56,250 nt of DNA, taken from Bacteroidaceae bacterium (GTDB lineage: Bacteria; Bacteroidota; Bacteroidia; Bacteroidales; Bacteroidaceae). Location of the stretch: assembly GCA_017516885.1 (NCBI GenBank), contig JAFXAR010000075.1, forward strand, positions 1-56,250, written 5' to 3'. How positions within the stretch are numbered: the first letter of the stretch is position 1; the number at the start of each line of letters is the position of its first letter. The translations under genes and the position numbers were made by a program. A model generated the notes under the pieces. The model did no database searches, had not been told where the DNA came from, and worked only from the letters and a program-made list of their open reading frames with translations. Below, piece after piece: positions 1 to 56,250 of this stretch.

Positions 1-1089
1 GCCGAGGCGTCATTTGAGGTTGTGTCAGTAACCCCGTCCGAACCAGTTGCGGCACTTGATGTTATTACCATTGAGTTCAGCGAGGAGATTGAGGGCACAT
101 TTGAAATCATGGCCATGTCACAGATCTACCTTGGAACAAAAAGCAATGGCTGCTCATTTGAGGTAAATGGCAAAGTTCTTACAATTACTCCGTTTAGCGC
201 CATAACAACCCCCGGCGATTACAAGCTTGTTATTCCTTCTGGCCTTATCACAAGAAAGAGCAACGGCGAGGCGGTAACCATGAACGGCGAATATGTATTT
301 ACCGTTAAAGAGGCAGTGACACCATTGAAGGTTGTAGCAGTTACTCCTGCAGAGGAGGTTACCTCACTCCGCGAAATCACAATTGAGTTCGACTCAGAGA
401 TTGCGGTTAAGGAACTGGTTGGTACAGAGCGTATCAGCATAGACTATGGCTGGGGCGTACTTATCGGCACAACAGCTACTGCTAATGGCAATGTCCTGAC
501 ACTTGTTGCAGACGCCGAGATTAAGGAAGCCGGCAAGTATCCTCTTACAATACCGGCTGGCGTTGTAACACGCGTTTCTGACGGTGTTGCATACGAGGGC
601 GGCACATTTGAGTTCACAGTTGTGAAGGAAGATGTTGTTGTTGAACCGTTGACAGTTGTTTCTGTAACTCCGGCTGACGCTGTTGAGGCACTTGAGACAA
701 TCATAATTGAGTTCAGTGACAAGGTTGATGTTCCTGCAACAGCAAGTGGCAAGTTTACGATTGCCGACGCTCAGGGCAATGTTGTTGCAGAGTTCTACGC
801 TTGGGATGCTGCAGTTGAGGGCAATGTTGTTACCTTGACATTGTCAGAGGCAATCACAGCAGCTGGCGAGTACACATTCTCATTCGCTGAGGGTCTTGTA
901 ACACGTCAGGGAGATGGCTACACATGTGCTTACTCATGTACAATCACCGTTACAGGCGATACAGGCATTGAAGGCATCAACGCAGAGGCCGGCAATGCTG
1001 CAATCTACGACCTCAATGGCCGCAAGATTGAAAAGGTAACCAGCGGTGGCATCTACATTGTAAACGGCAAAAAGGTTTTGGTTAAGTAA
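1..1089 (+). CDS. Ig-like repeat surface protein, C-terminal part (5' end outside window)
   Basis: The reading frame is open to the first base, so this is the 3' part of a longer gene; the GTG at 22 is probably not a start. About 360 residues are visible. They contain three tandem units of roughly 105 residues. Each begins with a variant of VTPxxxVxxLxxITIEFS and ends near GLITR or GVVTR followed by an FTV strand. This resembles the SbsA-type (Big_5-like) Ig fold of secreted Bacteroidota proteins. The last 40 residues (IYDLNGRKIE, then GGIYIVNGKKVLVK) form the C-terminal tail common on exported Prevotella/Bacteroides proteins and similar to type IX secretion sorting tails. A surface or secreted location is therefore likely. 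The binding or catalytic part, if any, lies upstream and cannot be judged. A strong terminator follows. Confidence 0.75.
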   Translation, partial: AEASFEVVSVTPSEPVAALDVITIEFSEEIEGTFEIMAMSQIYLGTKSNGCSFEVNGKVLTITPFSAITTPGDYKLVIPSGLITRKSNGEAVTMNGEYVFTVKEAVTPLKVVAVTPAEEVTSLREITIEFDSEIAVKELVGTERISIDYGWGVLIGTTATANGNVLTLVADAEIKEAGKYPLTIPAGVVTRVSDGVAYEGGTFEFTVVKEDVVVEPLTVVSVTPADAVEALETIIIEFSDKVDVPATASGKFTIADAQGNVVAEFYAWDAAVEGNVVTLTLSEAITAAGEYTFSFAEGLVTRQGDGYTCAYSCTITVTGDTGIEGINAEAGNAAIYDLNGRKIEKVTSGGIYIVNGKKVLVK

Positions 1090-1112
1090 TCAGAATTTCA
1101 ATCTATAACTTG

Positions 1113-1142
1113 AGCGGGTGCGCAATTGCGCACCCGCTTTTT
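1113..1142 (+). terminator. Rho-independent terminator after the Ig-repeat gene
   Basis: A perfect 26-bp palindrome (1113-1138; arms AGCGGGTGCGCAA/TTGCGCACCCGCT) runs into TTTTTG. It lies 23 bases after the stop codon. The arm CGGGTGCGC recurs in the terminator at 30148. Confidence 0.85.
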
Positions 1143-1185
1143 GTATAAAAAGATTATAATATTCCTTTTTTACAAAAAATATAGT

Positions 1186-1193
1186 TACATTTG
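1186..1193 (+). promoter_or_regulatory. Putative promoter -7 box of the hut operon
   Basis: TACATTTG matches the Bacteroidota -7 consensus TAnnTTTG and sits 34 bases before the ftcD start codon. No clear TTG -33 element is seen at the expected spacing; the upstream region is T-rich. Confidence 0.5.
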
Positions 1194-1227
1194 TGGTAAG
1201 AAGGATAATTACATCAATAACTATATT

Positions 1228-2934
1228 ATGCAGAAGAGAATAATTGAGTGCGTGCCCAATTTTTCTGAGGGCCGCAACATGGAGGTCATAAAGCAGATAA
1301 CCGATGCCATTGAGGGCGTTAAGGGTGTAAAGCTTTTAGACGTAGACCCGGGCGAGGCTACTAACCGCACTGTGGTAACATTTGTGGGCGGGCCTGAAGC
1401 GGTGATGAATGCTGCTGTTGCCTCAATAAAGCGTGCAACAGAACTTATTGACATGCGGCAGCATAAGGGAGCGCATCCGCGTATGGGAGCGTGCGATGTC
1501 TGCCCGCTGATTCCTGTTTCAGGAATCACAATGGAGGAGTGCGCCGAACTTGCGCGCACTCTTGCCAAGCGTGTTGCCGATGAACTTAACGTGCCTGTAT
1601 ATTGCTACGAGGCAGCCGCATTCACTCCTGAAAGGCGTAACCTTGCAGTGTGCCGCAAGGGCGAATATGAAGCGCTGCCCGAAAGGATGGCAAGCGCAGA
1701 GGAACAGCCCGATTTTGGCGCACGCCCATTTGACGAGGGCATTGCCCGCACCGGCGCAACGGCTGTAGGCGCACGCGATTTTCTTGTGGCCGTGAACTAT
1801 AACCTCAACACAACTTCAACGCGCCGCGCAAATGCCATTGCGTTTGATGTGCGTGAAAAGGGCCGTCCTGTGCGCGAGGGCAATCCCATTGTGGGCAGGA
1901 TTGTTAAGGATGCCGATGGCAATCCTGTGATGAAACCCGGAACGCTCAAGGCATGCAAGGCTATTGGCTGGTTCATTGACGAGTACGGCATTGCCCAGGT
2001 ATCAATGAATCTCACCAATCTTTCAGTAACTCCATTGCACGTTGCCTTTGACGAGGTTTGCCGCGCTGCCGATGCTCGCGGTGTGCGCGTTACCGGCACT
2101 GAAATCGTGGGCCTTGTTCCAAAAAAGGTGCTTGTTGATGCCGGCCGTTATTTTCTGCGCAAGCAGAACCGCTCAACAGGTGTTCCCGAAAAGGAACTGG
2201 TGCGCATCGCAATAGAGAGCATGGGACTGTCTACCCTCAAGGAGTTTAAACCCGAAGAGAAGGTAATAGAGTATATGCTTGAGGCTGACGATCAGAAAGG
2301 GATAAAGAAACTTGTTGACATGACCTGTACCGGCTTTGCTGAGGAGACTGCAAGCGAATCCCCTGCTCCGGGCGGCGGCTCAATATCGGCATATATGGGA
2401 GCGCTGGCGGCAGCTCTTGGTACAATGGTGGCAAACCTCTCGGCACACAAAGCCGGCTGGGACGACCGCTGGGAGTTTTTCTCCGACTGGGCAGAGAAGG
2501 GCATGAATGTGATGAACGAACTGCTTGCGCTCGTTGACGAGGACACCGCGGCTTTCAACAAGATTATGGACGTGTTCAGCATGCCCAAGACAACTCCCGA
2601 AGAGAAAGAGGCGCGTGAGGCGGCAATGCAGGAGGCGACGCTCTATGCAACAGAAGTGCCCCTGCGCACAATGAAGGCCGCATATAAGGTTTTTGATATT
2701 GTGCGCGCAATGGCTGCGGAGGGCAATCCAAATTCCGTTTCCGATGCCGGAGTGGGAGCGCTTGCAGCACGCTCTGCTGTGATGGGGGCGTGCCTGAATG
2801 TGAAAATTAACGCTGCCGGGCTCAAGAACCGCGAGGTTGCCGACAGGCTTGTAAAAGAGGCTGAGGAGATACAGGCTCTTGCACAGCGGGCCGAAATGGC
2901 TATTCTTGGAATTGTGGCGCTTAAGATAAACTGA
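1228..2934 (+). CDS. ftcD: Glutamate formimidoyltransferase / formimidoyltetrahydrofolate cyclodeaminase
   Basis: Bifunctional enzyme of histidine breakdown. It moves the formimino group of N-formimino-glutamate to tetrahydrofolate, then removes ammonia to give 5,10-methenyl-THF. The start is the ATG giving MQKRIIECVPNFSEGRN, the conserved family N-terminus; the frame is open further upstream but that part is untranslated leader. The 568 residues form the transferase N- and C-subdomains (about 1-330; GAHPRMGACD with His83 aligning to the catalytic His82 of the pig enzyme) and the cyclodeaminase (about 345-565; PAPGGGSISAYMGALAAAL). This full fusion is like the mammalian protein and the usual size. 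It is first in the operon and supplies the last step, so no hutG-type hydrolase is needed. Its TGA stop is already part of the repeat tract that follows. Confidence 0.95.
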   Translation: MQKRIIECVPNFSEGRNMEVIKQITDAIEGVKGVKLLDVDPGEATNRTVVTFVGGPEAVMNAAVASIKRATELIDMRQHKGAHPRMGACDVCPLIPVSGITMEECAELARTLAKRVADELNVPVYCYEAAAFTPERRNLAVCRKGEYEALPERMASAEEQPDFGARPFDEGIARTGATAVGARDFLVAVNYNLNTTSTRRANAIAFDVREKGRPVREGNPIVGRIVKDADGNPVMKPGTLKACKAIGWFIDEYGIAQVSMNLTNLSVTPLHVAFDEVCRAADARGVRVTGTEIVGLVPKKVLVDAGRYFLRKQNRSTGVPEKELVRIAIESMGLSTLKEFKPEEKVIEYMLEADDQKGIKKLVDMTCTGFAEETASESPAPGGGSISAYMGALAAALGTMVANLSAHKAGWDDRWEFFSDWAEKGMNVMNELLALVDEDTAAFNKIMDVFSMPKTTPEEKEAREAAMQEATLYATEVPLRTMKAAYKVFDIVRAMAAEGNPNSVSDAGVGALAARSAVMGACLNVKINAAGLKNREVADRLVKEAEEIQALAQRAEMAILGIVALKIN

Positions 2935-3120
2935 AAACTGAGAACGGAGAACTGAAAACGGAGAACTGAGAACTGAAAACGGAAAACGCGGTCGCAGATT
3001 TCAGATTTCAGATTTCAGTTTTCACCTTTCAGCTTTCACCTTTCAGCTTTCACCTTTCAGATTTCACCTTTCAGATTTCAGCTTTCAGTTTTCAGCTTTC
3101 ACCTTTCACCTTTCACCTTT
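2930..3120 (+). repeat. GAAAACTGA-type short repeat tract forming a potential hairpin
   Basis: This gap between ftcD and hutU is almost wholly built of short units of 7-9 bases. The first part (about 2930-2987) repeats CTGAAAAC, GAGAACGGA and related forms. The second part (about 2996-3120) repeats the reverse complement sense, TTTCAG, CTTTCACC and GTTTTCAG. The two arms are complementary, so a transcript could fold into a long imperfect hairpin between the two genes. The ftcD stop codon lies inside the first unit. The same repeat family appears in mnmA at 18201. It is non-coding here. Confidence 0.85.
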
Positions 3121-3132
3121 AACTTTAATACT

Positions 3133-5145
3133 ATGACTGACTTTCAAAAGGAGATACTTGCAGGAATACCTGATGTGCTGCCTGCAAAAAAAGAGTACGA
3201 CGCATCGGCGAACCATGCCCCCAAGCGCAAGGATATTCTTACCGATGAAGAGAAAAAACTCGCTTTGGCTAACGCATTGCGCTATTTCCCTGAAAAGTAC
3301 CATGCGGAACTTGCTCCCGAATTTCTTGATGAACTGAAGAGATACGGCCGCATATATATGTACCGCCTGCGTCCCGATTACGAAATGCACGCGCGCCCCA
3401 TAGACGAGTATCCGGCGCGTTCGCGCCAGGCTGCGGCAATTATGCTAATGATACAGAACAACCTTGACAAGGCTGTTGCCCAGCATCCGCACGAACTTAT
3501 CACATACGGCGGCAATGGCGCTGTGTTCCAGAATTGGGCACAATACCGCCTCGCAATGAAATATCTTGCCGAGATGACCGACGAGCAGACGCTTGTGATG
3601 TATTCGGGACATCCTCTGGGGCTTTTCCCATCGCACAAGGATGCTCCGCGCGTAATTGTTACCAATGGCATGGTAATCCCTAACCACTCGTCACAGGACG
3701 ATTGGGAGCGCTTCAATGCAATGGGCGTATCGCAGTATGGCCAGATGACGGCAGGCTCATATATGTACATTGGTCCTCAGGGAATTGTGCACGGCACTAC
3801 AATAACCGTGATGAATGCGGCGCGCAAGCGCATGAAGCCCGGACAGAACGACCTTAGAGGCATGCTGTTCGTTACAGCCGGATTGGGAGGAATGTCGGGC
3901 GCACAGCCCAAGGCCGGAAATATATCGGGCGTGGTAAGCGTAACGGCCGAGATAAACCCTGCTGCTGCCGAAAAGCGGTACAGGCAGGGGTGGGTGGACG
4001 AACTCCACTCTTCGCTTGATGAACTCATACCGCGTATTAAAGAGGCTGTGGAAAATAAGGAGGTTGTCTCATTTGCGTATGTGGGCAATGTGGTTGACCT
4101 TTGGGAACGCCTTGCCGATGAGGGCATGAATGTAGACCTTGGCAGTGACCAGACCTCGCTCCACAACCCTTGGGCAGGAGGCTATTATCCTGTGGGATAC
4201 TCTTATGAGGAGTCAAACCGCATGATGGCCGACGAACCGGAGCGCTTCCGCGAGTGCGTGCAGGCATCGCTCCGCCGCCATGTTGCTGCAATCAACCGCC
4301 TGACTGCGCGCGGAATGTATTTCTTTGACTACGGAAACGCCTTCCTGCTTGAGTCGTCGCGTGCCGGTGCTGATATTCTTGCCGCTGACGGCAAGTTCCG
4401 CTATCCGTCGTATGTGCAGGATATTATGGGCCCGATGTTCTTTGACTATGGTTTCGGTCCTTTCCGCTGGGTATGTACCTCGGGCAATGAAAAGGACCTT
4501 GAGGTTACCGACCGCCTTGCAGCCGAGGTGCTTGAGAGTATGCTTGCCGATGCGCCAGGGGAGATTCGCGGGCAGTTGGAGGATAATCTGCACTGGATTC
4601 GCGAGGCTAAGCAAAACCGCCTTGTGGTGGGTTCTCAGGCGCGTATCCTATATGCCGATTCCGAGGGCCGCACACGCATTGCACTGGCTTTCAACGAGGC
4701 GATTGCAAAAGGCGAAATTTCTGCACCGGTGGTGCTTGGACGCGACCATCACGATGTTTCGGGAACTGATTCGCCCTACCGTGAGACCTCGAACATTTAT
4801 GACGGTTCGCAGTTCTGTGCCGATATGGCTGTGCAGAATGTCATAGGCGACTCCTTCCGCGGGGCAACATGGGTGTCTATCCATAATGGCGGCGGAGTAG
4901 GCTGGGGCGAGGTCATGAATGGCGGATTCGGCATGGTTATTGACGGCAGCGAGGATTCGGCGCGTCATATTGAGGAGATGCTGCTGTGGGATGTGAACAA
5001 CGGCATAGCACGCCGCAGCTGGGCACGCAACAAAGGCGCGATGTTTGCCATAAAGCGCCAGATGGAGCGTACTCCTCTGCTTAAGGTGACAATGCCTAAT
5101 ATTGCCGACAGGGAACTTATTGAAAAGGTATTCAACGAGAAATAA
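3133..5145 (+). CDS. hutU: Urocanate hydratase
   Basis: NAD+-dependent enzyme converting urocanate (from HutH) to 4-imidazolone-5-propanoate, in the cytoplasm. Recognisable family blocks in order are [78 protein letters not shown] and [19 protein letters not shown]. The protein has 670 residues, about 110 more than the classic Pseudomonas/Bacillus HutU (about 555). This is the longer form seen in Bacteroidota and some other anaerobes. Its ATG follows the repeat tract directly, with no Shine-Dalgarno sequence but an A/T-rich leader. hutH follows after 8 bases, so the genes are surely co-transcribed. Confidence 0.95.
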
Positions 5146-5153
5146 TCACAGAT

Positions 5154-6644
5154 ATGATACATTATATTAGTGCGGAACGTCTTACAATCGACCGCGTGGA
5201 AGAGATTCTTGAAAGCGGCTGCAGCATTGCTCTTAGCGATGATGCTGTAAAGCGCATAAATCATTGCCGCGAGTATCTTGACAAGAAAATGGAGAACGCT
5301 GGACGCCCCATTTACGGTGTGACAACCGGCTTTGGCTCATTGTGCAATATCTCGGTTGACAGGGAGAACCTCTCGCAGCTGCAGAAAAACCTCATGATGT
5401 CGCACGCCTGCGGAACAGGTGCGCGCGTGCCAAAAGAAATTGCGCGCCTCATGCTGCTGCTCAAGGTGCAGTCGCTCTCCTATGGCCATTCTGGCGTACA
5501 GCTTGTTACAGTACAGCGCCTTGTGGATATGTTCAACAACGGCATAGTTCCTGTTGTGTATGAGCAGGGCTCTCTTGGCGCTAGTGGCGACTTGTCACCG
5601 CTTGCGCACATGTGCCTGCCGTTGATAGGGCTAGGCGAAGTGGAGGTTGGAGGCTGCATAATAACCGGTGAGGAACTTTTGCAGAAAATGGGCTGGGAAC
5701 CTATTACGCTCTGCTCAAAAGAGGGCCTTGCGCTGCTTAACGGCACTCAGTTTATGTCGGCATACGGCGTTTATTCGCTCATTAACGCTAAGCGCCTGAG
5801 CCGTTGGGCCGATTACATAGGCGCAATGTCGCTGGATGCCTTTGACGGCAGAATAGAGCCTTTTGAGCATAATGTGCATGCAATACGCCCGCATAACGGA
5901 CAGATAGAGACTGCAAGGAATATACGCAAAATTCTTGAAGGCAGTGAAATTGTTGCCCAGCCCAAGAAGCATGTTCAGGACCCCTATTCGTTCCGCTGCA
6001 TCCCGCAGGTGCATGGCGCGTCAAAGGATACCATCGACTATGTTGCCGGCGTGCTTGAAACAGAAATAAATTCGGCAACCGACAACCCAACAGTGTTCCC
6101 TGACACAGACGAGGTGATTTCTGCCGGCAATTTCCACGGACAGCCCATTGCTCTTGCAATGGATTTCCTTGCAATAGCAGTTGCGGAACTTGGAAATATA
6201 TCGGAACGCCGTATCTACAAGATTATCTCCGGCGCGCGCAATCTGCCGCACTTCCTTGTGGCTAATCCGGGCCTTAATAGCGGATTTATGATTCCGCAGT
6301 ACACTGCAGCGTCAATTGTCAGCCAGTCAAAGGGGCTCTGCTGGCCCGCTTCCTGCGATTCTATTCCCTCATCACAAGGGCAGGAGGATCATGTGAGCAT
6401 GGGCTCAAACGCTGCAACCAAGCTGTGGAAGGTTGTGCAGAACAGCGAGCGTGTTCTGGCCATAGAGCTTATGAATGCGGCCCAGGCGCTTGAATTCCGC
6501 CGTCCCCTGCGCTCATCGGCAGCGATAGAGGCTATGTTTGAGGCCTACCGCAAGGTTGTTCCGTTTGCAGGCAATGACACTGTGATGTTCCCGCATATTG
6601 CGTCATCGGTAAAATTCCTGAACGAATATGAACTTGCTCGTTAA
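5154..6644 (+). CDS. hutH: Histidine ammonia-lyase
   Basis: Removes ammonia from L-histidine to give trans-urocanate, the first step of the pathway. Its cofactor MIO forms by itself from the tripeptide Ala143-Ser144-Gly145, seen in SLGASGDLSPLAHM. Tyr54 in YGVTTGFGSL corresponds to the catalytic Tyr53 of the Pseudomonas enzyme. The later blocks PQVHGASKD, TDNPTVF and SQGQEDHVSMG are all present. Length (496) is normal. The gene begins 8 bases after hutU, and its last 17 bases overlap the start of hutI, which points to translational coupling. Confidence 0.97.
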   Translation: MIHYISAERLTIDRVEEILESGCSIALSDDAVKRINHCREYLDKKMENAGRPIYGVTTGFGSLCNISVDRENLSQLQKNLMMSHACGTGARVPKEIARLMLLLKVQSLSYGHSGVQLVTVQRLVDMFNNGIVPVVYEQGSLGASGDLSPLAHMCLPLIGLGEVEVGGCIITGEELLQKMGWEPITLCSKEGLALLNGTQFMSAYGVYSLINAKRLSRWADYIGAMSLDAFDGRIEPFEHNVHAIRPHNGQIETARNIRKILEGSEIVAQPKKHVQDPYSFRCIPQVHGASKDTIDYVAGVLETEINSATDNPTVFPDTDEVISAGNFHGQPIALAMDFLAIAVAELGNISERRIYKIISGARNLPHFLVANPGLNSGFMIPQYTAASIVSQSKGLCWPASCDSIPSSQGQEDHVSMGSNAATKLWKVVQNSERVLAIELMNAAQALEFRRPLRSSAAIEAMFEAYRKVVPFAGNDTVMFPHIASSVKFLNEYELAR

Positions 6645-7866
6645 GAACATTGGCACTATTGCCGGCATTGACGAAAGCGGCCGCACGCGCGTAAGCGGAA
6701 AGGCCATGGACGATGTTGCCATGCTTGAAAATGCATGGCTTCTAACAGACGGCGTGCGTATAAAGGACTACGGCACAATGGATACTTTGCCAGCAGAGGA
6801 GCAGTGCGAGGCTATTGACGCGCAAGGCGGCTGGCTTTTCCCCTCTTTTTGCGATTCGCACACGCATATAGTGTATGCCGGCAGCCGGGAGCAGGAATTT
6901 CTTGACAAAATCAACGGTCTTTCGTACGAAGAGATAGCCAAGCGCGGCGGCGGAATATTGAACTCTGCCGACCGCCTGCACGACACTTCGGAGGAGGAAC
7001 TTTACCGTCAGGCAATGGAGCGCATTGACGAAGTTGTTGCAATGGGCACTGGCCTTGTGGAGATTAAGTCGGGCTACGGTCTCACACTTGAGGATGAACT
7101 TAAGATACTGCGCGTTATTCGCCGCATAAAGGATACTGCGCCGCTTGATGTGCGTGCAACATTCCTTGGCGCGCATGCTGTGGGACGTGCCTACAGGGGA
7201 AGGCAGGGCGAATATGTGGAGCATGTTTGCAATGATATGATTCCCGCAGTGGCAAAAGAGGGGCTTGCCGATTATGTGGATGTGTTCTGCGACCGCGGCT
7301 TCTTCACTCCCGGGGAAACTGCAAGAATCATAGCAAAGGGAGCTGAGTATGGCTTGCGTGCAAAGATTCATGCCAACGAACTTGCCGTTTCGGGCGGCGT
7401 TGAGGTGGGCGTTGCGCATAATGCGCTCTCTGTTGACCATCTTGAGTCCATGGGCGATGAGCAGATAGAGGCATTGAGCGGCAGCGCCACTATGCCCACA
7501 ATGCTTCCCGGCTGTGCGTTCTTCCTTGGAATAACTTACCCGCCTGCGCGCAAAATGATAGACGCAGGGCTGGCTGTTGCGCTTGCATCGGACTACAATC
7601 CCGGTACGGCGCCATCGGGCAATATGAGATTTGTCGCTTCGCTGGCGTGTATAAAGATGAAGATGACCCCTGCCGAGGCGCTTAATGCTGCCACGCTCAA
7701 CAGTGCGTGCGCAATGGGCGAGAGCAGGGACTTTGGTTCAATAACTCGCGGTAAAATGGCGAATTTTTACATAACAAGGCCGCTGCCGTCGTTGGCCTTT
7801 ATGCCTTACGCGCATCAGACACCGGTCATTGAACATATAGTATTAAAAGGAAAGATTGTAAAGTAA
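6628..7866 (+). CDS. hutI: Imidazolonepropionase
   Basis: Metal-dependent amidohydrolase that opens the ring of 4-imidazolone-5-propanoate to give N-formimino-L-glutamate, the substrate of FtcD. Visible motifs are the metal ligands His78 and His80 (CDSHTHIVYAG), IKSGYGLTLEDELK, ATFLGAHAV, KIHANELAVSGG with VDHLE, and ASDYNPGT carrying the conserved Asp. Length 412 is normal. The start ATG lies within the end of hutH (17-bp overlap). As the last gene of the ftcD-hutU-hutH-hutI operon it completes a route from histidine to glutamate, ammonia and methenyl-THF. Confidence 0.96.
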   Translation: MNLLVKNIGTIAGIDESGRTRVSGKAMDDVAMLENAWLLTDGVRIKDYGTMDTLPAEEQCEAIDAQGGWLFPSFCDSHTHIVYAGSREQEFLDKINGLSYEEIAKRGGGILNSADRLHDTSEEELYRQAMERIDEVVAMGTGLVEIKSGYGLTLEDELKILRVIRRIKDTAPLDVRATFLGAHAVGRAYRGRQGEYVEHVCNDMIPAVAKEGLADYVDVFCDRGFFTPGETARIIAKGAEYGLRAKIHANELAVSGGVEVGVAHNALSVDHLESMGDEQIEALSGSATMPTMLPGCAFFLGITYPPARKMIDAGLAVALASDYNPGTAPSGNMRFVASLACIKMKMTPAEALNAATLNSACAMGESRDFGSITRGKMANFYITRPLPSLAFMPYAHQTPVIEHIVLKGKIVK

Positions 7867-7889
7867 GCAAGCCTCTAATTGTCAAAATT

Positions 7890-7930
7890 GCAGACAATTG
7901 TCAGTCCACAGCTGGTGATTGTCTGCTTAT
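7890..7930 (+). terminator. Putative terminator of the hut operon
   Basis: Inverted repeat GCAGACAAT / ATTGTCTGC (7890-7898 and 7918-7926) with a 19-base loop, followed by TTATTTAT. It is 23 bases after hutI. The T-tract is weak, so the call is moderate. Confidence 0.55.
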
Positions 7931-7936
7931 TTATGG

Positions 7937-7965
7937 TTGCATTTCGCTTAAAATATGTATATTCG
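7937..7965 (+). promoter_or_regulatory. Putative promoter of the S46 peptidase gene
   Basis: TTG (7937-7939), an 18-base spacer and TATATTCG (7958-7965). This is close to the Bacteroidota TTG/TAnnTTTG consensus, with the TTCG ending also seen before ilvE and thyA. It lies 30 bases before the start codon. Confidence 0.6.
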
Positions 7966-7995
7966 CGAAAATATTGAAATCAAAAACAGACTTCT

Positions 7996-10056
7996 ATGAT
8001 AAAAAGATTGTTTTTCTGCGCGCTGGCGTGCATTACATTTGCAACTGCTGCTGCCGACGAGGGCATGTGGCTGCCTAATTTTATTAAAGAGCGCATCAAG
8101 GAGATGCGCAAGATGGGCTTTAAACTAAAGGCCGATGATATATATTCCGACACAAAGGCTTCGCTCAAGGATGCTGTAGTGCAATTCGGTGGCGGCTGCA
8201 CCGGAGAATTTATTTCGTCCGAAGGCTTGCTGCTGACCAATCATCACTGCGGCTACAGTTCAATACAGAAACTCTCGTCGGTGGAGCACGACTATCTTAC
8301 CGACGGCTATTGGGCAATGTCGCGCGACGAGGAGCTTCATGTGCCCGGCCTTACGGTAAGTCTTCTTGTTAGAATGGAGGATGTTACAGCCCGCCTGGCT
8401 GCCGGCGAAACAGAGGAGGCGATAATTCAGGAGGCTGCAAAGGGCGAAGGCTGCCATGCCGAAATTGAACCTATTTATTATGGTAACCAGAAGGTGCTCT
8501 ATGTCTACCGTACCTATCGCGACGTGCGCCTTGTGGGCGCTCCGCCTTCATCAATAGGCAAGTTTGGAGGCGATACGGACAATTGGATGTGGCCGCGTCA
8601 CACAGGTGACTTCTCAATGTTCCGTGTCTACGCTAATGCCGACAACGAACCGGCCGACTACTCCGAGGGGAATGTTCCTTACCGTCCTGCACGCCACTTC
8701 AAAATATCGGCAAAGGGCGTTAACGAGGGCGACTTTACAATGATTTACGGTTTCCCGGGCAACACTCAGGAGTATGTGACTGCTGACGCTGTGGAGTATG
8801 TTGCAAATATCTCTAACCCCATGAAGATTGCCTTGCGCACAATACGTCTTGACATTATAAGCGAGGCGCAGTCAAAGGATGCTGCAACCCGCATTGCATA
8901 CGCTGCAAAGCATGCCAACATTGCCAATGCATGGAAAAAGTGGCAGGGTGAAAGCCTTGGCCTTGAGCGTTTGGGCACGGCCGAAAAGAAGAGGGCGTAT
9001 GAAAAGGAGTTCGCCGTGTGGGCTGCCGGCAAACCCCAATATGCCGCGCTGCTTGATTCCATTCATGCCGCATACGAGGAGGTTATCCCGCACTATTATG
9101 CACGCGAGCTGTTCAATGAGTCGATTCTCGGCATGGAGTTCTTTAACTATGCATACTGGTTTTATATATACGATGCGGCAGGGCATAAACTGACGGCCGA
9201 CAAGCAGGCCGAAGCGCGCAGAACATATCTCAATGACTATAATGCCGGCATTGACCATGCAATTTCGCGCCGCATGCTTGCCGAGTACATGAACCGCATG
9301 CCAAAGGAGGAGGTTCCTGCCGAACTGTTGGCTGCAGTAGGGAAATATGGTACACCTGAGGCGTTCGTTGACCATCTGTTTGCCGACACCCGCCTGCTGG
9401 CAGAGTATCCTCTTACCCGCGAAAAGTATCTTGCCGACCCGATGGTGCAGTTTGCGGGCTGGTTCAGCGGAGCGCTCCGCAAGAACCGCAATTATGCTTA
9501 TCGCAACTTGAGCAATGTGCCTTCCATTGAAAGGTGGTATCGTACATATATGCAGGCCTTGCGCGAATGGGACACGGAGCGCGCATTCTATCCCGATGCC
9601 AATTTTACTCTCAGAGTGGCCTATGGCACGGTTGGCGGCTATGAGAATGCCGATGGCGAGTACCACACTCACCTTACCACCATTGACGGAATTATAGCAA
9701 AGGACAACCCCGATATATATGACTACAATATCCCTCAGCAGCTGCGCGATGTCTATGCGCGAAAGGATTATGGCCGCTGGGAGGTTACTGTGAACGGGCG
9801 CAAGAGCGTGCCTGTATGCTTCCTCGCCTCAAACCACACAACGGGCGGAAATTCAGGCTCTCCGGTACTCAACGGCAAAGGCGAGCTTGTGGGATTGAAT
9901 TTTGACCGTACATGGCGTTCTACAATGAGCGACATTGAGTTTGATCCCTCAATTTGCCGAAATATTTCAGTGGATATACGCTATGTCCTCTTTGTGATTG
10001 AGCGCATTGGAAATGCTCCTCATCTGATTGAGGAAATGGATGTTGTTGAGAAGTAA
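7996..10056 (+). CDS. S46 family dipeptidyl-peptidase, DPP11-like
   Basis: Exported serine peptidase that releases N-terminal dipeptides, used by asaccharolytic and proteolytic Bacteroidota to feed on peptides. A signal peptide covers about residues 1-20 (MIKRLFFCALACITFATAAA). The catalytic His is in LTNHHCGY (His83/84). The nucleophile Ser620 lies in TTGGNSGSPVLNGKG. In this family the residue 18 positions after the Ser separates DPP7 (Gly, hydrophobic P1) from DPP11 (Arg, Asp/Glu P1). Here it is Arg638 (GLNFDRTW), so acidic specificity is inferred. Length 686 is a little below the Porphyromonas enzymes (about 710-720). It has its own promoter and ribD follows after 15 bases. Confidence 0.93.
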   Translation: MIKRLFFCALACITFATAAADEGMWLPNFIKERIKEMRKMGFKLKADDIYSDTKASLKDAVVQFGGGCTGEFISSEGLLLTNHHCGYSSIQKLSSVEHDYLTDGYWAMSRDEELHVPGLTVSLLVRMEDVTARLAAGETEEAIIQEAAKGEGCHAEIEPIYYGNQKVLYVYRTYRDVRLVGAPPSSIGKFGGDTDNWMWPRHTGDFSMFRVYANADNEPADYSEGNVPYRPARHFKISAKGVNEGDFTMIYGFPGNTQEYVTADAVEYVANISNPMKIALRTIRLDIISEAQSKDAATRIAYAAKHANIANAWKKWQGESLGLERLGTAEKKRAYEKEFAVWAAGKPQYAALLDSIHAAYEEVIPHYYARELFNESILGMEFFNYAYWFYIYDAAGHKLTADKQAEARRTYLNDYNAGIDHAISRRMLAEYMNRMPKEEVPAELLAAVGKYGTPEAFVDHLFADTRLLAEYPLTREKYLADPMVQFAGWFSGALRKNRNYAYRNLSNVPSIERWYRTYMQALREWDTERAFYPDANFTLRVAYGTVGGYENADGEYHTHLTTIDGIIAKDNPDIYDYNIPQQLRDVYARKDYGRWEVTVNGRKSVPVCFLASNHTTGGNSGSPVLNGKGELVGLNFDRTWRSTMSDIEFDPSICRNISVDIRYVLFVIERIGNAPHLIEEMDVVEK

Positions 10057-10071
10057 AAATAATTTACAGTT

Positions 10072-11139
10072 ATGTACGCTTCCGCATTAAGTGATGCCTA
10101 TTACATGAGACGCTGCCTGCAGCTTGCACGTTGCGCTGCAGGCAGCACCTCGCCTAATCCAATGGTTGGGGCTGTTATCGTTTGCGACGGCCGTATCATA
10201 GGCGAAGGCTATCACATTCGTGCCGGAGAACCGCATGCCGAGGTGAATGCCGTGCGCTCAGTGAAGGAGTGCGACCGGCATCTGCTTTGCCGTTCCACAA
10301 TGTATGTTACCCTTGAGCCCTGCTCGCATTATGGAAAAACTCCGCCATGCTGCGACCTCATTATTTCGTGCGGAATTCCGCGGGTTGTTATTGCGGCAAC
10401 TGATGCAAATGTGCAGGTAAACGGTGGAGGAATAGCGCGTATGAAGGCCGCGGGAATTGAGGTTATAACAGGAGTGCTTGATGCCGAAAGTCGTCGGTTA
10501 AATGGCGCTTTTTTCTCCTTTCATCAGCAGCATCGCCCTTATGTGATGCTCAAGTGGGCGCAGAGCGGCGATGGATATATTGATAGAGTGCGCGGCAGCG
10601 ATGAACCTCCATTGCAGGTCTCAACCCCATTGTCACGCGTCTCGGTACATAAACTGCGGGCTGAGTATGATGCAATTCTTGTGGGCACTCGCACGGCTAT
10701 GCTCGATAACCCCTCTCTCGATATTCGCTACTGGGCGGGACGTTCCCCCATTAGGCTGGTCATTGACCGGAAAGGTGTTCTCCTCCCGGGTCTTAAGCTA
10801 TTTAACGGCCAGCAGCATACCATAGTGTACACGGAGACGGTATGCAAAGATAAATTTGGTAAAAATGTTGAACAAATTGCGCTTGATTTCTCATCCGGTA
10901 TTCTGCCTCAGATTCTTTCGCATCTTTATTCGTTAAAAGTGAACAGCCTGCTTGTTGAGGGTGGCGCTTTTCTTTTGCAGTCTTTTATTGATTCCGGCCT
11001 TTGGGATGCGGCGCGCGTTGAGGTCAATGACCGCATTGCTGCCGGTGGAGGTGTAAAAGCTCCGCTGATTGCTGGCGGGGCAGTTGCCGAAGAGAGTTTG
11101 TGCTGCGGCAATAGGGTGCTTTTGTACAAGCGCTCTTGA
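10072..11139 (+). CDS. ribD: Riboflavin biosynthesis deaminase/reductase
   Basis: Bifunctional enzyme of riboflavin synthesis: deaminates 2,5-diamino-6-ribosylamino-pyrimidinone phosphate and reduces the ribose side chain with NADPH. The N-terminal deaminase (about 1-145) has the zinc site HAEVNA (His55, Glu57) and PCSHYGKTPPC (Cys84, Cys93). The C-terminal reductase (about 150-355) begins at PYVMLKWAQSGDGYI and has a conserved LLVEGGAFLLQSF. TSPNPMVGAVIV near the start is a family hallmark. It follows the S46 gene by 15 bases on the same strand and may share its transcript. No clear terminator follows; a T-rich stretch precedes the secDF promoter. Confidence 0.95.
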   Translation: MYASALSDAYYMRRCLQLARCAAGSTSPNPMVGAVIVCDGRIIGEGYHIRAGEPHAEVNAVRSVKECDRHLLCRSTMYVTLEPCSHYGKTPPCCDLIISCGIPRVVIAATDANVQVNGGGIARMKAAGIEVITGVLDAESRRLNGAFFSFHQQHRPYVMLKWAQSGDGYIDRVRGSDEPPLQVSTPLSRVSVHKLRAEYDAILVGTRTAMLDNPSLDIRYWAGRSPIRLVIDRKGVLLPGLKLFNGQQHTIVYTETVCKDKFGKNVEQIALDFSSGILPQILSHLYSLKVNSLLVEGGAFLLQSFIDSGLWDAARVEVNDRIAAGGGVKAPLIAGGAVAEESLCCGNRVLLYKRS

Positions 11140-11268
11140 TTCCGGTTCCTTCTTCTGCAAGCGGCGGAATTCCACTTAAATCTCTTTTCCCATTCCCTTT
11201 TGTTCCCTTTTTGACCTTAATAATTAAAGAAAAATGGCCAAATGCCTAAATTATTAAGAAAAAAGCGC

Positions 11269-11276
11269 TATATTTG
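11269..11276 (+). promoter_or_regulatory. Putative secDF promoter -7 box
   Basis: TATATTTG is an exact match to TAnnTTTG and lies 49 bases before the secDF start codon in an A/T-rich leader. No TTG is seen at the -33 position. Confidence 0.6.
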
Positions 11277-11325
11277 CGCGATTTTTAAAATGTGTAAATA
11301 AATCATAACAATAAATTTTTAAAAA

Positions 11326-14133
11326 ATGCAGAACAAAGGATTTGTAAAAGTTTTTGCGGTACTCCTGACACTGGTGTGCTTGTTCTACATGTCTTTCTCT
11401 TTTGTGAGCACTCATCACAATAAGAAGGCAAAGGCTTCTGAAATGGGCCAGCAGCACTACCTTGATTCCATGAAGAACGAGAAGGTTTGGTTGGGATATA
11501 CATTGAAGGAGTGCCAGGAATTGGAGATTGGCTTGGGTCTTGACCTTAAGGGCGGTATGAGCATTACCATGGAGATTTCAGAGCCTGACGTAGTATTGGC
11601 ATTTATCAGGGACAAGGAGAATGCTAAGTTTAAGGAGGCTTTTGACGAGGCTCGTGCCGAGACTGTAAAGAGCGGCGACTTCGTGGCGTCTTTCATACAA
11701 AAGTACAATGCAAAGGATGCCGGCAGCGTGGCTTCAATTCTTGCAACAGACTTGATAAGCTCAGACTTGGCAGCAGACAGCAAAGACGAGGATGTAGCCA
11801 AGGCTCTCAGAGAAGAAATCAGCAAGGCTCTTAAGAACTCTGAGACGGTGTTGCGCTCGCGTATTGACCGCTTCGGTGTTGTCCAGCCTCAGATTCAGAT
11901 TATCGAGGGCGAGCGTGCGCGTCTTTTGATTGAGCTCCCCGGTGTAACAGATAAGGACCGTGTCGAGAACCTTCTTCAGGGTTCGGCAAACCTCCAGTTC
12001 TGGGAGACTTACTCTTTCCAGGAGATTGCAAAGGATATTACTCCTGTCCTCGGCGCATTTGATGCAAAGTTCCAGTCGGCTTTCAAGCCAACATCGCTGA
12101 ATGCAATCGTAGGCTATGCTCTTCCCAAGGATACGGCAATTGTAAACAGCTACATCAATGATGCTGTTAAGAACGCCTCTTTTAGCGATGACCTTCGTTT
12201 TGCCTGGAGCGTAAATGCCAAGGATGAGAAAGACCATCCGCAGAAGGGTTACTATGAACTCTATGCGCTCAAGAGCGAGGCTAATGGCTCTGCATCTTTG
12301 GAAGGTGCTGTAATTGACGATGCAAAGGCTGATTTTGACCAGACAGGCAATCCGACAGTCACAATGCAGATGACCCCCGAGGCTGCGCGCGAGTGGGCAA
12401 GGCTTACAAGCGAGAACCTCGAGAAGAGCATTGCCATTGTGCTTGACAACCGTGTATACAGCGCTCCTAATGTTAAGACTGCAATTACAGGCGGACGTTC
12501 TGAAATTTCAGGCAACTTTACAATTGAGCAGACACAGGACTTGGCTAACGTATTGCGTTCGGGCAAGCTCTCTGCTCCAATGAACATTGTGGACAGCTAC
12601 GTTGTAGGTCCTACACTTGGCGAGCAGTCAATCAACCAGGGTCTCATGTCGTTCGTATTTGCGTTCATTCTCCTTATGATATATATGTGCGCAATGTACG
12701 GCATAATTCCGGGTATGGTTGCAAATGTTGCACTTCTCCTGAACCTCTTCTTTACACTCGGTATTCTCGCTTCATTCCAGGCGGCTCTGACAATGTCCGG
12801 TATCGCAGGTATTGTGCTCACTTTGGGTATGGCTGTCGATGCGAATGTGCTTATCTATGAGCGTACAAAGGAGGAACTCCGTGCTGGAAAGAATGTGCGC
12901 ATGGCGCTCTCTGACGGTTACAAGAATGCATTCTCGGCAATCTTTGACTCTAACTTCACATCAATCATAACAGGTATAATTCTGTTCAATTTCGGTACAG
13001 GTCCAATCAAGGGCTTTGCTACAACATTGATTATCGGTCTTCTCTGCTCATTCTTTACAGCGGTATTCGTTACACGCGTAATCTACGAGCACTTCATGGG
13101 CAAGGACAAGTGGCTTGGACTTACTTTCACAACCAAGTTCTCTCAGCACCTCATGCGCGATACAAAGTACAACTTCCTCAAGGTTTCAAAGATGGCTGGC
13201 ATTATCTTTGCTGTTGTGGGCGTTGCAATGATTGCTTCAATTGCAATCCGCGGCTGGCAGCAGAGCATTGACTTCACTGGCGGACGTAACTTTGTAGTTC
13301 AGTTTGAGAAGGAGGTTGAGCCCGAGCAGGTACGCGAGTTGCTTAAGAAGAAGATTACAAACGACAATGTGCAGGCTATTGCTCTTGGAACAGACGGCAA
13401 CACTATCCGTATATCAACAAACTACATGATAAACGATACTGCCAAGACAGCCGACCGTCAGATAGAGGAGTTCCTTTACTCAGCGTTTACCGAGGGACAG
13501 CTCATTGACTCAACAAAGGTAAGCCTCAGCACATTCCGTGATATTGAAAACAGGGAGGGCGGCTCTATCATCAGCTCTCAGAAGGTAGGTCCAAGTATCG
13601 CTTCCGATACACGCGACTCAGCCATTATATCTGTGGCTCTTGCTCTGGTTGCAATATTCCTTTATATTCTTGTACGTTTCCGCAATGTTGCTTACAGTGT
13701 AGGCTCTATGGTCGCGTTGACAGTTGACGTTCTCATGATTCTGGGCTGCTACTCATTGCTGTACGGCCTGTTGCCGATGTCGCTTGAGATTGACCAGACA
13801 TTCATCGGTGCTATCCTTACCGCTATCGGTTACTCAATCAATGACAAGGTGGTTGTATTTGACCGTATCCGTGAGTTCTCAGGCCTGTATCCTAACCACT
13901 CTAAGTACGACCTCTTCAACCGTTCATTGAACACAACACTTGCGCGTACAATCAACACCTCTGTAAGTACATTGGTAGTGCTGCTCTGTATCTTCATCCT
14001 TGGTGGTGACAGCATCCGCAGCTTCTCATTCGCAATGATTCTCGGTGTTGTATTTGGTACTCTGTCTTCGCTCTACATTGCTGCTCCTATAGCTTATGCA
14101 TGCATTAAGAGGCAGACAAATAAGAAAAAGTAA
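11326..14133 (+). CDS. secDF: Protein translocase subunits SecD and SecF fused (SecDF)
   Basis: Proton-driven membrane protein that helps pull exported proteins through SecYEG. The 935 residues are a natural SecD-SecF fusion, common in Bacteroidota. An N-terminal membrane segment (about 7-26) is followed by the SecD periplasmic part, with GLGLDLKGGMSITME and SRIDRFGVVQPQIQ. Then come membrane helices with TLGMAVDANVLIYERTKEEL. The SecF half begins near residue 620 and has DFTGGRNFVVQFE and GYSINDKVVVFDRIRE. The acidic residues needed for proton movement are present in both VDANVLIYER and NDKVVVFDRIRE. It is a single-gene unit with its own promoter and strong terminator. Confidence 0.97.
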   Translation: MQNKGFVKVFAVLLTLVCLFYMSFSFVSTHHNKKAKASEMGQQHYLDSMKNEKVWLGYTLKECQELEIGLGLDLKGGMSITMEISEPDVVLAFIRDKENAKFKEAFDEARAETVKSGDFVASFIQKYNAKDAGSVASILATDLISSDLAADSKDEDVAKALREEISKALKNSETVLRSRIDRFGVVQPQIQIIEGERARLLIELPGVTDKDRVENLLQGSANLQFWETYSFQEIAKDITPVLGAFDAKFQSAFKPTSLNAIVGYALPKDTAIVNSYINDAVKNASFSDDLRFAWSVNAKDEKDHPQKGYYELYALKSEANGSASLEGAVIDDAKADFDQTGNPTVTMQMTPEAAREWARLTSENLEKSIAIVLDNRVYSAPNVKTAITGGRSEISGNFTIEQTQDLANVLRSGKLSAPMNIVDSYVVGPTLGEQSINQGLMSFVFAFILLMIYMCAMYGIIPGMVANVALLLNLFFTLGILASFQAALTMSGIAGIVLTLGMAVDANVLIYERTKEELRAGKNVRMALSDGYKNAFSAIFDSNFTSIITGIILFNFGTGPIKGFATTLIIGLLCSFFTAVFVTRVIYEHFMGKDKWLGLTFTTKFSQHLMRDTKYNFLKVSKMAGIIFAVVGVAMIASIAIRGWQQSIDFTGGRNFVVQFEKEVEPEQVRELLKKKITNDNVQAIALGTDGNTIRISTNYMINDTAKTADRQIEEFLYSAFTEGQLIDSTKVSLSTFRDIENREGGSIISSQKVGPSIASDTRDSAIISVALALVAIFLYILVRFRNVAYSVGSMVALTVDVLMILGCYSLLYGLLPMSLEIDQTFIGAILTAIGYSINDKVVVFDRIREFSGLYPNHSKYDLFNRSLNTTLARTINTSVSTLVVLLCIFILGGDSIRSFSFAMILGVVFGTLSSLYIAAPIAYACIKRQTNKKK

Positions 14134-14153
14134 GAAATATACATAAATTCTTC

Positions 14154-14190
14154 AAAAAAGCAGTCCGGTTCAATGCCGGACTGCTTTTTT
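14154..14190 (+). terminator. Rho-independent terminator of secDF
   Basis: AAAAAAGCAGTCCGG, a 7-base loop, and CCGGACTGCTTTTTT give a 15-bp perfect stem ending in T6, starting 20 bases after the stop codon. Confidence 0.92.
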
Positions 14191-14261
14191 GAACACATAT
14201 ATATCCATAAGCGGCGCTCTGTTTTACCATTTTGCAGCGCAAGAACAATTTTAACTAATTT

Positions 14262-14295
14262 TTGTTCTTAACTAGATTTATTCAACCTATTTTTG
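14262..14295 (+). promoter_or_regulatory. Possible promoter of the LPS-kinase-like gene
   Basis: TATTTTTG (14288-14295) matches TAnnTTTG. A TTG at 14262-14264 is present but the 23-base spacing is long. An imperfect inverted repeat, AGAACAA/TTGTTCT (about 14242-14267), overlaps the upstream element and could bind a regulator. Confidence 0.4.
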
Positions 14296-14347
14296 CATTG
14301 AAAACTTTTTAACACTGCAAAGTTTTCGCACGCTGGCAAAAATATTT

Positions 14348-15106
14348 ATGAAAATATATATAGACAAGAAATATGAGCATCTGCGCAGCGACATAATGAA
14401 AGTCGTTAAGGGCGACTATGTTGCAAGCAGGGTATTCTGCCACAAACGGAATGTGGTGGAAAAGATAAGCATGCAAGGCGGGGAGTATGTGGTAAAGACC
14501 TTCAAGCGCCCTAACTGGTTCAACAGATTCGCTTATACATACTTGAGAAAATCAAAGGCGGAGCGGGCCTATAAGAATGCCTTAAGGCTTCTTGAGATTG
14601 CGATAGAGACACCGGCTCCGGTGGCTTACATTGAAGTCTATAAAAAAGGGCTTTTCAGTACAGGCTATCTGTTTACGGAATATGTTCCCTACAATCTTAT
14701 GCGCAATGCGTACGAAGGGGATATTCCCGACAGCGGCAGGCGTCAGCTGACAAAGGATTTCATGGAATTTACCCTTGACATGCATTCAAAGGGAGTGCTG
14801 CCGCTTGACTTCAATTCGGCAAACATATTCTATTATTATGATAAGGATAATCAGGGTTACCGCTTTGCCCTTACCGACATCAACCGAATGCGCTTTGGAA
14901 AAGTGCCGTCAACAAGCGCTGTAATGCGCTCATTTGAGCAGTTTGGGGTTTCTGTTGAAGGATTGTATAAGCTTGCCGTCTATTATTGTGCAAGAAAAAA
15001 GATTGACATTGAGTATTCAATCTTCATATTCATGTACCACAGAATGCGCAGCCGCATAAAGCGCGCTTTCAAGCGCAAGGCAAAGGCGAAACTGCATTTG
15101 TGGTAA
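14348..15106 (+). CDS. Lipopolysaccharide kinase-like protein (Kdo/WaaP/InaA family)
   Basis: Predicted cytoplasmic kinase-fold protein of 252 residues. Kinase-like marks are VVKTFKRPNWFNRF with the likely ATP-binding Lys50, a catalytic-loop equivalent LPLDFNSANIF (Asp154, Asn159), and a metal-binding LTDINRMRF (Asp177). The usual His before the catalytic Asp is replaced (Pro-Leu-Asp), which is odd. The very basic C-terminus (MRSRIKRAFKRKAKAKLH) could hold the protein at the inner membrane. Relatives phosphorylate lipid A core sugars, but the substrate cannot be read here. It is monocistronic and converges with the phosphoesterase on the other strand; only a weak 6-bp stem (15146-15164) lies between them. 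Confidence 0.75.
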   Translation: MKIYIDKKYEHLRSDIMKVVKGDYVASRVFCHKRNVVEKISMQGGEYVVKTFKRPNWFNRFAYTYLRKSKAERAYKNALRLLEIAIETPAPVAYIEVYKKGLFSTGYLFTEYVPYNLMRNAYEGDIPDSGRRQLTKDFMEFTLDMHSKGVLPLDFNSANIFYYYDKDNQGYRFALTDINRMRFGKVPSTSAVMRSFEQFGVSVEGLYKLAVYYCARKKIDIEYSIFIFMYHRMRSRIKRAFKRKAKAKLHLW

Positions 15107-15177
15107 TTATTCTCCCTTTGCTGCCGGTTTCATCCGCCTTATCCTTTCACAGTCAAAATGTGAATTGTAGAAATAGT

Positions 15178-15669
15178 CTATTTCCCAAGTTCTATTACTT
15201 CAAGGTCCTTTATCTCCTTGCCGTCAATAGTGAATTTAACAAGCGTCCTTGCCTGTTGCCAGCCTTGCCGCCCTGCCGCACCCGGATTTATGTGCAGGCA
15301 GCCTGCAGTGCTGTCGTACATTACCTTGAGAATGTGAGAGTGTCCCGAAATGAACAGCTGCGGGCGTTCGTTGTAAATGTCGCGCCTTATTGATGAATCG
15401 TATCTGCCGGGGTATCCTCCAATGTGTGTCATTATTACATTGCACTCCTCTACCTTGAATTTCAGCACGTCGCTGAAGCGAAGGCTAAGCTCGCGCCCGT
15501 CAATGTTCCCGCAAACGGCGCGTACAGGGCGATGCTTCTCCAATTGGCTAATGATAGCCTCGCTTCCAATATCCCCGGCGTGCCATATCTCGTCGCAATC
15601 GGCAAAATGCAGCAGATACTTGTCGTCCCACCAGCTATGGGTGTCGGAGAGAAGGCCTATTCTTTTCAT
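15178..15669 (-). CDS. Metallophosphoesterase, YfcE/MJ0936 family
   Basis: Small (163 residues) calcineurin-like phosphodiesterase. All metal-binding motifs are present in order: DTH (LLSDTHSWWD), GDIG (WHAGDIGSE), GNID (AVCGNIDGRE), THIGG and GHSH (ISGHSHILK). Members hydrolyse phosphodiesters, often bis(p-nitrophenyl) phosphate in vitro; the natural substrate is unknown. The start ATG overlaps the stop of the upstream kinase-like gene by 4 bases (ATGA), so the pair is translationally coupled. Confidence 0.88.
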   Translation of the reverse strand: MKRIGLLSDTHSWWDDKYLLHFADCDEIWHAGDIGSEAIISQLEKHRPVRAVCGNIDGRELSLRFSDVLKFKVEECNVIMTHIGGYPGRYDSSIRRDIYNERPQLFISGHSHILKVMYDSTAGCLHINPGAAGRQGWQQARTLVKFTIDGKEIKDLEVIELGK

Positions 15670-16286
15670 AGCAGGAAACGCTCCTTGACGTAATTGTATA
15701 TAAGTTCAACCGTTCTCTCTATTCCCATCCGGGAGGCGTTTATGCATAGGTCGTAACAGCGGGCTTCGCCCCATTTTGTAGTGGCATAGTAGTCGTGATA
15801 GCTGCGGCGGCGCTTGTCGCCCTTCTCAATGATTTCTTCGGCGCGCTCGCGCTCAACCATTTCTCTGCGCATTATATTCTTTATTCTGTCTTCGTGGTCG
15901 GCCGAAATAAAGATGCTTGCCATGCGCGGATGCTCGCGCAGTACATACTCGGCACAGCGGCCCACAATGATGCAGCTCTCTTCTTCTCCTATGCCAAGAA
16001 TGGTCTCGCTTTGTATCTCAAACAGCTGGTCGGGTCCCATGCAGCTGTCGCCCGACATGAGGGTGCTAAGCGAACCGTGTATGCTGAAGAGGTTGCCCAT
16101 GAAACTCTGCGCCTCGCGTTCGTCGGCATTTTCAAAAACCGAAGAGTCTAATCCGCTTTCCCGCGCTGCGGCCTCAAGCAGTGTCTTGTCGTAGACCTTT
16201 ATTCCAAGGCGTTCGGCCACTCTCTCGGCAATTTCCTTGCCGTTGCTGCCTATCTGGCGTCCTATTGTAATTACAAAGTTATTCAT
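15666..16286 (-). CDS. Cytidylate kinase-like family protein
   Basis: 206-residue P-loop protein of the cytidylate-kinase-like group (not canonical Cmk). The N-terminal VITIGRQIGSNGKEIAERV replaces the usual GxxGxGKS loop with GSNGKEIA, as is normal for this group. Further marks are CIIVGRCAEYVLREHP and the basic helix RIKNIMRREMVER, then KGDKRRRSYHDYYATTKWG. In this family these lines form the LID/NMP-binding parts. The nucleotide substrate is not known. It lies 59 bases downstream of the MATE gene on the same strand, with the AAACAGCTTCT leader element between them, and is coupled to the phosphoesterase by an ATGA overlap. Confidence 0.82.
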   Translation of the reverse strand: MNNFVITIGRQIGSNGKEIAERVAERLGIKVYDKTLLEAAARESGLDSSVFENADEREAQSFMGNLFSIHGSLSTLMSGDSCMGPDQLFEIQSETILGIGEEESCIIVGRCAEYVLREHPRMASIFISADHEDRIKNIMRREMVERERAEEIIEKGDKRRRSYHDYYATTKWGEARCYDLCINASRMGIERTVELIYNYVKERFLL

Positions 16287-16313
16287 AATGCGCTTGTTTT
16301 TAGAGACTTTAAA

Positions 16314-16350
16314 AGAAGCTGTTTAGATTTCAGGGAAGTATTTTCTTATA
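16314..16350 (-). repeat. Leader repeat copy A (AAACAGCTTCT box)
   Basis: Read on the minus strand: TATAAGAAAATACTT, five bases, GAAATCTAAACAGCTTCT. It starts at the MATE stop codon and ends 27 bases before the cytidylate-kinase-like start. It matches copies at 45652 and 56110 over about 37 bases. Confidence 0.7.
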
Positions 16351-17731
16351 CGTTTTCTCCAATCCCCTCCCTTTTCCACTGGCGGAACTGTACTGCCAGC
16401 ATTATTACCGTTAGCACTGCCGCTATGAAGTCCGAAATGGGCATGCTGTACCACACGCCCTTCTCGCCAATGAAGTGCGGCAGGATAACAAGCAGTGGAA
16501 TGAGCAGCAGCACCTGGCGGGTAAGTGAAAGGAATATCGATTTGTTGACTAATCCTACGCTTTGGAAAAAGTTTGTTGTAACCAGCTGGAATCCGATTAT
16601 CGGCATGAATGTTGACATCACCTGCATTGCCCATGCCGAATGCTCCAGCAATTTGGGTTCGGTGGTAAAGGCGCGTGCTACGGTCAGAGGCATGAATTCG
16701 CATACAGCAAAACCGAGCGTGGTTACAATTGTCGCCCAGAATATCGTAAGCATAAGTGCGCTTTTAACCCTGTCGTGGCGCTTTGCCCCGTAGTTGTATC
16801 CTACAATGGGCTGCATGCCCTGCGTAAGGCCAAGCACCACCATTACGAATATGAACTGCATTCTGTTTGCTATTCCATAAGCGCCAATGGAAATATCTCC
16901 GTCAGTACCGTAGCTGCGCAGTCCCTTGTTTATGATTATTACAACTATGCATGCTGCTGCATTTATGAAGAAGGGCGACATTCCTATGCTCAATATTCCC
17001 TTGACAACATCTGCCTTCAGCTTGTAAATGCCCCGCTGCAGATGCAGCAGCTCATTGGGGTTGCTCAAAAGCCTAATCTGCCACACCAGAGTAGTGCACT
17101 GGGCCAGAATGGTTGCAAGCGCAGCTCCTCTGATGCCCCAGTTGAAAACGTAAATGAATAGCGGGGCAAGCATAATGTTCATTGCAACAGTTATTATTGT
17201 TGCATGCATGGCCTGCTTGGGGTGTCCCGATGACCTTAGGGCTGCGTTTATGCCAAAATAGAGGTGGGTGACCACATTGCCCAGCAGTATTATCTCCATA
17301 AAGTCCCTCGCAAAGGGGAGTGTCTTTTCGCTTGCACCAAAAAAGAACAGAATGTCATTGAGGAAAAGCATTGAAATTCCGGCAAACAGCACTCCTACAA
17401 TTATGTTTAGTGTCACCAAGTTGCCCAGGATATGCTTCGCCGAATCGTAGTCTCTCTGTCCCAGGCGTACCGACAATTGCGTAGCTCCGCCCACTCCCAC
17501 CATTGCGCCGAATGCCGCGGAGAGGTTCATGAACGGGAACGTAGTTGCAAGTCCCGAAATGGCATCTGCGCCCACGTTTGGAATGTGCCCTATGAATATG
17601 CTGTCAATCATGTTGTACAGCGATGCGGCTGTCTGTGCAATGATTGCCGGGATTGCATATTGCATAAGCAGCTTGCTCACCTTTTCCGTTCCAAGTTCAG
17701 TGGGTACTTTCTTAGTTATTCTATTGCTCAT
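16346..17731 (-). CDS. MATE family efflux transporter
   Basis: Inner-membrane multidrug/toxin extrusion pump, 461 residues with about 12 hydrophobic helices in two homologous halves. The first half has YAIPAIIAQTAASLYNMID and GLATTFPFMNLSAAFGAMVG with GGATQLSVRLGQ. The second half has IVGYNYGAKRHDRVK near residue 305. The pattern is that of the MepA/NorM-like branch. Drug specificity cannot be deduced. It is the first gene of a minus-strand unit with the kinase-like and phosphoesterase genes. Its promoter box lies in the palindrome shared with mnmA. Confidence 0.92.
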   Translation of the reverse strand: MSNRITKKVPTELGTEKVSKLLMQYAIPAIIAQTAASLYNMIDSIFIGHIPNVGADAISGLATTFPFMNLSAAFGAMVGVGGATQLSVRLGQRDYDSAKHILGNLVTLNIIVGVLFAGISMLFLNDILFFFGASEKTLPFARDFMEIILLGNVVTHLYFGINAALRSSGHPKQAMHATIITVAMNIMLAPLFIYVFNWGIRGAALATILAQCTTLVWQIRLLSNPNELLHLQRGIYKLKADVVKGILSIGMSPFFINAAACIVVIIINKGLRSYGTDGDISIGAYGIANRMQFIFVMVVLGLTQGMQPIVGYNYGAKRHDRVKSALMLTIFWATIVTTLGFAVCEFMPLTVARAFTTEPKLLEHSAWAMQVMSTFMPIIGFQLVTTNFFQSVGLVNKSIFLSLTRQVLLLIPLLVILPHFIGEKGVWYSMPISDFIAAVLTVIMLAVQFRQWKREGIGENV

Positions 17732-17758
17732 AAAAATATCAAAAATGGAGTGTCGTAT

Positions 17759-17780
17759 CGCAAAAATAATTATTTTTGCG
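17759..17780. promoter_or_regulatory. Palindromic divergent promoter between the MATE gene and mnmA
   Basis: A perfect 22-bp palindrome whose 18-bp core CAAAAATAATTATTTTTG holds two -7 boxes, TATTTTTG on each strand, separated by two bases. The plus-strand box (17771-17778) faces mnmA and the minus-strand box (17768-17761) faces the MATE gene. No clear TTG elements are seen at -33 on either side. Confidence 0.55.
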
Positions 17781-17840
17781 TTGTATATGATATTGCAAAG
17801 TTAGGATTTTTTTTGACAGAAAACGGTATTTGGCTGGATT

Positions 17841-18974
17841 ATGTTTGATGAAAAGAGTGTTCTTGTTGGAATGAGCGGCGGAATTGACAGCACCGCAGTG
17901 TGCTGCATGCTGCTTGAGCAGGGCTATAGGGTTGAGGGTCTGACGTTCGTTACAAGTGATGCCGGTTTCAAGGCTGCTGAATCGGCAGCTGCTTTAGCGG
18001 AGCGTTTGGGCATACGGCATCATGTGGCAGATGTAAGAGAGCGTTTCAAGGAGCTTGTAATAATGCCGTTTATAAACAGTTATTTGTCAGGATTTACACC
18101 CAATCCTTGTGTAAACTGCAATCCAGCTGTAAAGTTCCGTCTGCTTGAAGAGTGGGCCGATAGATTAGAATGCAAGCACATTGCTACCGGACACTATGTT
18201 AAAACTGAAAGCGGAAAACTGAAAACTGAAAACGGGAAACTGGAAACTGAAAGCGGGGAGGCGGCTGAGCGCAGATATTATATTGTTGCCGGTGAGGATT
18301 GCAGAAAGGACCAGAGCTATTTCCTTTGGAGGCTTACTCAGCAGCAGCTTTCAAGGGTAATATTTCCGCTTGGCGGTATGGAAAAGCCGCAGGTTGTTGA
18401 GTATCTCAAGGAGCGCGGATATGAGTGCGTGGCCTCGGGCGGGGAGAGCATGGAGGTTTGCTTTATTCCCGGCGACTACCGCGATTTTCTTAAGGAGAAT
18501 GTTCCCGGCATTTGCGAGCGTTTCGGCGGCGGTTCTTTTGTCGACCCGCAAGGGCGGGTGTTGGGCAGGCATGCAGGCTTCCCTTTCTACACAGTCGGGC
18601 AGCGCAAGGGCCTTGGGGTAGCGCTTGGCTATCCTGCCTATGTGCTTAAGATAAATGCAGAGAAAAATACAGTGATGTTAGGCACTGAAGAGCAGTTGCA
18701 GGCACGGCATCTGCTTATTGATGAGCCGTCGTGGGTGGGAGATGTCCCGCAAGAACTGACCGTGAAACTGCGTTACCGCAGCAGGGCGGTTGCGTGCGAT
18801 GCTCCCCGACGTGTTGATGACGGGCGGTGGCTTGTAACACTGCGCGAACCGGTACAGGCAATAACTCCCGGGCAGTCGGCGGTGTTCTACTGTGGAAATG
18901 TTGTAGTTGGCGGTGCTTTTATTGCCGGCCAGCGAGGTATAAACCAATGGATTCATGGCAATGGACAATATTGA
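17841..18974 (+). CDS. mnmA: tRNA 2-thiouridylase MnmA, with an in-frame repeat insertion
   Basis: Transfers sulfur to C2 of wobble uridine 34 in tRNA Lys, Glu and Gln. The N-type ATP pyrophosphatase loop is SGGIDS (12-17). The first catalytic Cys is in TPNPCVNCNPAVKF (Cys90/Cys93). The persulfide Cys207 is in GGESMEVCFIPGDYRDF. KDQSYFLW (157-163) and the beta-barrel block FYTVGQRKGLGVALG follow. Length 377 is near normal, but residues about 121-140 (KTESGKLKTENGKLETESGE) are encoded by the GAAAACTGAAA repeat and sit between ATGHYV and RRYYIVAGED, where relatives have a short surface loop. xseA overlaps its last 20 bases. Several Bacteroidota carry two mnmA copies; which one this is cannot be told. 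Confidence 0.92.
   Translation: MFDEKSVLVGMSGGIDSTAVCCMLLEQGYRVEGLTFVTSDAGFKAAESAAALAERLGIRHHVADVRERFKELVIMPFINSYLSGFTPNPCVNCNPAVKFRLLEEWADRLECKHIATGHYVKTESGKLKTENGKLETESGEAAERRYYIVAGEDCRKDQSYFLWRLTQQQLSRVIFPLGGMEKPQVVEYLKERGYECVASGGESMEVCFIPGDYRDFLKENVPGICERFGGGSFVDPQGRVLGRHAGFPFYTVGQRKGLGVALGYPAYVLKINAEKNTVMLGTEEQLQARHLLIDEPSWVGDVPQELTVKLRYRSRAVACDAPRRVDDGRWLVTLREPVQAITPGQSAVFYCGNVVVGGAFIAGQRGINQWIHGNGQY
18201..18257 (+). repeat. GAAAACTGA-type repeat inside the mnmA coding region
   Basis: Units such as AAAACTGAAAGCGG, AAAACTGAAAACTG and GAAACTGGAAACTG run for about 57 bases in frame, so that they read as KTESGKLKTENGKLETESG. The same units fill the ftcD-hutU gap at 2930-3120. Confidence 0.85.
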
Positions 18975-20214
18975 AGAACCTCTTACGCTGTATGCCCTCA
19001 ATAATATGGTGCGTGGCGCTGTTAATGAGGGAATGCCATTGCGCTATTGGGTAACAGGCGAGTTAAGCGAGGTGCGCGAGGCGGCAAACGGACACTGTTA
19101 CATTGAGCTTGTGCAGCGCGACGATGTTACAGATGAACTCGTTGCAAAGGCGCGCGGAACAGTATGGTCGCGTGTCTATACCCTGTTGCGTCCGTATTTT
19201 CTTGAGCAGACCGGCCAGCCATTCGCAGCAGGGCTAAAGGTGCTGCTGCAGGTAACTGTCGGTTTCCATGAACTTTACGGATATGCGCTTGATGTGTGCG
19301 ACATTGAACCGGCTTATACTGTAGGGGATATGGCCCGCCGGCGCATGCTTGTTATAAAGCGCCTTGCTGACGAGGGGGTGATTGACCTCAACAGGGAACT
19401 TCCCTTTCCGCTTCTGCCGCAGCGCGTTGCGGTAATTTCATCTTCAACGGCAGCCGGTTACGGCGATTTCTGCCACCAGCTGCTCGGCAACCGCTACGGT
19501 TTTGCTTTTTATCCTCATCTTTTCCCTGCCCCAATGCAGGGCAGCGGAGTGGAGCAGGGAATTATTGCAGCGCTTGACCGCATTGCGCAGAATATTGACC
19601 AATGGGATGTTGTTGTGATTATACGCGGAGGCGGCGCCGTAAGCGAACTGAGCTGTTTTGATACATACGACCTAGCCAATAACTGCGCGCAGTTCCCCAT
19701 CCCCATTATAACAGGCATAGGGCATCAGCGCGACGAGAGTGTGCTTGATATTGTGGCGCATACAAGGGCAAAGACACCCACCGCCGCAGCAGAACTGCTT
19801 ATACATGCAATGCTTGAGCAGGATGCGTTCGTTGAGAACGCAAGGCAGGAGATTGCAACGGCAGTGCGTATGCGCATCGATGCGGAGAAACTGCGCATGA
19901 ACGGAATGTCGGCTCGTATGCCGGTGAGTGCGGCCCTTTGCCTGCAGAACGAGAAGATGCGTCTGCAACCGCTTGCACAGAGGCTGTCAGCAGCTGCGGA
20001 GATTTTCCTGAAAGAGCAGCACCATAGACTGGAACTGTTGAAGGAGAAGGCCGATGCTGCTTCACCCCGGCATATTCTTGAAATGGGATACAGCATAACA
20101 CGAGTAAATGGCAGGGCGGTGCGCTCTGTAGATGATATAGCTCCCGGTGACGAGGTTATGACAGTTGTTGCCGGCGGCGAGTTTGTAAGTACGGTTAAGA
20201 AAATTGCAAGATAA
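18955..20214 (+). CDS. xseA: Exodeoxyribonuclease VII large subunit
   Basis: Catalytic subunit of the nuclease that degrades single-stranded DNA from both ends. An N-terminal OB-fold (about 10-110: LRYWVTGELSEVREAANGHCYIEL) is followed by the catalytic domain, with VAVISSSTAAGYGDFCHQL, VVVIIRGGGAVSELSCFDTYDLA and TGIGHQRDESVLDIVAHTRAKTPTAAAE. A helical C-terminal part contacts XseB, and the tail GYSITRVNGRAV is typical. The first ATG (18955) gives MAMDN; the ATG at 18961 is equally possible. It overlaps mnmA by 20 bases and is followed one base later by xseB. Confidence 0.94.
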   Translation: MAMDNIEEPLTLYALNNMVRGAVNEGMPLRYWVTGELSEVREAANGHCYIELVQRDDVTDELVAKARGTVWSRVYTLLRPYFLEQTGQPFAAGLKVLLQVTVGFHELYGYALDVCDIEPAYTVGDMARRRMLVIKRLADEGVIDLNRELPFPLLPQRVAVISSSTAAGYGDFCHQLLGNRYGFAFYPHLFPAPMQGSGVEQGIIAALDRIAQNIDQWDVVVIIRGGGAVSELSCFDTYDLANNCAQFPIPIITGIGHQRDESVLDIVAHTRAKTPTAAAELLIHAMLEQDAFVENARQEIATAVRMRIDAEKLRMNGMSARMPVSAALCLQNEKMRLQPLAQRLSAAAEIFLKEQHHRLELLKEKADAASPRHILEMGYSITRVNGRAVRSVDDIAPGDEVMTVVAGGEFVSTVKKIAR

Positions 20215-20215
20215 A

Positions 20216-20416
20216 ATGAAAAAGAAGAGTTACGCCGAGGCGGTAGCGCGCCTTGAGGAGATTATGGCGGCAGTGCAAGGCGGCAAGATTGATGTTGACG
20301 AATTGTCAGGCTTGCTCAAAGAGGCAACAGAACTGCTCCGTTTCTGCAAGGATAAACTGTATAAGGCCGATGAAGAGGTCAAGCTGCTGCTTGAGGAGAT
20401 GAACGGTAATGAATGA
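20216..20416 (+). CDS. xseB: Exodeoxyribonuclease VII small subunit
   Basis: 66-residue helical partner of XseA. The pattern YAEAVARLEEIMAAVQGGKIDVDELSGLL followed by an acidic helix is the family signature. The ATG at 20216 (MKKKSYAEA) is chosen over a TTG at 20204 that overlaps xseA. The gene starts one base after the xseA stop, so both subunits are made from one transcript. Confidence 0.92.
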   Translation: MKKKSYAEAVARLEEIMAAVQGGKIDVDELSGLLKEATELLRFCKDKLYKADEEVKLLLEEMNGNE

Positions 20417-20498
20417 TAATTACCGCTTTTTTCAGCAGTCCTTTATGGGAGTGATGCTGTTCGGCGTGAATAAATTTTCTCTTGTCGGGCAAAATGTG

Positions 20499-20506
20499 TA
20501 TCTTCG
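20499..20506 (+). promoter_or_regulatory. Putative ilvE promoter -7 box
   Basis: TATCTTCG lies 26 bases before the ilvE ATG. It is the TAnnTTCG variant of the Bacteroidota -7 box. A TTG at 20482 is only 14 bases upstream, so the -33 element is uncertain. Confidence 0.45.
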
Positions 20507-20532
20507 CGCCACGAAAAGAAAATGATGTAAAT

Positions 20533-21552
20533 ATGGAAACATTGGATTGGTCAAATCTTGGTTTCGGCTACCGAAAGACCGACTGCAATGTGCGCTGTGT
20601 CTATAAGGACGGTGCATGGGGAGAGGTTCAGGTGTGTACCGATGAGAATATATCACTGCACATGGCTGCAACGTGCCTGCACTATGGCCAGGATGCTTTT
20701 GAGGGTTTGAAGGCCTTCCGCGGCAGGGACGGCAAGGTTCGCATCTTCCGCCTTGAGGCAAATGCAGAGCGCTTGCAGAGCAGCTGCGATGGCATAATGA
20801 TGCCCCGCGTGAGCACAGAGCTCTTCCGCGAGATGGTAACAAAAGTGGTTGCGCTGAACGAGCGCTTTGTGCCTCCGTACGAGAGCGGCGCATCGCTTTA
20901 TATACGTCCCCTGCTCATAGGAACAAGTGCGCAGGTGGGTGTGAATCCCTCTAAGGAGTATCTGTTTGTAATCTTCGTTACTCCGGTAGGCCCTTACTAC
21001 AAAGCGGGGTTTGCGGTAAACAACTGTGTGATTTTCCGCGATATTGACCGCGCAGCGCCTCTTGGCACAGGCCGTTACAAGGTGGGCGGAAACTATGCTG
21101 CCGGCATGAGGGCAAGCTATGCTGCGCATGAGCAGGGTTATGCATGCGAGATATACCTTGATGCAAAAGAGAAAAAGTATATCGACGAGTGCGGCGCGGC
21201 GAATTTCATTGGAATAAAGGGCAACAGCTACATAACTCCGAAGTCAACATCAATACTTCCCTCAATAACCAATAACAGCCTTATGCAGATAGCGCGTGAC
21301 ATGGGTATGACTGTTGAGCAGCGCCCTGTGCTTGAGGATGAACTGCCTGAATTTGAGGAGGCCGGTGCTTGCGGCACGGCTGCCGTAATATCTCCAATAG
21401 GCCGGATAGATGATGTTGAGCAGGGCAGGAGCTATGTTATTGCAAAGGATGGCAAGCCTGGTCCTGTGCTTACTGCGCTCTATGAGAGGCTGCGTGCGAT
21501 ACAGTATGGCGATGTTGCCGACAAGTATGGCTGGGTAACGATAGTTGAATAA
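20533..21552 (+). CDS. ilvE: Branched-chain amino acid aminotransferase
   Basis: PLP enzyme that interconverts leucine, isoleucine and valine with their 2-oxo acids, using glutamate/2-oxoglutarate. The start is [14 protein letters not shown], the usual N-terminus; the upstream in-frame ATGs lie in the promoter region. The PLP Lys is Lys183 in [14 protein letters not shown]. Other family blocks are [43 protein letters not shown] and [14 protein letters not shown]. Length 339 is that of the group II (eukaryote-like) BCAT enzymes. trmB follows after 11 bases. Confidence 0.93.
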
Positions 21553-21563
21553 GGAATCTGACT

Positions 21564-22322
21564 ATGGGTAAAGGAAAACTGAAGAAATTTGCCGACATGG
21601 CATCGTATCCAAATGTCATCGAGCACCCCTATTCGGTGGTCAACGATGTTGAGTTTCCGCTTAAGGGAAATTGGAAGAGGGAGTTCTTCAAGAACGGCAA
21701 CCCCATTGTTCTTGAGCTTGGTTGCGGAAGGGGAGAGTATACAGTGGCTCTTGCGCGCCGCTTCCCCGAAAAGAACTTCATTGGCGTTGATATAAAAGGC
21801 GCACGCATGTGGACCGGCGCAACTGATGCCATGGAAGAGGGCTTGAAGAATGCCGGTTTCCTGCGCACTAATATTGAGATTATCGACCGGCTCTTCGCAG
21901 CGGGCGAGGTGAGCGAGATATGGCTCACATTCCCCGACCCACAGATGAAGAAGTACACCAAGCGTCTTACATCGTCGCTTTTCCTTGCGCGTTACAGGAA
22001 CATTCTCTCCGATGATGCTGTTGTGCATCTTAAGACCGACAGTAACTTTATGTTTACATACACAAAGTATATAACCCAGGTGAATGCTCTGCCGGTGGTG
22101 GAGTGCATTGAGGATGTTCATGGGCAGGAAGAGGTGAGCGATGTGCTGAAAATCCGCACCTATTACGAGTCGCAGTGGCTCTCACGCGGAATAACTATAA
22201 AGTATATCTCTTTCAATCTTCCGGCAAAGGAACAGTACGAAGAGCCCGATGTGGAAATTGAACTCGACGAGTACCGCAGTTATGGACGCAGCAAGCGCAG
22301 CAGCCTTGAGACAAGCAAATAG
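21564..22322 (+). CDS. trmB: tRNA (guanine-N7)-methyltransferase
   Basis: SAM-dependent enzyme making m7G46 in the tRNA variable loop. The SAM-binding motif is [17 protein letters not shown] (about 49-65), followed by [15 protein letters not shown]. The family catalytic block [16 protein letters not shown] and [12 protein letters not shown] are present. Length 252 is normal for Bacteroidota. It forms an operon with ilvE (11-base gap). Confidence 0.95.
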
Positions 22323-22372
22323 CCATAGCGCGATGGAAATGTTTCAAATGAATTCGTTATAATAAGAAGCTT

Positions 22373-22675
22373 ATGTTCAAGCATATTGTAATGTGGCGCT
22401 TTATTGACGGCGCTAATGGAAAAAGCAAAAAAGAGCATGCTCTTTGGGTAAAGGAGAATCTTGAGGCTCTTGTGGGCGTAGTGCCCGAAATCCGCTCTCT
22501 TGAGGTGGGAGTGAATGTTTGTGTGGCAGGAACGGCATACGACGCTGTGCTTGTGTCGGCATTTGACGACGCCGAAGCAATGGAGCGCTACAAGGTGCAT
22601 CCGGCGCATGTGGCAGTGGCTGCTTATTTTAAAGGTATAACAGAAGGCCGTGCAGAGGCCGATTATGAAGCGTAA
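22373..22675 (+). CDS. Dabb (stress-responsive A/B barrel) domain protein
   Basis: 100 residues. The pattern [57 protein letters not shown] is the dimeric alpha-beta barrel Dabb family. Members range from plant stress proteins to small bacterial enzymes; the reaction here is unknown. Mrp starts 2 bases after its stop, so the two are co-transcribed. Confidence 0.85.
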
Positions 22676-22677
22676 AA

Positions 22678-23784
22678 ATGGCACTTTATCCTAAACTTAT
22701 ACTCGATGCGCTTGAGAAGGTGCGCTACCCGGGCAACGGAAAGAATCTTGTTGAGGCCGGTATGGTCGATGACAATATACGCATTGACGGAAACAAGGTC
22801 ACCTTCTCGCTTATTTTTGAGAAACCCACCGACCCTTTCATACGTTCAGTAGTGAAATCAGCTGAAACTGCAATACTCACATACGTTGGCAAGGAGGTTG
22901 AAATTGCGGGCAACATCAGCGTTGTAAGCCGTCAGGCAGCGCGTCCCGAGGCAGGAAAGTTCTTGCCTCAAGTAAAGAATGTCATTGCAATATCTTCGGG
23001 CAAGGGCGGAGTTGGAAAGTCAACTGTTTCGGCCAATCTTGCCATTGCGCTTGCGCGCCTGGGCTATAAGGTGGGATTGCTTGATGCCGATATTTTCGGC
23101 CCTTCAATCCCTAAAATGTTCAGTGTTGAGGACGAGCGTCCTTACAGCGAGAATATTGATGGGCGCGACCTTATACAGCCAATTGAAAAATACGGAGTAA
23201 AAATCCTCTCGATAGGTTTCTTTGTCGACCCTGAACAGGCCATCCTCTGGCGTGGCGGCATGGCGAGCAATGCGCTGAAGCAGCTTATTGCCGATGCCAA
23301 CTGGGGCGAACTGGATTATTTTCTCATAGACCTGCCGCCGGGCACAAGCGACATACACCTGACGATAGTGCAGTGCCTGGCTCTTACCGGCGCTGTGGTG
23401 GTAACAACCCCGCAGGAGGTTTCCCTTGCTGCTGCAATAAAGGGAGTGAACATGTTCATTAACGAAAAGGTTGCAGTGCCCATTCTTGGACTTGTTGAGA
23501 ATATGGCGTGGTTCACTCCGGCCGAACTGCCTGAGAACAGATATTATATCTTTGGCAAAGATGGCGGCAAGCGTATGGCCGAGGCCTATAATATACCTCT
23601 TATAGGACAGATTCCGCTCGTGCAGAGCATTTGCGAGAGCGGCGATGAGGGAGTGCCTATTGCAATGAAGGCCGGAAGCCCCGATGGCCAGGCATTTATT
23701 CAGGTGGCTGCCGCGCTGGTTGAAAGCACTAACAGGAGAAATGCTGAACTTCCGGAGACAAAGATTGTGGGTACGCATAGATAA
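22678..23784 (+). CDS. mrp: Mrp/NBP35 family Fe-S cluster carrier ATPase
   Basis: Cytoplasmic P-loop ATPase that carries iron-sulfur clusters to target proteins. An N-terminal MIP18-like domain (about 1-85) precedes the deviant Walker [18 protein letters not shown] (107-123). [15 protein letters not shown] and [14 protein letters not shown] are typical. The C-terminal CxxC of many Mrp proteins is absent; the matching site reads [19 protein letters not shown], as in other Bacteroidota, so cluster binding must use other ligands or partners. It sits next to the Dabb gene and ends at a bidirectional terminator. Confidence 0.93.
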
Positions 23785-23785
23785 A

Positions 23786-23835
23786 CTTCATAAATAAAAG
23801 ACCAGTCGCGCGCGACTGGTCTTTTATTTATGAAG
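23786..23835. terminator. Bidirectional terminator, 50-bp perfect palindrome
   Basis: Left half CTTCATAAATAAAAG then ACCAGTCGCG is exactly mirrored on the other strand, centred between 23810 and 23811. The GC core is flanked by A-tracts on one side and T-tracts on the other, so it works both ways. It starts two bases after the mrp stop and ends seven bases before the stop of the convergent small gene. Confidence 0.92.
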
Positions 23836-23842
23836 GGAAGTT

Positions 23843-24061
23843 CTACAGTCTCTTTATTTGATAGTAGAAAAACACTGCTGCAGCAATGAAGAGCGCGCCT
23901 AATATTCCGTATGCCCAGCGGGCGCCGTTGCGCCCCAGTCTTTTGACAAGGAATTTGGCGTTGTCGGCCGAGAAGAACCACTCCCAGTCGAGCAGCGATG
24001 CCAATAGTGATATTGCTCCTGTCAGCAGGAACATTGCCTGAACTATGAAGTGCAGATTCAT
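23843..24061 (-). CDS. Small two-helix membrane protein, Imm17-like
   Basis: 72 residues with two membrane helices (about 4-24 and 50-68). Between them lies the charged stretch DWEWFFSADNAKFLVKRLGRNGARWAYGILG. This layout and the WFF...AKFLVKRLGRNGAR pattern resemble the Imm17 immunity-protein family of Bacteroidota, from memory and not by search. No toxin gene is near. It is the last gene of the lpxK-punA-thiL run, 14 bases after thiL, and ends at the bidirectional terminator. A housekeeping membrane role is equally possible. Confidence 0.55.
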   Translation of the reverse strand: MNLHFIVQAMFLLTGAISLLASLLDWEWFFSADNAKFLVKRLGRNGARWAYGILGALFIAAAVFFYYQIKRL

Positions 24062-24075
24062 TGCGGCGTACAGTC

Positions 24076-25113
24076 TTAACAGTTATTTTGTGTCCAGCCC
24101 TGTGCCTTCAGCTCCATTTCGGCTCCATCGCGTGTAATCAGGGCAAGTCCCATACTTTCGTTCACAATGTGTCCAATGACGCGCACCTCCTTCATGGCGG
24201 CAACTTTCTCATGGTCGGCAATGGGAACGGTGAACAGCAATTCAAAATCCTCTCCGCCGTTGAGCGCGCATGTAACCACGTTCAAGTTCAGTTCCTCGGC
24301 CATAATGGCAGTCTGATAGTCAATGGGAATGCGCTCCTCGTATATTCTGCAGCCGGTGCCGCTCTGCTTGCAAATGTGCATCAGTTCCGAAGAAAGTCCG
24401 TCGCTTATGTCAATCATTGCTGTAGGTGTCACCCCCTCTTCGCGCAGCTTTTCCAGCACCTCTTTGCGCGCCTCGGGTTTCAGCTGGCGTTCAAGAATAT
24501 ATTCCTTGCCCTGGAAATCGGGCTGTATATCCTTGCCGGCGGTGGCAATCTTTTCCCGCTCAAGCAGCTGAAGGCCCATATATGCTGCTCCAAGGTTGCC
24601 TGTGACGCATATAAGGTCGGTCTCCTTTGCGCCGTTGCGTCTTACTGATGTGCCCTTCGGCGCAGTGCCTATTGCGGTAATGCTTATTGCAAGGCCGGTG
24701 AGCGATGATGTTGTGTCGCCGCCCACAATGTCAACGCCGTACTGCTGGCATGCAAGCCTTATTCCCGCATAGAGCTCCTCAATGTCCTCAATGCAGAATT
24801 TGCGGCTGAGCGCAATGGATACTGTAATTTGCCTGGGAGTTCCGTTCATGGCGTAGATGTCGGATATATTTGCCACAACGGCCTTGTAGCCCAAATGCTT
24901 CAGCGGAAAGTATGTCAGGTCAAAATGCACTCCCTCCATAAGCAGGTCGGTGGTGACGAGTGTCTCCTCGTCGCCGCTGAACTGCAGGATTGCCGCATCG
25001 TCGCCCACTCCCTTTATGCTCTCCTTGTTCTGTGTTGTCAGGCCTTCGGTGATTCTCTCAATAAGCCCAAACTCGCCAAGAGAGGATATTTCGGTGCGTT
25101 TCGTCGTATTCAT
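24076..25113 (-). CDS. thiL: Thiamine-monophosphate kinase
   Basis: Phosphorylates thiamine monophosphate to the active cofactor thiamine diphosphate with ATP. Family blocks are LGEFGLIERI, GVGDDAAIL, VTTDLLMEGVHFDL, AVVANISDIYAMNGTP, GGDTTSS (the Mg/ATP-binding Asp) and DISDGLSSELMHI. Length 345 is normal. It lies 9 bases downstream of the phosphorylase gene. Confidence 0.94.
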   Translation of the reverse strand: MNTTKRTEISSLGEFGLIERITEGLTTQNKESIKGVGDDAAILQFSGDEETLVTTDLLMEGVHFDLTYFPLKHLGYKAVVANISDIYAMNGTPRQITVSIALSRKFCIEDIEELYAGIRLACQQYGVDIVGGDTTSSLTGLAISITAIGTAPKGTSVRRNGAKETDLICVTGNLGAAYMGLQLLEREKIATAGKDIQPDFQGKEYILERQLKPEARKEVLEKLREEGVTPTAMIDISDGLSSELMHICKQSGTGCRIYEERIPIDYQTAIMAEELNLNVVTCALNGGEDFELLFTVPIADHEKVAAMKEVRVIGHIVNESMGLALITRDGAEMELKAQGWTQNNC

Positions 25114-25122
25114 CTTATTTTC

Positions 25123-25941
25123 TTATGATCTGTTTATTATTTCGCGGAATATTGTGGTCATCTTGGGCTGGGCCTCGTCGGCTGCCTTCTGCACCTCCTC
25201 GTGGCTGCACTCTACAACAATTCCCTCAACGCCAAGGTCGGTAATGACTGAAATTCCGAATACTCTTATTCCGCAGTGGCGTGCAACGATTACCTCGGGC
25301 ACTGTTGACATGCCTACGGCATCGCCGCCCATGCGGTGGAACATACGGTATTCTGCAGGTGTTTCAAATGTTGGGCCTTGTGTGCCAAGGTATACGCCCT
25401 CAACTACGCGGATTCCCTTTTCTGCTGCAATCTCCTTTGCCTTTGCAATAAGCTCCTTGTCGTATGCCGCGCTCATGTCGGGGAAGCGGTCGCCGTAAGG
25501 TATGTTCTTGCCACGCAATGGATGCTCGGGGAAGAAGTTGATATGGTCATTGATAATCATGAGGTCGCCGATAAGGAAATCGGGGTTCATGCCGCCGGCA
25601 GCATTGGATACAAAGAGGGTCTTTATGCCAAGTTCGCGCATTACGCGTACAGGGAATGTAACCTCTTTCATTGAATATCCTTCGTAGAAGTGGAAGCGTC
25701 CCTGCATTGCCATAATCTCCTTGTTGCCGAGCTTGCCGAATATGAGCTTGCCTGAGTGCCCCTCTACTGTAGAGAGCGGGAAATTGGGAATGTCCTTGTA
25801 TTCTATTTCGTACTTGTCAGTTATTTCGTTAACAAGGCTGCCAAGGCCTGTGCCTAAGATTATAGCCGTTTCGGGCGCTGTTGTCATTTTTCCTCTAAGG
25901 AATTCAGCTGTTTCTTGAATTTTCTGTAACATAGCTTTCAA
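25123..25941 (-). CDS. punA: Purine nucleoside phosphorylase (trimeric type)
   Basis: Splits inosine/guanosine with phosphate into base and ribose 1-phosphate. Motifs are ILGTGLGSLV, STVEGHSGKLIFG (phosphate-binding His), MQGRFHFYEGYS, VSNAAGGMNPDF, YLGTQGPTFETPAEYRM and GMSTVPEVIVARHCG. Length 272 fits the trimeric class. The start is either ATG at 25941 or 25932; both overlap the end of lpxK, so the genes are coupled. Confidence 0.94.
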   Translation of the reverse strand: MKAMLQKIQETAEFLRGKMTTAPETAIILGTGLGSLVNEITDKYEIEYKDIPNFPLSTVEGHSGKLIFGKLGNKEIMAMQGRFHFYEGYSMKEVTFPVRVMRELGIKTLFVSNAAGGMNPDFLIGDLMIINDHINFFPEHPLRGKNIPYGDRFPDMSAAYDKELIAKAKEIAAEKGIRVVEGVYLGTQGPTFETPAEYRMFHRMGGDAVGMSTVPEVIVARHCGIRVFGISVITDLGVEGIVVECSHEEVQKAADEAQPKMTTIFREIINRS

Positions 25942-26980
25942 TTATTTGGTTAAACATTTTTTCTTCTCCTTCTAATATTTCCACCTTAATGGGCAGTGCG
26001 TATGTGCGCTCTTTTATGCTTGGCGGAATGTCGTTGCGCTGCAGAAGCCTTGTGGCGTCCTTTTCTGTGGTTATTATAATCTTCTCATTGCTTTCTATGC
26101 TGCTGAAAACTTCAGCAATGGCAGCAATGTCGCCCTGCGTGAAGTTGTGGTGGTCGCCAAACTTCATCATTGTAACCTTTGCGCCGCATTTTTCAATCTC
26201 CTCTCTAAGCGGTGCGGGGTTTGCTATTCCTGTAACAACAAGCACCTCCTGCTGCGGCCTTATCTGCTCAAATGGTGCAGCTCCAGTGAATATCGGGTAG
26301 CATTTTCCGTAGCGCATGCGCGAAAAGAAAACGGGAATATCCTTCCAGCCTTTAATATAGCTGCGGCACCACCTTGTCTCTTCGGCGCTGAGGCTTTTGC
26401 ACTTTGTCATAATAACGACGTCGGCGCGTCTTATCCCGGCTATGCTCTCTCTCAGTCGTCCGAAAGGAAGTACACGGTCTTGCCATATAGGCCTGTTGCT
26501 GTCAATGAGCAGAATGTTAAGCCCGGCCTTGACGTGCCTGTGCTGGTAGGCATCATCAAGCAATATCGCCTCTATGCTCTTGTCCTCAGCAACCAGCCGT
26601 TCAATGCCTATAACCCTCTTCTCACATACAGCAACGGTAATTTCGGGAAATTTGTTCTTTATCTGGAACGGTTCGTCGCCAATTTGCGGCATGGCAGTGG
26701 CGGCGTCGGCCTTTATGTAGCCTTTGCTCTTGCGCCCATACCCGCGGCTGAGCACTGCAAGGCGGTGCTTCTCTTTCAGCAGTTCTATAAGGAACTCGGT
26801 GTGCGGTGTCTTGCCTGTGCCTCCTGCTGATATGTTGCCAATGCATATTGTCGGCAAGGGAAATTCATGGCTTTTGATTATGTTCAGGTCAAACATGACA
26901 TTGCGCACCGTTGTAATCCAGCGGTACGGGTTCATGAGGTCGGCAACCCATGACATAACACCTCTTTTTTTCTCTATCAT
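25904..26980 (-). CDS. lpxK: Tetraacyldisaccharide 4'-kinase
   Basis: Adds the 4'-phosphate of lipid A, at the inner membrane. The Walker A motif is ICIGNISAGGTGKTPH (about 45-60). VLSRGYGRKSKGY and ILLDDAYQHRHVK (the LpxK/DxxxH block) follow. An amphipathic N-terminus (MSWVADLMNPYRWITTVRN) fits membrane contact. Length 358 is normal. It is the first gene of the minus-strand run lpxK-punA-thiL-small membrane protein, with a promoter at 27011. Confidence 0.94.
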   Translation of the reverse strand: MIEKKRGVMSWVADLMNPYRWITTVRNVMFDLNIIKSHEFPLPTICIGNISAGGTGKTPHTEFLIELLKEKHRLAVLSRGYGRKSKGYIKADAATAMPQIGDEPFQIKNKFPEITVAVCEKRVIGIERLVAEDKSIEAILLDDAYQHRHVKAGLNILLIDSNRPIWQDRVLPFGRLRESIAGIRRADVVIMTKCKSLSAEETRWCRSYIKGWKDIPVFFSRMRYGKCYPIFTGAAPFEQIRPQQEVLVVTGIANPAPLREEIEKCGAKVTMMKFGDHHNFTQGDIAAIAEVFSSIESNEKIIITTEKDATRLLQRNDIPPSIKERTYALPIKVEILEGEEKMFNQIIESYVTENSRNS

Positions 26981-26989
26981 TGCGGTTGA

Positions 26990-27034
26990 ATGCTCCTTTT
27001 ATGCAAAAATAAACATTTATTCAATAAGGAGCAT
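26990..27034 (-). promoter_or_regulatory. lpxK promoter within an inverted repeat
   Basis: On the minus strand the -7 box TATTTTTG (27011-27004) matches TAnnTTTG and lies 23 bases before the lpxK ATG. It is framed by the inverted repeat ATGCTCCTT/AAGGAGCAT (26990-26998 and 27026-27034), a possible operator or leader hairpin. Confidence 0.5.
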
Positions 27035-27168
27035 GCCCCGCGCTTATCTTTTTGTTTTTTTAATAAAGAAAGCATGCGTGGGTATGCTGACGCATGTTTT
27101 GAATGTTAAAAAAACTTATTTTTTTATTTTTTTCCTATTATGCCAATCATTTTCTTATGAAATCTTCA

Positions 27169-27195
27169 TTGATTAGAAAAAAAAAGTTACTTTTG
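27169..27195 (+). promoter_or_regulatory. Putative promoter of tRNA-Ser (and perhaps exbB)
   Basis: TTG (27169-27171), a 16-base spacer and TACTTTTG (27188-27195), an exact TAnnTTTG match, about 69 bases before the tRNA. No separate TAnnTTTG box is seen in the 53 bases between the tRNA and exbB. Confidence 0.5.
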
Positions 27196-27263
27196 CCGTG
27201 AATTGGAGTGTAATGTGCAAAAAAAGTTGTAAATTGCACCCCGGTAAACAGCCGTGTGCGCAG

Positions 27264-27351
27264 GGAAAGATGCTCGAGTGGTTGAAGAGGCACGCCTGGA
27301 AAGCGTGTATGCGCCAAAAGCGTATCGGGGGTTCGAATCCCCCTCTTTCCG
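27264..27351 (+). tRNA. tRNA-Ser, anticodon GGA
   Basis: An 88-base class II tRNA. The acceptor stem GGAAAGA pairs with TCTTTCC (27344-27350), with G as discriminator. The anticodon loop CTGGAAA carries GGA at 27298-27300, between stem arms CACGC and GCGTG. The variable arm TATGCGCCAAAAGCGTA is long, as in serine tRNAs, and the T arm is GGGGGTTCGAATCCCCC. The 3' CCA is not encoded. It reads UCC and UCU codons. Confidence 0.96.
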
Positions 27352-27404
27352 CATGATTTAGAATGAATTAACTTAAAATATTAATCTAAAAAAATTACAG
27401 AAAA

Positions 27405-28259
27405 ATGAAAAAGTTTTTTGCCATCGTTGCAATTTTGGGTTTGATTGGTACAACCCAGGTTTTTGCTGATAATAGCGCTAAAGACGCTACTAAGACAGAA
27501 CTTGCCGACACAACTAAGAAGGACACTGCTAAGAAGGACTCGCCTGCACAGGCTCCGGCTGTCGCTCCAGCTCCTGCTGCTCCCGCAGCTCCAGCGCAGG
27601 CTCCTCAGGAAGAGGACGCTATTGCCGGTGTTCACAAGGAACTTAAGAACAAGTTCATTGAGGGTGACGCTGCCTTCATGTCTCTCGTAGCTATCGCTAT
27701 GGTTCTTGGTTTGGCATTCTGCGTTGAGCGCATTATCTATTTGAGCATGGCTCAGGTGAACACAAAGAAGCTGATGGCAAAGATTGCCGATGCGCTTGCA
27801 AACAACGACGTTGAAGGCGCAAAGGATGTTTGCCGCAGAACTGCAGGTCCTGTTGCGGCTATCTGCTATCAGGGTCTTCTCCGCATTGATGACGGCATTG
27901 ATACAGTTGAGCGTTCTGTAGTGTCTTATGGAAGCATCCAGGCTTCACAGCTTGAGAAGAACTGCTCATGGATTACATTGTTCATCGCCATGGCTCCATC
28001 TCTCGGATTCTTGGGTACTGTGATTGGTATGGTGCAGGCGTTCGACGAAATTGAGCAGGCTGGTGACATCTCTCCGACTATCGTTGCCGGCGGTATGAAG
28101 GTCGCTCTTATCACAACCCTTTACGGTATCGTTGTTGCTTTGATTCTTCAGGTATTCTACAACTTTATCCTTACCAAGATTGAGGCTATCACATCTGAGA
28201 TGGAGGATTGCTCAATCACTCTTCTTGACCTTTTGGCAAAATTTAACCTTAAGAAGTAA
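27405..28259 (+). CDS. exbB: ExbB/TolQ/MotA-family proton channel protein
   Basis: Inner-membrane channel subunit that uses proton motive force to energise TonB and outer-membrane uptake. A signal-like N-terminus (MKKFFAIVAILGLIGTTQVFA) leads to a low-complexity Ala/Pro/Lys linker (about 25-68, APAVAPAPAAPAAPAQAP). Three membrane helices follow, with GAKDVCRRTAGPVAAICYQGL, ITLFIAMAPSLGFLGTVIGM and GGMKVALITTLYGIVVALILQ. The last two are the MotA_ExbB signature. Extended N-terminal linkers of this kind are common in Bacteroidota ExbB. It heads exbB-X-exbD-exbD. Confidence 0.93.
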   Translation: MKKFFAIVAILGLIGTTQVFADNSAKDATKTELADTTKKDTAKKDSPAQAPAVAPAPAAPAAPAQAPQEEDAIAGVHKELKNKFIEGDAAFMSLVAIAMVLGLAFCVERIIYLSMAQVNTKKLMAKIADALANNDVEGAKDVCRRTAGPVAAICYQGLLRIDDGIDTVERSVVSYGSIQASQLEKNCSWITLFIAMAPSLGFLGTVIGMVQAFDEIEQAGDISPTIVAGGMKVALITTLYGIVVALILQVFYNFILTKIEAITSEMEDCSITLLDLLAKFNLKK

Positions 28260-28287
28260 TAACATAACAGTTGAATAAGATAATATT

Positions 28288-28908
28288 ATGAAAGCTGGAT
28301 TTGATATAAAGTTGTCAAAATACTCATTGCTGGCAATGATGGTTATTATCATTGTTATATTGGCAATGTTTTATATTGACGGATTCGGCCAGATGAAAAA
28401 GTGCTGGCAGATAGACCCGGTAACCGGCATTGAGCAGGTTGACCAGCCGGGCAAGGAGGTGCTTGACGCCCTCGGAAAGCAGAAGGAACTGCGTGACCCT
28501 GTTCACACAGACGCCCTTATGAGCTTGATGTATGTCTTGACAATTGTTCCCATTGTCTTCATTGTAATATACCAGGTGGTAAATCTTCTCCTCAAGTTGA
28601 TTGACCGTCCTGTTGAAACTTTGAAGGGCTTGATTGGCTTGCTGCTGTTTGTTGTGCTCATTGGCGCTTCGTATGCATTTGCAGGCAGAGTCGCAAGCGC
28701 TCCCGAAGAGGCTGAGGCAATGATCAGAAGACTTGAAAGAATTCCATTGAATGAAACTGTAGCTCCCGACCAGGTTGAGAGCATGCTGGGCTCTATGGCC
28801 TTGACAGACGCCTTCCTGTTTATGCAGTATGTTCTTGTTGCTCTTTGCGTTATTGCTACTATCATCAGCATGAGCGGCGTGGTAAAGTTTATTAACAGAG
28901 TTAAATAA
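28288..28908 (+). CDS. Membrane protein of the ExbB/ExbD cluster, function unknown
   Basis: 206 residues with about four hydrophobic helices (roughly 10-30, 75-105, 108-130 and 172-200). Between the first two is a polar loop of about 45 residues that should face the periplasm. I recognise no domain. Its fixed place between exbB (28-base gap) and exbD (7-base gap) suggests an accessory part of the same proton-channel complex. This is inference from position only. Confidence 0.7.
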   Translation: MKAGFDIKLSKYSLLAMMVIIIVILAMFYIDGFGQMKKCWQIDPVTGIEQVDQPGKEVLDALGKQKELRDPVHTDALMSLMYVLTIVPIVFIVIYQVVNLLLKLIDRPVETLKGLIGLLLFVVLIGASYAFAGRVASAPEEAEAMIRRLERIPLNETVAPDQVESMLGSMALTDAFLFMQYVLVALCVIATIISMSGVVKFINRVK

Positions 28909-28915
28909 TTTCGCA

Positions 28916-29629
28916 ATGGGTAAATCTAAAAGAAAAGTACCAGGTATTAACGCAAGTTCAACCGCGGATATTTCTTTTATCCTGTTGATTTTCTTCCTTG
29001 TCGTTACATCTATGGACTCACAGCTGGGTCTTAAGGTGACTTTGCCCGAAAAGCAAGACGACGAGAAAGATCCGCCTAAATTGATGATGCGAAATGTGCT
29101 CTCAATCAAGGTAAACAAGGAGAATAAGGTTCTTATATCTTCAGCGGGCAAGCTCCGTCTTGACAGCGAGGAGGATGTTGATAAGATTGGTTACGCCCGC
29201 CTTATGGAAAAGTATGACGTGCCAGCCGATTCTCTGAACTTCCCAATAGACAGATTGTGTGAACTTGTAAAGGACTTTGCACGCAATAGCGACGAAGCGG
29301 ATTTCTTCCCCCAGTTGTATGACAACGTGCAGGAATACTATGATGAGAAAAAAGAGGTGCATGTGCTTCCAAGCGTAAAGGCCGGCCAGGAGCCTGTCAA
29401 GTATGCAAAGAACCATGTTGTTTCATTGACAACAGACCGTGCAACCTCTTACAGTACCTACTTCAAGGTGGTGCATGAATTGTACAAGGCTTACGATGAA
29501 CTCCGTGACGAGCTTTCTCAGAAGGAGTATGGCAAACTGTTCAACGACTTGGAGCCTACAGAGCAAGCTTTGATAAAGCTGTACTATCCGAACAAGATAT
29601 TTGAGGCAGAACCTATAGGTTATAAGTAA
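28916..29629 (+). CDS. exbD: ExbD/TolR-family protein, long form
   Basis: Partner of ExbB in TonB energisation, with one membrane helix and a periplasmic domain. The N-terminus INASSTADISFILLIFFLVVTSMDS is the family signature; the Asp of TADISF is the proton-handling residue. At 237 residues it is about 100 longer than usual ExbD. The extra part (about 75-180, with DFARNSDEADFFPQLYDNVQEYYD) separates the two halves of the periplasmic domain, which resumes near VSLTTDRATSYSTYFKVVHE. It is followed after 5 bases by a second, normal-length exbD. Confidence 0.9.
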   Translation: MGKSKRKVPGINASSTADISFILLIFFLVVTSMDSQLGLKVTLPEKQDDEKDPPKLMMRNVLSIKVNKENKVLISSAGKLRLDSEEDVDKIGYARLMEKYDVPADSLNFPIDRLCELVKDFARNSDEADFFPQLYDNVQEYYDEKKEVHVLPSVKAGQEPVKYAKNHVVSLTTDRATSYSTYFKVVHELYKAYDELRDELSQKEYGKLFNDLEPTEQALIKLYYPNKIFEAEPIGYK

Positions 29630-29634
29630 TAGTT

Positions 29635-30126
29635 ATGAGCAAATTTAGTAATAAAGAGAAGGCAGAAATGCCTGAATTGAATACGTCGTCTCTCCCTGAC
29701 TTGATATTCTCTATTCTTTTCTTCTTTATGATTGTAACATCAATGCGTCAGGAGGAATTGAAGCTTGAATACAAGGCGCCGCGCGGCAATCAGCTGACAA
29801 AGCTTGAGCGTAAGACTTCCGGAATCAATGTTCATGTTGGAGAAAGCAAGGAAGAACCCGGTAATGTAATGATTCAGATTAACGACAAGATTGTTAAGGA
29901 GGATAATGTGGGCATGGTTGGCACACATATTCTTGACGCGTTGAATCAGATGAAGAATGATGACAGAGTAGCGATGACTGTTGTACTTAAGGTTGATGCC
30001 GGCGACGAAAGTAGCGGACGTCATGGTATGACAATGAAGATTGTTACTGATATTAAGAAAGCTTTGCAGGATGTCAATGCTTTGCGTGTAATGTACTCTG
30101 CTGATGAGCAGAAGTCTAAAAAGTAA
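29635..30126 (+). CDS. exbD: ExbD/TolR-family protein, short form
   Basis: Second ExbD of the cluster (163 residues). The signature is MPELNTSSLPDLIFSILFFFMIVTSMRQEE, with the conserved Asp in LPDLIF inside the single helix. A normal periplasmic domain follows (about 45-155). Two unequal ExbD proteins suggest a mixed ExbD dimer in the ExbB channel. A strong terminator ends the operon. Confidence 0.92.
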   Translation: MSKFSNKEKAEMPELNTSSLPDLIFSILFFFMIVTSMRQEELKLEYKAPRGNQLTKLERKTSGINVHVGESKEEPGNVMIQINDKIVKEDNVGMVGTHILDALNQMKNDDRVAMTVVLKVDAGDESSGRHGMTMKIVTDIKKALQDVNALRVMYSADEQKSKK

Positions 30127-30147
30127 CGAGCATTGATTCTCTTAATA

Positions 30148-30187
30148 AAGCATCGGGTGCGCCGCGGCGCACCCGATGCTTGTTTTA
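30148..30187 (+). terminator. Rho-independent terminator of the exbB operon
   Basis: Perfect 34-bp palindrome (30148-30181; outer arm AAGCATCGGGTGCGCC) followed by GTTTTAT. The inner 22 bases equal those of the terminator at 1113 except for the central four. Confidence 0.88.
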
Positions 30188-30262
30188 TAATAATATTTCT
30201 GAATACCGTTTAACTGCCGTGCACTTTTGTGGTAAAAGCGCGGCAAAGCATGCGAAGTGGAG

Positions 30263-30757
30263 CTATTCCTTTTTAGTGTATGTCACAAAGCTGTATTCGT
30301 GAGAATGCTTTTCGTCCTTTGGGAATGTCTCATTTTCAATAATGTCCCACTCTTCTCTGTTGAAATCAGGGAAAAAAGCATCAGCATTTTCCGGGGTGTC
30401 GTTTACCTCGGTCAGGCATAGCATGTCGGCCAGCGGAAGGGCCGCCCTGTAAAGCGTCTCTCCGCCAATTATGTAAACAGTCTCCTCTTCCTTGCAGGCG
30501 AGCAGGGCCTCTTCAAGAGAACTGAAGGCTTCCGCTCCGGGAAACGCAGTCTCTTTTCGTGAAAGCACAATGTTCCTGCGGTTGGGCAGCGCCCCTTTGG
30601 GCAGGGAGCGGAAAGTGTTGCTTCCCATTATTATTGTGTGTCCGGTTGTAAGCGCCTTAAAGCGCTTCAAGTCGTTCGGCAGCCAATAGATAAGCTTGTT
30701 TTCAAAGCCTATTGCATTGTTATTGGCTATTGCTGCTATAAGTGCTAATTTCTGCAT
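30263..30757 (-). CDS. folA: Dihydrofolate reductase
   Basis: Reduces dihydrofolate to tetrahydrofolate with NADPH. Motifs are the N-terminal ALIAAIANNNAIGFENKLIYWLPNDLKRFK, with the proton-relay Asp in PNDLKRFK, then TIIMGSNTFRSLPKGALPNRRNIVLS and VYIIGGETLYRAALP. Length 164 is normal. It follows thyA by 4 bases on the same strand, so the thymidylate cycle enzymes are made together. Confidence 0.95.
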   Translation of the reverse strand: MQKLALIAAIANNNAIGFENKLIYWLPNDLKRFKALTTGHTIIMGSNTFRSLPKGALPNRRNIVLSRKETAFPGAEAFSSLEEALLACKEEETVYIIGGETLYRAALPLADMLCLTEVNDTPENADAFFPDFNREEWDIIENETFPKDEKHSHEYSFVTYTKKE

Positions 30758-30761
30758 GGCA

Positions 30762-31556
30762 TTATACTGCTACAACTCCTTTAATATGCGGGTGCGCATC
30801 GTAGTTCTCAAGTGTAAAATCCTCAAACTTGAATGAGAAAATATCCTTTACGTCAGGGTTTATTCTCATTTGCGGAAGTTTCTTGGGCTCTCGTGTTAGC
30901 TGCAGCTTTGCCTGCTCAATGTGATTCAGATAGAGGTGTGCGTCTCCCAATGTATGTATGAACTCGCCTGCCTTTAGTCCTGTTACCTGCGCCATCATCT
31001 GCAATAGAAGCGCGTATGAGGCAATGTTGAATGGCACTCCCAGGAAACAGTCGGCGCTGCGCTGGTAAAGCTGTAGGCTCAGCTTGCCGTCGGCAACGTA
31101 GAACTGGAACATTGCGTGGCAAGGCGGCAGGTTCATGTTCTTTATGTCTGCCACATTCCATGCGTTCACTATAATGCGGCGCGAATCGGGGTTGTTCTTA
31201 ATTGTCTCCACAACCTCCTTTATCTGGTCAATGTGCTCGCCGTCATATCCTGGCCAGGAACGCCATTGGTAGCCGTAAATATGCCCAAGGTCGCCGTTCT
31301 CGTCGGCCCATTCATTCCATATCCTGACGCCGTTCTCCTGGAGGTATTTTACATTTGTGTCTCCGTTCAAGAACCACAGCAGCTCATGTATGATTGATTT
31401 TAGATGAAGCTTTTTGGTTGTAAGGCATGGGAAACCATCCTCAAGGTTAAAGCGCATCTGATGTCCGAATACGCTTATAGTTCCGGTGCCGGTCCTGTCA
31501 TCTTTTCTTGTGCCCTCAGTCAGTATTCTGTCGAGCAGATTCAAATATTGTTTCAT
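30762..31556 (-). CDS. thyA: Thymidylate synthase
   Basis: Methylates dUMP to dTMP with methylene-THF, giving dihydrofolate for FolA. The catalytic Cys146 is in [13 protein letters not shown], the same number as in E. coli. [20 protein letters not shown], the dUMP-binding [18 protein letters not shown] and the [15 protein letters not shown] block are present. At 264 residues it has the full E. coli-like length. A promoter is seen just upstream. Confidence 0.97.
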
Positions 31557-31577
31557 TTCCTATGGATTTCTTTTTTG

Positions 31578-31606
31578 CGAAGATACGAAATAAAAGCGAA
31601 AAGCAA
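31578..31606 (-). promoter_or_regulatory. Putative promoter of thyA-folA
   Basis: Minus strand: TTG (31606-31604), an 18-base spacer and TATCTTCG (31585-31578), 21 bases before the thyA ATG. Same TAnnTTCG form as before ilvE and the S46 gene. Confidence 0.6.
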
Positions 31607-31711
31607 AAACGGCGATGCGAAAATGCGGGAAAATCCTCTTGTTGCTGTACCTAATGACAGATTTTTTCAATAAAATCTAAACGCTGTTCTAATAATATGC
31701 AATATTTGGAG

Positions 31712-31739
31712 TTGTTGTTGCATATTTTTTGTATCTTTG
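31712..31739 (+). promoter_or_regulatory. Putative promoter of the rsmF-like gene, touching the 81-bp repeats
   Basis: TTG (31712-31714; two further TTG follow), 17 bases, then TATCTTTG (31732-31739), an exact TAnnTTTG match. The TTTG is also the first base-paired segment of repeat unit 1. The leader RNA would contain the whole repeat tract. Confidence 0.5.
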
Positions 31740-31938
31740 CGCTAAAGCGCGAACATGCCCTGCACTCGCTGTGATAAACAAAAATCATTTTGTTGTCTCG
31801 CTCGTTTGTTGGCACATTTGCGGTAAACCGCGAACATGCCCTGCACTCGCTGTGATAAACAAAAATCATTTTGTTGTCTCGCTCGTTTGCCGGCACATTT
31901 GCGCTAAAGCGCGAACATGCCCTGCGTGCTCGCTGCAT
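31736..31938 (+). repeat. 81-bp tandem repeat, two full units and one partial
   Basis: Units begin with TTTGCG at 31736, 31817 and 31898, an exact 81-base period. Each starts with a 7-bp stem and TAAA loop: TTTGCGC-TAAA-GCGCGAA in units 1 and 3, TTTGCGG-TAAA-CCGCGAA in unit 2. The change C-G to G-C keeps the stem. Each full unit also has AACAAAA-ATCA-TTTTGTT, a second hairpin. The third unit diverges after CCCTGC. Because 81 is 27 codons, repetitive frames stay open on both strands, but no start, leader or protein family supports coding. This fills most of the 424-base gap between thyA and the rsmF-like gene. Confidence 0.9.
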
Positions 31939-31980
31939 GAATTTTTAGCAGCCGGTTGGCTGAAATAACCACTGAGGCAG

Positions 31981-33345
31981 ATGGAACTGAATGCTGATTT
32001 TGCACAGAGAATATGCGAGCTTTTTGGAGAGGAGCGCTATAGGCGCTTTTCCGAAGCGCTTGGCGATGAGCCTGTTGTCAGCATTCGTTGCAACGAACGG
32101 AAATTCAGTCCGGATGATGCGCTTGATGCTGTTCCTTGGGCATCGGCCGGGAGGTATCTTGCCGAGCGCCCTATGTTTACGGCCGACCCTCTTTTTCATG
32201 CAGGGTGCTATTATGTTCAAGAGGCATCGTCAATGTTTCTTGAACAGGCTGTAAGGCAGTTTGTGAATGCTCCGGTTCGTGCGCTTGACCTCTGTGCCGC
32301 GCCCGGCGGCAAGAGCACGCATCTGTTGTCGCTGCTGCCTTCGGGCAGTATGCTTGTGTCAAATGAGCCTGTCCCTCAGCGTGCCCAGGTGTTGGTTGAG
32401 AATGTGGTTAAGTGGGGCAATGCGGCAGCGGTGGTTACAAAGAATGAACCGGCGGACTTTGCGCCGTTCAGGAACTTCTTTGACTTTGTGCTGGTTGACG
32501 CCCCCTGTTCGGGCGAAGGCATGTTCCGCAAGGATGCCTTTGCTGTAGAGCAATGGAGTGTCTCCAATGTTGAGCTTTGCGCCAGAAGGCAGAAAGAAAT
32601 ACTTGCCGATATTTGGGACAGTCTGCGCCCGGGAGGATTGCTGGTTTACAGCACTTGCACCTTTAACCGCGAGGAGAACGAGGACTGCGTAGAGTGGATT
32701 GCCGGGGAGTTGGGTGCAGAACCTCTTGATGTGGCAGTTGAGCCTGGCTGGAACATTACCGGGTCGTTGACGGCTGAAGGCTTGCCGGTGTACCGTTTTA
32801 TACCTGGATATACAAGTGGCGAGGGACTCTTTATGGCAGTGCTGCGCAAGGATGGCGATGCGCCGCTTGCACAGCCAAAGAAAATCAGCCGCATACAGAC
32901 TGCTCCGGCAAAAGTAAAGGCCGAAGCATCTGCCTGGCTCGTTAATGGCGAGGATTTTGACTATATAATGCAGGGCGATTGTGTTGTTGCAATGCCAAAG
33001 GCGCATACGAATGCCATGCTTGCCCTGCAGCAGAAACTGAGGGTTCTGCATTGTGCGCTCCCGCTCTGCGAGGTAAAGAACAACAAGCTTCTGCCTGTGC
33101 ATGCTTTGGCAATGAGCAGCGAACTCCATGCGGAGGCTTTTGCAAATGTTGCCATTGACAGGAAGCAGGCATTGGCCTATCTGCACCGCGATGTGCTTGT
33201 GCTTGACAATGCACCGTTAGGAATGCTGCTTTTGACCTACGAAGGCATTCCGCTGGGTTTTGCAAAGAATGTCGGCAGCAGGGCCAATAATCTTTACCCG
33301 GCTGAATGGAGGATTAGAAAGAACCCGGTTGATTTGGAAAAATAA
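31981..33345 (+). CDS. rsmF: rRNA (cytosine-C5)-methyltransferase, RsmF/NOP2 family
   Basis: SAM-dependent enzyme of the NOL1/NOP2/Sun family, probably acting on 16S rRNA. The SAM site is ALDLCAAPGGKSTHLLSLL (101-119). The two catalytic cysteines are Cys176 (LVDAPCSGEGMFRKD) and Cys226 (LVYSTCTFNREEN). The C-terminal 150 residues (about 300-454) form the RsmF-type RNA-binding extension. At 454 residues it fits the RsmF subgroup rather than RsmB. The exact target base is not readable. dsbD follows after 14 bases. Confidence 0.9.
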   Translation: MELNADFAQRICELFGEERYRRFSEALGDEPVVSIRCNERKFSPDDALDAVPWASAGRYLAERPMFTADPLFHAGCYYVQEASSMFLEQAVRQFVNAPVRALDLCAAPGGKSTHLLSLLPSGSMLVSNEPVPQRAQVLVENVVKWGNAAAVVTKNEPADFAPFRNFFDFVLVDAPCSGEGMFRKDAFAVEQWSVSNVELCARRQKEILADIWDSLRPGGLLVYSTCTFNREENEDCVEWIAGELGAEPLDVAVEPGWNITGSLTAEGLPVYRFIPGYTSGEGLFMAVLRKDGDAPLAQPKKISRIQTAPAKVKAEASAWLVNGEDFDYIMQGDCVVAMPKAHTNAMLALQQKLRVLHCALPLCEVKNNKLLPVHALAMSSELHAEAFANVAIDRKQALAYLHRDVLVLDNAPLGMLLLTYEGIPLGFAKNVGSRANNLYPAEWRIRKNPVDLEK

Positions 33346-33359
33346 AAAACTATAATACA

Positions 33360-35519
33360 ATGAAAAAGACTTTTTTCTCCTTGTTGATGATGTTGTTGGC
33401 ATTGCCTATGGCTGCCCAGTTCGGTGGTTACGACCCAGTGTCAATGGAAGAGACCTTTACTGTCAAAGGAAACGAGGGCGTAATCTCGTTCAATGCAACA
33501 ATTGATCCGGGTTATCATCTTTACTCAACAGATATACCCGACGGCGGCCCTACACCGCTTACCATCAAATTCCATGTAATTGAGGGCGCTGAGGCTGCCG
33601 GTCCAATTGTGGGCGGCGAAGGTGTCAAAGAGGAGTATGACGATGTGTTTGAAATGAAGGTGCGGTATTACGACGGCGAGGCCAGCTTTACACAGGCAAT
33701 AAAGCTGCTTGGCGGCAAATACCATATTGAGGGAACTGTGAGCTATCAGTCTTGCGGAAGCGGCCAGTGCTACATGGGCAGCTATGACTTTGAACTTAGC
33801 GGCAGCCACGAGGCTAAAGTGCCTGCTGAGAAGCCGGCGGCAAAGAATACAGCTCCAGCGCAGAAGCCTGTTGCAAAGGAGAAAGTCCCGGCCAATAAGG
33901 CAGTTCCTGCCCAGAAAATAGTTCCGGCCAAGGAGATTGAGGCAAAGGATACAGCCTTTTTGAATGCTGCCGAAATAAAGGATACCGTTGCAGCAGAGAA
34001 AAAGGCGGCAGAACCGGTTGCTGCTGTAAAGCCGGCTCAGGCAGCAGGCCTTGACAAGAACTCAAAGGAGTACCACTGGAGAAAAGTTACCGATGAACTG
34101 AATAAGCTTGGAAACGAAGATGCAAGCGCTGCCGATTCGTCGCTTTGGGTAATATTTGTGCTTGGTCTTGGCGGCGGTCTCATTGCAATGCTCACTCCAT
34201 GCGTGTGGCCTATTATACCAATGACTGTAAGTTTCTTCCTAAAGCGCAGCAAGGAGCGTTCAAAGGCAGTTAAGGAGGCCGTTCTCTACGGTGTCTCAAT
34301 TATTGTCATATATCTGCTGCTTGGCGTCTTCATAACACTGATATTCGGCGCCGGCGCATTGAATGCCCTTTCAACCAATGCAGTGTTCAATATATTCTTC
34401 TTCCTGATGCTGGTAGTCTTTGGAGCATCCTTCCTTGGAGGCTTTGAACTTACACTTCCGTCATCATGGACAAACAAGGTTGATGAAAAGGCCGGCAACA
34501 CAACAGGAATCCTCAGCATCTTCCTCATGGCCTTTACCCTGGTGCTTGTATCGTTCTCATGTACAGGCCCAATCATTGGCTTTATGCTTGTTTCTGTTGC
34601 CGATTCTGGAGAAATCCTTGCGCCGGCAATAGGCATGCTTGGATTTGCCGTAGCGCTTGCATTGCCATTCACGCTGTTTGCGCTCTTCCCATCACTGCTC
34701 AAGCAGACACCTCGCTCAGGCAGCTGGATGAATACAATAAAGGTTGTTCTTGGCTTTGTTGAATTGGCATTCTCGCTCAAATTCCTCTCTGTTGCCGACC
34801 TTGCATACGGCTGGGGCATTCTTGACCGCGAGACATTCCTTGCGCTTTGGATAGCATTGTTCTTCATCCTTGGCCTTTATCTGTTAAAGGTAATCCGTTT
34901 CCCGCATGATGACGAGCAGGACAGAAAGGCTTCAGTTCCCGGCGTCTTTACCGCTCTCATCTCGCTTGCGTTTGCAATATACATGATTCCCGGTCTGTGG
35001 GGCGCTCCCTGCAAGGCTGTAAGCGCATTTGCGCCGCCAATGAAAACTCAGGACTTCAGTTTGTACGACAATGAGTTCAAGCCTCATGCCGACGACTTTG
35101 ACCTGGCGCTTGAGATGGCAAAGAAAGAGGGCAAGCCGCTTTTGCTTGACTTTACCGGCCACGGCTGCGTGAACTGCCGCGAAATGGAGGCTGCTGTGTG
35201 GAGCGATGACAGAGTTATCGACAAAATGCGCGAGGACTATATTGTAGTGTCACTTTACGTTGACGACAAGACAGGTATCGAGCGTTACAAGGTAACTCTT
35301 GACAACGGAAAGAGCAAATGGATTACCACAGTGGGCGAAAAGTGGACCTATCTGCAGAACTACAAGTTCGGCGGCAGCGCCCAGCCTTTCTATGTGATTG
35401 TAGACGGCAACGGCGACCCTCTTGCCTCTCCCTACAGCTACAATACAAATGTTGACGAATATATAAAGTTCCTTGATAAAGGACTTGAAAGCTACAAGAA
35501 TAGAACAGCAGAGAAATAA
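33360..35519 (+). CDS. dsbD: Thiol:disulfide interchange protein DsbD
   Basis: Membrane protein that carries electrons from cytoplasmic thioredoxin to periplasmic proteins. In order: a signal peptide (1-19); an N-terminal periplasmic domain (about 25-150) with the pair Cys132/Cys137 (SCGSGQC); a Lys/Ala/Pro-rich linker of about 80 residues (150-230, PAEKPAAKNTAPAQKPVAK and similar); a multi-helix membrane domain (about 262-535) with the redox pair Cys281 (MLTPCVWPIIP) and Cys401 (SFSCTGPIIG); and a C-terminal thioredoxin domain with Cys603-Val-Asn-Cys606 (GHGCVNCREME). All six active cysteines are present. 719 residues is on the long side because of the linker. Confidence 0.93.
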   Translation: MKKTFFSLLMMLLALPMAAQFGGYDPVSMEETFTVKGNEGVISFNATIDPGYHLYSTDIPDGGPTPLTIKFHVIEGAEAAGPIVGGEGVKEEYDDVFEMKVRYYDGEASFTQAIKLLGGKYHIEGTVSYQSCGSGQCYMGSYDFELSGSHEAKVPAEKPAAKNTAPAQKPVAKEKVPANKAVPAQKIVPAKEIEAKDTAFLNAAEIKDTVAAEKKAAEPVAAVKPAQAAGLDKNSKEYHWRKVTDELNKLGNEDASAADSSLWVIFVLGLGGGLIAMLTPCVWPIIPMTVSFFLKRSKERSKAVKEAVLYGVSIIVIYLLLGVFITLIFGAGALNALSTNAVFNIFFFLMLVVFGASFLGGFELTLPSSWTNKVDEKAGNTTGILSIFLMAFTLVLVSFSCTGPIIGFMLVSVADSGEILAPAIGMLGFAVALALPFTLFALFPSLLKQTPRSGSWMNTIKVVLGFVELAFSLKFLSVADLAYGWGILDRETFLALWIALFFILGLYLLKVIRFPHDDEQDRKASVPGVFTALISLAFAIYMIPGLWGAPCKAVSAFAPPMKTQDFSLYDNEFKPHADDFDLALEMAKKEGKPLLLDFTGHGCVNCREMEAAVWSDDRVIDKMREDYIVVSLYVDDKTGIERYKVTLDNGKSKWITTVGEKWTYLQNYKFGGSAQPFYVIVDGNGDPLASPYSYNTNVDEYIKFLDKGLESYKNRTAEK

Positions 35520-35561
35520 CAGCAGCTGCTGTAATGTAATGGATTTGTGATAGAGAAGATT

Positions 35562-37076
35562 ATGAATCTGACACCATTGATGAAACCTGTGTTCAGGCAC
35601 AGGGCAAAAAAGATAGAAAAATACGCAACTGATGCCGGCAATATCCAGCGTTCAGTGTTGCAGCGCCTTCTTGATTCGGCAAAGAATACCGAATGGGGCA
35701 TCGCTCATGGCTATTCAGGGCTTGCAAACTACGAGCAGTTTGCGAAAGCAGTTCCAATGCAGGACTATGAGAGCCTGAAAGGGTATATCGACCGTATGCG
35801 TCATGGCGAAAAGGATATACTATGGAAAGGGCAGTGCAAATGGTATGCAAAGTCATCGGGCACAACCAACGACAAGAGCAAGTTCATACCGGTAACCCCC
35901 ACAGGACTTCAGAATGCCCATTACAAGGGCGGGTTCGATGTTGTGGCGCTGTATGTTGCAAATAATCCTTCAAGCAGAATATTTTCAGGCAAAGGACTTA
36001 TTCTTGGCGGCAGCCATGCTGCCAACTACAACCTTCCGGGCAGCCTTGTGGGCGACCTCAGCGCAATTCTCATAGAGAACTGCAGCGCCTTCGTCAACAT
36101 GATGCGCGTTCCAGGCAAGGATATAGCCCTCTTGAGCGACTTTGAGGAAAAAATGGAAAAAATTGCGCGTGCAACATGCAATGTGAACGTGACCAATCTC
36201 TCCGGCGTGCCCTCATGGATGATGGCAGTGCTCAAGCACATGCTCGACATCACTGGCAAGCAGGGCGTTGAAGAACTGTGGCCCAACCTTGAAGTCTTCT
36301 TCCACGGAGGCGTAGCGTTTACTCCCTACCGCGAGCAGTACAGGCAGATAATCCGCAAAGAGAGCATGAAGTACATGGAGACCTACAATGCCAGCGAGGG
36401 CTTCTTTGGAATACAGAACGACCCTGCCGACCCTGCAATGCTGCTTATGATTGACTATGACATATTCTACGAGTTTATACCATTCGAGGAACTCGATTCG
36501 CCCAATCCAACGATACTTCCTCTGTGGGAGGTGGAGACAGGAAAGAATTATGCCATGCTTATCTCAACATCCTGCGGCCTGTGGCGTTATATGATAGGTG
36601 ACACAGTGCGCTTTACAAGCAAAGACCCTTATAAGATAATAATCTCGGGCCGCACTAAGCACTTTATAAATGCTTTTGGCGAGGAACTTATTGTCGACAA
36701 TGCCGAAAAGGGACTGCTCAAGGCCTGTGCCGAAACAGGAGCGCAGGTACAGGAGTACACTGCAGCACCGGTGTTCATGGATGCCGATGCACGCTGCCGT
36801 CACCAGTGGCTCATTGAGTTCGCGCAAGAGCCAAGCTCGCTTGAAAAATTTGTCGAGGTGCTTGACACTGAATTGCAGCACATCAATTCCGACTATGAGG
36901 CAAAGCGGTTCAAGAACAAAACCATGCAGCAGCTTGAGGTAATTCCGGCGCGCAGAAATCTTTTCAACGACTGGCTAAAGAGCAAAGGCAAGTTAGGCGG
37001 GCAGCACAAAGTGCCCCGCTTGAGCAACAGCCGGCAGTACATTGAGGAACTTTTGCACATGAACAAGCAAGAATGA
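35562..37076 (+). CDS. GH3 family (auxin-responsive promoter-type) acyl-adenylate ligase
   Basis: Member of the GH3 adenylating superfamily, whose plant enzymes join acyl acids such as auxin or jasmonate to amino acids. Bacterial members are common in Bacteroidota but their substrates are unknown. Marks are YAKSSGTTNDKSKFIPVT (ATP/phosphate loop), FHGGVAFTPYREQY, YNASEGFFGIQ (adenylate binding), GLWRYMIGDTVRFTS and ISGRTKHFINAFGEELIV. The start is the ATG at 35562 (MNLTPLMKPVFRHRAKKIEKYAT); a GTG at 35547 is less likely. Its stop overlaps the start of the following Ig-like lipoprotein gene (ATGA), so the two are coupled. Confidence 0.9.
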   Translation: MNLTPLMKPVFRHRAKKIEKYATDAGNIQRSVLQRLLDSAKNTEWGIAHGYSGLANYEQFAKAVPMQDYESLKGYIDRMRHGEKDILWKGQCKWYAKSSGTTNDKSKFIPVTPTGLQNAHYKGGFDVVALYVANNPSSRIFSGKGLILGGSHAANYNLPGSLVGDLSAILIENCSAFVNMMRVPGKDIALLSDFEEKMEKIARATCNVNVTNLSGVPSWMMAVLKHMLDITGKQGVEELWPNLEVFFHGGVAFTPYREQYRQIIRKESMKYMETYNASEGFFGIQNDPADPAMLLMIDYDIFYEFIPFEELDSPNPTILPLWEVETGKNYAMLISTSCGLWRYMIGDTVRFTSKDPYKIIISGRTKHFINAFGEELIVDNAEKGLLKACAETGAQVQEYTAAPVFMDADARCRHQWLIEFAQEPSSLEKFVEVLDTELQHINSDYEAKRFKNKTMQQLEVIPARRNLFNDWLKSKGKLGGQHKVPRLSNSRQYIEELLHMNKQE

Positions 37077-38992
37077 GACTGAAAGACGTTACATACATTC
37101 TTATCCTTCTTTTGGTGGCTGCCTGTGCAAGCATAGGCAATCCCGACGGCGGTCCTTATGACGAGGAGCCGCCTGTGCTGCTTGAATCGGAACCGGCTGT
37201 CAATGCAACGAAAGTCAAAAAGGGCAAAGTGGTACTCACTTTTAACGAGAACGTGAAGCTGAACAATGCCTTTGAAAAGGTTGTTGTCTCGCCCCCACAG
37301 TCGCAGATGCCCGAAATAAAGCACAACGGCAAGCATGTGACCGTGGAGCTTTATGATACACTCGTTCCAAACACCACCTATTCAATAGACTTCGGCGATG
37401 CCATTGTCGATAACAACGAAGGCAATCCGTATGAGAACTTTGCCTATGTGTTCTCAACCGGCGATGTGGTGGATACCCTTGCCGTATCGGGAACAGTGCT
37501 CAACGCCGAGGACCTTGAACCCATTAAGGGCATGGTTGTCGGCCTGCATTCCGTTCATGCCGATACAGCGTTCACAACCAAGCCTTTCGAGCGCGTGGCG
37601 CGCACCGATTCCCGCGGCCGCTTCACAATAAAGGGCATCGCCCCCGGCTCATACAGAATCTATGCTCTTGCCGATGCTAATCAGAATAATTACTTCGACC
37701 AGAAGAGTGAAAAGATAGCCTTTATGAAGGCAACCGTCTCTCCCTTTGCAACCGAGGCGGTGCGCCCCGACACAGTGTGGCGCGACAGCATCACCATAGA
37801 CACCATTCATAGTGTCAAATATACGCGCTTCCAGCCCGATGACATTGTGCTGCGCGCCTTCAATGAGGAGATGAAAGTGCAGTACCTTGTAAAGTCTCCG
37901 CGCGATACACATAACAAGTTTGTGCTCTATTTCGCTTCGCCCAACGCCGAACTGCCGCGCCTAAAGGGCATCAGCCACAATATTGACAATGCATATATCA
38001 TTGAGGCTTCGGAAAAGAAGGATACACTGGCCTATTGGCTTAAGGATTCGCTCCTTTACAGCAGCGACACAATAACTCTCAGTGTCACATACTCTTCGTT
38101 TGATGATACAGGAGCGCCGGCCGGCCGCTGCGATACCATCTCACTTGTGCCCAAGAAAAAGTGGGAGAAGATAGTCGAGGCCGAGGCCAAGCTCTATGAA
38201 GAGGCAAAGAAAAAGTTCCTTAAGATTGAAAGCCGCCGCGAGGGGTACGACGAGAACAACCCGCCCGAATACATTCCGCCTGTAAAGGTCCTTCCGTTCC
38301 GCTTCACAGGCAGTGCCGCGATGGACATAAACGCCGACTGCCGCCTGATGTTCGACGAGCCGCTGCTTTCGGCAGATACAGCCGCGATACACCTTTCTGT
38401 AATGGTCGATTCCCTTTGGGTTCCTATGGACTTTGTATTCCGCCAGAGCGAAGGCAATATAAGGAACTATAATATATTTGCAGAATGGCGTCCCGAACAG
38501 AGCTACCGCATTGAGGTGGATTCTGCGGCATTCAAGGGAATTTATGGCGGCGTTTCCGAAAAATTCTCCCGCGACATAAAGTTCCGCTCGCTCAACGACT
38601 ATGCGGTCCTCTACCTTAGAGTGCCCGGCATAGGCGACGACGCAATAGTGCAGCTCATGACAAAGGACGAAAAGGTTGTTATGCAGGAGCGCACCAAGGG
38701 CGGCCGCTGCTCGTTCTATTTCATAAAGCCCGGTACATACTATCTGCGCCTTATTGTTGACGAGAACGGCAACGGCAAGTGGGATACAGGAGACTTCCTC
38801 AAAGGCGTGCAGCCCGAAAAGGTCTACTACTATCACCATGAGCTTGACCTCAGGGCAATGTTCGAGTACTCGCAGGACGACTGGAACATAAATGCTCCGC
38901 TGAACGAGCAGAAACCGCTTGATATAACAAAGCAGAAACCCGATAAAGAGCGCAAGAAGATGAACCGCAACGCAACGCGCAAGTTCAAATAG
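37073..38992 (+). CDS. Ig-like domain lipoprotein
   Basis: 639-residue predicted lipoprotein. The lipobox is LLLVAAC with Cys18. The first domain (about 30-135) is an SbsA/Big_5-type Ig domain: PAVNATKVKKGKVVLTFNENV, ending TPNTTYSIDFGDAIVDNN-like and VFSTGD. A carboxypeptidase-regulatory-like beta domain follows (about 140-225, SGTVLNAEDLEPIKGMVVGL and GRFTIKGIAPGSYRIYALAD). After more beta-rich sequence comes a C-terminal block with GTYYLRLIVDENGNGKWDTGDF. The tail is strongly basic. It is translationally coupled to the GH3 gene by a 4-base overlap. It probably sits at the outer membrane; function unknown. Confidence 0.82.
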   Translation: MRLKDVTYILILLLVAACASIGNPDGGPYDEEPPVLLESEPAVNATKVKKGKVVLTFNENVKLNNAFEKVVVSPPQSQMPEIKHNGKHVTVELYDTLVPNTTYSIDFGDAIVDNNEGNPYENFAYVFSTGDVVDTLAVSGTVLNAEDLEPIKGMVVGLHSVHADTAFTTKPFERVARTDSRGRFTIKGIAPGSYRIYALADANQNNYFDQKSEKIAFMKATVSPFATEAVRPDTVWRDSITIDTIHSVKYTRFQPDDIVLRAFNEEMKVQYLVKSPRDTHNKFVLYFASPNAELPRLKGISHNIDNAYIIEASEKKDTLAYWLKDSLLYSSDTITLSVTYSSFDDTGAPAGRCDTISLVPKKKWEKIVEAEAKLYEEAKKKFLKIESRREGYDENNPPEYIPPVKVLPFRFTGSAAMDINADCRLMFDEPLLSADTAAIHLSVMVDSLWVPMDFVFRQSEGNIRNYNIFAEWRPEQSYRIEVDSAAFKGIYGGVSEKFSRDIKFRSLNDYAVLYLRVPGIGDDAIVQLMTKDEKVVMQERTKGGRCSFYFIKPGTYYLRLIVDENGNGKWDTGDFLKGVQPEKVYYYHHELDLRAMFEYSQDDWNINAPLNEQKPLDITKQKPDKERKKMNRNATRKFK

Positions 38993-39030
38993 CGCCCGCA
39001 ATATATAAACAATAAAAACACCTAATATTT

Positions 39031-40506
39031 ATGGACAGCAAATTCATGATATACAATACTCTTTCGCGCAAGAAGGAGTTGTTTGAACCGCTTCACGCCC
39101 CCAATGTGGGGCTCTATGTATGCGGCCCTACGGTTTACGGCCCGGCCCATTTGGGTCACGCGCGTCCGGCGATAACCTTTGACGTGCTCTTCCGCTACCT
39201 TCAGAATCTTGGCTACAAGGTGCGCTATGTGCGCAACATAACCGACGTAGGCCATCTTGAGCACGATGCCGATGAAGGCGAGGACAAGATTGCAAAGAAG
39301 GCACGCCTTGAGCAGCTCGAGCCAATGGAGGTTGTGCAGCAGTACACGCTCCACTATCACAAAGTAATGGATGCCCTCAACGTGCTGCCGCCCAGCATAG
39401 AGCCGCACGCATCAGGCCATATAATTGAGCAGATTGAGCTTGTAAAGGAGATACTTGCCAACGGCTATGCCTACGAGAGCGAAGGCTCAGTATATTTTGA
39501 CGTTGCAAAGTACGACAAGGAGCACAATTACGGTGTCCTTTCTGGCCGCAATCTTGAGGATGTGCTCAACACAACCCGTGAGCTTGACGGTCAGAACGAG
39601 AAGCGCAATCCCGCCGATTTCGCGCTTTGGAAGTGCGCGCAGCCCGAACACATCATGCGCTGGCCGTCGCCTTGGGGCAACGGATTTCCAGGATGGCACT
39701 GCGAGTGCACGGCAATGGGACGCAAGTACCTTGGCGAGCAGTTTGATATTCACGGCGGAGGCATGGACCTTGTGTTCCCTCACCATGAATGCGAAATAGC
39801 GCAGGGCATGGCATCAATGGGACACCATGTTGTAAAGTACTGGATGCACAACAACATGATTACCATAAACGGAACAAAGATGGGCAAGTCCTTGGGCAAC
39901 TTTATCACCCTTGACGAGTTCTTCAACGGCACTCACAAGCTGCTTGCCCAGCCCTACAGTCCAATGACCATCCGCTTCTTCATCCTTCAGGCGCACTACC
40001 GCAGCACTGTTGATTTCAGCAACGAGGCGCTTCAGGCTGCCGAGAAGGGCTTGCAGCGTCTGCTTGAGGCATACAAGACACTTGGTGCGCTTGCAGCGTC
40101 AGGCGAGACAACTGCCGACGTCAGGGAACTCCGCCGCAAGTGCTACGATGCGATGAACGACGACATGAATACCGCTCAGGTAATCTCCCATCTGTTCGAT
40201 GCAAGCCGTGCAATCAATCAGATAGCCGACAAAAAGGCAACAATAAGCGAAGCCGACCTCAACGAGCTTAAGGAGGTGTTCCGCCTCTTTGCCTTTGACA
40301 TTCTTGGCCTCAAGGAGGAACGCGGCTCAGATAGCGGCCGCGAAGAGGCGTTCGGCAAGGTTGTTGACATGCTGCTTCAGCAGCGTCAGGCGGCAAAGGC
40401 CAACAAGGACTGGGCAACCAGCGACAGGATTCGTGATGAGCTTGCTGCGCTCGGCTTTGAGATAAAGGACGGCAAGGAGGGCTCAACCTGGAAACTTAAC
40501 CGATAA
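39031..40506 (+). CDS. cysS: Cysteinyl-tRNA synthetase
   Basis: Class I synthetase charging tRNA-Cys. The HIGH motif is HLGH (40-43) in [16 protein letters not shown], with zinc-ligand Cys31 in YVCGPTVYG. The other zinc ligands are in [15 protein letters not shown] and [10 protein letters not shown]. The KMSKS motif is KMGKSLGNF. Length 491 is normal. It sits 38 bases after the Ig-like lipoprotein gene and 12 bases before the glutaminyl cyclase gene. Confidence 0.97.
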
Positions 40507-40518
40507 TCCATTCGTGCC

Positions 40519-41541
40519 ATGAGAAAGTATTCATTGCTGTTGCTTATGTTCATGCTTTTGCTGGCAGGCTGTTCCAATGCTCCTGCCGGCAGCGGAGAAG
40601 GCGCGGCAGCTGCAAATCACATAAATTCCCAGGATAATGCCCCCAAGGTCAATGTGCCAGTCTTCAGCGGCGACAGCGCCTACAGATTTGTTGCCGAGCA
40701 GGTTGCCTTTGGCCCTCGCGTTCCCAACAGCGAAGGGCACAAGGCGTGCAGCAACTATCTTGAGGCAAAACTGCGCTCCTATGGCGCCGAAGTTACAGTG
40801 CAGACAGCCGACCTTACTGCATACAACGGCGACGTGCTGCATGCCCGCAACATAATAGCGAGCTTCCAGCCCGAGAAGAGCGACCGCGTGCTGCTCTTCG
40901 CGCATTGGGATACACGTCCGTGGGCCGATTCCGACAGCGACCCGGCCAATCACTACAAGCCAATTCCCGGCGCTAATGACGGCGGCAGCGGTGTAGGCGT
41001 ACTGCTTGAGATAGCGCGCCATCTTGCTGTGCAGCCAACAGAGGTAGGAGTGGACATAATACTGTTCGATGCCGAGGACTATGGCAGGCATGAGGCCGAC
41101 AGTGAGGATGCAAAGTTTGGGGAATCAACCTGGGCGTTAGGCTCTGAATATTGGGCAAAGAACCCCCATGTAAAGGACTACAAGGCACGTTATGGAATAT
41201 TGCTTGACATTGTAGGCGCGCCCGGTTCAAAGTTCTATTGTGAGGGCTATTCCATGCATTTTGCGCCCAACCTCGTTGCCAACGTATGGAACACAGCGGC
41301 AAATTTGGGATATTCGGAATATTTCCAGTTATACACGGGCGGAACAATTACCGACGACCACGTTAACGTCTACAACTACAGGTTTATACCCTGTATTGAT
41401 ATTATAAACTGTGACCCCGAAAGCCCCAATGGCTTTGGCCCTTACCATCACACAATGAAGGACGATATGGACTGGATTGACAGCAAGTCCCTGAAGGCAG
41501 TGGGTCAGACAGTGCTTGAGGTAATATACAACGAAAGATAA
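40519..41541 (+). CDS. Glutaminyl-peptide cyclotransferase, M28 family lipoprotein
   Basis: Zinc enzyme of the M28 fold that turns N-terminal glutamine into pyroglutamate. In Bacteroidota such enzymes act on exported proteins whose signal cleavage exposes Gln. A lipoprotein signal is present (LLLAGC, Cys18). Zinc and active-site marks are LLFAHWDTRPWADSD, GANDGGSGVGVLLEIA (Asp ligand), ILFDAEDYGRH (Glu ligand), LLDIVGAPGS and FGPYHHTMKDDMDWID (His ligand). Length 340 and layout match the Porphyromonas gingivalis cyclase, from memory. Its stop overlaps the sufE start by one base (TAATG). Confidence 0.85.
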   Translation: MRKYSLLLLMFMLLLAGCSNAPAGSGEGAAAANHINSQDNAPKVNVPVFSGDSAYRFVAEQVAFGPRVPNSEGHKACSNYLEAKLRSYGAEVTVQTADLTAYNGDVLHARNIIASFQPEKSDRVLLFAHWDTRPWADSDSDPANHYKPIPGANDGGSGVGVLLEIARHLAVQPTEVGVDIILFDAEDYGRHEADSEDAKFGESTWALGSEYWAKNPHVKDYKARYGILLDIVGAPGSKFYCEGYSMHFAPNLVANVWNTAANLGYSEYFQLYTGGTITDDHVNVYNYRFIPCIDIINCDPESPNGFGPYHHTMKDDMDWIDSKSLKAVGQTVLEVIYNER

Positions 41542-41972
41542 TGGCTGCAATAAACGAAATACAGGATAGCATAATAGAGCAGTTCAGTGACTTTGACGAC
41601 TGGCTCGACCGTTACCAGCTGCTGATAGACCTCGGCAGCGAGCAAGAACCGCTCCCCGAGGAGTACAAGAGTGACAATAACCTTATTGAAGGCTGCCAGA
41701 GCCGCGTATGGCTTCAGGCCGATTTTATAGATGGCAAGGTGCACTTCCGCGCCGAGAGCGATGCGCTAATAGTAAAGGGCATAGTGTCGCTGCTCATAAG
41801 CGTATATTCAGGGCACACCCCCGATGAGATACTTTCGTCAGAGCCCTACTTTGTAGAGGCAATTGGCCTTAAGGAGCACCTCTCCCCCACGCGGAGCAAC
41901 GGCCTTGTTGCCATGATAAAGCAGATGAAGCTCTATGCGCTTGCCTTCAAGGCAAAAAACGGTAACGCTTAA
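41541..41972 (+). CDS. sufE: SufE family sulfur-acceptor protein
   Basis: Accepts persulfide sulfur from a SufS-type cysteine desulfurase for Fe-S cluster assembly. The reactive Cys is in NLIEGCQSRVWLQ, the family signature. The N-terminal helix and DFDDWLDRYQLLIDLG also fit. Length 143 is normal. No sufS or other suf genes are nearby. It ends inside a bidirectional terminator. Confidence 0.94.
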   Translation: MAAINEIQDSIIEQFSDFDDWLDRYQLLIDLGSEQEPLPEEYKSDNNLIEGCQSRVWLQADFIDGKVHFRAESDALIVKGIVSLLISVYSGHTPDEILSSEPYFVEAIGLKEHLSPTRSNGLVAMIKQMKLYALAFKAKNGNA

Positions 41973-42010
41973 ACAAAAACAGACTGCTGCCGCAGTCTGT
42001 TTTTGTTTAA
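41969..42010. terminator. Bidirectional terminator between sufE and the U32 gene
   Basis: 19-bp perfect stem TTAAACAAAAACAGACTGC, loop TGCC, then its complement. It includes the sufE stop codon and ends five bases before the stop of the convergent gene. A-tract and T-tract on the two sides allow termination both ways. Confidence 0.9.
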
Positions 42011-42015
42011 GGATG

Positions 42016-43278
42016 TCAGTCGCAGCAACCGTGCTCTGTGCTGTCAATGCGGTAGAGCTTGTCGCTGGGGCGCACCTTGCATGGCACTTTGAACGATACG
42101 CGGTCGCCCTTGTTTACAGTCTCCACCTTCTCAAGATTCACCCGGGGGTCGTCAAGCGTCATGTAGACAGCGCCGGTAGTTGGCCCGGTAACAAGAATCT
42201 TGTCGCCGGCATTTATTTTCCCGGCTTCAATGTGGAACTCGCCTACTCCTAATTTCGAGAAGTGCTTTATTGCCTTGCCTATGTAAACCTTGCGCTCCGT
42301 GGCCTGAGAGCCGTAGATGCTGCTCCATTCGCCAAGCTTCTGCCCCTGGTAGTAACCGTCCCAGAATCCGCGGTTAAAAACTGTCTTCAGCCTTTCGTCC
42401 CATGCGTCCTTCTTCTCCTCGGTGAGTTCGCCGGCGAGGTATGCTTCAAGCGCCTCGTTGTAGCATCCGGCAACGGTGCTTACATATTCAGGGCCGCGCG
42501 CACGCCCCTCAATCTTGAACACGCGCACTCCGCTTTCAATCATGCGGTCGATGAAGCGTATTGTCTTAAGGTCCTTTGGCGACATAATGTACTTGTTGTC
42601 TACCTCAAGTTCAATGTCGCTCTCGCGGTCCTTTACAATGTATCCCCTGCGGCACACCTGCATGCACTCGCCGCGGTTGGCGCTGCGGCCAAGCTGGTGG
42701 AGCGACATGTAGCATTTGCCCGAGATTGCCATGCAGAGCGCGCCGTGGCAGAACATTTCAATGCGTATGAGCTCCCCTTTAGGGCCGCAGATGTTCTCGT
42801 CAATGATAACCTTGTGTATGGCAGCCACCTGGTCCATGTTCAGCTCGCGGGCAAGCACCACGACATCGGCGAACTGGGCGTAGAACTTGAGCGCCTCGCT
42901 GTTGCTGATGTTGAGCTGGGTGGAGAGATGAACCTCCACGCCCACACGGTTGCAGTATTGCATTACGGCAACGTCGGCCGCAATTACAGCCGAAATGCCG
43001 CTCTCCTTTGCCGCATCTATTATATTATACATCAGTGCCAGGTCGTCCTCGTAAATAATGGTGTTTACAGTGAGGTAGCTTTTTATCCCATGGGCATCGC
43101 ATATTTGCGCAATCTCCCTGAGGTCGCTAATGGAGAACGCGCTTGCCGAATGGGAGCGCATGTTAAGGTGCTCAATGCCAAAGTATATTGAGTTTGCTCC
43201 GGCCTGTATGGCTGCCGCAAGGCTTTCGCGCGAGCCAACAGGCGCCATTATCTCAAAATCGCTTCTTTTGTATTTCAT
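42016..43278 (-). CDS. trhP: U32 family protein, TrhP (YegQ)-like tRNA hydroxylation factor
   Basis: 420-residue member of the U32 'peptidase' group. E. coli TrhP is needed for 5-hydroxyuridine at wobble position 34 of tRNA; no real peptidase role is expected. Marks are IMAPVGSRESLAAAIQAGANSIYFG, the Cys-rich block EMFCHGALCMAISGKCYMSL with NRGECMQVCRRGY, and KIEGRARGPEYV. The start is MKYKRSDFEIMAP; a second ATG at 43290 adds four residues. The far longer open frame upstream is not coding because it runs through dus on the other strand. It is divergent from dus, another tRNA-modification gene. Confidence 0.87.
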   Translation of the reverse strand: MKYKRSDFEIMAPVGSRESLAAAIQAGANSIYFGIEHLNMRSHSASAFSISDLREIAQICDAHGIKSYLTVNTIIYEDDLALMYNIIDAAKESGISAVIAADVAVMQYCNRVGVEVHLSTQLNISNSEALKFYAQFADVVVLARELNMDQVAAIHKVIIDENICGPKGELIRIEMFCHGALCMAISGKCYMSLHQLGRSANRGECMQVCRRGYIVKDRESDIELEVDNKYIMSPKDLKTIRFIDRMIESGVRVFKIEGRARGPEYVSTVAGCYNEALEAYLAGELTEEKKDAWDERLKTVFNRGFWDGYYQGQKLGEWSSIYGSQATERKVYIGKAIKHFSKLGVGEFHIEAGKINAGDKILVTGPTTGAVYMTLDDPRVNLEKVETVNKGDRVSFKVPCKVRPSDKLYRIDSTEHGCCD

Positions 43279-43315
43279 GTGAATAGTCATTTGTCGCAAA
43301 GATAATAATTTTTTA

Positions 43316-43323
43316 TATCTTTG
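43316..43323 (+). promoter_or_regulatory. Putative dus promoter -7 box
   Basis: TATCTTTG is an exact TAnnTTTG match, 24 bases before the dus ATG. Transcription would start about seven bases later, so the leader would begin at or near the AAACAGTTTCTTA box. A TTG at 43291 is 22 bases upstream, slightly far. Confidence 0.6.
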
Positions 43324-43326
43324 CAC

Positions 43327-43339
43327 AAACAGTTTCTTA
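43327..43339 (+). promoter_or_regulatory. AAACAGTTTCTTA leader box before dus
   Basis: The 13-base sequence AAACAGTTTCTTA ends eight bases before the ATG. It is identical to the box before luxS (47765-47777) and close to the AAACAGCTTCT boxes before three minus-strand genes. Confidence 0.5.
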
Positions 43340-43347
43340 TAATAAGA

Positions 43348-44352
43348 ATGAAAATAGGCAATATTGAATTTGGCCGTTTCCCGGTGTTTCTTGCTCCAAT
43401 GGAGGATGTTACCGACGAGGCTTTCCGCTTGCTGTGCAAGCGGTTCGGGGTTGACATGGTGTACACAGAATTTGTGTCGAGCGACGCTCTGATACGCGAC
43501 ATAAACAGCACGGTGCGCAAGCTGAACATACACGACTGCGAGCGTCCTGTGGCCATACAGATTTACGGCAATGAGGTTGCCCCTATGGTTGAGGCGGCAA
43601 AGAGGGTGGAGCAGGCGCGCCCCGACATTCTTGACATAAATTTCGGATGCCCGGTAAAGAAAGTCGCACGCAAGGGGTGCGGCGCGGGCATGCTGCAGAA
43701 TATTCCCAAACTGCTTGAGATAACAAAAGCGGTTGTGGATGCAGTGGATATTCCTGTTACAGTGAAAACCCGCTTGGGGTGGGACGAGAGCAGCAAGTGC
43801 ATTGTCGGCCTTGCCGAACAGCTGCAGGATTGCGGCATTGCCGCGCTCACTGTGCACGGCCGCACGCGCGCGCAGATGTACACAGGCGATGCCGACTGGA
43901 CACTCATTGGCGAAATAAAGAAAAACCCCCGCATGCATATACCAATAATAGGCAATGGAGATGTAAAAACCCCCGAGCGCGCAAAGGAGTGCTTTGAAAA
44001 GTATGGCGTTGATGCGGTGATGATTGGCCGTGCCAGTTTTGGACAGCCTTGGATTTTCCGCGATGTAAAGCATTATCTTGAGCATGGCGAGCCGGCAGTT
44101 CCCTTTACTTTTGCCGAGTGCATGGATATTCTGCGCCAGCAGGTAAGGGATAGTGTAGAGTGGCTTGGCGAGCGTCCGGGAATTCTGCATGTGCGCCGGC
44201 ATCTGGCTGCAACGCCGCTGCTGAAGGGACTGCCCGATTTCCGTCCTCTGCGCATAGCGATGCTCCGCGCCGAAAAGGTAGACGAGCTCATGGCAATTCT
44301 TGACCGCATAGTGAATGAATATGGCGGGAACGGGCTCAGGGCTGAGAATTAG
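43348..44352 (+). CDS. dus: tRNA-dihydrouridine synthase (DusB-like)
   Basis: FMN enzyme that reduces uridines in the tRNA D-loop. The start is MKIGNIEFGRFPVFLAPME; the in-frame TTG upstream lies in the promoter. Motifs are LAPMEDVTDEAFRLLC, the catalytic Cys101 in DINFGCPVKKVARKGCGAGML, VTVKTRLGWDE, VHGRTRAQMYTGDADW, and IIGNGDVKTPERA with VMIGRASFGQPWIF. Length 334 is normal. It has its own promoter and ends at a shared terminator. Confidence 0.94.
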   Translation: MKIGNIEFGRFPVFLAPMEDVTDEAFRLLCKRFGVDMVYTEFVSSDALIRDINSTVRKLNIHDCERPVAIQIYGNEVAPMVEAAKRVEQARPDILDINFGCPVKKVARKGCGAGMLQNIPKLLEITKAVVDAVDIPVTVKTRLGWDESSKCIVGLAEQLQDCGIAALTVHGRTRAQMYTGDADWTLIGEIKKNPRMHIPIIGNGDVKTPERAKECFEKYGVDAVMIGRASFGQPWIFRDVKHYLEHGEPAVPFTFAECMDILRQQVRDSVEWLGERPGILHVRRHLAATPLLKGLPDFRPLRIAMLRAEKVDELMAILDRIVNEYGGNGLRAEN

Positions 44353-44410
44353 TAAGGGGAGACTCTGTAAATTGGCAATCAATTACGGCCTGATTTATAG
44401 AAACTTACTA

Positions 44411-44453
44411 AACAATATGCGGGCGGTCATTAACAGGCCGCCCGCATGTTGTT
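44411..44453. terminator. Bidirectional terminator between dus and the acyltransferase gene
   Basis: AACAATATGCGGGCGG, an 11-base loop, and CCGCCCGCATGTTGTT make a 16-bp stem with one G-U-type pair. It lies 59 bases after dus and 25 bases from the convergent stop. Confidence 0.82.
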
Positions 44454-44477
44454 TATATAAAATGTCAACAGTTCTCT

Positions 44478-45632
44478 TTACTCCTCAGTCGCCTTCAGGT
44501 AGTTGATTACCGGGTTGGCATACATCTCGAGAATCTTTGTGCGGCAGAATGCGTCGTCGCGGTTGGGAAGGTCTACCTTCTCAATCTGTCCCTGCAGATA
44601 GGCATCAAGCTTTGCCCTCTCCTCGGCTGTGCAGCAGCCGGCGAAGCGGGTGTCGCCTGTCAGCAGTTCATAGAAGTAGTAGTTTATGCTCCAGAACTTG
44701 TAGTTGCTGTGGATGTGCCTGTCTATTATGCGTGCCACGGCTGCGGTCTTCTCGTTCTTTCCTATTGAGCGGTCAATCTTGTCAATCTCGTCGTTAATGC
44801 AGTTGGCGATGTGGTAGTGGATGCCGCCCTTGTAGCCGAACATTCCTGTCTGCATGTTTATGAGGTCGTCCATGGGCGATTTCTTGTGTTCGGGGTTGTC
44901 ACGCTTCTGCTGGAACTCCTTTGCCTTGAGATAGTCGCATGGGTCGTATTCGTATGATATTGTGGTGGGGGCAATGTTCAGTTCCTTCAGCGCGTCTATT
45001 ATGTCGCCGCCGCTGTACATTGAGAGCATCTTGATGAGGCCCTCCTGAGTGCGGTCGTTGCTGTCCTTGGCGCGTCCCTCGCGCTGTGCAAGCCAAATGG
45101 GCTGGCTGCGCTCGGCAATCGTGTAGTGGATGTACGATGATAGGCGCTTTGACGATGCGAGCATCTCTCTTATAGATGCTGAACGCTGCACAATGAAGCT
45201 GCGGTTTACGCGCACAAGCTTCTTTATCCAGGGGCGGATAAGCAGATTGTCTCCGATAGCAATTTCAACGGTGTTGCCTATTGTGTCTACCATGGCAATG
45301 CACAGGAATGCTGAGTCCATGATTATGTCGCGGTGGTTTGAGATGCAGAGCGATTTGCTCATGTTCTCCCTGTTCTCGTAGCTGATTGTCAGTCCGCTTG
45401 AGAGCTTGGCAATCACTCCCTTTATGAAGGGGTATACAAGTGCCTTTTGGAATTCAAGATTGCTTTTTGATGCGCGCATTGCTGCTGCAATGTTCTCAAA
45501 AGGCATTCCTTTGAATGCATGTCCCATTGCGCCCTGGAATTCCGGGTCGGCTATGAGCTCTTCAAATACCTGTGGGAGTTCCTCCGGGGTGTAGGGGCGG
45601 ATTTCGTCAAATTCTGCTGGAATCATATTCAT
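44478..45632 (-). CDS. Lysophospholipid acyltransferase family protein
   Basis: 384 residues with a PlsC-like acyltransferase core. The motif SNHRDIIMDSAFL (His100, Asp106) stands for NHxxxxD but with five residues between His and Asp. VNRSFIVQRS and WLAQREGRAKDSNDRTQEGLIKML resemble acceptor- and phosphate-binding motifs II and III. The C-terminal 150 residues are helical and charged, with no family I know. It probably acylates glycerol phosphates or lipids at the inner membrane. The AAACAGCTTCT leader element lies just upstream of its start. Confidence 0.78.
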   Translation of the reverse strand: MNMIPAEFDEIRPYTPEELPQVFEELIADPEFQGAMGHAFKGMPFENIAAAMRASKSNLEFQKALVYPFIKGVIAKLSSGLTISYENRENMSKSLCISNHRDIIMDSAFLCIAMVDTIGNTVEIAIGDNLLIRPWIKKLVRVNRSFIVQRSASIREMLASSKRLSSYIHYTIAERSQPIWLAQREGRAKDSNDRTQEGLIKMLSMYSGGDIIDALKELNIAPTTISYEYDPCDYLKAKEFQQKRDNPEHKKSPMDDLINMQTGMFGYKGGIHYHIANCINDEIDKIDRSIGKNEKTAAVARIIDRHIHSNYKFWSINYYFYELLTGDTRFAGCCTAEERAKLDAYLQGQIEKVDLPNRDDAFCRTKILEMYANPVINYLKATEE

Positions 45633-45651
45633 CGTATTTTTTTTTAGTGTT

Positions 45652-45690
45652 AGAAGCTGTTTAAATTTCTAAATAATATTTTCCTGTAGT
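45652..45690 (-). repeat. Leader repeat copy B (AAACAGCTTCT box)
   Basis: Read on the minus strand: CAGGAAAATATTATTTAG followed by AAATTTAAACAGCTTCT, ending 19 bases before the acyltransferase ATG. It matches copies A (16314) and C (56110). Confidence 0.7.
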
Positions 45691-45710
45691 GCGCTCTTGT
45701 GCAAATTGTG

Positions 45711-45731
45711 TTTACCGCAAAATACGGTAAA
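45711..45731. repeat. Inverted repeat in a divergent intergenic region
   Basis: TTTACCG-CAAAATA-CGGTAAA, two 7-bp arms with a 7-base centre, in the 224-base gap between the divergent acyltransferase and gate-domain transporter genes. It could be an operator; no regulator is linked. Confidence 0.4.
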
Positions 45732-45798
45732 ATATTTTAGAAAACAAAATATAGCGGCTTTTTTGTTGCCCGCATTCTATTATATGGGTTTGAGGTGG

Positions 45799-45828
45799 TT
45801 GCTGTTTCGGGATTTTAAATTAAATTTG
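45799..45828 (+). promoter_or_regulatory. Promoter of the gate-domain transporter gene
   Basis: TTG (45799-45801), exactly 19 bases, then TAAATTTG (45821-45828): the best match to the Bacteroidota consensus in this window. It is 28 bases before the ATG. Confidence 0.75.
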
Positions 45829-45856
45829 CAAACTTAAAGATGCAATCTGTTACTTT

Positions 45857-46987
45857 ATGAAAAAGAGAAAATCCATTATCCCTAATGGGGTAATCTGTCT
45901 TGTTGTGTTTTTTGCGCTGTTTGGCTATATCGCCTCGCAGATGGGAACTGCAAATATGCTCAAGACTATTATGAATACATCGCACGACCTTTTGCTGAAT
46001 ACCGTATTCCTGCTCATGGCAATATGTGTGATAACCGGTGCTATTGGCAAGCTCTTCGTGGAGTTCGGCGTTGTTAAATTGCTCGAAGGGCTGCTGCGCC
46101 CGCTTATGAGGCCTCTTTTCAATTTGCCTGGCGTTGCCTCTCTTGGCGCGGTGATGACATTTCTTTCTGATAATCCTGCAATAATTTCCCTTGCCAAGGA
46201 CAAGCGCTTTGCCGCTTACTTTAAAAAGTTCCAGTTTATCTCTCTTACTAACTTTGGTACGGCCTTCGGAATGGGGCTTATTGTTATAGTGAGCATGGTG
46301 GCTTACGGCTATTCGTTTGAACCGTTCGTTGGCCTCTTTGGCGCATTTGCGGGCTGTATCGTCTCAACCCGCCTGATGCAGCATTTTATTTTAAAGTCTT
46401 ATCCGTCATATAAAATAGAGGCTGCTGCAGAACTTGAGACAAGCGGGGAGGTGCAGGGCGAAGAGGAGAAAAAGCCGCTGTTCCAGCGCATTCTTGACTC
46501 GCTGCTTGACGGCGGACGCGAGGGAGTGGATGTCGGCATGGCCATAATACCCGGCGTGCTAATAATATCAACCCTTGTGATGCTTCTTACTTTCGGCCCG
46601 GCGAAGGGCGCGGATTTTACCGGCGAGGCATATCAGGGCGTAGAGCTTCTTCCATGGGTCGGAGAAAAGCTTGGATTCATCTTTGAGTGGCTCTTCGGGT
46701 TTACCGACCCGCATCTTATTGCCTTCCCGATTACAGCGCTCGGCGCTGTGGGGGCAGCATTGAGCCTTGTGCCTGAGTTTGCCTCTTCGGGGTGGATTGA
46801 CGGCAATGCCATTGCGGTGTTCACGGCAATAGGAATGTGCTGGAGCGGATATTTGAGCACGCATACAGCAATGCTTGATACAATGGGCTACCGGCAGCTT
46901 ACTTCAAAGGCTATTCTTGCGCACACAGTGGGCGGCTTTGTTGCCGGAATTGTGGCACACTGGACTTATGTGCTTGTCACCCTTTAA
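45857..46987 (+). CDS. Nucleoside-recognition (gate) domain membrane protein
   Basis: 376-residue inner-membrane protein with about eight helices in two similar halves split by a charged cytoplasmic loop (about 190-215, ELETSGEVQGEEEKKPLFQRI). The repeated gate-like segments are VASLGAVMTFLSDNPAIISLAKD in the first half and HLIAFPITALGAVGAALS in the second. It resembles the CD0519/CD1768-type family; what it carries is unknown. A consensus promoter precedes it. mtnN follows after 39 bases. Confidence 0.72.
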   Translation: MKKRKSIIPNGVICLVVFFALFGYIASQMGTANMLKTIMNTSHDLLLNTVFLLMAICVITGAIGKLFVEFGVVKLLEGLLRPLMRPLFNLPGVASLGAVMTFLSDNPAIISLAKDKRFAAYFKKFQFISLTNFGTAFGMGLIVIVSMVAYGYSFEPFVGLFGAFAGCIVSTRLMQHFILKSYPSYKIEAAAELETSGEVQGEEEKKPLFQRILDSLLDGGREGVDVGMAIIPGVLIISTLVMLLTFGPAKGADFTGEAYQGVELLPWVGEKLGFIFEWLFGFTDPHLIAFPITALGAVGAALSLVPEFASSGWIDGNAIAVFTAIGMCWSGYLSTHTAMLDTMGYRQLTSKAILAHTVGGFVAGIVAHWTYVLVTL

Positions 46988-47026
46988 GAGGCATCTGAAT
47001 TTATATCTTAATTTTATAGAACTAAA

Positions 47027-47722
47027 ATGAAAATAGGCGTTTTAACGGCAATGACATCGGAATATGAGCAGCTTGCTTCGCTGCTCAGCGGCGCATGCGG
47101 GCGCACGGAGGGCGGCATAGGCTATCTGACAGGCAAACTTGGCAATAATGAGATTGTGCTTCGCCAGTGCGGAATAGGAAAGGTAAATGCGGCAGTAGGT
47201 GCGGCAGAGATGATACGCTCCTTCTCGCCCGATGCTGTAGTAAGTACCGGCGTGGCCGGCGGCATTGATGCATGCCTTGGGGTGATGGACGTGGTTGTCA
47301 GCTCTTCGCTGGTTTATCATGATGTATGGTGCGGAATGGACTGCGAATATGGCCAGGTGCAAGGCCTGCCCACATATTTGCCGGCTGCCGAAAGGCTGTG
47401 GAAATGTGCGGCAGGGCTTAACGGCGACAAGGAGAACAGAACCCGCATTCACACCGGGCTTATATGTACCGGCGACCAGTTTATAACCGACCGCGATGAA
47501 CTTGATAAAATTAAGTCAAACTTTCCCGAAGGTCTTGCTGTTGACATGGAGTCGGCTGCAATTGCACAGGTCTGCTATCTGTACAAAGTGCCTTTTGTGA
47601 GTTTCCGCATAATAAGCGACACGCCGGGCGTTGACAAGCATATTGAGCAGTACGAGAACTTTTGGGGCGAAATGGCCAACCGCTCGTTCGGCGTTACCAG
47701 AATGTTCCTTTCGCGGCTTTGA
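47027..47722 (+). CDS. mtnN: 5'-methylthioadenosine/S-adenosylhomocysteine nucleosidase
   Basis: Removes adenine from methylthioadenosine and S-adenosylhomocysteine, giving S-ribosylhomocysteine for LuxS. Motifs are IGVLTAMTSEYEQL, CGIGKVNAAVGAAEMI, VVSTGVAGGID, CTGDQFITDR, VDMESAAIAQVCYL (substrate Glu) and RIISDTPG with the catalytic Asp. Length 231 is normal. luxS follows on the same strand after 57 bases, so the two steps are made together. Confidence 0.95.
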   Translation: MKIGVLTAMTSEYEQLASLLSGACGRTEGGIGYLTGKLGNNEIVLRQCGIGKVNAAVGAAEMIRSFSPDAVVSTGVAGGIDACLGVMDVVVSSSLVYHDVWCGMDCEYGQVQGLPTYLPAAERLWKCAAGLNGDKENRTRIHTGLICTGDQFITDRDELDKIKSNFPEGLAVDMESAAIAQVCYLYKVPFVSFRIISDTPGVDKHIEQYENFWGEMANRSFGVTRMFLSRL

Positions 47723-47751
47723 GAAGAGAACGGCGCAGTTGTGCCTAAAAT

Positions 47752-47777
47752 AAACAGTTTATAGAAACAGTTTCTTA
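47752..47777 (+). promoter_or_regulatory. Doubled AAACAGTTT leader box before luxS
   Basis: AAACAGTTTATAG (47752-47764) followed directly by AAACAGTTTCTTA (47765-47777), ending two bases before the luxS ATG. The second copy equals the box before dus. Confidence 0.5.
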
Positions 47778-47779
47778 AA

Positions 47780-48259
47780 ATGAAGAAAATACCATCTTTT
47801 ACAATAGACCATATTCGCCTCAAGAGGGGAATCTATGTGTCGCGGCAGGATGAGGCCGGCGGCGAGACGATTACGACATTTGATGTCAGAATGAAAGAGC
47901 CTAACCGCGAGCCTGCTCTCAGCCCGAGCGCAATACATACAATAGAGCATTTGGCTGCAACATTCCTGCGCAATCACCCTCAGTGGGCGTCAAGAATAAT
48001 ATACTGGGGGCCTATGGGCTGTCTCACCGGAAACTATCTCATTGTCAAGGGCGATGTTTCATCGGCCGAAATTCTTCCTTTGGTGCGTGAGACATTTGAG
48101 TTTGTGGCATCGTTTGAGGGCGATGTGCCGGGCGCTTCGGCGCGCGACTGCGGCAACTGTCTGCTTATGAATCTGCCCGAGGCGCGCTGGGAGGCAAGGA
48201 AATACCTCGCAGAGGTGCTTGAGTGCGCAACTGATGAAAACCTGAACTATCCGCAATAA
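47780..48259 (+). CDS. luxS: S-ribosylhomocysteine lyase
   Basis: Splits S-ribosylhomocysteine into homocysteine and DPD, the precursor of autoinducer-2. The metal site is His53 and His57 (AIHTIEHLAATFLRN) with Cys124 (ARDCGNC). The catalytic Cys81 is in YWGPMGCLTGNYL. Length 159 is normal. With mtnN upstream this completes the activated methyl cycle without SAH hydrolase. Confidence 0.97.
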   Translation: MKKIPSFTIDHIRLKRGIYVSRQDEAGGETITTFDVRMKEPNREPALSPSAIHTIEHLAATFLRNHPQWASRIIYWGPMGCLTGNYLIVKGDVSSAEILPLVRETFEFVASFEGDVPGASARDCGNCLLMNLPEARWEARKYLAEVLECATDENLNYPQ

Positions 48260-48273
48260 AAAGCTTGTAAAAT

Positions 48274-49227
48274 ATGATACTCTCAATATTGGGTTTTGTA
48301 GCAGGAATAGCTCTTGTTATACTGGGTGCCGACTGGCTCACTAACGGTGCTTCGGCCTTGGCGCGCCGCTTGAAAATGAGCGAGCTCATGATTGGCCTGA
48401 CAATCGTTGCACTGGGAACATCGTTGCCCGAACTTGTGATAAGCGTGGCTTCTGCCCTGTCGGGAAACTCGGGAATATCGCTTGGCAATGTTCTTGGAAG
48501 CAATATATTCAATGGCATGCTTATACTTGGCATTACTGCACTCATTACCCCGGTGGTGTTCAATGGCAGGATGCTGTCGCGTGAACTGCCGTTCAATCTG
48601 CTGGCTTCGCTTGTGGTGATTCTTGTGTCGGGAAGCATGCTCGTGGGCGGCGCTCCGGGCGAGTATATTACGCGCTACGGAGGAATGCTGCTGCTCTGCT
48701 TCTGCGCTGTGTTCGTGCGCTATACATTTACAATAACCTCCGAAAAGGAAGAGGACGCAGCAGTGCAGCCGATGCCTGCAATGAAAATGGTGCTTATGAT
48801 TGCGGGCGGCCTTGCAGCGCTTATATTCGGCGGCAAGGTGTTTGTGAATGGTGCAACGGATATTGCGCGCCTGTTCGGCCTCTCTGAGGCGCTAATCGGA
48901 ATAACCATAGTCTCTGCCGGCAGTTCGCTGCCCGAACTTGCAGTGTCGGTGAATGCTGCGCGCAAGGGAAATGTGGGCATAGCGCTTGGCAATATCCTTG
49001 GCAGCAGCATTCTCAACATATTCTTCATTCTTGGCTGCAGTGCCACAATAGTCCCTATTTCGCTTTCGGGATTCAGTCCGGTTGACTATTATGTGCTGCT
49101 GGTATCTTCACTGTTTATCTATCTTTTCGGGCAGTTTGGCGGCAAGAATGTCATCAACCGCACCGAAGGCGCTCTGCTTGTACTGGGCTATGCCGGTTAT
49201 TTAACGTATCTTATAATGGGCATTTGA
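48274..49227 (+). CDS. Calcium/sodium antiporter (YrbG/CaxA family)
   Basis: Inner-membrane cation exchanger of the CaCA superfamily, 317 residues and about ten helices. The two alpha repeats are clear: LTIVALGTSLPELVISVASALSG with LGNVLGSNIFNGMLILG, and ITIVSAGSSLPELAVSVNAARKG with LGNILGSSILNIFFILG. Ca2+ or Na+ preference is taken from the family. It begins 14 bases after luxS. Confidence 0.93.
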   Translation: MILSILGFVAGIALVILGADWLTNGASALARRLKMSELMIGLTIVALGTSLPELVISVASALSGNSGISLGNVLGSNIFNGMLILGITALITPVVFNGRMLSRELPFNLLASLVVILVSGSMLVGGAPGEYITRYGGMLLLCFCAVFVRYTFTITSEKEEDAAVQPMPAMKMVLMIAGGLAALIFGGKVFVNGATDIARLFGLSEALIGITIVSAGSSLPELAVSVNAARKGNVGIALGNILGSSILNIFFILGCSATIVPISLSGFSPVDYYVLLVSSLFIYLFGQFGGKNVINRTEGALLVLGYAGYLTYLIMGI

Positions 49228-49250
49228 TTTGCTTTTTTGTACTATTTTCG
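49224..49250 (+). promoter_or_regulatory. Possible promoter of the GNAT-like gene
   Basis: TTG (49224-49226), 16 bases, then TATTTTCG (49243-49250), 36 bases before the ATG. The -7 box has the TTCG ending seen elsewhere here. Confidence 0.4.
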
Positions 49251-49286
49251 CTATTTTTACACGAATTTTTGAAATTGTAGGTTTTC

Positions 49287-50417
49287 ATGGCTGTAAAGAT
49301 AGTAAAAGTAGAGACTAAAGACCAGCTCAAGAAGTTTATAAACTTCGGGTACGAACTCTATAAGGATTGTCCTTATTATGTTCCGGAACTGTATGAGGAT
49401 GCGCTGAATACTCTGCGCAAGGACCGTAATGCAGCCTTTGAGTTCTGCGATGCCGACTATTTCCTTGCCGTGCGCGGCAGATGGATAGTGGGGCGCATTG
49501 CCGTTATTATCAACAATAAGGCCAATGAAAAATGGAACCGCAAGTGCGCGCGCTTTGGCTGGGTTGATTTTATTGATGATGATGAGGTGGCAGACTTCCT
49601 CTTTTATGCAGCCGAGAAGTGGGCGCGCGAGCGCGGAATGACTGAGATAGTCGGCCCGATGGGCTTTACCGACCTTGACCGCGAGGGCATGCTCATTGAG
49701 GGCTTTGACCGCATGGGCACAATGTCTACAATCTACAACCACCCATATTACCCCAGGCAGATGAAGCGCATGGGCTATCTGAAGGATGTTGACTGGGTTG
49801 AGTACCTGCTTAAGATTCCATCGGGGAAGTGGGAGAAGGCAGAGCGCATATCGGCGATAGTTACACGGAAATTCGGTCTCCGCACCGTGAGGTGCAGTTC
49901 GCGCCGCGAACTTGCCAAGCGCTACGGCACGTCTCTTTTTGAACTTGTAAACGAGTGCTACGCGCCGCTGTATGGCTATTCGCCGTTGAGCAAGAAGCAG
50001 ATTGACCAGTTCATAAAGATGTATCTGCCTGTCATAGATCTGCGCCTTGTGTCGCTGGTGGTTGACAAGAATGATAATCTTGTGGCGCTTGGTGTAAGCA
50101 TCTATTCGCTTGCCGATGCATTGCGCAAGGCAAAAGGGCGTCTGCTGCCGTTTGGCTGGTGGCACATGATTAAGGCGCTTTTCATAAAGCACCCTTCAAG
50201 GCTCGACTTCCTGCTCGTGGCTGTAAAGCCTGAGTATCAGAGCAAGGGCGCATTTGCGCTTATATTCAAGGATTTGCTCGACAACTTCCAGAAACTGAAG
50301 ATTGTTGATGTTGAGAGCAACCCCGAACTTGAGACAAACGTGAAGGTGCAAAGCCTGTGGGATGATTTTGAAAAGGAACAGCACAAGCGCCGCCGTGCCT
50401 TCAAGAAGGAACTTTGA
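49287..50417 (+). CDS. GNAT-like acetyltransferase-fold protein, function unknown
   Basis: 376 residues. I recognise the Bacteroidota family with RWIVGRIAVIINNKANEKWN, WVDFIDDDEVADFLFYAAE and ARERGMTEIVGPMGFTDLDREG, which looks like the beta strands and cofactor region of a GNAT fold. A second, similar part (about 260-350) has RLDFLLVAVKPEYQSKGAFALIF, where KPEYQSKG resembles the acetyl-CoA pyrophosphate loop. The C-terminus is basic (EQHKRRRAFKKEL). No substrate can be given. A small hairpin separates it from parE. Confidence 0.6.
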   Translation: MAVKIVKVETKDQLKKFINFGYELYKDCPYYVPELYEDALNTLRKDRNAAFEFCDADYFLAVRGRWIVGRIAVIINNKANEKWNRKCARFGWVDFIDDDEVADFLFYAAEKWARERGMTEIVGPMGFTDLDREGMLIEGFDRMGTMSTIYNHPYYPRQMKRMGYLKDVDWVEYLLKIPSGKWEKAERISAIVTRKFGLRTVRCSSRRELAKRYGTSLFELVNECYAPLYGYSPLSKKQIDQFIKMYLPVIDLRLVSLVVDKNDNLVALGVSIYSLADALRKAKGRLLPFGWWHMIKALFIKHPSRLDFLLVAVKPEYQSKGAFALIFKDLLDNFQKLKIVDVESNPELETNVKVQSLWDDFEKEQHKRRRAFKKEL

Positions 50418-50426
50418 CAGCAGAGA

Positions 50427-50442
50427 GCCGGATTAGTCCGGC
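50427..50442 (+). terminator. Short hairpin upstream of parE
   Basis: GCCGGA-TTAG-TCCGGC, a perfect 6-bp GC-rich stem, followed by AATTTATAAT. It is 10 bases after the GNAT-like gene. The lack of a T-tract makes it a weak terminator or attenuator. Confidence 0.4.
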
Positions 50443-50477
50443 AATTTATAATAGAATAACAGGAAAACCATAGCATA

Positions 50478-52436
50478 ATGGCCGAAGAGATAAAATTAGA
50501 GTTCAATGCGAATGCACCCGAAGCGGCTGCATATACTGACGACTCCATACGTCACTTGAGCGACGTGGAGCATATACGCCTGCGCCCCGGCATGTACATA
50601 GGAAAACTGGGTGACGGCTCACAGAGCGACGACGGTATATATGTGCTGCTGAAAGAGGTGGTGGACAACAGTATTGACGAGTTCAAGATGGGCTTCGGCA
50701 AGCGTCTTGAGATTGACATCATCGACAATCATACAGTGGTAGTGCGCGATTATGGACGCGGAATACCGCAGGGAATGATGATTGAGGCCGTAAGCAAGCT
50801 GAATACCGGCGCAAAGTACGACGACAAGGTGTTCAAGAAGTCTGTGGGCCTCAATGGAGTGGGCCTTAAGGCGGCCAACGCCCTGAGCACCCATTTTGAA
50901 GTGCGCAGCTACCGCGATGGAGTGGTGCGCTCAGCCTCATTTGACAAGGGAATACTGAGCAATGACACAACAGAGCCTACAGCCGACGAGAACGGAACGA
51001 TGGTCTCCTTTACCCCTGACAACACTCTTTTCCGCAACTACGAGTACCGCTCTGCATATGTGGAGACCCTGCTTCGCAACTACACCTATCTGAACACCGG
51101 CCTTACAATCATGTTCAACGGCAAGCGCATCCTCTCGCGCAACGGACTTGCCGACCTGCTTACAGACAACATGACAGCCGATGCTCTCTATCCCATAATA
51201 CATCTGCGCGGGGCAGACATTGAGATTGCCTTTACTCATGCGCAGCAGTACGGCGAGGAGTATTACTCTTTTGTTAACGGACAGCACACAACGCAAGGCG
51301 GAACACACCAGAGCGCCTTCAAGGAACTTGTTGCGCTTACCATACACGACTTCTTCTCGGCAAAGAACTTTGAGTACTGTGATATTCGCAACGGAATTGT
51401 AGCTGCAATAGCAGTGAACATACAGGAACCGGTGTTCGAGAGCCAGACAAAGACAAAGCTCGGCTCGACAACCGTTGCGCCCGACCCGGGCAGCATGAGC
51501 GTAAAGAAGTTCATAAGCGACTTTGTGAAGGAGGAACTTGACAACTTCCTGCACAAGAACCCTGAGATAAGCGATGTGATGCTTTCAAAGATTACCGCTT
51601 CGGAAAAGGACCGCAAGGAACTTGCCGGCCTCACAAAGCAGGTGCGCGAGAAGGCGAAAAAGGTGAATATGCATAACCGCAAGCTGCGCGACTGCCGTAT
51701 ACACTACAACGACCCCAAGGGTGACCGCACCGAGGAGAGCTGCATCTTCATTACAGAGGGCGATTCGGCCAGCGGCTCGATTACAAAAAGCCGCGATGCC
51801 AATACCCAGGCTGTGTTCAGCCTGCGCGGAAAGCCGCTCAACAGCTTCGGGCTTACACGCGCGGTGGTTTATCAGAACGAGGAGTTCAATCTGCTGCAGG
51901 CAGCGCTTAATATTGAGGACGGGCTTGACGGACTGCGATATAACAAGGTGATTGTTGCCACCGATGCCGATGTTGACGGCATGCACATTAGGCTGCTAAT
52001 GATAACCTTCTTCCTGCAGTTCTTCCCCGAACTTATTAAAAAGGGCCATGTGTATATTCTGCAAACTCCGCTTTTCCGTGTACGCAACAAGCGCAAGCTG
52101 CCGCGTGGCAAGAAGGGCGCTGAGGAGCGCAAGGAGCACAAAAGCGACTTTGAAACAATATACTGCTACAGCGAGGAGGAAAGGGTTGCTGCAATAGAGA
52201 AACTCTCGCCCAACCCGGAAATTACCCGCTTTAAGGGACTTGGAGAGATTTCGCCCGATGAGTTCAGGAATTTCATAGGCCCGGACATGCGTCTTGAGCG
52301 CGTGGAACTCCATAAGGACGACAAGGTTGACGACCTTCTTGCATATTACATGGGCAAGAATACCATGGAGCGTCAGAACTTCATAATTGACAACCTGGTC
52401 GTTGAGGAGGATAAAACCAATGAGGAGGCTGAGTGA
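50478..52436 (+). CDS. parE: DNA topoisomerase IV subunit B
   Basis: ATPase subunit of a type IIA topoisomerase that unlinks daughter chromosomes. The GHKL ATP site is seen in [30 protein letters not shown] and [25 protein letters not shown] is in the transducer domain. The TOPRIM block has [32 protein letters not shown] and [13 protein letters not shown]. The opening [22 protein letters not shown] and length 652 fit the Bacteroidota ParE form rather than GyrB. parC is not in view. Its TGA stop overlaps the coaD ATG (TGATG). Confidence 0.9.
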
Positions 52437-52894
52437 TGGAGAGTGTAGCACTGTTTGCGGGTACTTTTGACCCTTTTACCTTGGGGCATCATGCTATAGT
52501 AGAGCGTGCGCTTTCAATGTTCGGCAGGGTTGTTGTTGCTGTTGGCTGCAACATGGGAAAGAGCTGCATGCTCTCTGCCGAAGAGCGCGTTGCGGCAATA
52601 AGGAGGCTCTATTCGGGCAACGGCAGGGTAAGTGTGGCGCTCTACGATACCCTTACAATGGATTTTGCACGCGAAGTGGGGGCGACGGTGCTTGTGCGCG
52701 GTGTCCGCAGCGTTAAGGATTTTGAGTATGAGCGCGACATTGCCGATGTCAACCTGAAGCTTGGCGGCATTGATACTGTGCTGCTGATAAGCGAGCCTCA
52801 GTATGCATCGGTAAGCAGCAGCGTTGTGCGCGAGTTAATAAAATACGGCAAGGACGTATCGTCCCTTTTGCCAAAGGAAAACGTATCTAAGTAA
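52436..52894 (+). CDS. coaD: Phosphopantetheine adenylyltransferase
   Basis: Joins 4'-phosphopantetheine and ATP to dephospho-CoA, the penultimate step of coenzyme A synthesis. Motifs are ALFAGTFDPFTLGHHAIVERA (T/HxGH nucleotidyl-transferase), LVRGVRSVKDFEYERDIADVN and the C-terminal YASVSSSVVRELIKYGKDVS. 152 residues is normal. The ATG at 52436 overlaps the parE stop by one base; a GTG at 52433 is less likely. The protease gene follows after 8 bases. Confidence 0.95.
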   Translation: MESVALFAGTFDPFTLGHHAIVERALSMFGRVVVAVGCNMGKSCMLSAEERVAAIRRLYSGNGRVSVALYDTLTMDFAREVGATVLVRGVRSVKDFEYERDIADVNLKLGGIDTVLLISEPQYASVSSSVVRELIKYGKDVSSLLPKENVSK

Positions 52895-52902
52895 TATACA
52901 AT

Positions 52903-54492
52903 ATGAAAAAGACATTATTATCATTGCTTTTTGTTTTTGCGGCATTCTGCACAAATGCCCAGGATATTCCCGAACATTTGCTTAAGCTTATGTATTCGGG
53001 CAATATTATTTCTAATTTCTACGTTGACAGTCCCGATAATAACAAGATAACAGAAGCCGGTGTCAAGGCCATGCTCAAGGAACTTGACCCTCACTCTACT
53101 TATACCGACCCAAAGGAGACCAAGGCCCTTATGGAACAGATGCAGGGCAGCTTTGGCGGAATTGGCATTCAGTTCAATATCGTTTCCGACACTTTGTATG
53201 TAATCCACACTACCAACAACGGCCCGTCGCAGCGCGCCGGAATATTGCCGGGCGATAAGATTGTGCTTGTGAATGACACAGCCATTGCGGGAGTGAAAAT
53301 GAGCCGTACCGATATTATGTCACGTTTGCGCGGTGATAAGGGCACTGAGGTGAAAATTGGCGTGGTGCGCCGTGGAATTGACAGAATGCTTACTTTCAAT
53401 CTTGTGCGCGATGATATTTCCACCGAGACTATTGATGCCGCATACATGATAGACAAGAAGAATGGCTATATAAGAATATCGTCCTTCGGCGCAAAGACAC
53501 ATAATGAGTTTGTGGCAAAATTAGACTCGCTTAAGGCGCTTGGCATGCGCAATCTCATTATTGACCTTCAGGGCAACGGCGGCGGTTATTTGAATGCGGC
53601 GGTTGATATTGCAAACGAACTTCTTCCCAAGGACTGCATGGTGGTGTATACCGAGGGGCGCGCAAGCGGGCGCAGCGAGTATTTCTCACGCGGAAGCGGC
53701 CGCTTTGTCAAAGGCAATCTGGCGGTTATTGTTGACGAGACATCTGCATCGGCATCCGAAATTCTTGCCGGAGCTGTGCAGGATTGGGACCGTGGTGTTA
53801 TTGTGGGGCGCAGAAGCTTTGGCAAAGGTCTTGTGCAGCGTCCGTTCGAACTTTTTGACGGTTCTATGATACGTCTTACCATTGCACGTTACTACACTCC
53901 AACCGGAAGATGCATACAGAAACCCTATGACAACGACTCTGTGAAGTACGAGGACGACCTTATGCGCCGATACAACAGCGGTGAAATGACCACTGCCGAC
54001 AGCATCCATTTTCCCGATTCGCTAAAGACCTTTACGCTCCGTCTTGAGCGTCCTGTCTATGGCGGCGGAGGCATAATGCCCGATTATTTTGTTCCGCTTG
54101 ACACGGCAAAGTTCACTCCTTATCATAAGGAGCTTGCCGCAAAGGGCTCTATCCCTCAGGTTGCTCTGCGCTACCTTGACAAGAACCGTAAGGCGCTGAC
54201 TTCAAAATATGCCAACGTTGAGGATTTCCATCGTTCGTTTATTGTAGACGATGAGTGTCTTGCGCTTCTTGAAGAGCAGGCTAAAATGGACAGTGTAAAG
54301 CTGAAGGGCGGGCAGGAAGAGTATGAGCGTGCCCTGCCGCAGATAAAGAGGCAGTTGAAAATGTACATAGCGCGTGATGTATGGGATTTTGCCGATTTCC
54401 TTATGATATTCAATAAGGAGGAGGATATTTTCCTAAAGGCTTACGAACTTGTGAAGCAGCGCAATATGGACAAGGTGCTGCTCAAGAAATAG
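52903..54492 (+). CDS. S41 family C-terminal processing peptidase
   Basis: Exported serine protease of the CtpA/Prc type, 529 residues. A signal peptide covers about 1-19 (MKKTLLSLLFVFAAFCTNA). A PDZ domain (about 85-168) has GGIGIQFNIV and SQRAGILPGDKIVLVND. The catalytic domain has LIIDLQGNGGGYLNAAVDIA, the nucleophile in VDETSASASEILAGA (Ser283 region) and the general-base Lys308 in RRSFGKGLVQRPF. A helical C-terminal part of about 130 residues (400-529) is typical for Bacteroidota members. It acts in the periplasm on protein C-termini. It closes the parE-coaD-ctp run. Confidence 0.93.
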   Translation: MKKTLLSLLFVFAAFCTNAQDIPEHLLKLMYSGNIISNFYVDSPDNNKITEAGVKAMLKELDPHSTYTDPKETKALMEQMQGSFGGIGIQFNIVSDTLYVIHTTNNGPSQRAGILPGDKIVLVNDTAIAGVKMSRTDIMSRLRGDKGTEVKIGVVRRGIDRMLTFNLVRDDISTETIDAAYMIDKKNGYIRISSFGAKTHNEFVAKLDSLKALGMRNLIIDLQGNGGGYLNAAVDIANELLPKDCMVVYTEGRASGRSEYFSRGSGRFVKGNLAVIVDETSASASEILAGAVQDWDRGVIVGRRSFGKGLVQRPFELFDGSMIRLTIARYYTPTGRCIQKPYDNDSVKYEDDLMRRYNSGEMTTADSIHFPDSLKTFTLRLERPVYGGGGIMPDYFVPLDTAKFTPYHKELAAKGSIPQVALRYLDKNRKALTSKYANVEDFHRSFIVDDECLALLEEQAKMDSVKLKGGQEEYERALPQIKRQLKMYIARDVWDFADFLMIFNKEEDIFLKAYELVKQRNMDKVLLKK

Positions 54493-54528
54493 AAAGAAGC
54501 GGGGTTAATCCCCGCTTCTTTCTATTTC
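54486..54528. terminator. Bidirectional terminator shared by two convergent genes
   Basis: 19-bp perfect stem: GAAATAGAAAGAAGCGGGG (54486-54504), loop TTAAT, complement (54510-54528). The S41 stop codon TAG lies in the left arm. The stop codon of the minus-strand gene (54505-54507) lies in the loop, so the last codons of that gene are the right arm itself. Confidence 0.9.
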
Positions 54529-56082
54529 CTGGGTTCCGGCAGTAATGCTGTGCGCCTTGCCGTTCAGAATCAGTTTGTATTCTCCGTTTGAGGTGACTGT
54601 GACTGTGTTGCCCTCGCAGATGAGTGTCGTGACAATGCCCCCGAACCGCAGGTTCTCTATTCCGTGGCGCTTGCTGCCTGTACTCCGCCACGTTACAGTG
54701 CGCGATGTTGCATCGGCGTTTATGCCTATTATGTTCTCTATGAACATTGAAATGGGTATCAGGCCGCTCCATCCCACAAAGTTGGGCTTTACCATTTCAA
54801 CTCCGGTTTCGTTTGTTGCAGGCATGCTGATGTCCGGCGCGTAGAGTTCCCATATTGTGCCGGTTGATTTATATACCTTATACATATTATGCATGTTAAG
54901 GCGTGCAATCTCTTCGGCAAGTTCATGGAATCCGTAGGCGCATAGGCCTTTTACCGTCATATATGTTGTGGGTGCCCACACTCCGCCGCGCCAGTAGTTT
55001 CCGCACTTGTCATAATAGGGCTGGCTGGCAGCCAGTGAGGGCAGCGGAAGGCGCCGCCAGAAGAGGTTCTTGTCCTTTATGGCATCGGCGAGCCTTGCGG
55101 CCTGTCCGGGCGATGCAATGCCGGCAAGCATTGGCCAGAATGTGGCGGTGGTAATCCATGGAGTACGCTTGGAGGCTGTGTCTACGTCGTAGTACAGTCC
55201 GCTCTCTTCGTCCCACATGTAGCGGTTTATGCGCTCAGACAGTTCCTTTGCCTTTTTGCTGTATCTGCGCGCCTCTTTCTTCCGCCCTAATATGGTGTAC
55301 ATCTCGGCAAGGTTATCATAGCAGAGCTTTATCTGTGACGACATGCATACCCATCCCATCTGGTCGGTTGCCGAATGGATGTCGCCGTCGTGCGTAGGGC
55401 GGCCGATGTCGCGGGGTGTGTTGTCCATTCCGCTTGCCTGGCCGTTTGACCAGTAGAGCTTGTGCTCTGTGTCATTTGCCCTGCGGTTCTCCTCTACCCA
55501 TGAGACATATTTTTCAATGGGAAGGATGATTTCCCTTAACCGTGCTGTGTCCTGTGTGAAACGGAAGTATTCCATTTCGGCCCAGCTGAAGAGCGGTGGG
55601 TTTATGGTGCGGGCATAGTTCCGCCCAAGCCCCCAATGGTGGTCAGCGCCATCGGCCTCGTTTAATATGCGGCAAATCATTCCGTTTGCATGCTGGCGGG
55701 CGTAGAAGTTGTCGTGCGACTCAATGAAGGGGAACAGATGGGCGGCGTATCGCCCGAACATTGCCATAAAGTGGGTGTCCCACTGGAATATTTGCGGCGA
55801 AAGTCCCTCGTCAATCCAGTTGGCAACGAGAGGAGAGCCTTTTGGCGGTTGTTTGAGATTGCTGAAGGCTATTTCCCATGCCCGCATGTAAAGTTCTGTC
55901 CATTCGGGGTTCTCCTCCCACACCGGGATGGGCAGTGAATCCTTTATGGCAGAGAACGCTGGCAATTCTGATGGTTTGTACTCCTTTCTGTAGAAATATT
56001 TTCCACGTTCATTCTCTTCCTGCGAATAGCAGCATGCCGCAGAAAGGAACAGCAAGATGAGTGCAAATCTTTTCATCCTCAT
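54505..56082 (-). CDS. Trehalase-like (GH37/GH63-type alpha/alpha-barrel) glycosidase
   Basis: 525-residue exported protein with the (alpha/alpha)6 barrel of trehalases and related glucosidases. A signal sequence with a possible lipobox is present (LLFLSAAC, then CYSQ). Barrel marks are SPQIFQWDTHFMAMFGRYA, NPPLFSWAEMEYFR, NGQASGMDNTPRD with an acidic candidate, ATFWPMLAGI, YWRGGVWAPTTYMTVKGL and KPNFVGWSGLIPISMFIENI. Residues after about 460 form a small beta domain. The sugar substrate cannot be fixed; trehalose or another alpha-glucoside is possible. The start may be the first ATG or the one at 56076. The leader element repeat copy C lies just upstream. Confidence 0.8.
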   Translation of the reverse strand: MRMKRFALILLFLSAACCYSQEENERGKYFYRKEYKPSELPAFSAIKDSLPIPVWEENPEWTELYMRAWEIAFSNLKQPPKGSPLVANWIDEGLSPQIFQWDTHFMAMFGRYAAHLFPFIESHDNFYARQHANGMICRILNEADGADHHWGLGRNYARTINPPLFSWAEMEYFRFTQDTARLREIILPIEKYVSWVEENRRANDTEHKLYWSNGQASGMDNTPRDIGRPTHDGDIHSATDQMGWVCMSSQIKLCYDNLAEMYTILGRKKEARRYSKKAKELSERINRYMWDEESGLYYDVDTASKRTPWITTATFWPMLAGIASPGQAARLADAIKDKNLFWRRLPLPSLAASQPYYDKCGNYWRGGVWAPTTYMTVKGLCAYGFHELAEEIARLNMHNMYKVYKSTGTIWELYAPDISMPATNETGVEMVKPNFVGWSGLIPISMFIENIIGINADATSRTVTWRSTGSKRHGIENLRFGGIVTTLICEGNTVTVTSNGEYKLILNGKAHSITAGTQEIERSGD

Positions 56083-56096
56083 TATAATATAGATTT

Positions 56097-56148
56097 AGAA
56101 GCTGTTATTAGAAGCTGTTTAAATTTCTAAAAAGTATTTTCTTATAGA
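56097..56148 (-). repeat. Leader repeat copy C (doubled AAACAGCTTCT box)
   Basis: Minus strand: TATAAGAAAATACTTTTTAG, AAATTTAAACAGCTTCTAAT, then a second AACAGCTTCTAAA (56097-56106), ending 14 bases before the glycosidase ATG. The long part matches copy A at all but about seven of 37 positions. Confidence 0.7.
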
Positions 56149-56214
56149 AGCGAGTTTCGTCTATTTCGCCATTTTTTATATTCAAAAATGCCTGTTTCTT
56201 TCTTTTTTGCGGTT

Positions 56215-56230
56215 GCATAGCCCGCTATGC
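56215..56230. repeat. Small palindrome at the window edge
   Basis: GCATAGC-CC-GCTATGC, followed by GCCCTTAAAAAATAAA to the window end. It may be part of a larger repeat or leader structure continuing beyond the window; nothing else is recognisable in 56149-56250. Confidence 0.35.
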
Positions 56231-56250
56231 GCCCTTAAAAAATAAAAAAA

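Follow-up and report, generated by a model that had tools for sequence, protein, structure and literature searches.

An in-frame heptamer tract in mnmA of a Bacteroidaceae bacterium, probably a captured piece of a dispersed repeat

How does a tandem repeat that lies between genes come to lie also, in frame, within the gene of a tRNA-modifying enzyme? The question is raised by the mnmA gene of the window, by which is meant the whole stretch of 56,250 bases analysed here (Table 1). The gene product matches Pfam tRNA_Me_trans, _M and _C (PF03054, PF20258 and PF20259) and PDB entry 2der (E = 2.2e-54), and retains the SGG-DS, TGHY and KDQSY motifs. Its source genome (G000; 2.3 Mb in 75 contigs, 87% complete) contains a single full mnmA match; a second, weak match, on contig C46, is another heptamer array. 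The latter array (L191:1875-1942) lies directly against what is probably the start codon of a gene for a UmuC/DinB-type polymerase. In a sequence-only reading of the window, repeat units of 7-9 bases, of the same family as a tract between two other genes, were proposed to have entered mnmA without breaking the frame. The ORF of 377 aa is indeed intact and the tracts at 18201-18257 and 2928-3120 agree; the unit, however, is uniformly 7 bases long (8 units make 56 bases), the order in mnmA being AAAACTG, AAAGCGG, AAAACTG, AAAACTG, AAAACGG, GAAACTG, GAAACTG and AAAGCGG.

Table 1 Features of the window discussed in the text
Feature	Position	Strand	Description
mnmA (tRNA 2-thiouridylase)	17841..18974	+	377 aa, intact; from ORF, Pfam and PDB relatives
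Eight in-frame heptamers, mnmA residues 121-139, KTESGKLKTENGKLETESG	18201..18257	+	TGA lost only in units 2, 5 and 8
Intergenic heptamer array, family and orientation of the mnmA tract	2928..2988	+	adjoins ftcD; first TGA, 2932-2934, is the ftcD stop codon
Intergenic heptamer array, opposite orientation, ftcD-hutU	2995..3120	-	CAGNTTT on + strand

Over its 57 bases, the mnmA tract has an identity of 0.78 at lag 7 and of 0.89 at lag 21. None of 20,000 synonymous recodings attained a lag-7 identity of 0.78 (maximum 0.70), nor did any of 20,000 shuffled-and-recoded peptides. Hence, the likeness of the tract to the heptamer family lies at the DNA level, and chance low complexity or codon bias was rejected as its source by the synonymous recoding. 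Within the window, only 2926-3134 and 18196-18257 attain this lag-7 value, and the best ungapped match of the mnmA tract is 45/57 against the intergenic tract and 29/57 against the remaining window. One repeat family sits both within and between genes. A distinct 21-base periodicity of coding arrays was not established: autocorrelation is seen in the intergenic arrays as well, at every lag tested, and a search for tandem repeats reports a 21-base unit there too, at 2929-2988, so that growth by 21 bases is not peculiar to the coding copies.

Between ftcD and hutU (genes assigned by Pfam), the heptamer family fills the spacer, of 198 bases by hand count, in both orientations. The ftcD stop codon at 2932-2934 comes from the first heptamer of the array, and the relatives G036 and G038 read one codon further. 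The same spacer was compared at 8 of 12 loci tried (G013, G009, G007 and G021 were unparsed), three further genomes giving no orthologous flank, and it ranges from 11 to 594 bases over these eight relatives: it is short in G027 (11 bases), G036 (12), G038 (13), G020 (21) and G005 (42) and long in G041 (333), G022 (396) and G004 (594). The filled spacers of the last three hold other sequence, without heptamers. This variation is in line with the proposal that the repeat is mobile or expands, as far as comparison between genomes can speak to it. Elsewhere in the window, an 81-base tandem repeat (2.3 copies, 31725-31925) lies between genes and is by eye unlike the heptamers.

The repeat was mapped through the source genome, where a degenerate four-unit pattern gave 95 matches against 3 for the reversed pattern. 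Merging of matches within 500 bases left 26 loci with four or more units, all of which except C27 were fetched for study, and 7 of the 26 lie inside Pfam-supported genes. These are mnmA, three Ser/Thr kinases with the array behind the kinase domain (C8, C9 and C74), two proteins with it near the C terminus (C26, DUF6359; C35, Big_2) and, in antisense, a UDP-glucose dehydrogenase gene (C40). The start of C22, the end of C35, the start of C60 and the end of C74 are themselves heptamer arrays; hence, the assembly probably breaks at such places and the arrays are undercounted. Four-unit matches numbered 38 in G004 and 61 in G022; among the 13 genus genomes searched, none was found in four (G019, G011, G018 and G003) and one or two in four more. 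G009 and G041 have few arrays genome-wide, though their mnmA holds a short tract. Across the family, the degenerate pattern was present in 86 of 201 genomes searched, but these counts were rejected as a sign that the AACTGA-type heptamer extends beyond the genus: in many of the genomes the reversed control was equally high. Other Bacteroidaceae genera have other heptamer-like repeats, for example a GAGAATT-type in genus g24, with a high reversed control in several of them.

The arrays of the source genome often alternate with two longer modules. Module A (~105 bases) folds to a hairpin and has 27 matches in G000 as well as matches in 33 of 44 genus genomes (E ≤ 1e-6). Module B (~100 bases) forms part of the translated sequence of the C8 and C9 kinases, with heptamers at either edge, and the C74 paralog lacks it. 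The three paralogs (L175:458-843, L176:71-498 and L201:1801-2150) can be read side by side, two with the translated module ICIFGNASSDGSSAASQ.VMPLGSQKASVAK and the third without. Candidate machinery was sought in the same genome. A REP transposase was rejected as the copying machinery, as Y1_Tnp (PF01797) gave no match in the 87% complete G000 and was found in 5 of 14 control genomes; loss of mismatch repair was rejected as the cause of expansion, as two MutS_V matches above the cut-off are present. Known RNA families in the modules were likewise rejected: an Rfam scan of 10 loci gave three matches, none of them on a module: one to a tRNA, one to abiF RNA and one, with a score far under the cut-off, to a microRNA model. 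The abiF RNA match (L219:2494-2530, on C19 of G007; 60.9 bits, cut-off 37) is separated by ~900 bases from one copy of the module found in G007 (see below).

In a pure heptamer array, each reading frame runs into a TGA every 21 bases. In the window mnmA, the loss of TGA from the in-frame units and its retention in the other five has p = 0.018. In the six sense arrays within genes of G000, the slot KGA is GGA in 6/6 of the cases in frame and in 3/19 elsewhere (p = 5e-4). Survivorship accounts for some of this stop pattern, and the three kinases, like the two surface proteins, are paralogs, so that this p-value overstates independence. Intergenic slots of the genome hold 139 TGA versus 67 GGA, and 0/45 eight-unit stretch-by-phase readings of intergenic arrays are open. 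The same loss is seen in the mnmA of G013, where TGA is absent from 7/7 in-frame slots and from 1/13 others (p = 1e-4); GAA stands in four of these seven slots, three times in the unit GCGAAGA, which was absent from the 93 intergenic G013 units counted. The view of the sequence-only reading that selection kept the array in frame is borne out in that in-frame stops have been lost from the arrays, and purifying selection would be the filter.

The mnmA loop was compared among relatives, all of them draft assemblies. The named relatives were the best 80 of at least 586 loci, 76 of which were parsed (L058, L076, L099 and L109 were unparsed), and the nearest are MAGs from goat, cattle, buffalo, sheep and deer guts. 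Neither of the findings that would have refuted the sequence-only reading was made: the repeat is common elsewhere in the genome, as described above, and the extra residues are absent from the parsed relatives except the nearest, L031 (80% identical), the one of the 76 with heptamers in the loop, in a short tract; L032, L034, L035 and L096 have 1-5 extra loop residues. Within the genus, mnmA was found in 43 of 44 genomes. Counted from ATGHY to KDQS, the loop has 24 residues in 21/43 and 25-32 in 18/43, and it is long in four: 40 residues in G004, 41 in the window, 68 in G007 and 71 in G013. The loop of the window is thus longer, as had been claimed, by 17 residues over the commonest genus length rather than by about 20. 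When the loop was removed before tree building, G013 fell together with G038, G040, G036 and G032 (weak support, 87/75) and away from the other long-loop genomes, and the sister of G004, G034 (support 97/88; partial sequence), is without insert. On this weakly supported tree, several gains, or gains plus losses, appear to be needed. With respect to inserts outside the genus, a split hit was seen only for G007 among the matches listed for 301 family genomes (21 of the genus), a weak indication, since total length does not show the loop.

A further comparison concerns short loops. G041 and G009 share 77 identical bases exactly at the mnmA loop (L144 and L143), the next longest run being 33, and are 76% identical in mnmA outside it; G022, the near twin of G041 (98% upstream and 95% downstream), differs in the loop. 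To judge from these alignments, either the loop was exchanged by short-patch recombination or an assembly is chimeric.

The two longest loops are filled differently. The insert of G013 consists of 20 GTTGAGA-type units, with three identical 21-base copies standing consecutively. G013 contains 61 triplets of GTTGARA units (at most one mismatch) and G000 contains 2; for AACTGAR units, the counts are 0 and 32, respectively. The prevailing heptamer therefore differs between the two genomes, and the mnmA insert of G013 matches the unit of its own genome; the reversed control is uninformative here, since GTTGARA reversed is its own rotation. Arrays were obtained under the pattern used from 19 of the 20 G013 regions fetched. 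Of these, two overlap the end of a gene, one falls within a putative 100-codon frame of the opposite strand, and the remainder are outside any frame of at least 100 codons. No array but that of mnmA stands deep in a long frame. In G007, the order within the insert is, by eye, heptamers, a hairpin module and other short repeats. For the 141 bases queried, there were at least 81 matches at E ≤ 10 and at least 45 at E < 0.001 in G007, itself included, 40 of 125 candidates having been scored for these counts. Among 20 matches with loci, mnmA alone is deep in a long frame, and in several other cases the match touches an unannotated frame at its start side. The mnmA of G007 contains a dispersed module. 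As the same loop is filled with a different repeat in another species, repetitive DNA has seemingly entered it more than once. A dispersed composite in frame in G007 and a different heptamer in G013 are, at the comparative level, what a repeat that is mobile or expands would leave behind.

The sequence-only reading had placed the added residues in a surface loop, and the structural model agrees, with the tract at the tip of a modelled surface β-hairpin. In the AlphaFold2 model of MnmA (31 sequences, mean pLDDT 88.3), the insert stands between strands 120-127 and 145-150, and residues 131-140 have a mean pLDDT of 60, so the insert is likely to be flexible as modelled.

We prefer, with a probability of about 0.7, the reading in which a piece of a dispersed mosaic repeat was captured in a permissive loop of MnmA, filtered by frame and expanded to give the present tract, which is probably tolerated rather than useful. 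The source of such pieces would be the many heptamer arrays carried by several genus genomes, which in G000 are often interleaved with modules of ~30-110 bases and are mostly intergenic. Occasionally, such a piece would be captured by a gene, in the case of mnmA at the surface β-hairpin tip, and capture probably occurs at microhomology, given that the native hairpin codons are often already heptamer-like. It would persist only if its length preserved the frame and each in-frame TGA disappeared, and growth would then proceed by 21-base, seven-codon steps; pieces may also pass between species as short patches, for which the 77-base run is the single case. For MnmA, the most likely consequence would be a longer, flexible, charged loop. 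A more ambitious version is possible but doubtful: arrays and hairpin modules together might form a mosaic system that copies itself, makes its unit uniform within a genome so that each genome has its own dialect, seeds heptamer-like sites, including genes, by a templated mechanism and supplies conserved enzymes with new, exchangeable loops, the mnmA hairpin being a site where it lands repeatedly.

The insertion site itself speaks partly for an expansion in place, in which native E/K-rich hairpin codons, near-heptamer by chance, slipped into an array and nothing was copied in. Of the 36 genus mnmA genes without insert, 14 have an empty site among the gene's top 1% of 14-mers for resemblance to the heptamer, 5.6% being expected for random sites, although the relatedness of the genomes limits this test; the other 22 sites are outside the top 1%. 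A heptamer-like empty site fits capture or growth at a seed, and the periodicity of the tract at 7 and 21 bases would likewise suit slippage. The dispersed hairpin module within the G007 insert, the construction of the G013 insert from a unit common in its genome and the occurrence of the tract's family at 25 other loci in G000 argue against it, and we consider expansion in place alone to be unlikely, though it may act together with capture.

That the charged loop was selected for, for example in tRNA or partner binding, with the repeat merely as raw material, is improbable. Such a role would agree with a loop that is longer in several species and was apparently exchanged once between species, but 39 of the 43 genus loops have only 24-32 residues, the insert sequences are very diverse and the model is of low confidence in the loop. 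A phase-variation switch, in which one heptamer gained or lost would shift the frame and silence mnmA, is very improbable: a 7-base step does break the frame arithmetically, yet the units are imperfect (compare the lag-7 and lag-21 values above) and the perfect copies in G013 are of 21 bases, which preserve it. Chance low complexity or an assembly artefact, to which the 75-contig draft and the arrays at some contig starts or ends (C22, C35, C60 and C74) might point, is scarcely credible against the intact frame, the 0/20,000 recodings that attain the periodicity and the different heptamer inserts at the same place of mnmA in other genomes.

The preferred reading, capture followed by filtering and expansion, shows a route by which a tandem repeat with stops in every frame can become coding, through the loss of in-frame stops and seven-codon growth. 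One enzyme loop that holds different repeats by species is a natural experiment on selfish DNA making protein sequence, and comparing its filled and empty sites gives access to the long-standing question of the spread of heptamer arrays. In the licensed PMC literature, no report was found of heptamer arrays in mnmA or of heptamers that are in frame and have shed their stop codon.

REP elements and bacterial interspersed mosaic elements are hairpin modules joined as intergenic mosaics. The dispersed hairpin modules found here, such as module A, are like them, but unlike in REP/RAYT systems the joints are formed by heptamer arrays, and G000 is without a Y1 transposase match. The Rickettsia palindromic elements (Ogata et al. 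2000), according to PMC2229807, are palindromes of 105-146 bases that are dispersed between genes and in frame within genes, and an enzyme bearing one, Gmk, was reported to be still active. They share with the present system a dispersed repeat in frame in conserved genes (mnmA and the kinases in G000, mnmA in G007 and G013). The window tract differs in being 57 bases of direct heptamers that have lost TGA every third unit; it is not a 105-146 base palindrome with terminal inverted repeats, although the G007 insert does hold a hairpin. The tract resembles these elements in effect, not in structure. The BrickBuilt MITE of Porphyromonas gingivalis, which has a minisatellite core, is also a dispersed Bacteroidales element containing tandem repeats, but it has a 23-base unit and terminal inverted repeats and is reported to be always intergenic (PMC4596501).

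Closer relatives are found among heptamer arrays. Those of GGGNATC in Xanthomonas and Nostoc are also abundant and over-represented outside genes, but they are G-rich and G-quadruplex-forming, unlike the heptamers here, and no hairpin modules are described with them in the portion of PMC4692102 that was available. Arrays of TAACTGA occur in Beggiatoaceae, Cyanobacteria and five Bacteroidetes, and their forward arrays were argued to terminate genes (PMC4679880). They agree with the present arrays in a TGA-bearing 7-base tandem unit, many arrays per genome, a mostly intergenic position and an obscure mechanism of spread, and differ in the unit itself and in that the forward arrays here are coding, with the in-frame stops lost. 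G000 has a tandem 7-base unit at many loci, which are the marks of this class. The system belongs with the bacterial heptamer arrays, and its new feature is that forward arrays have turned coding.
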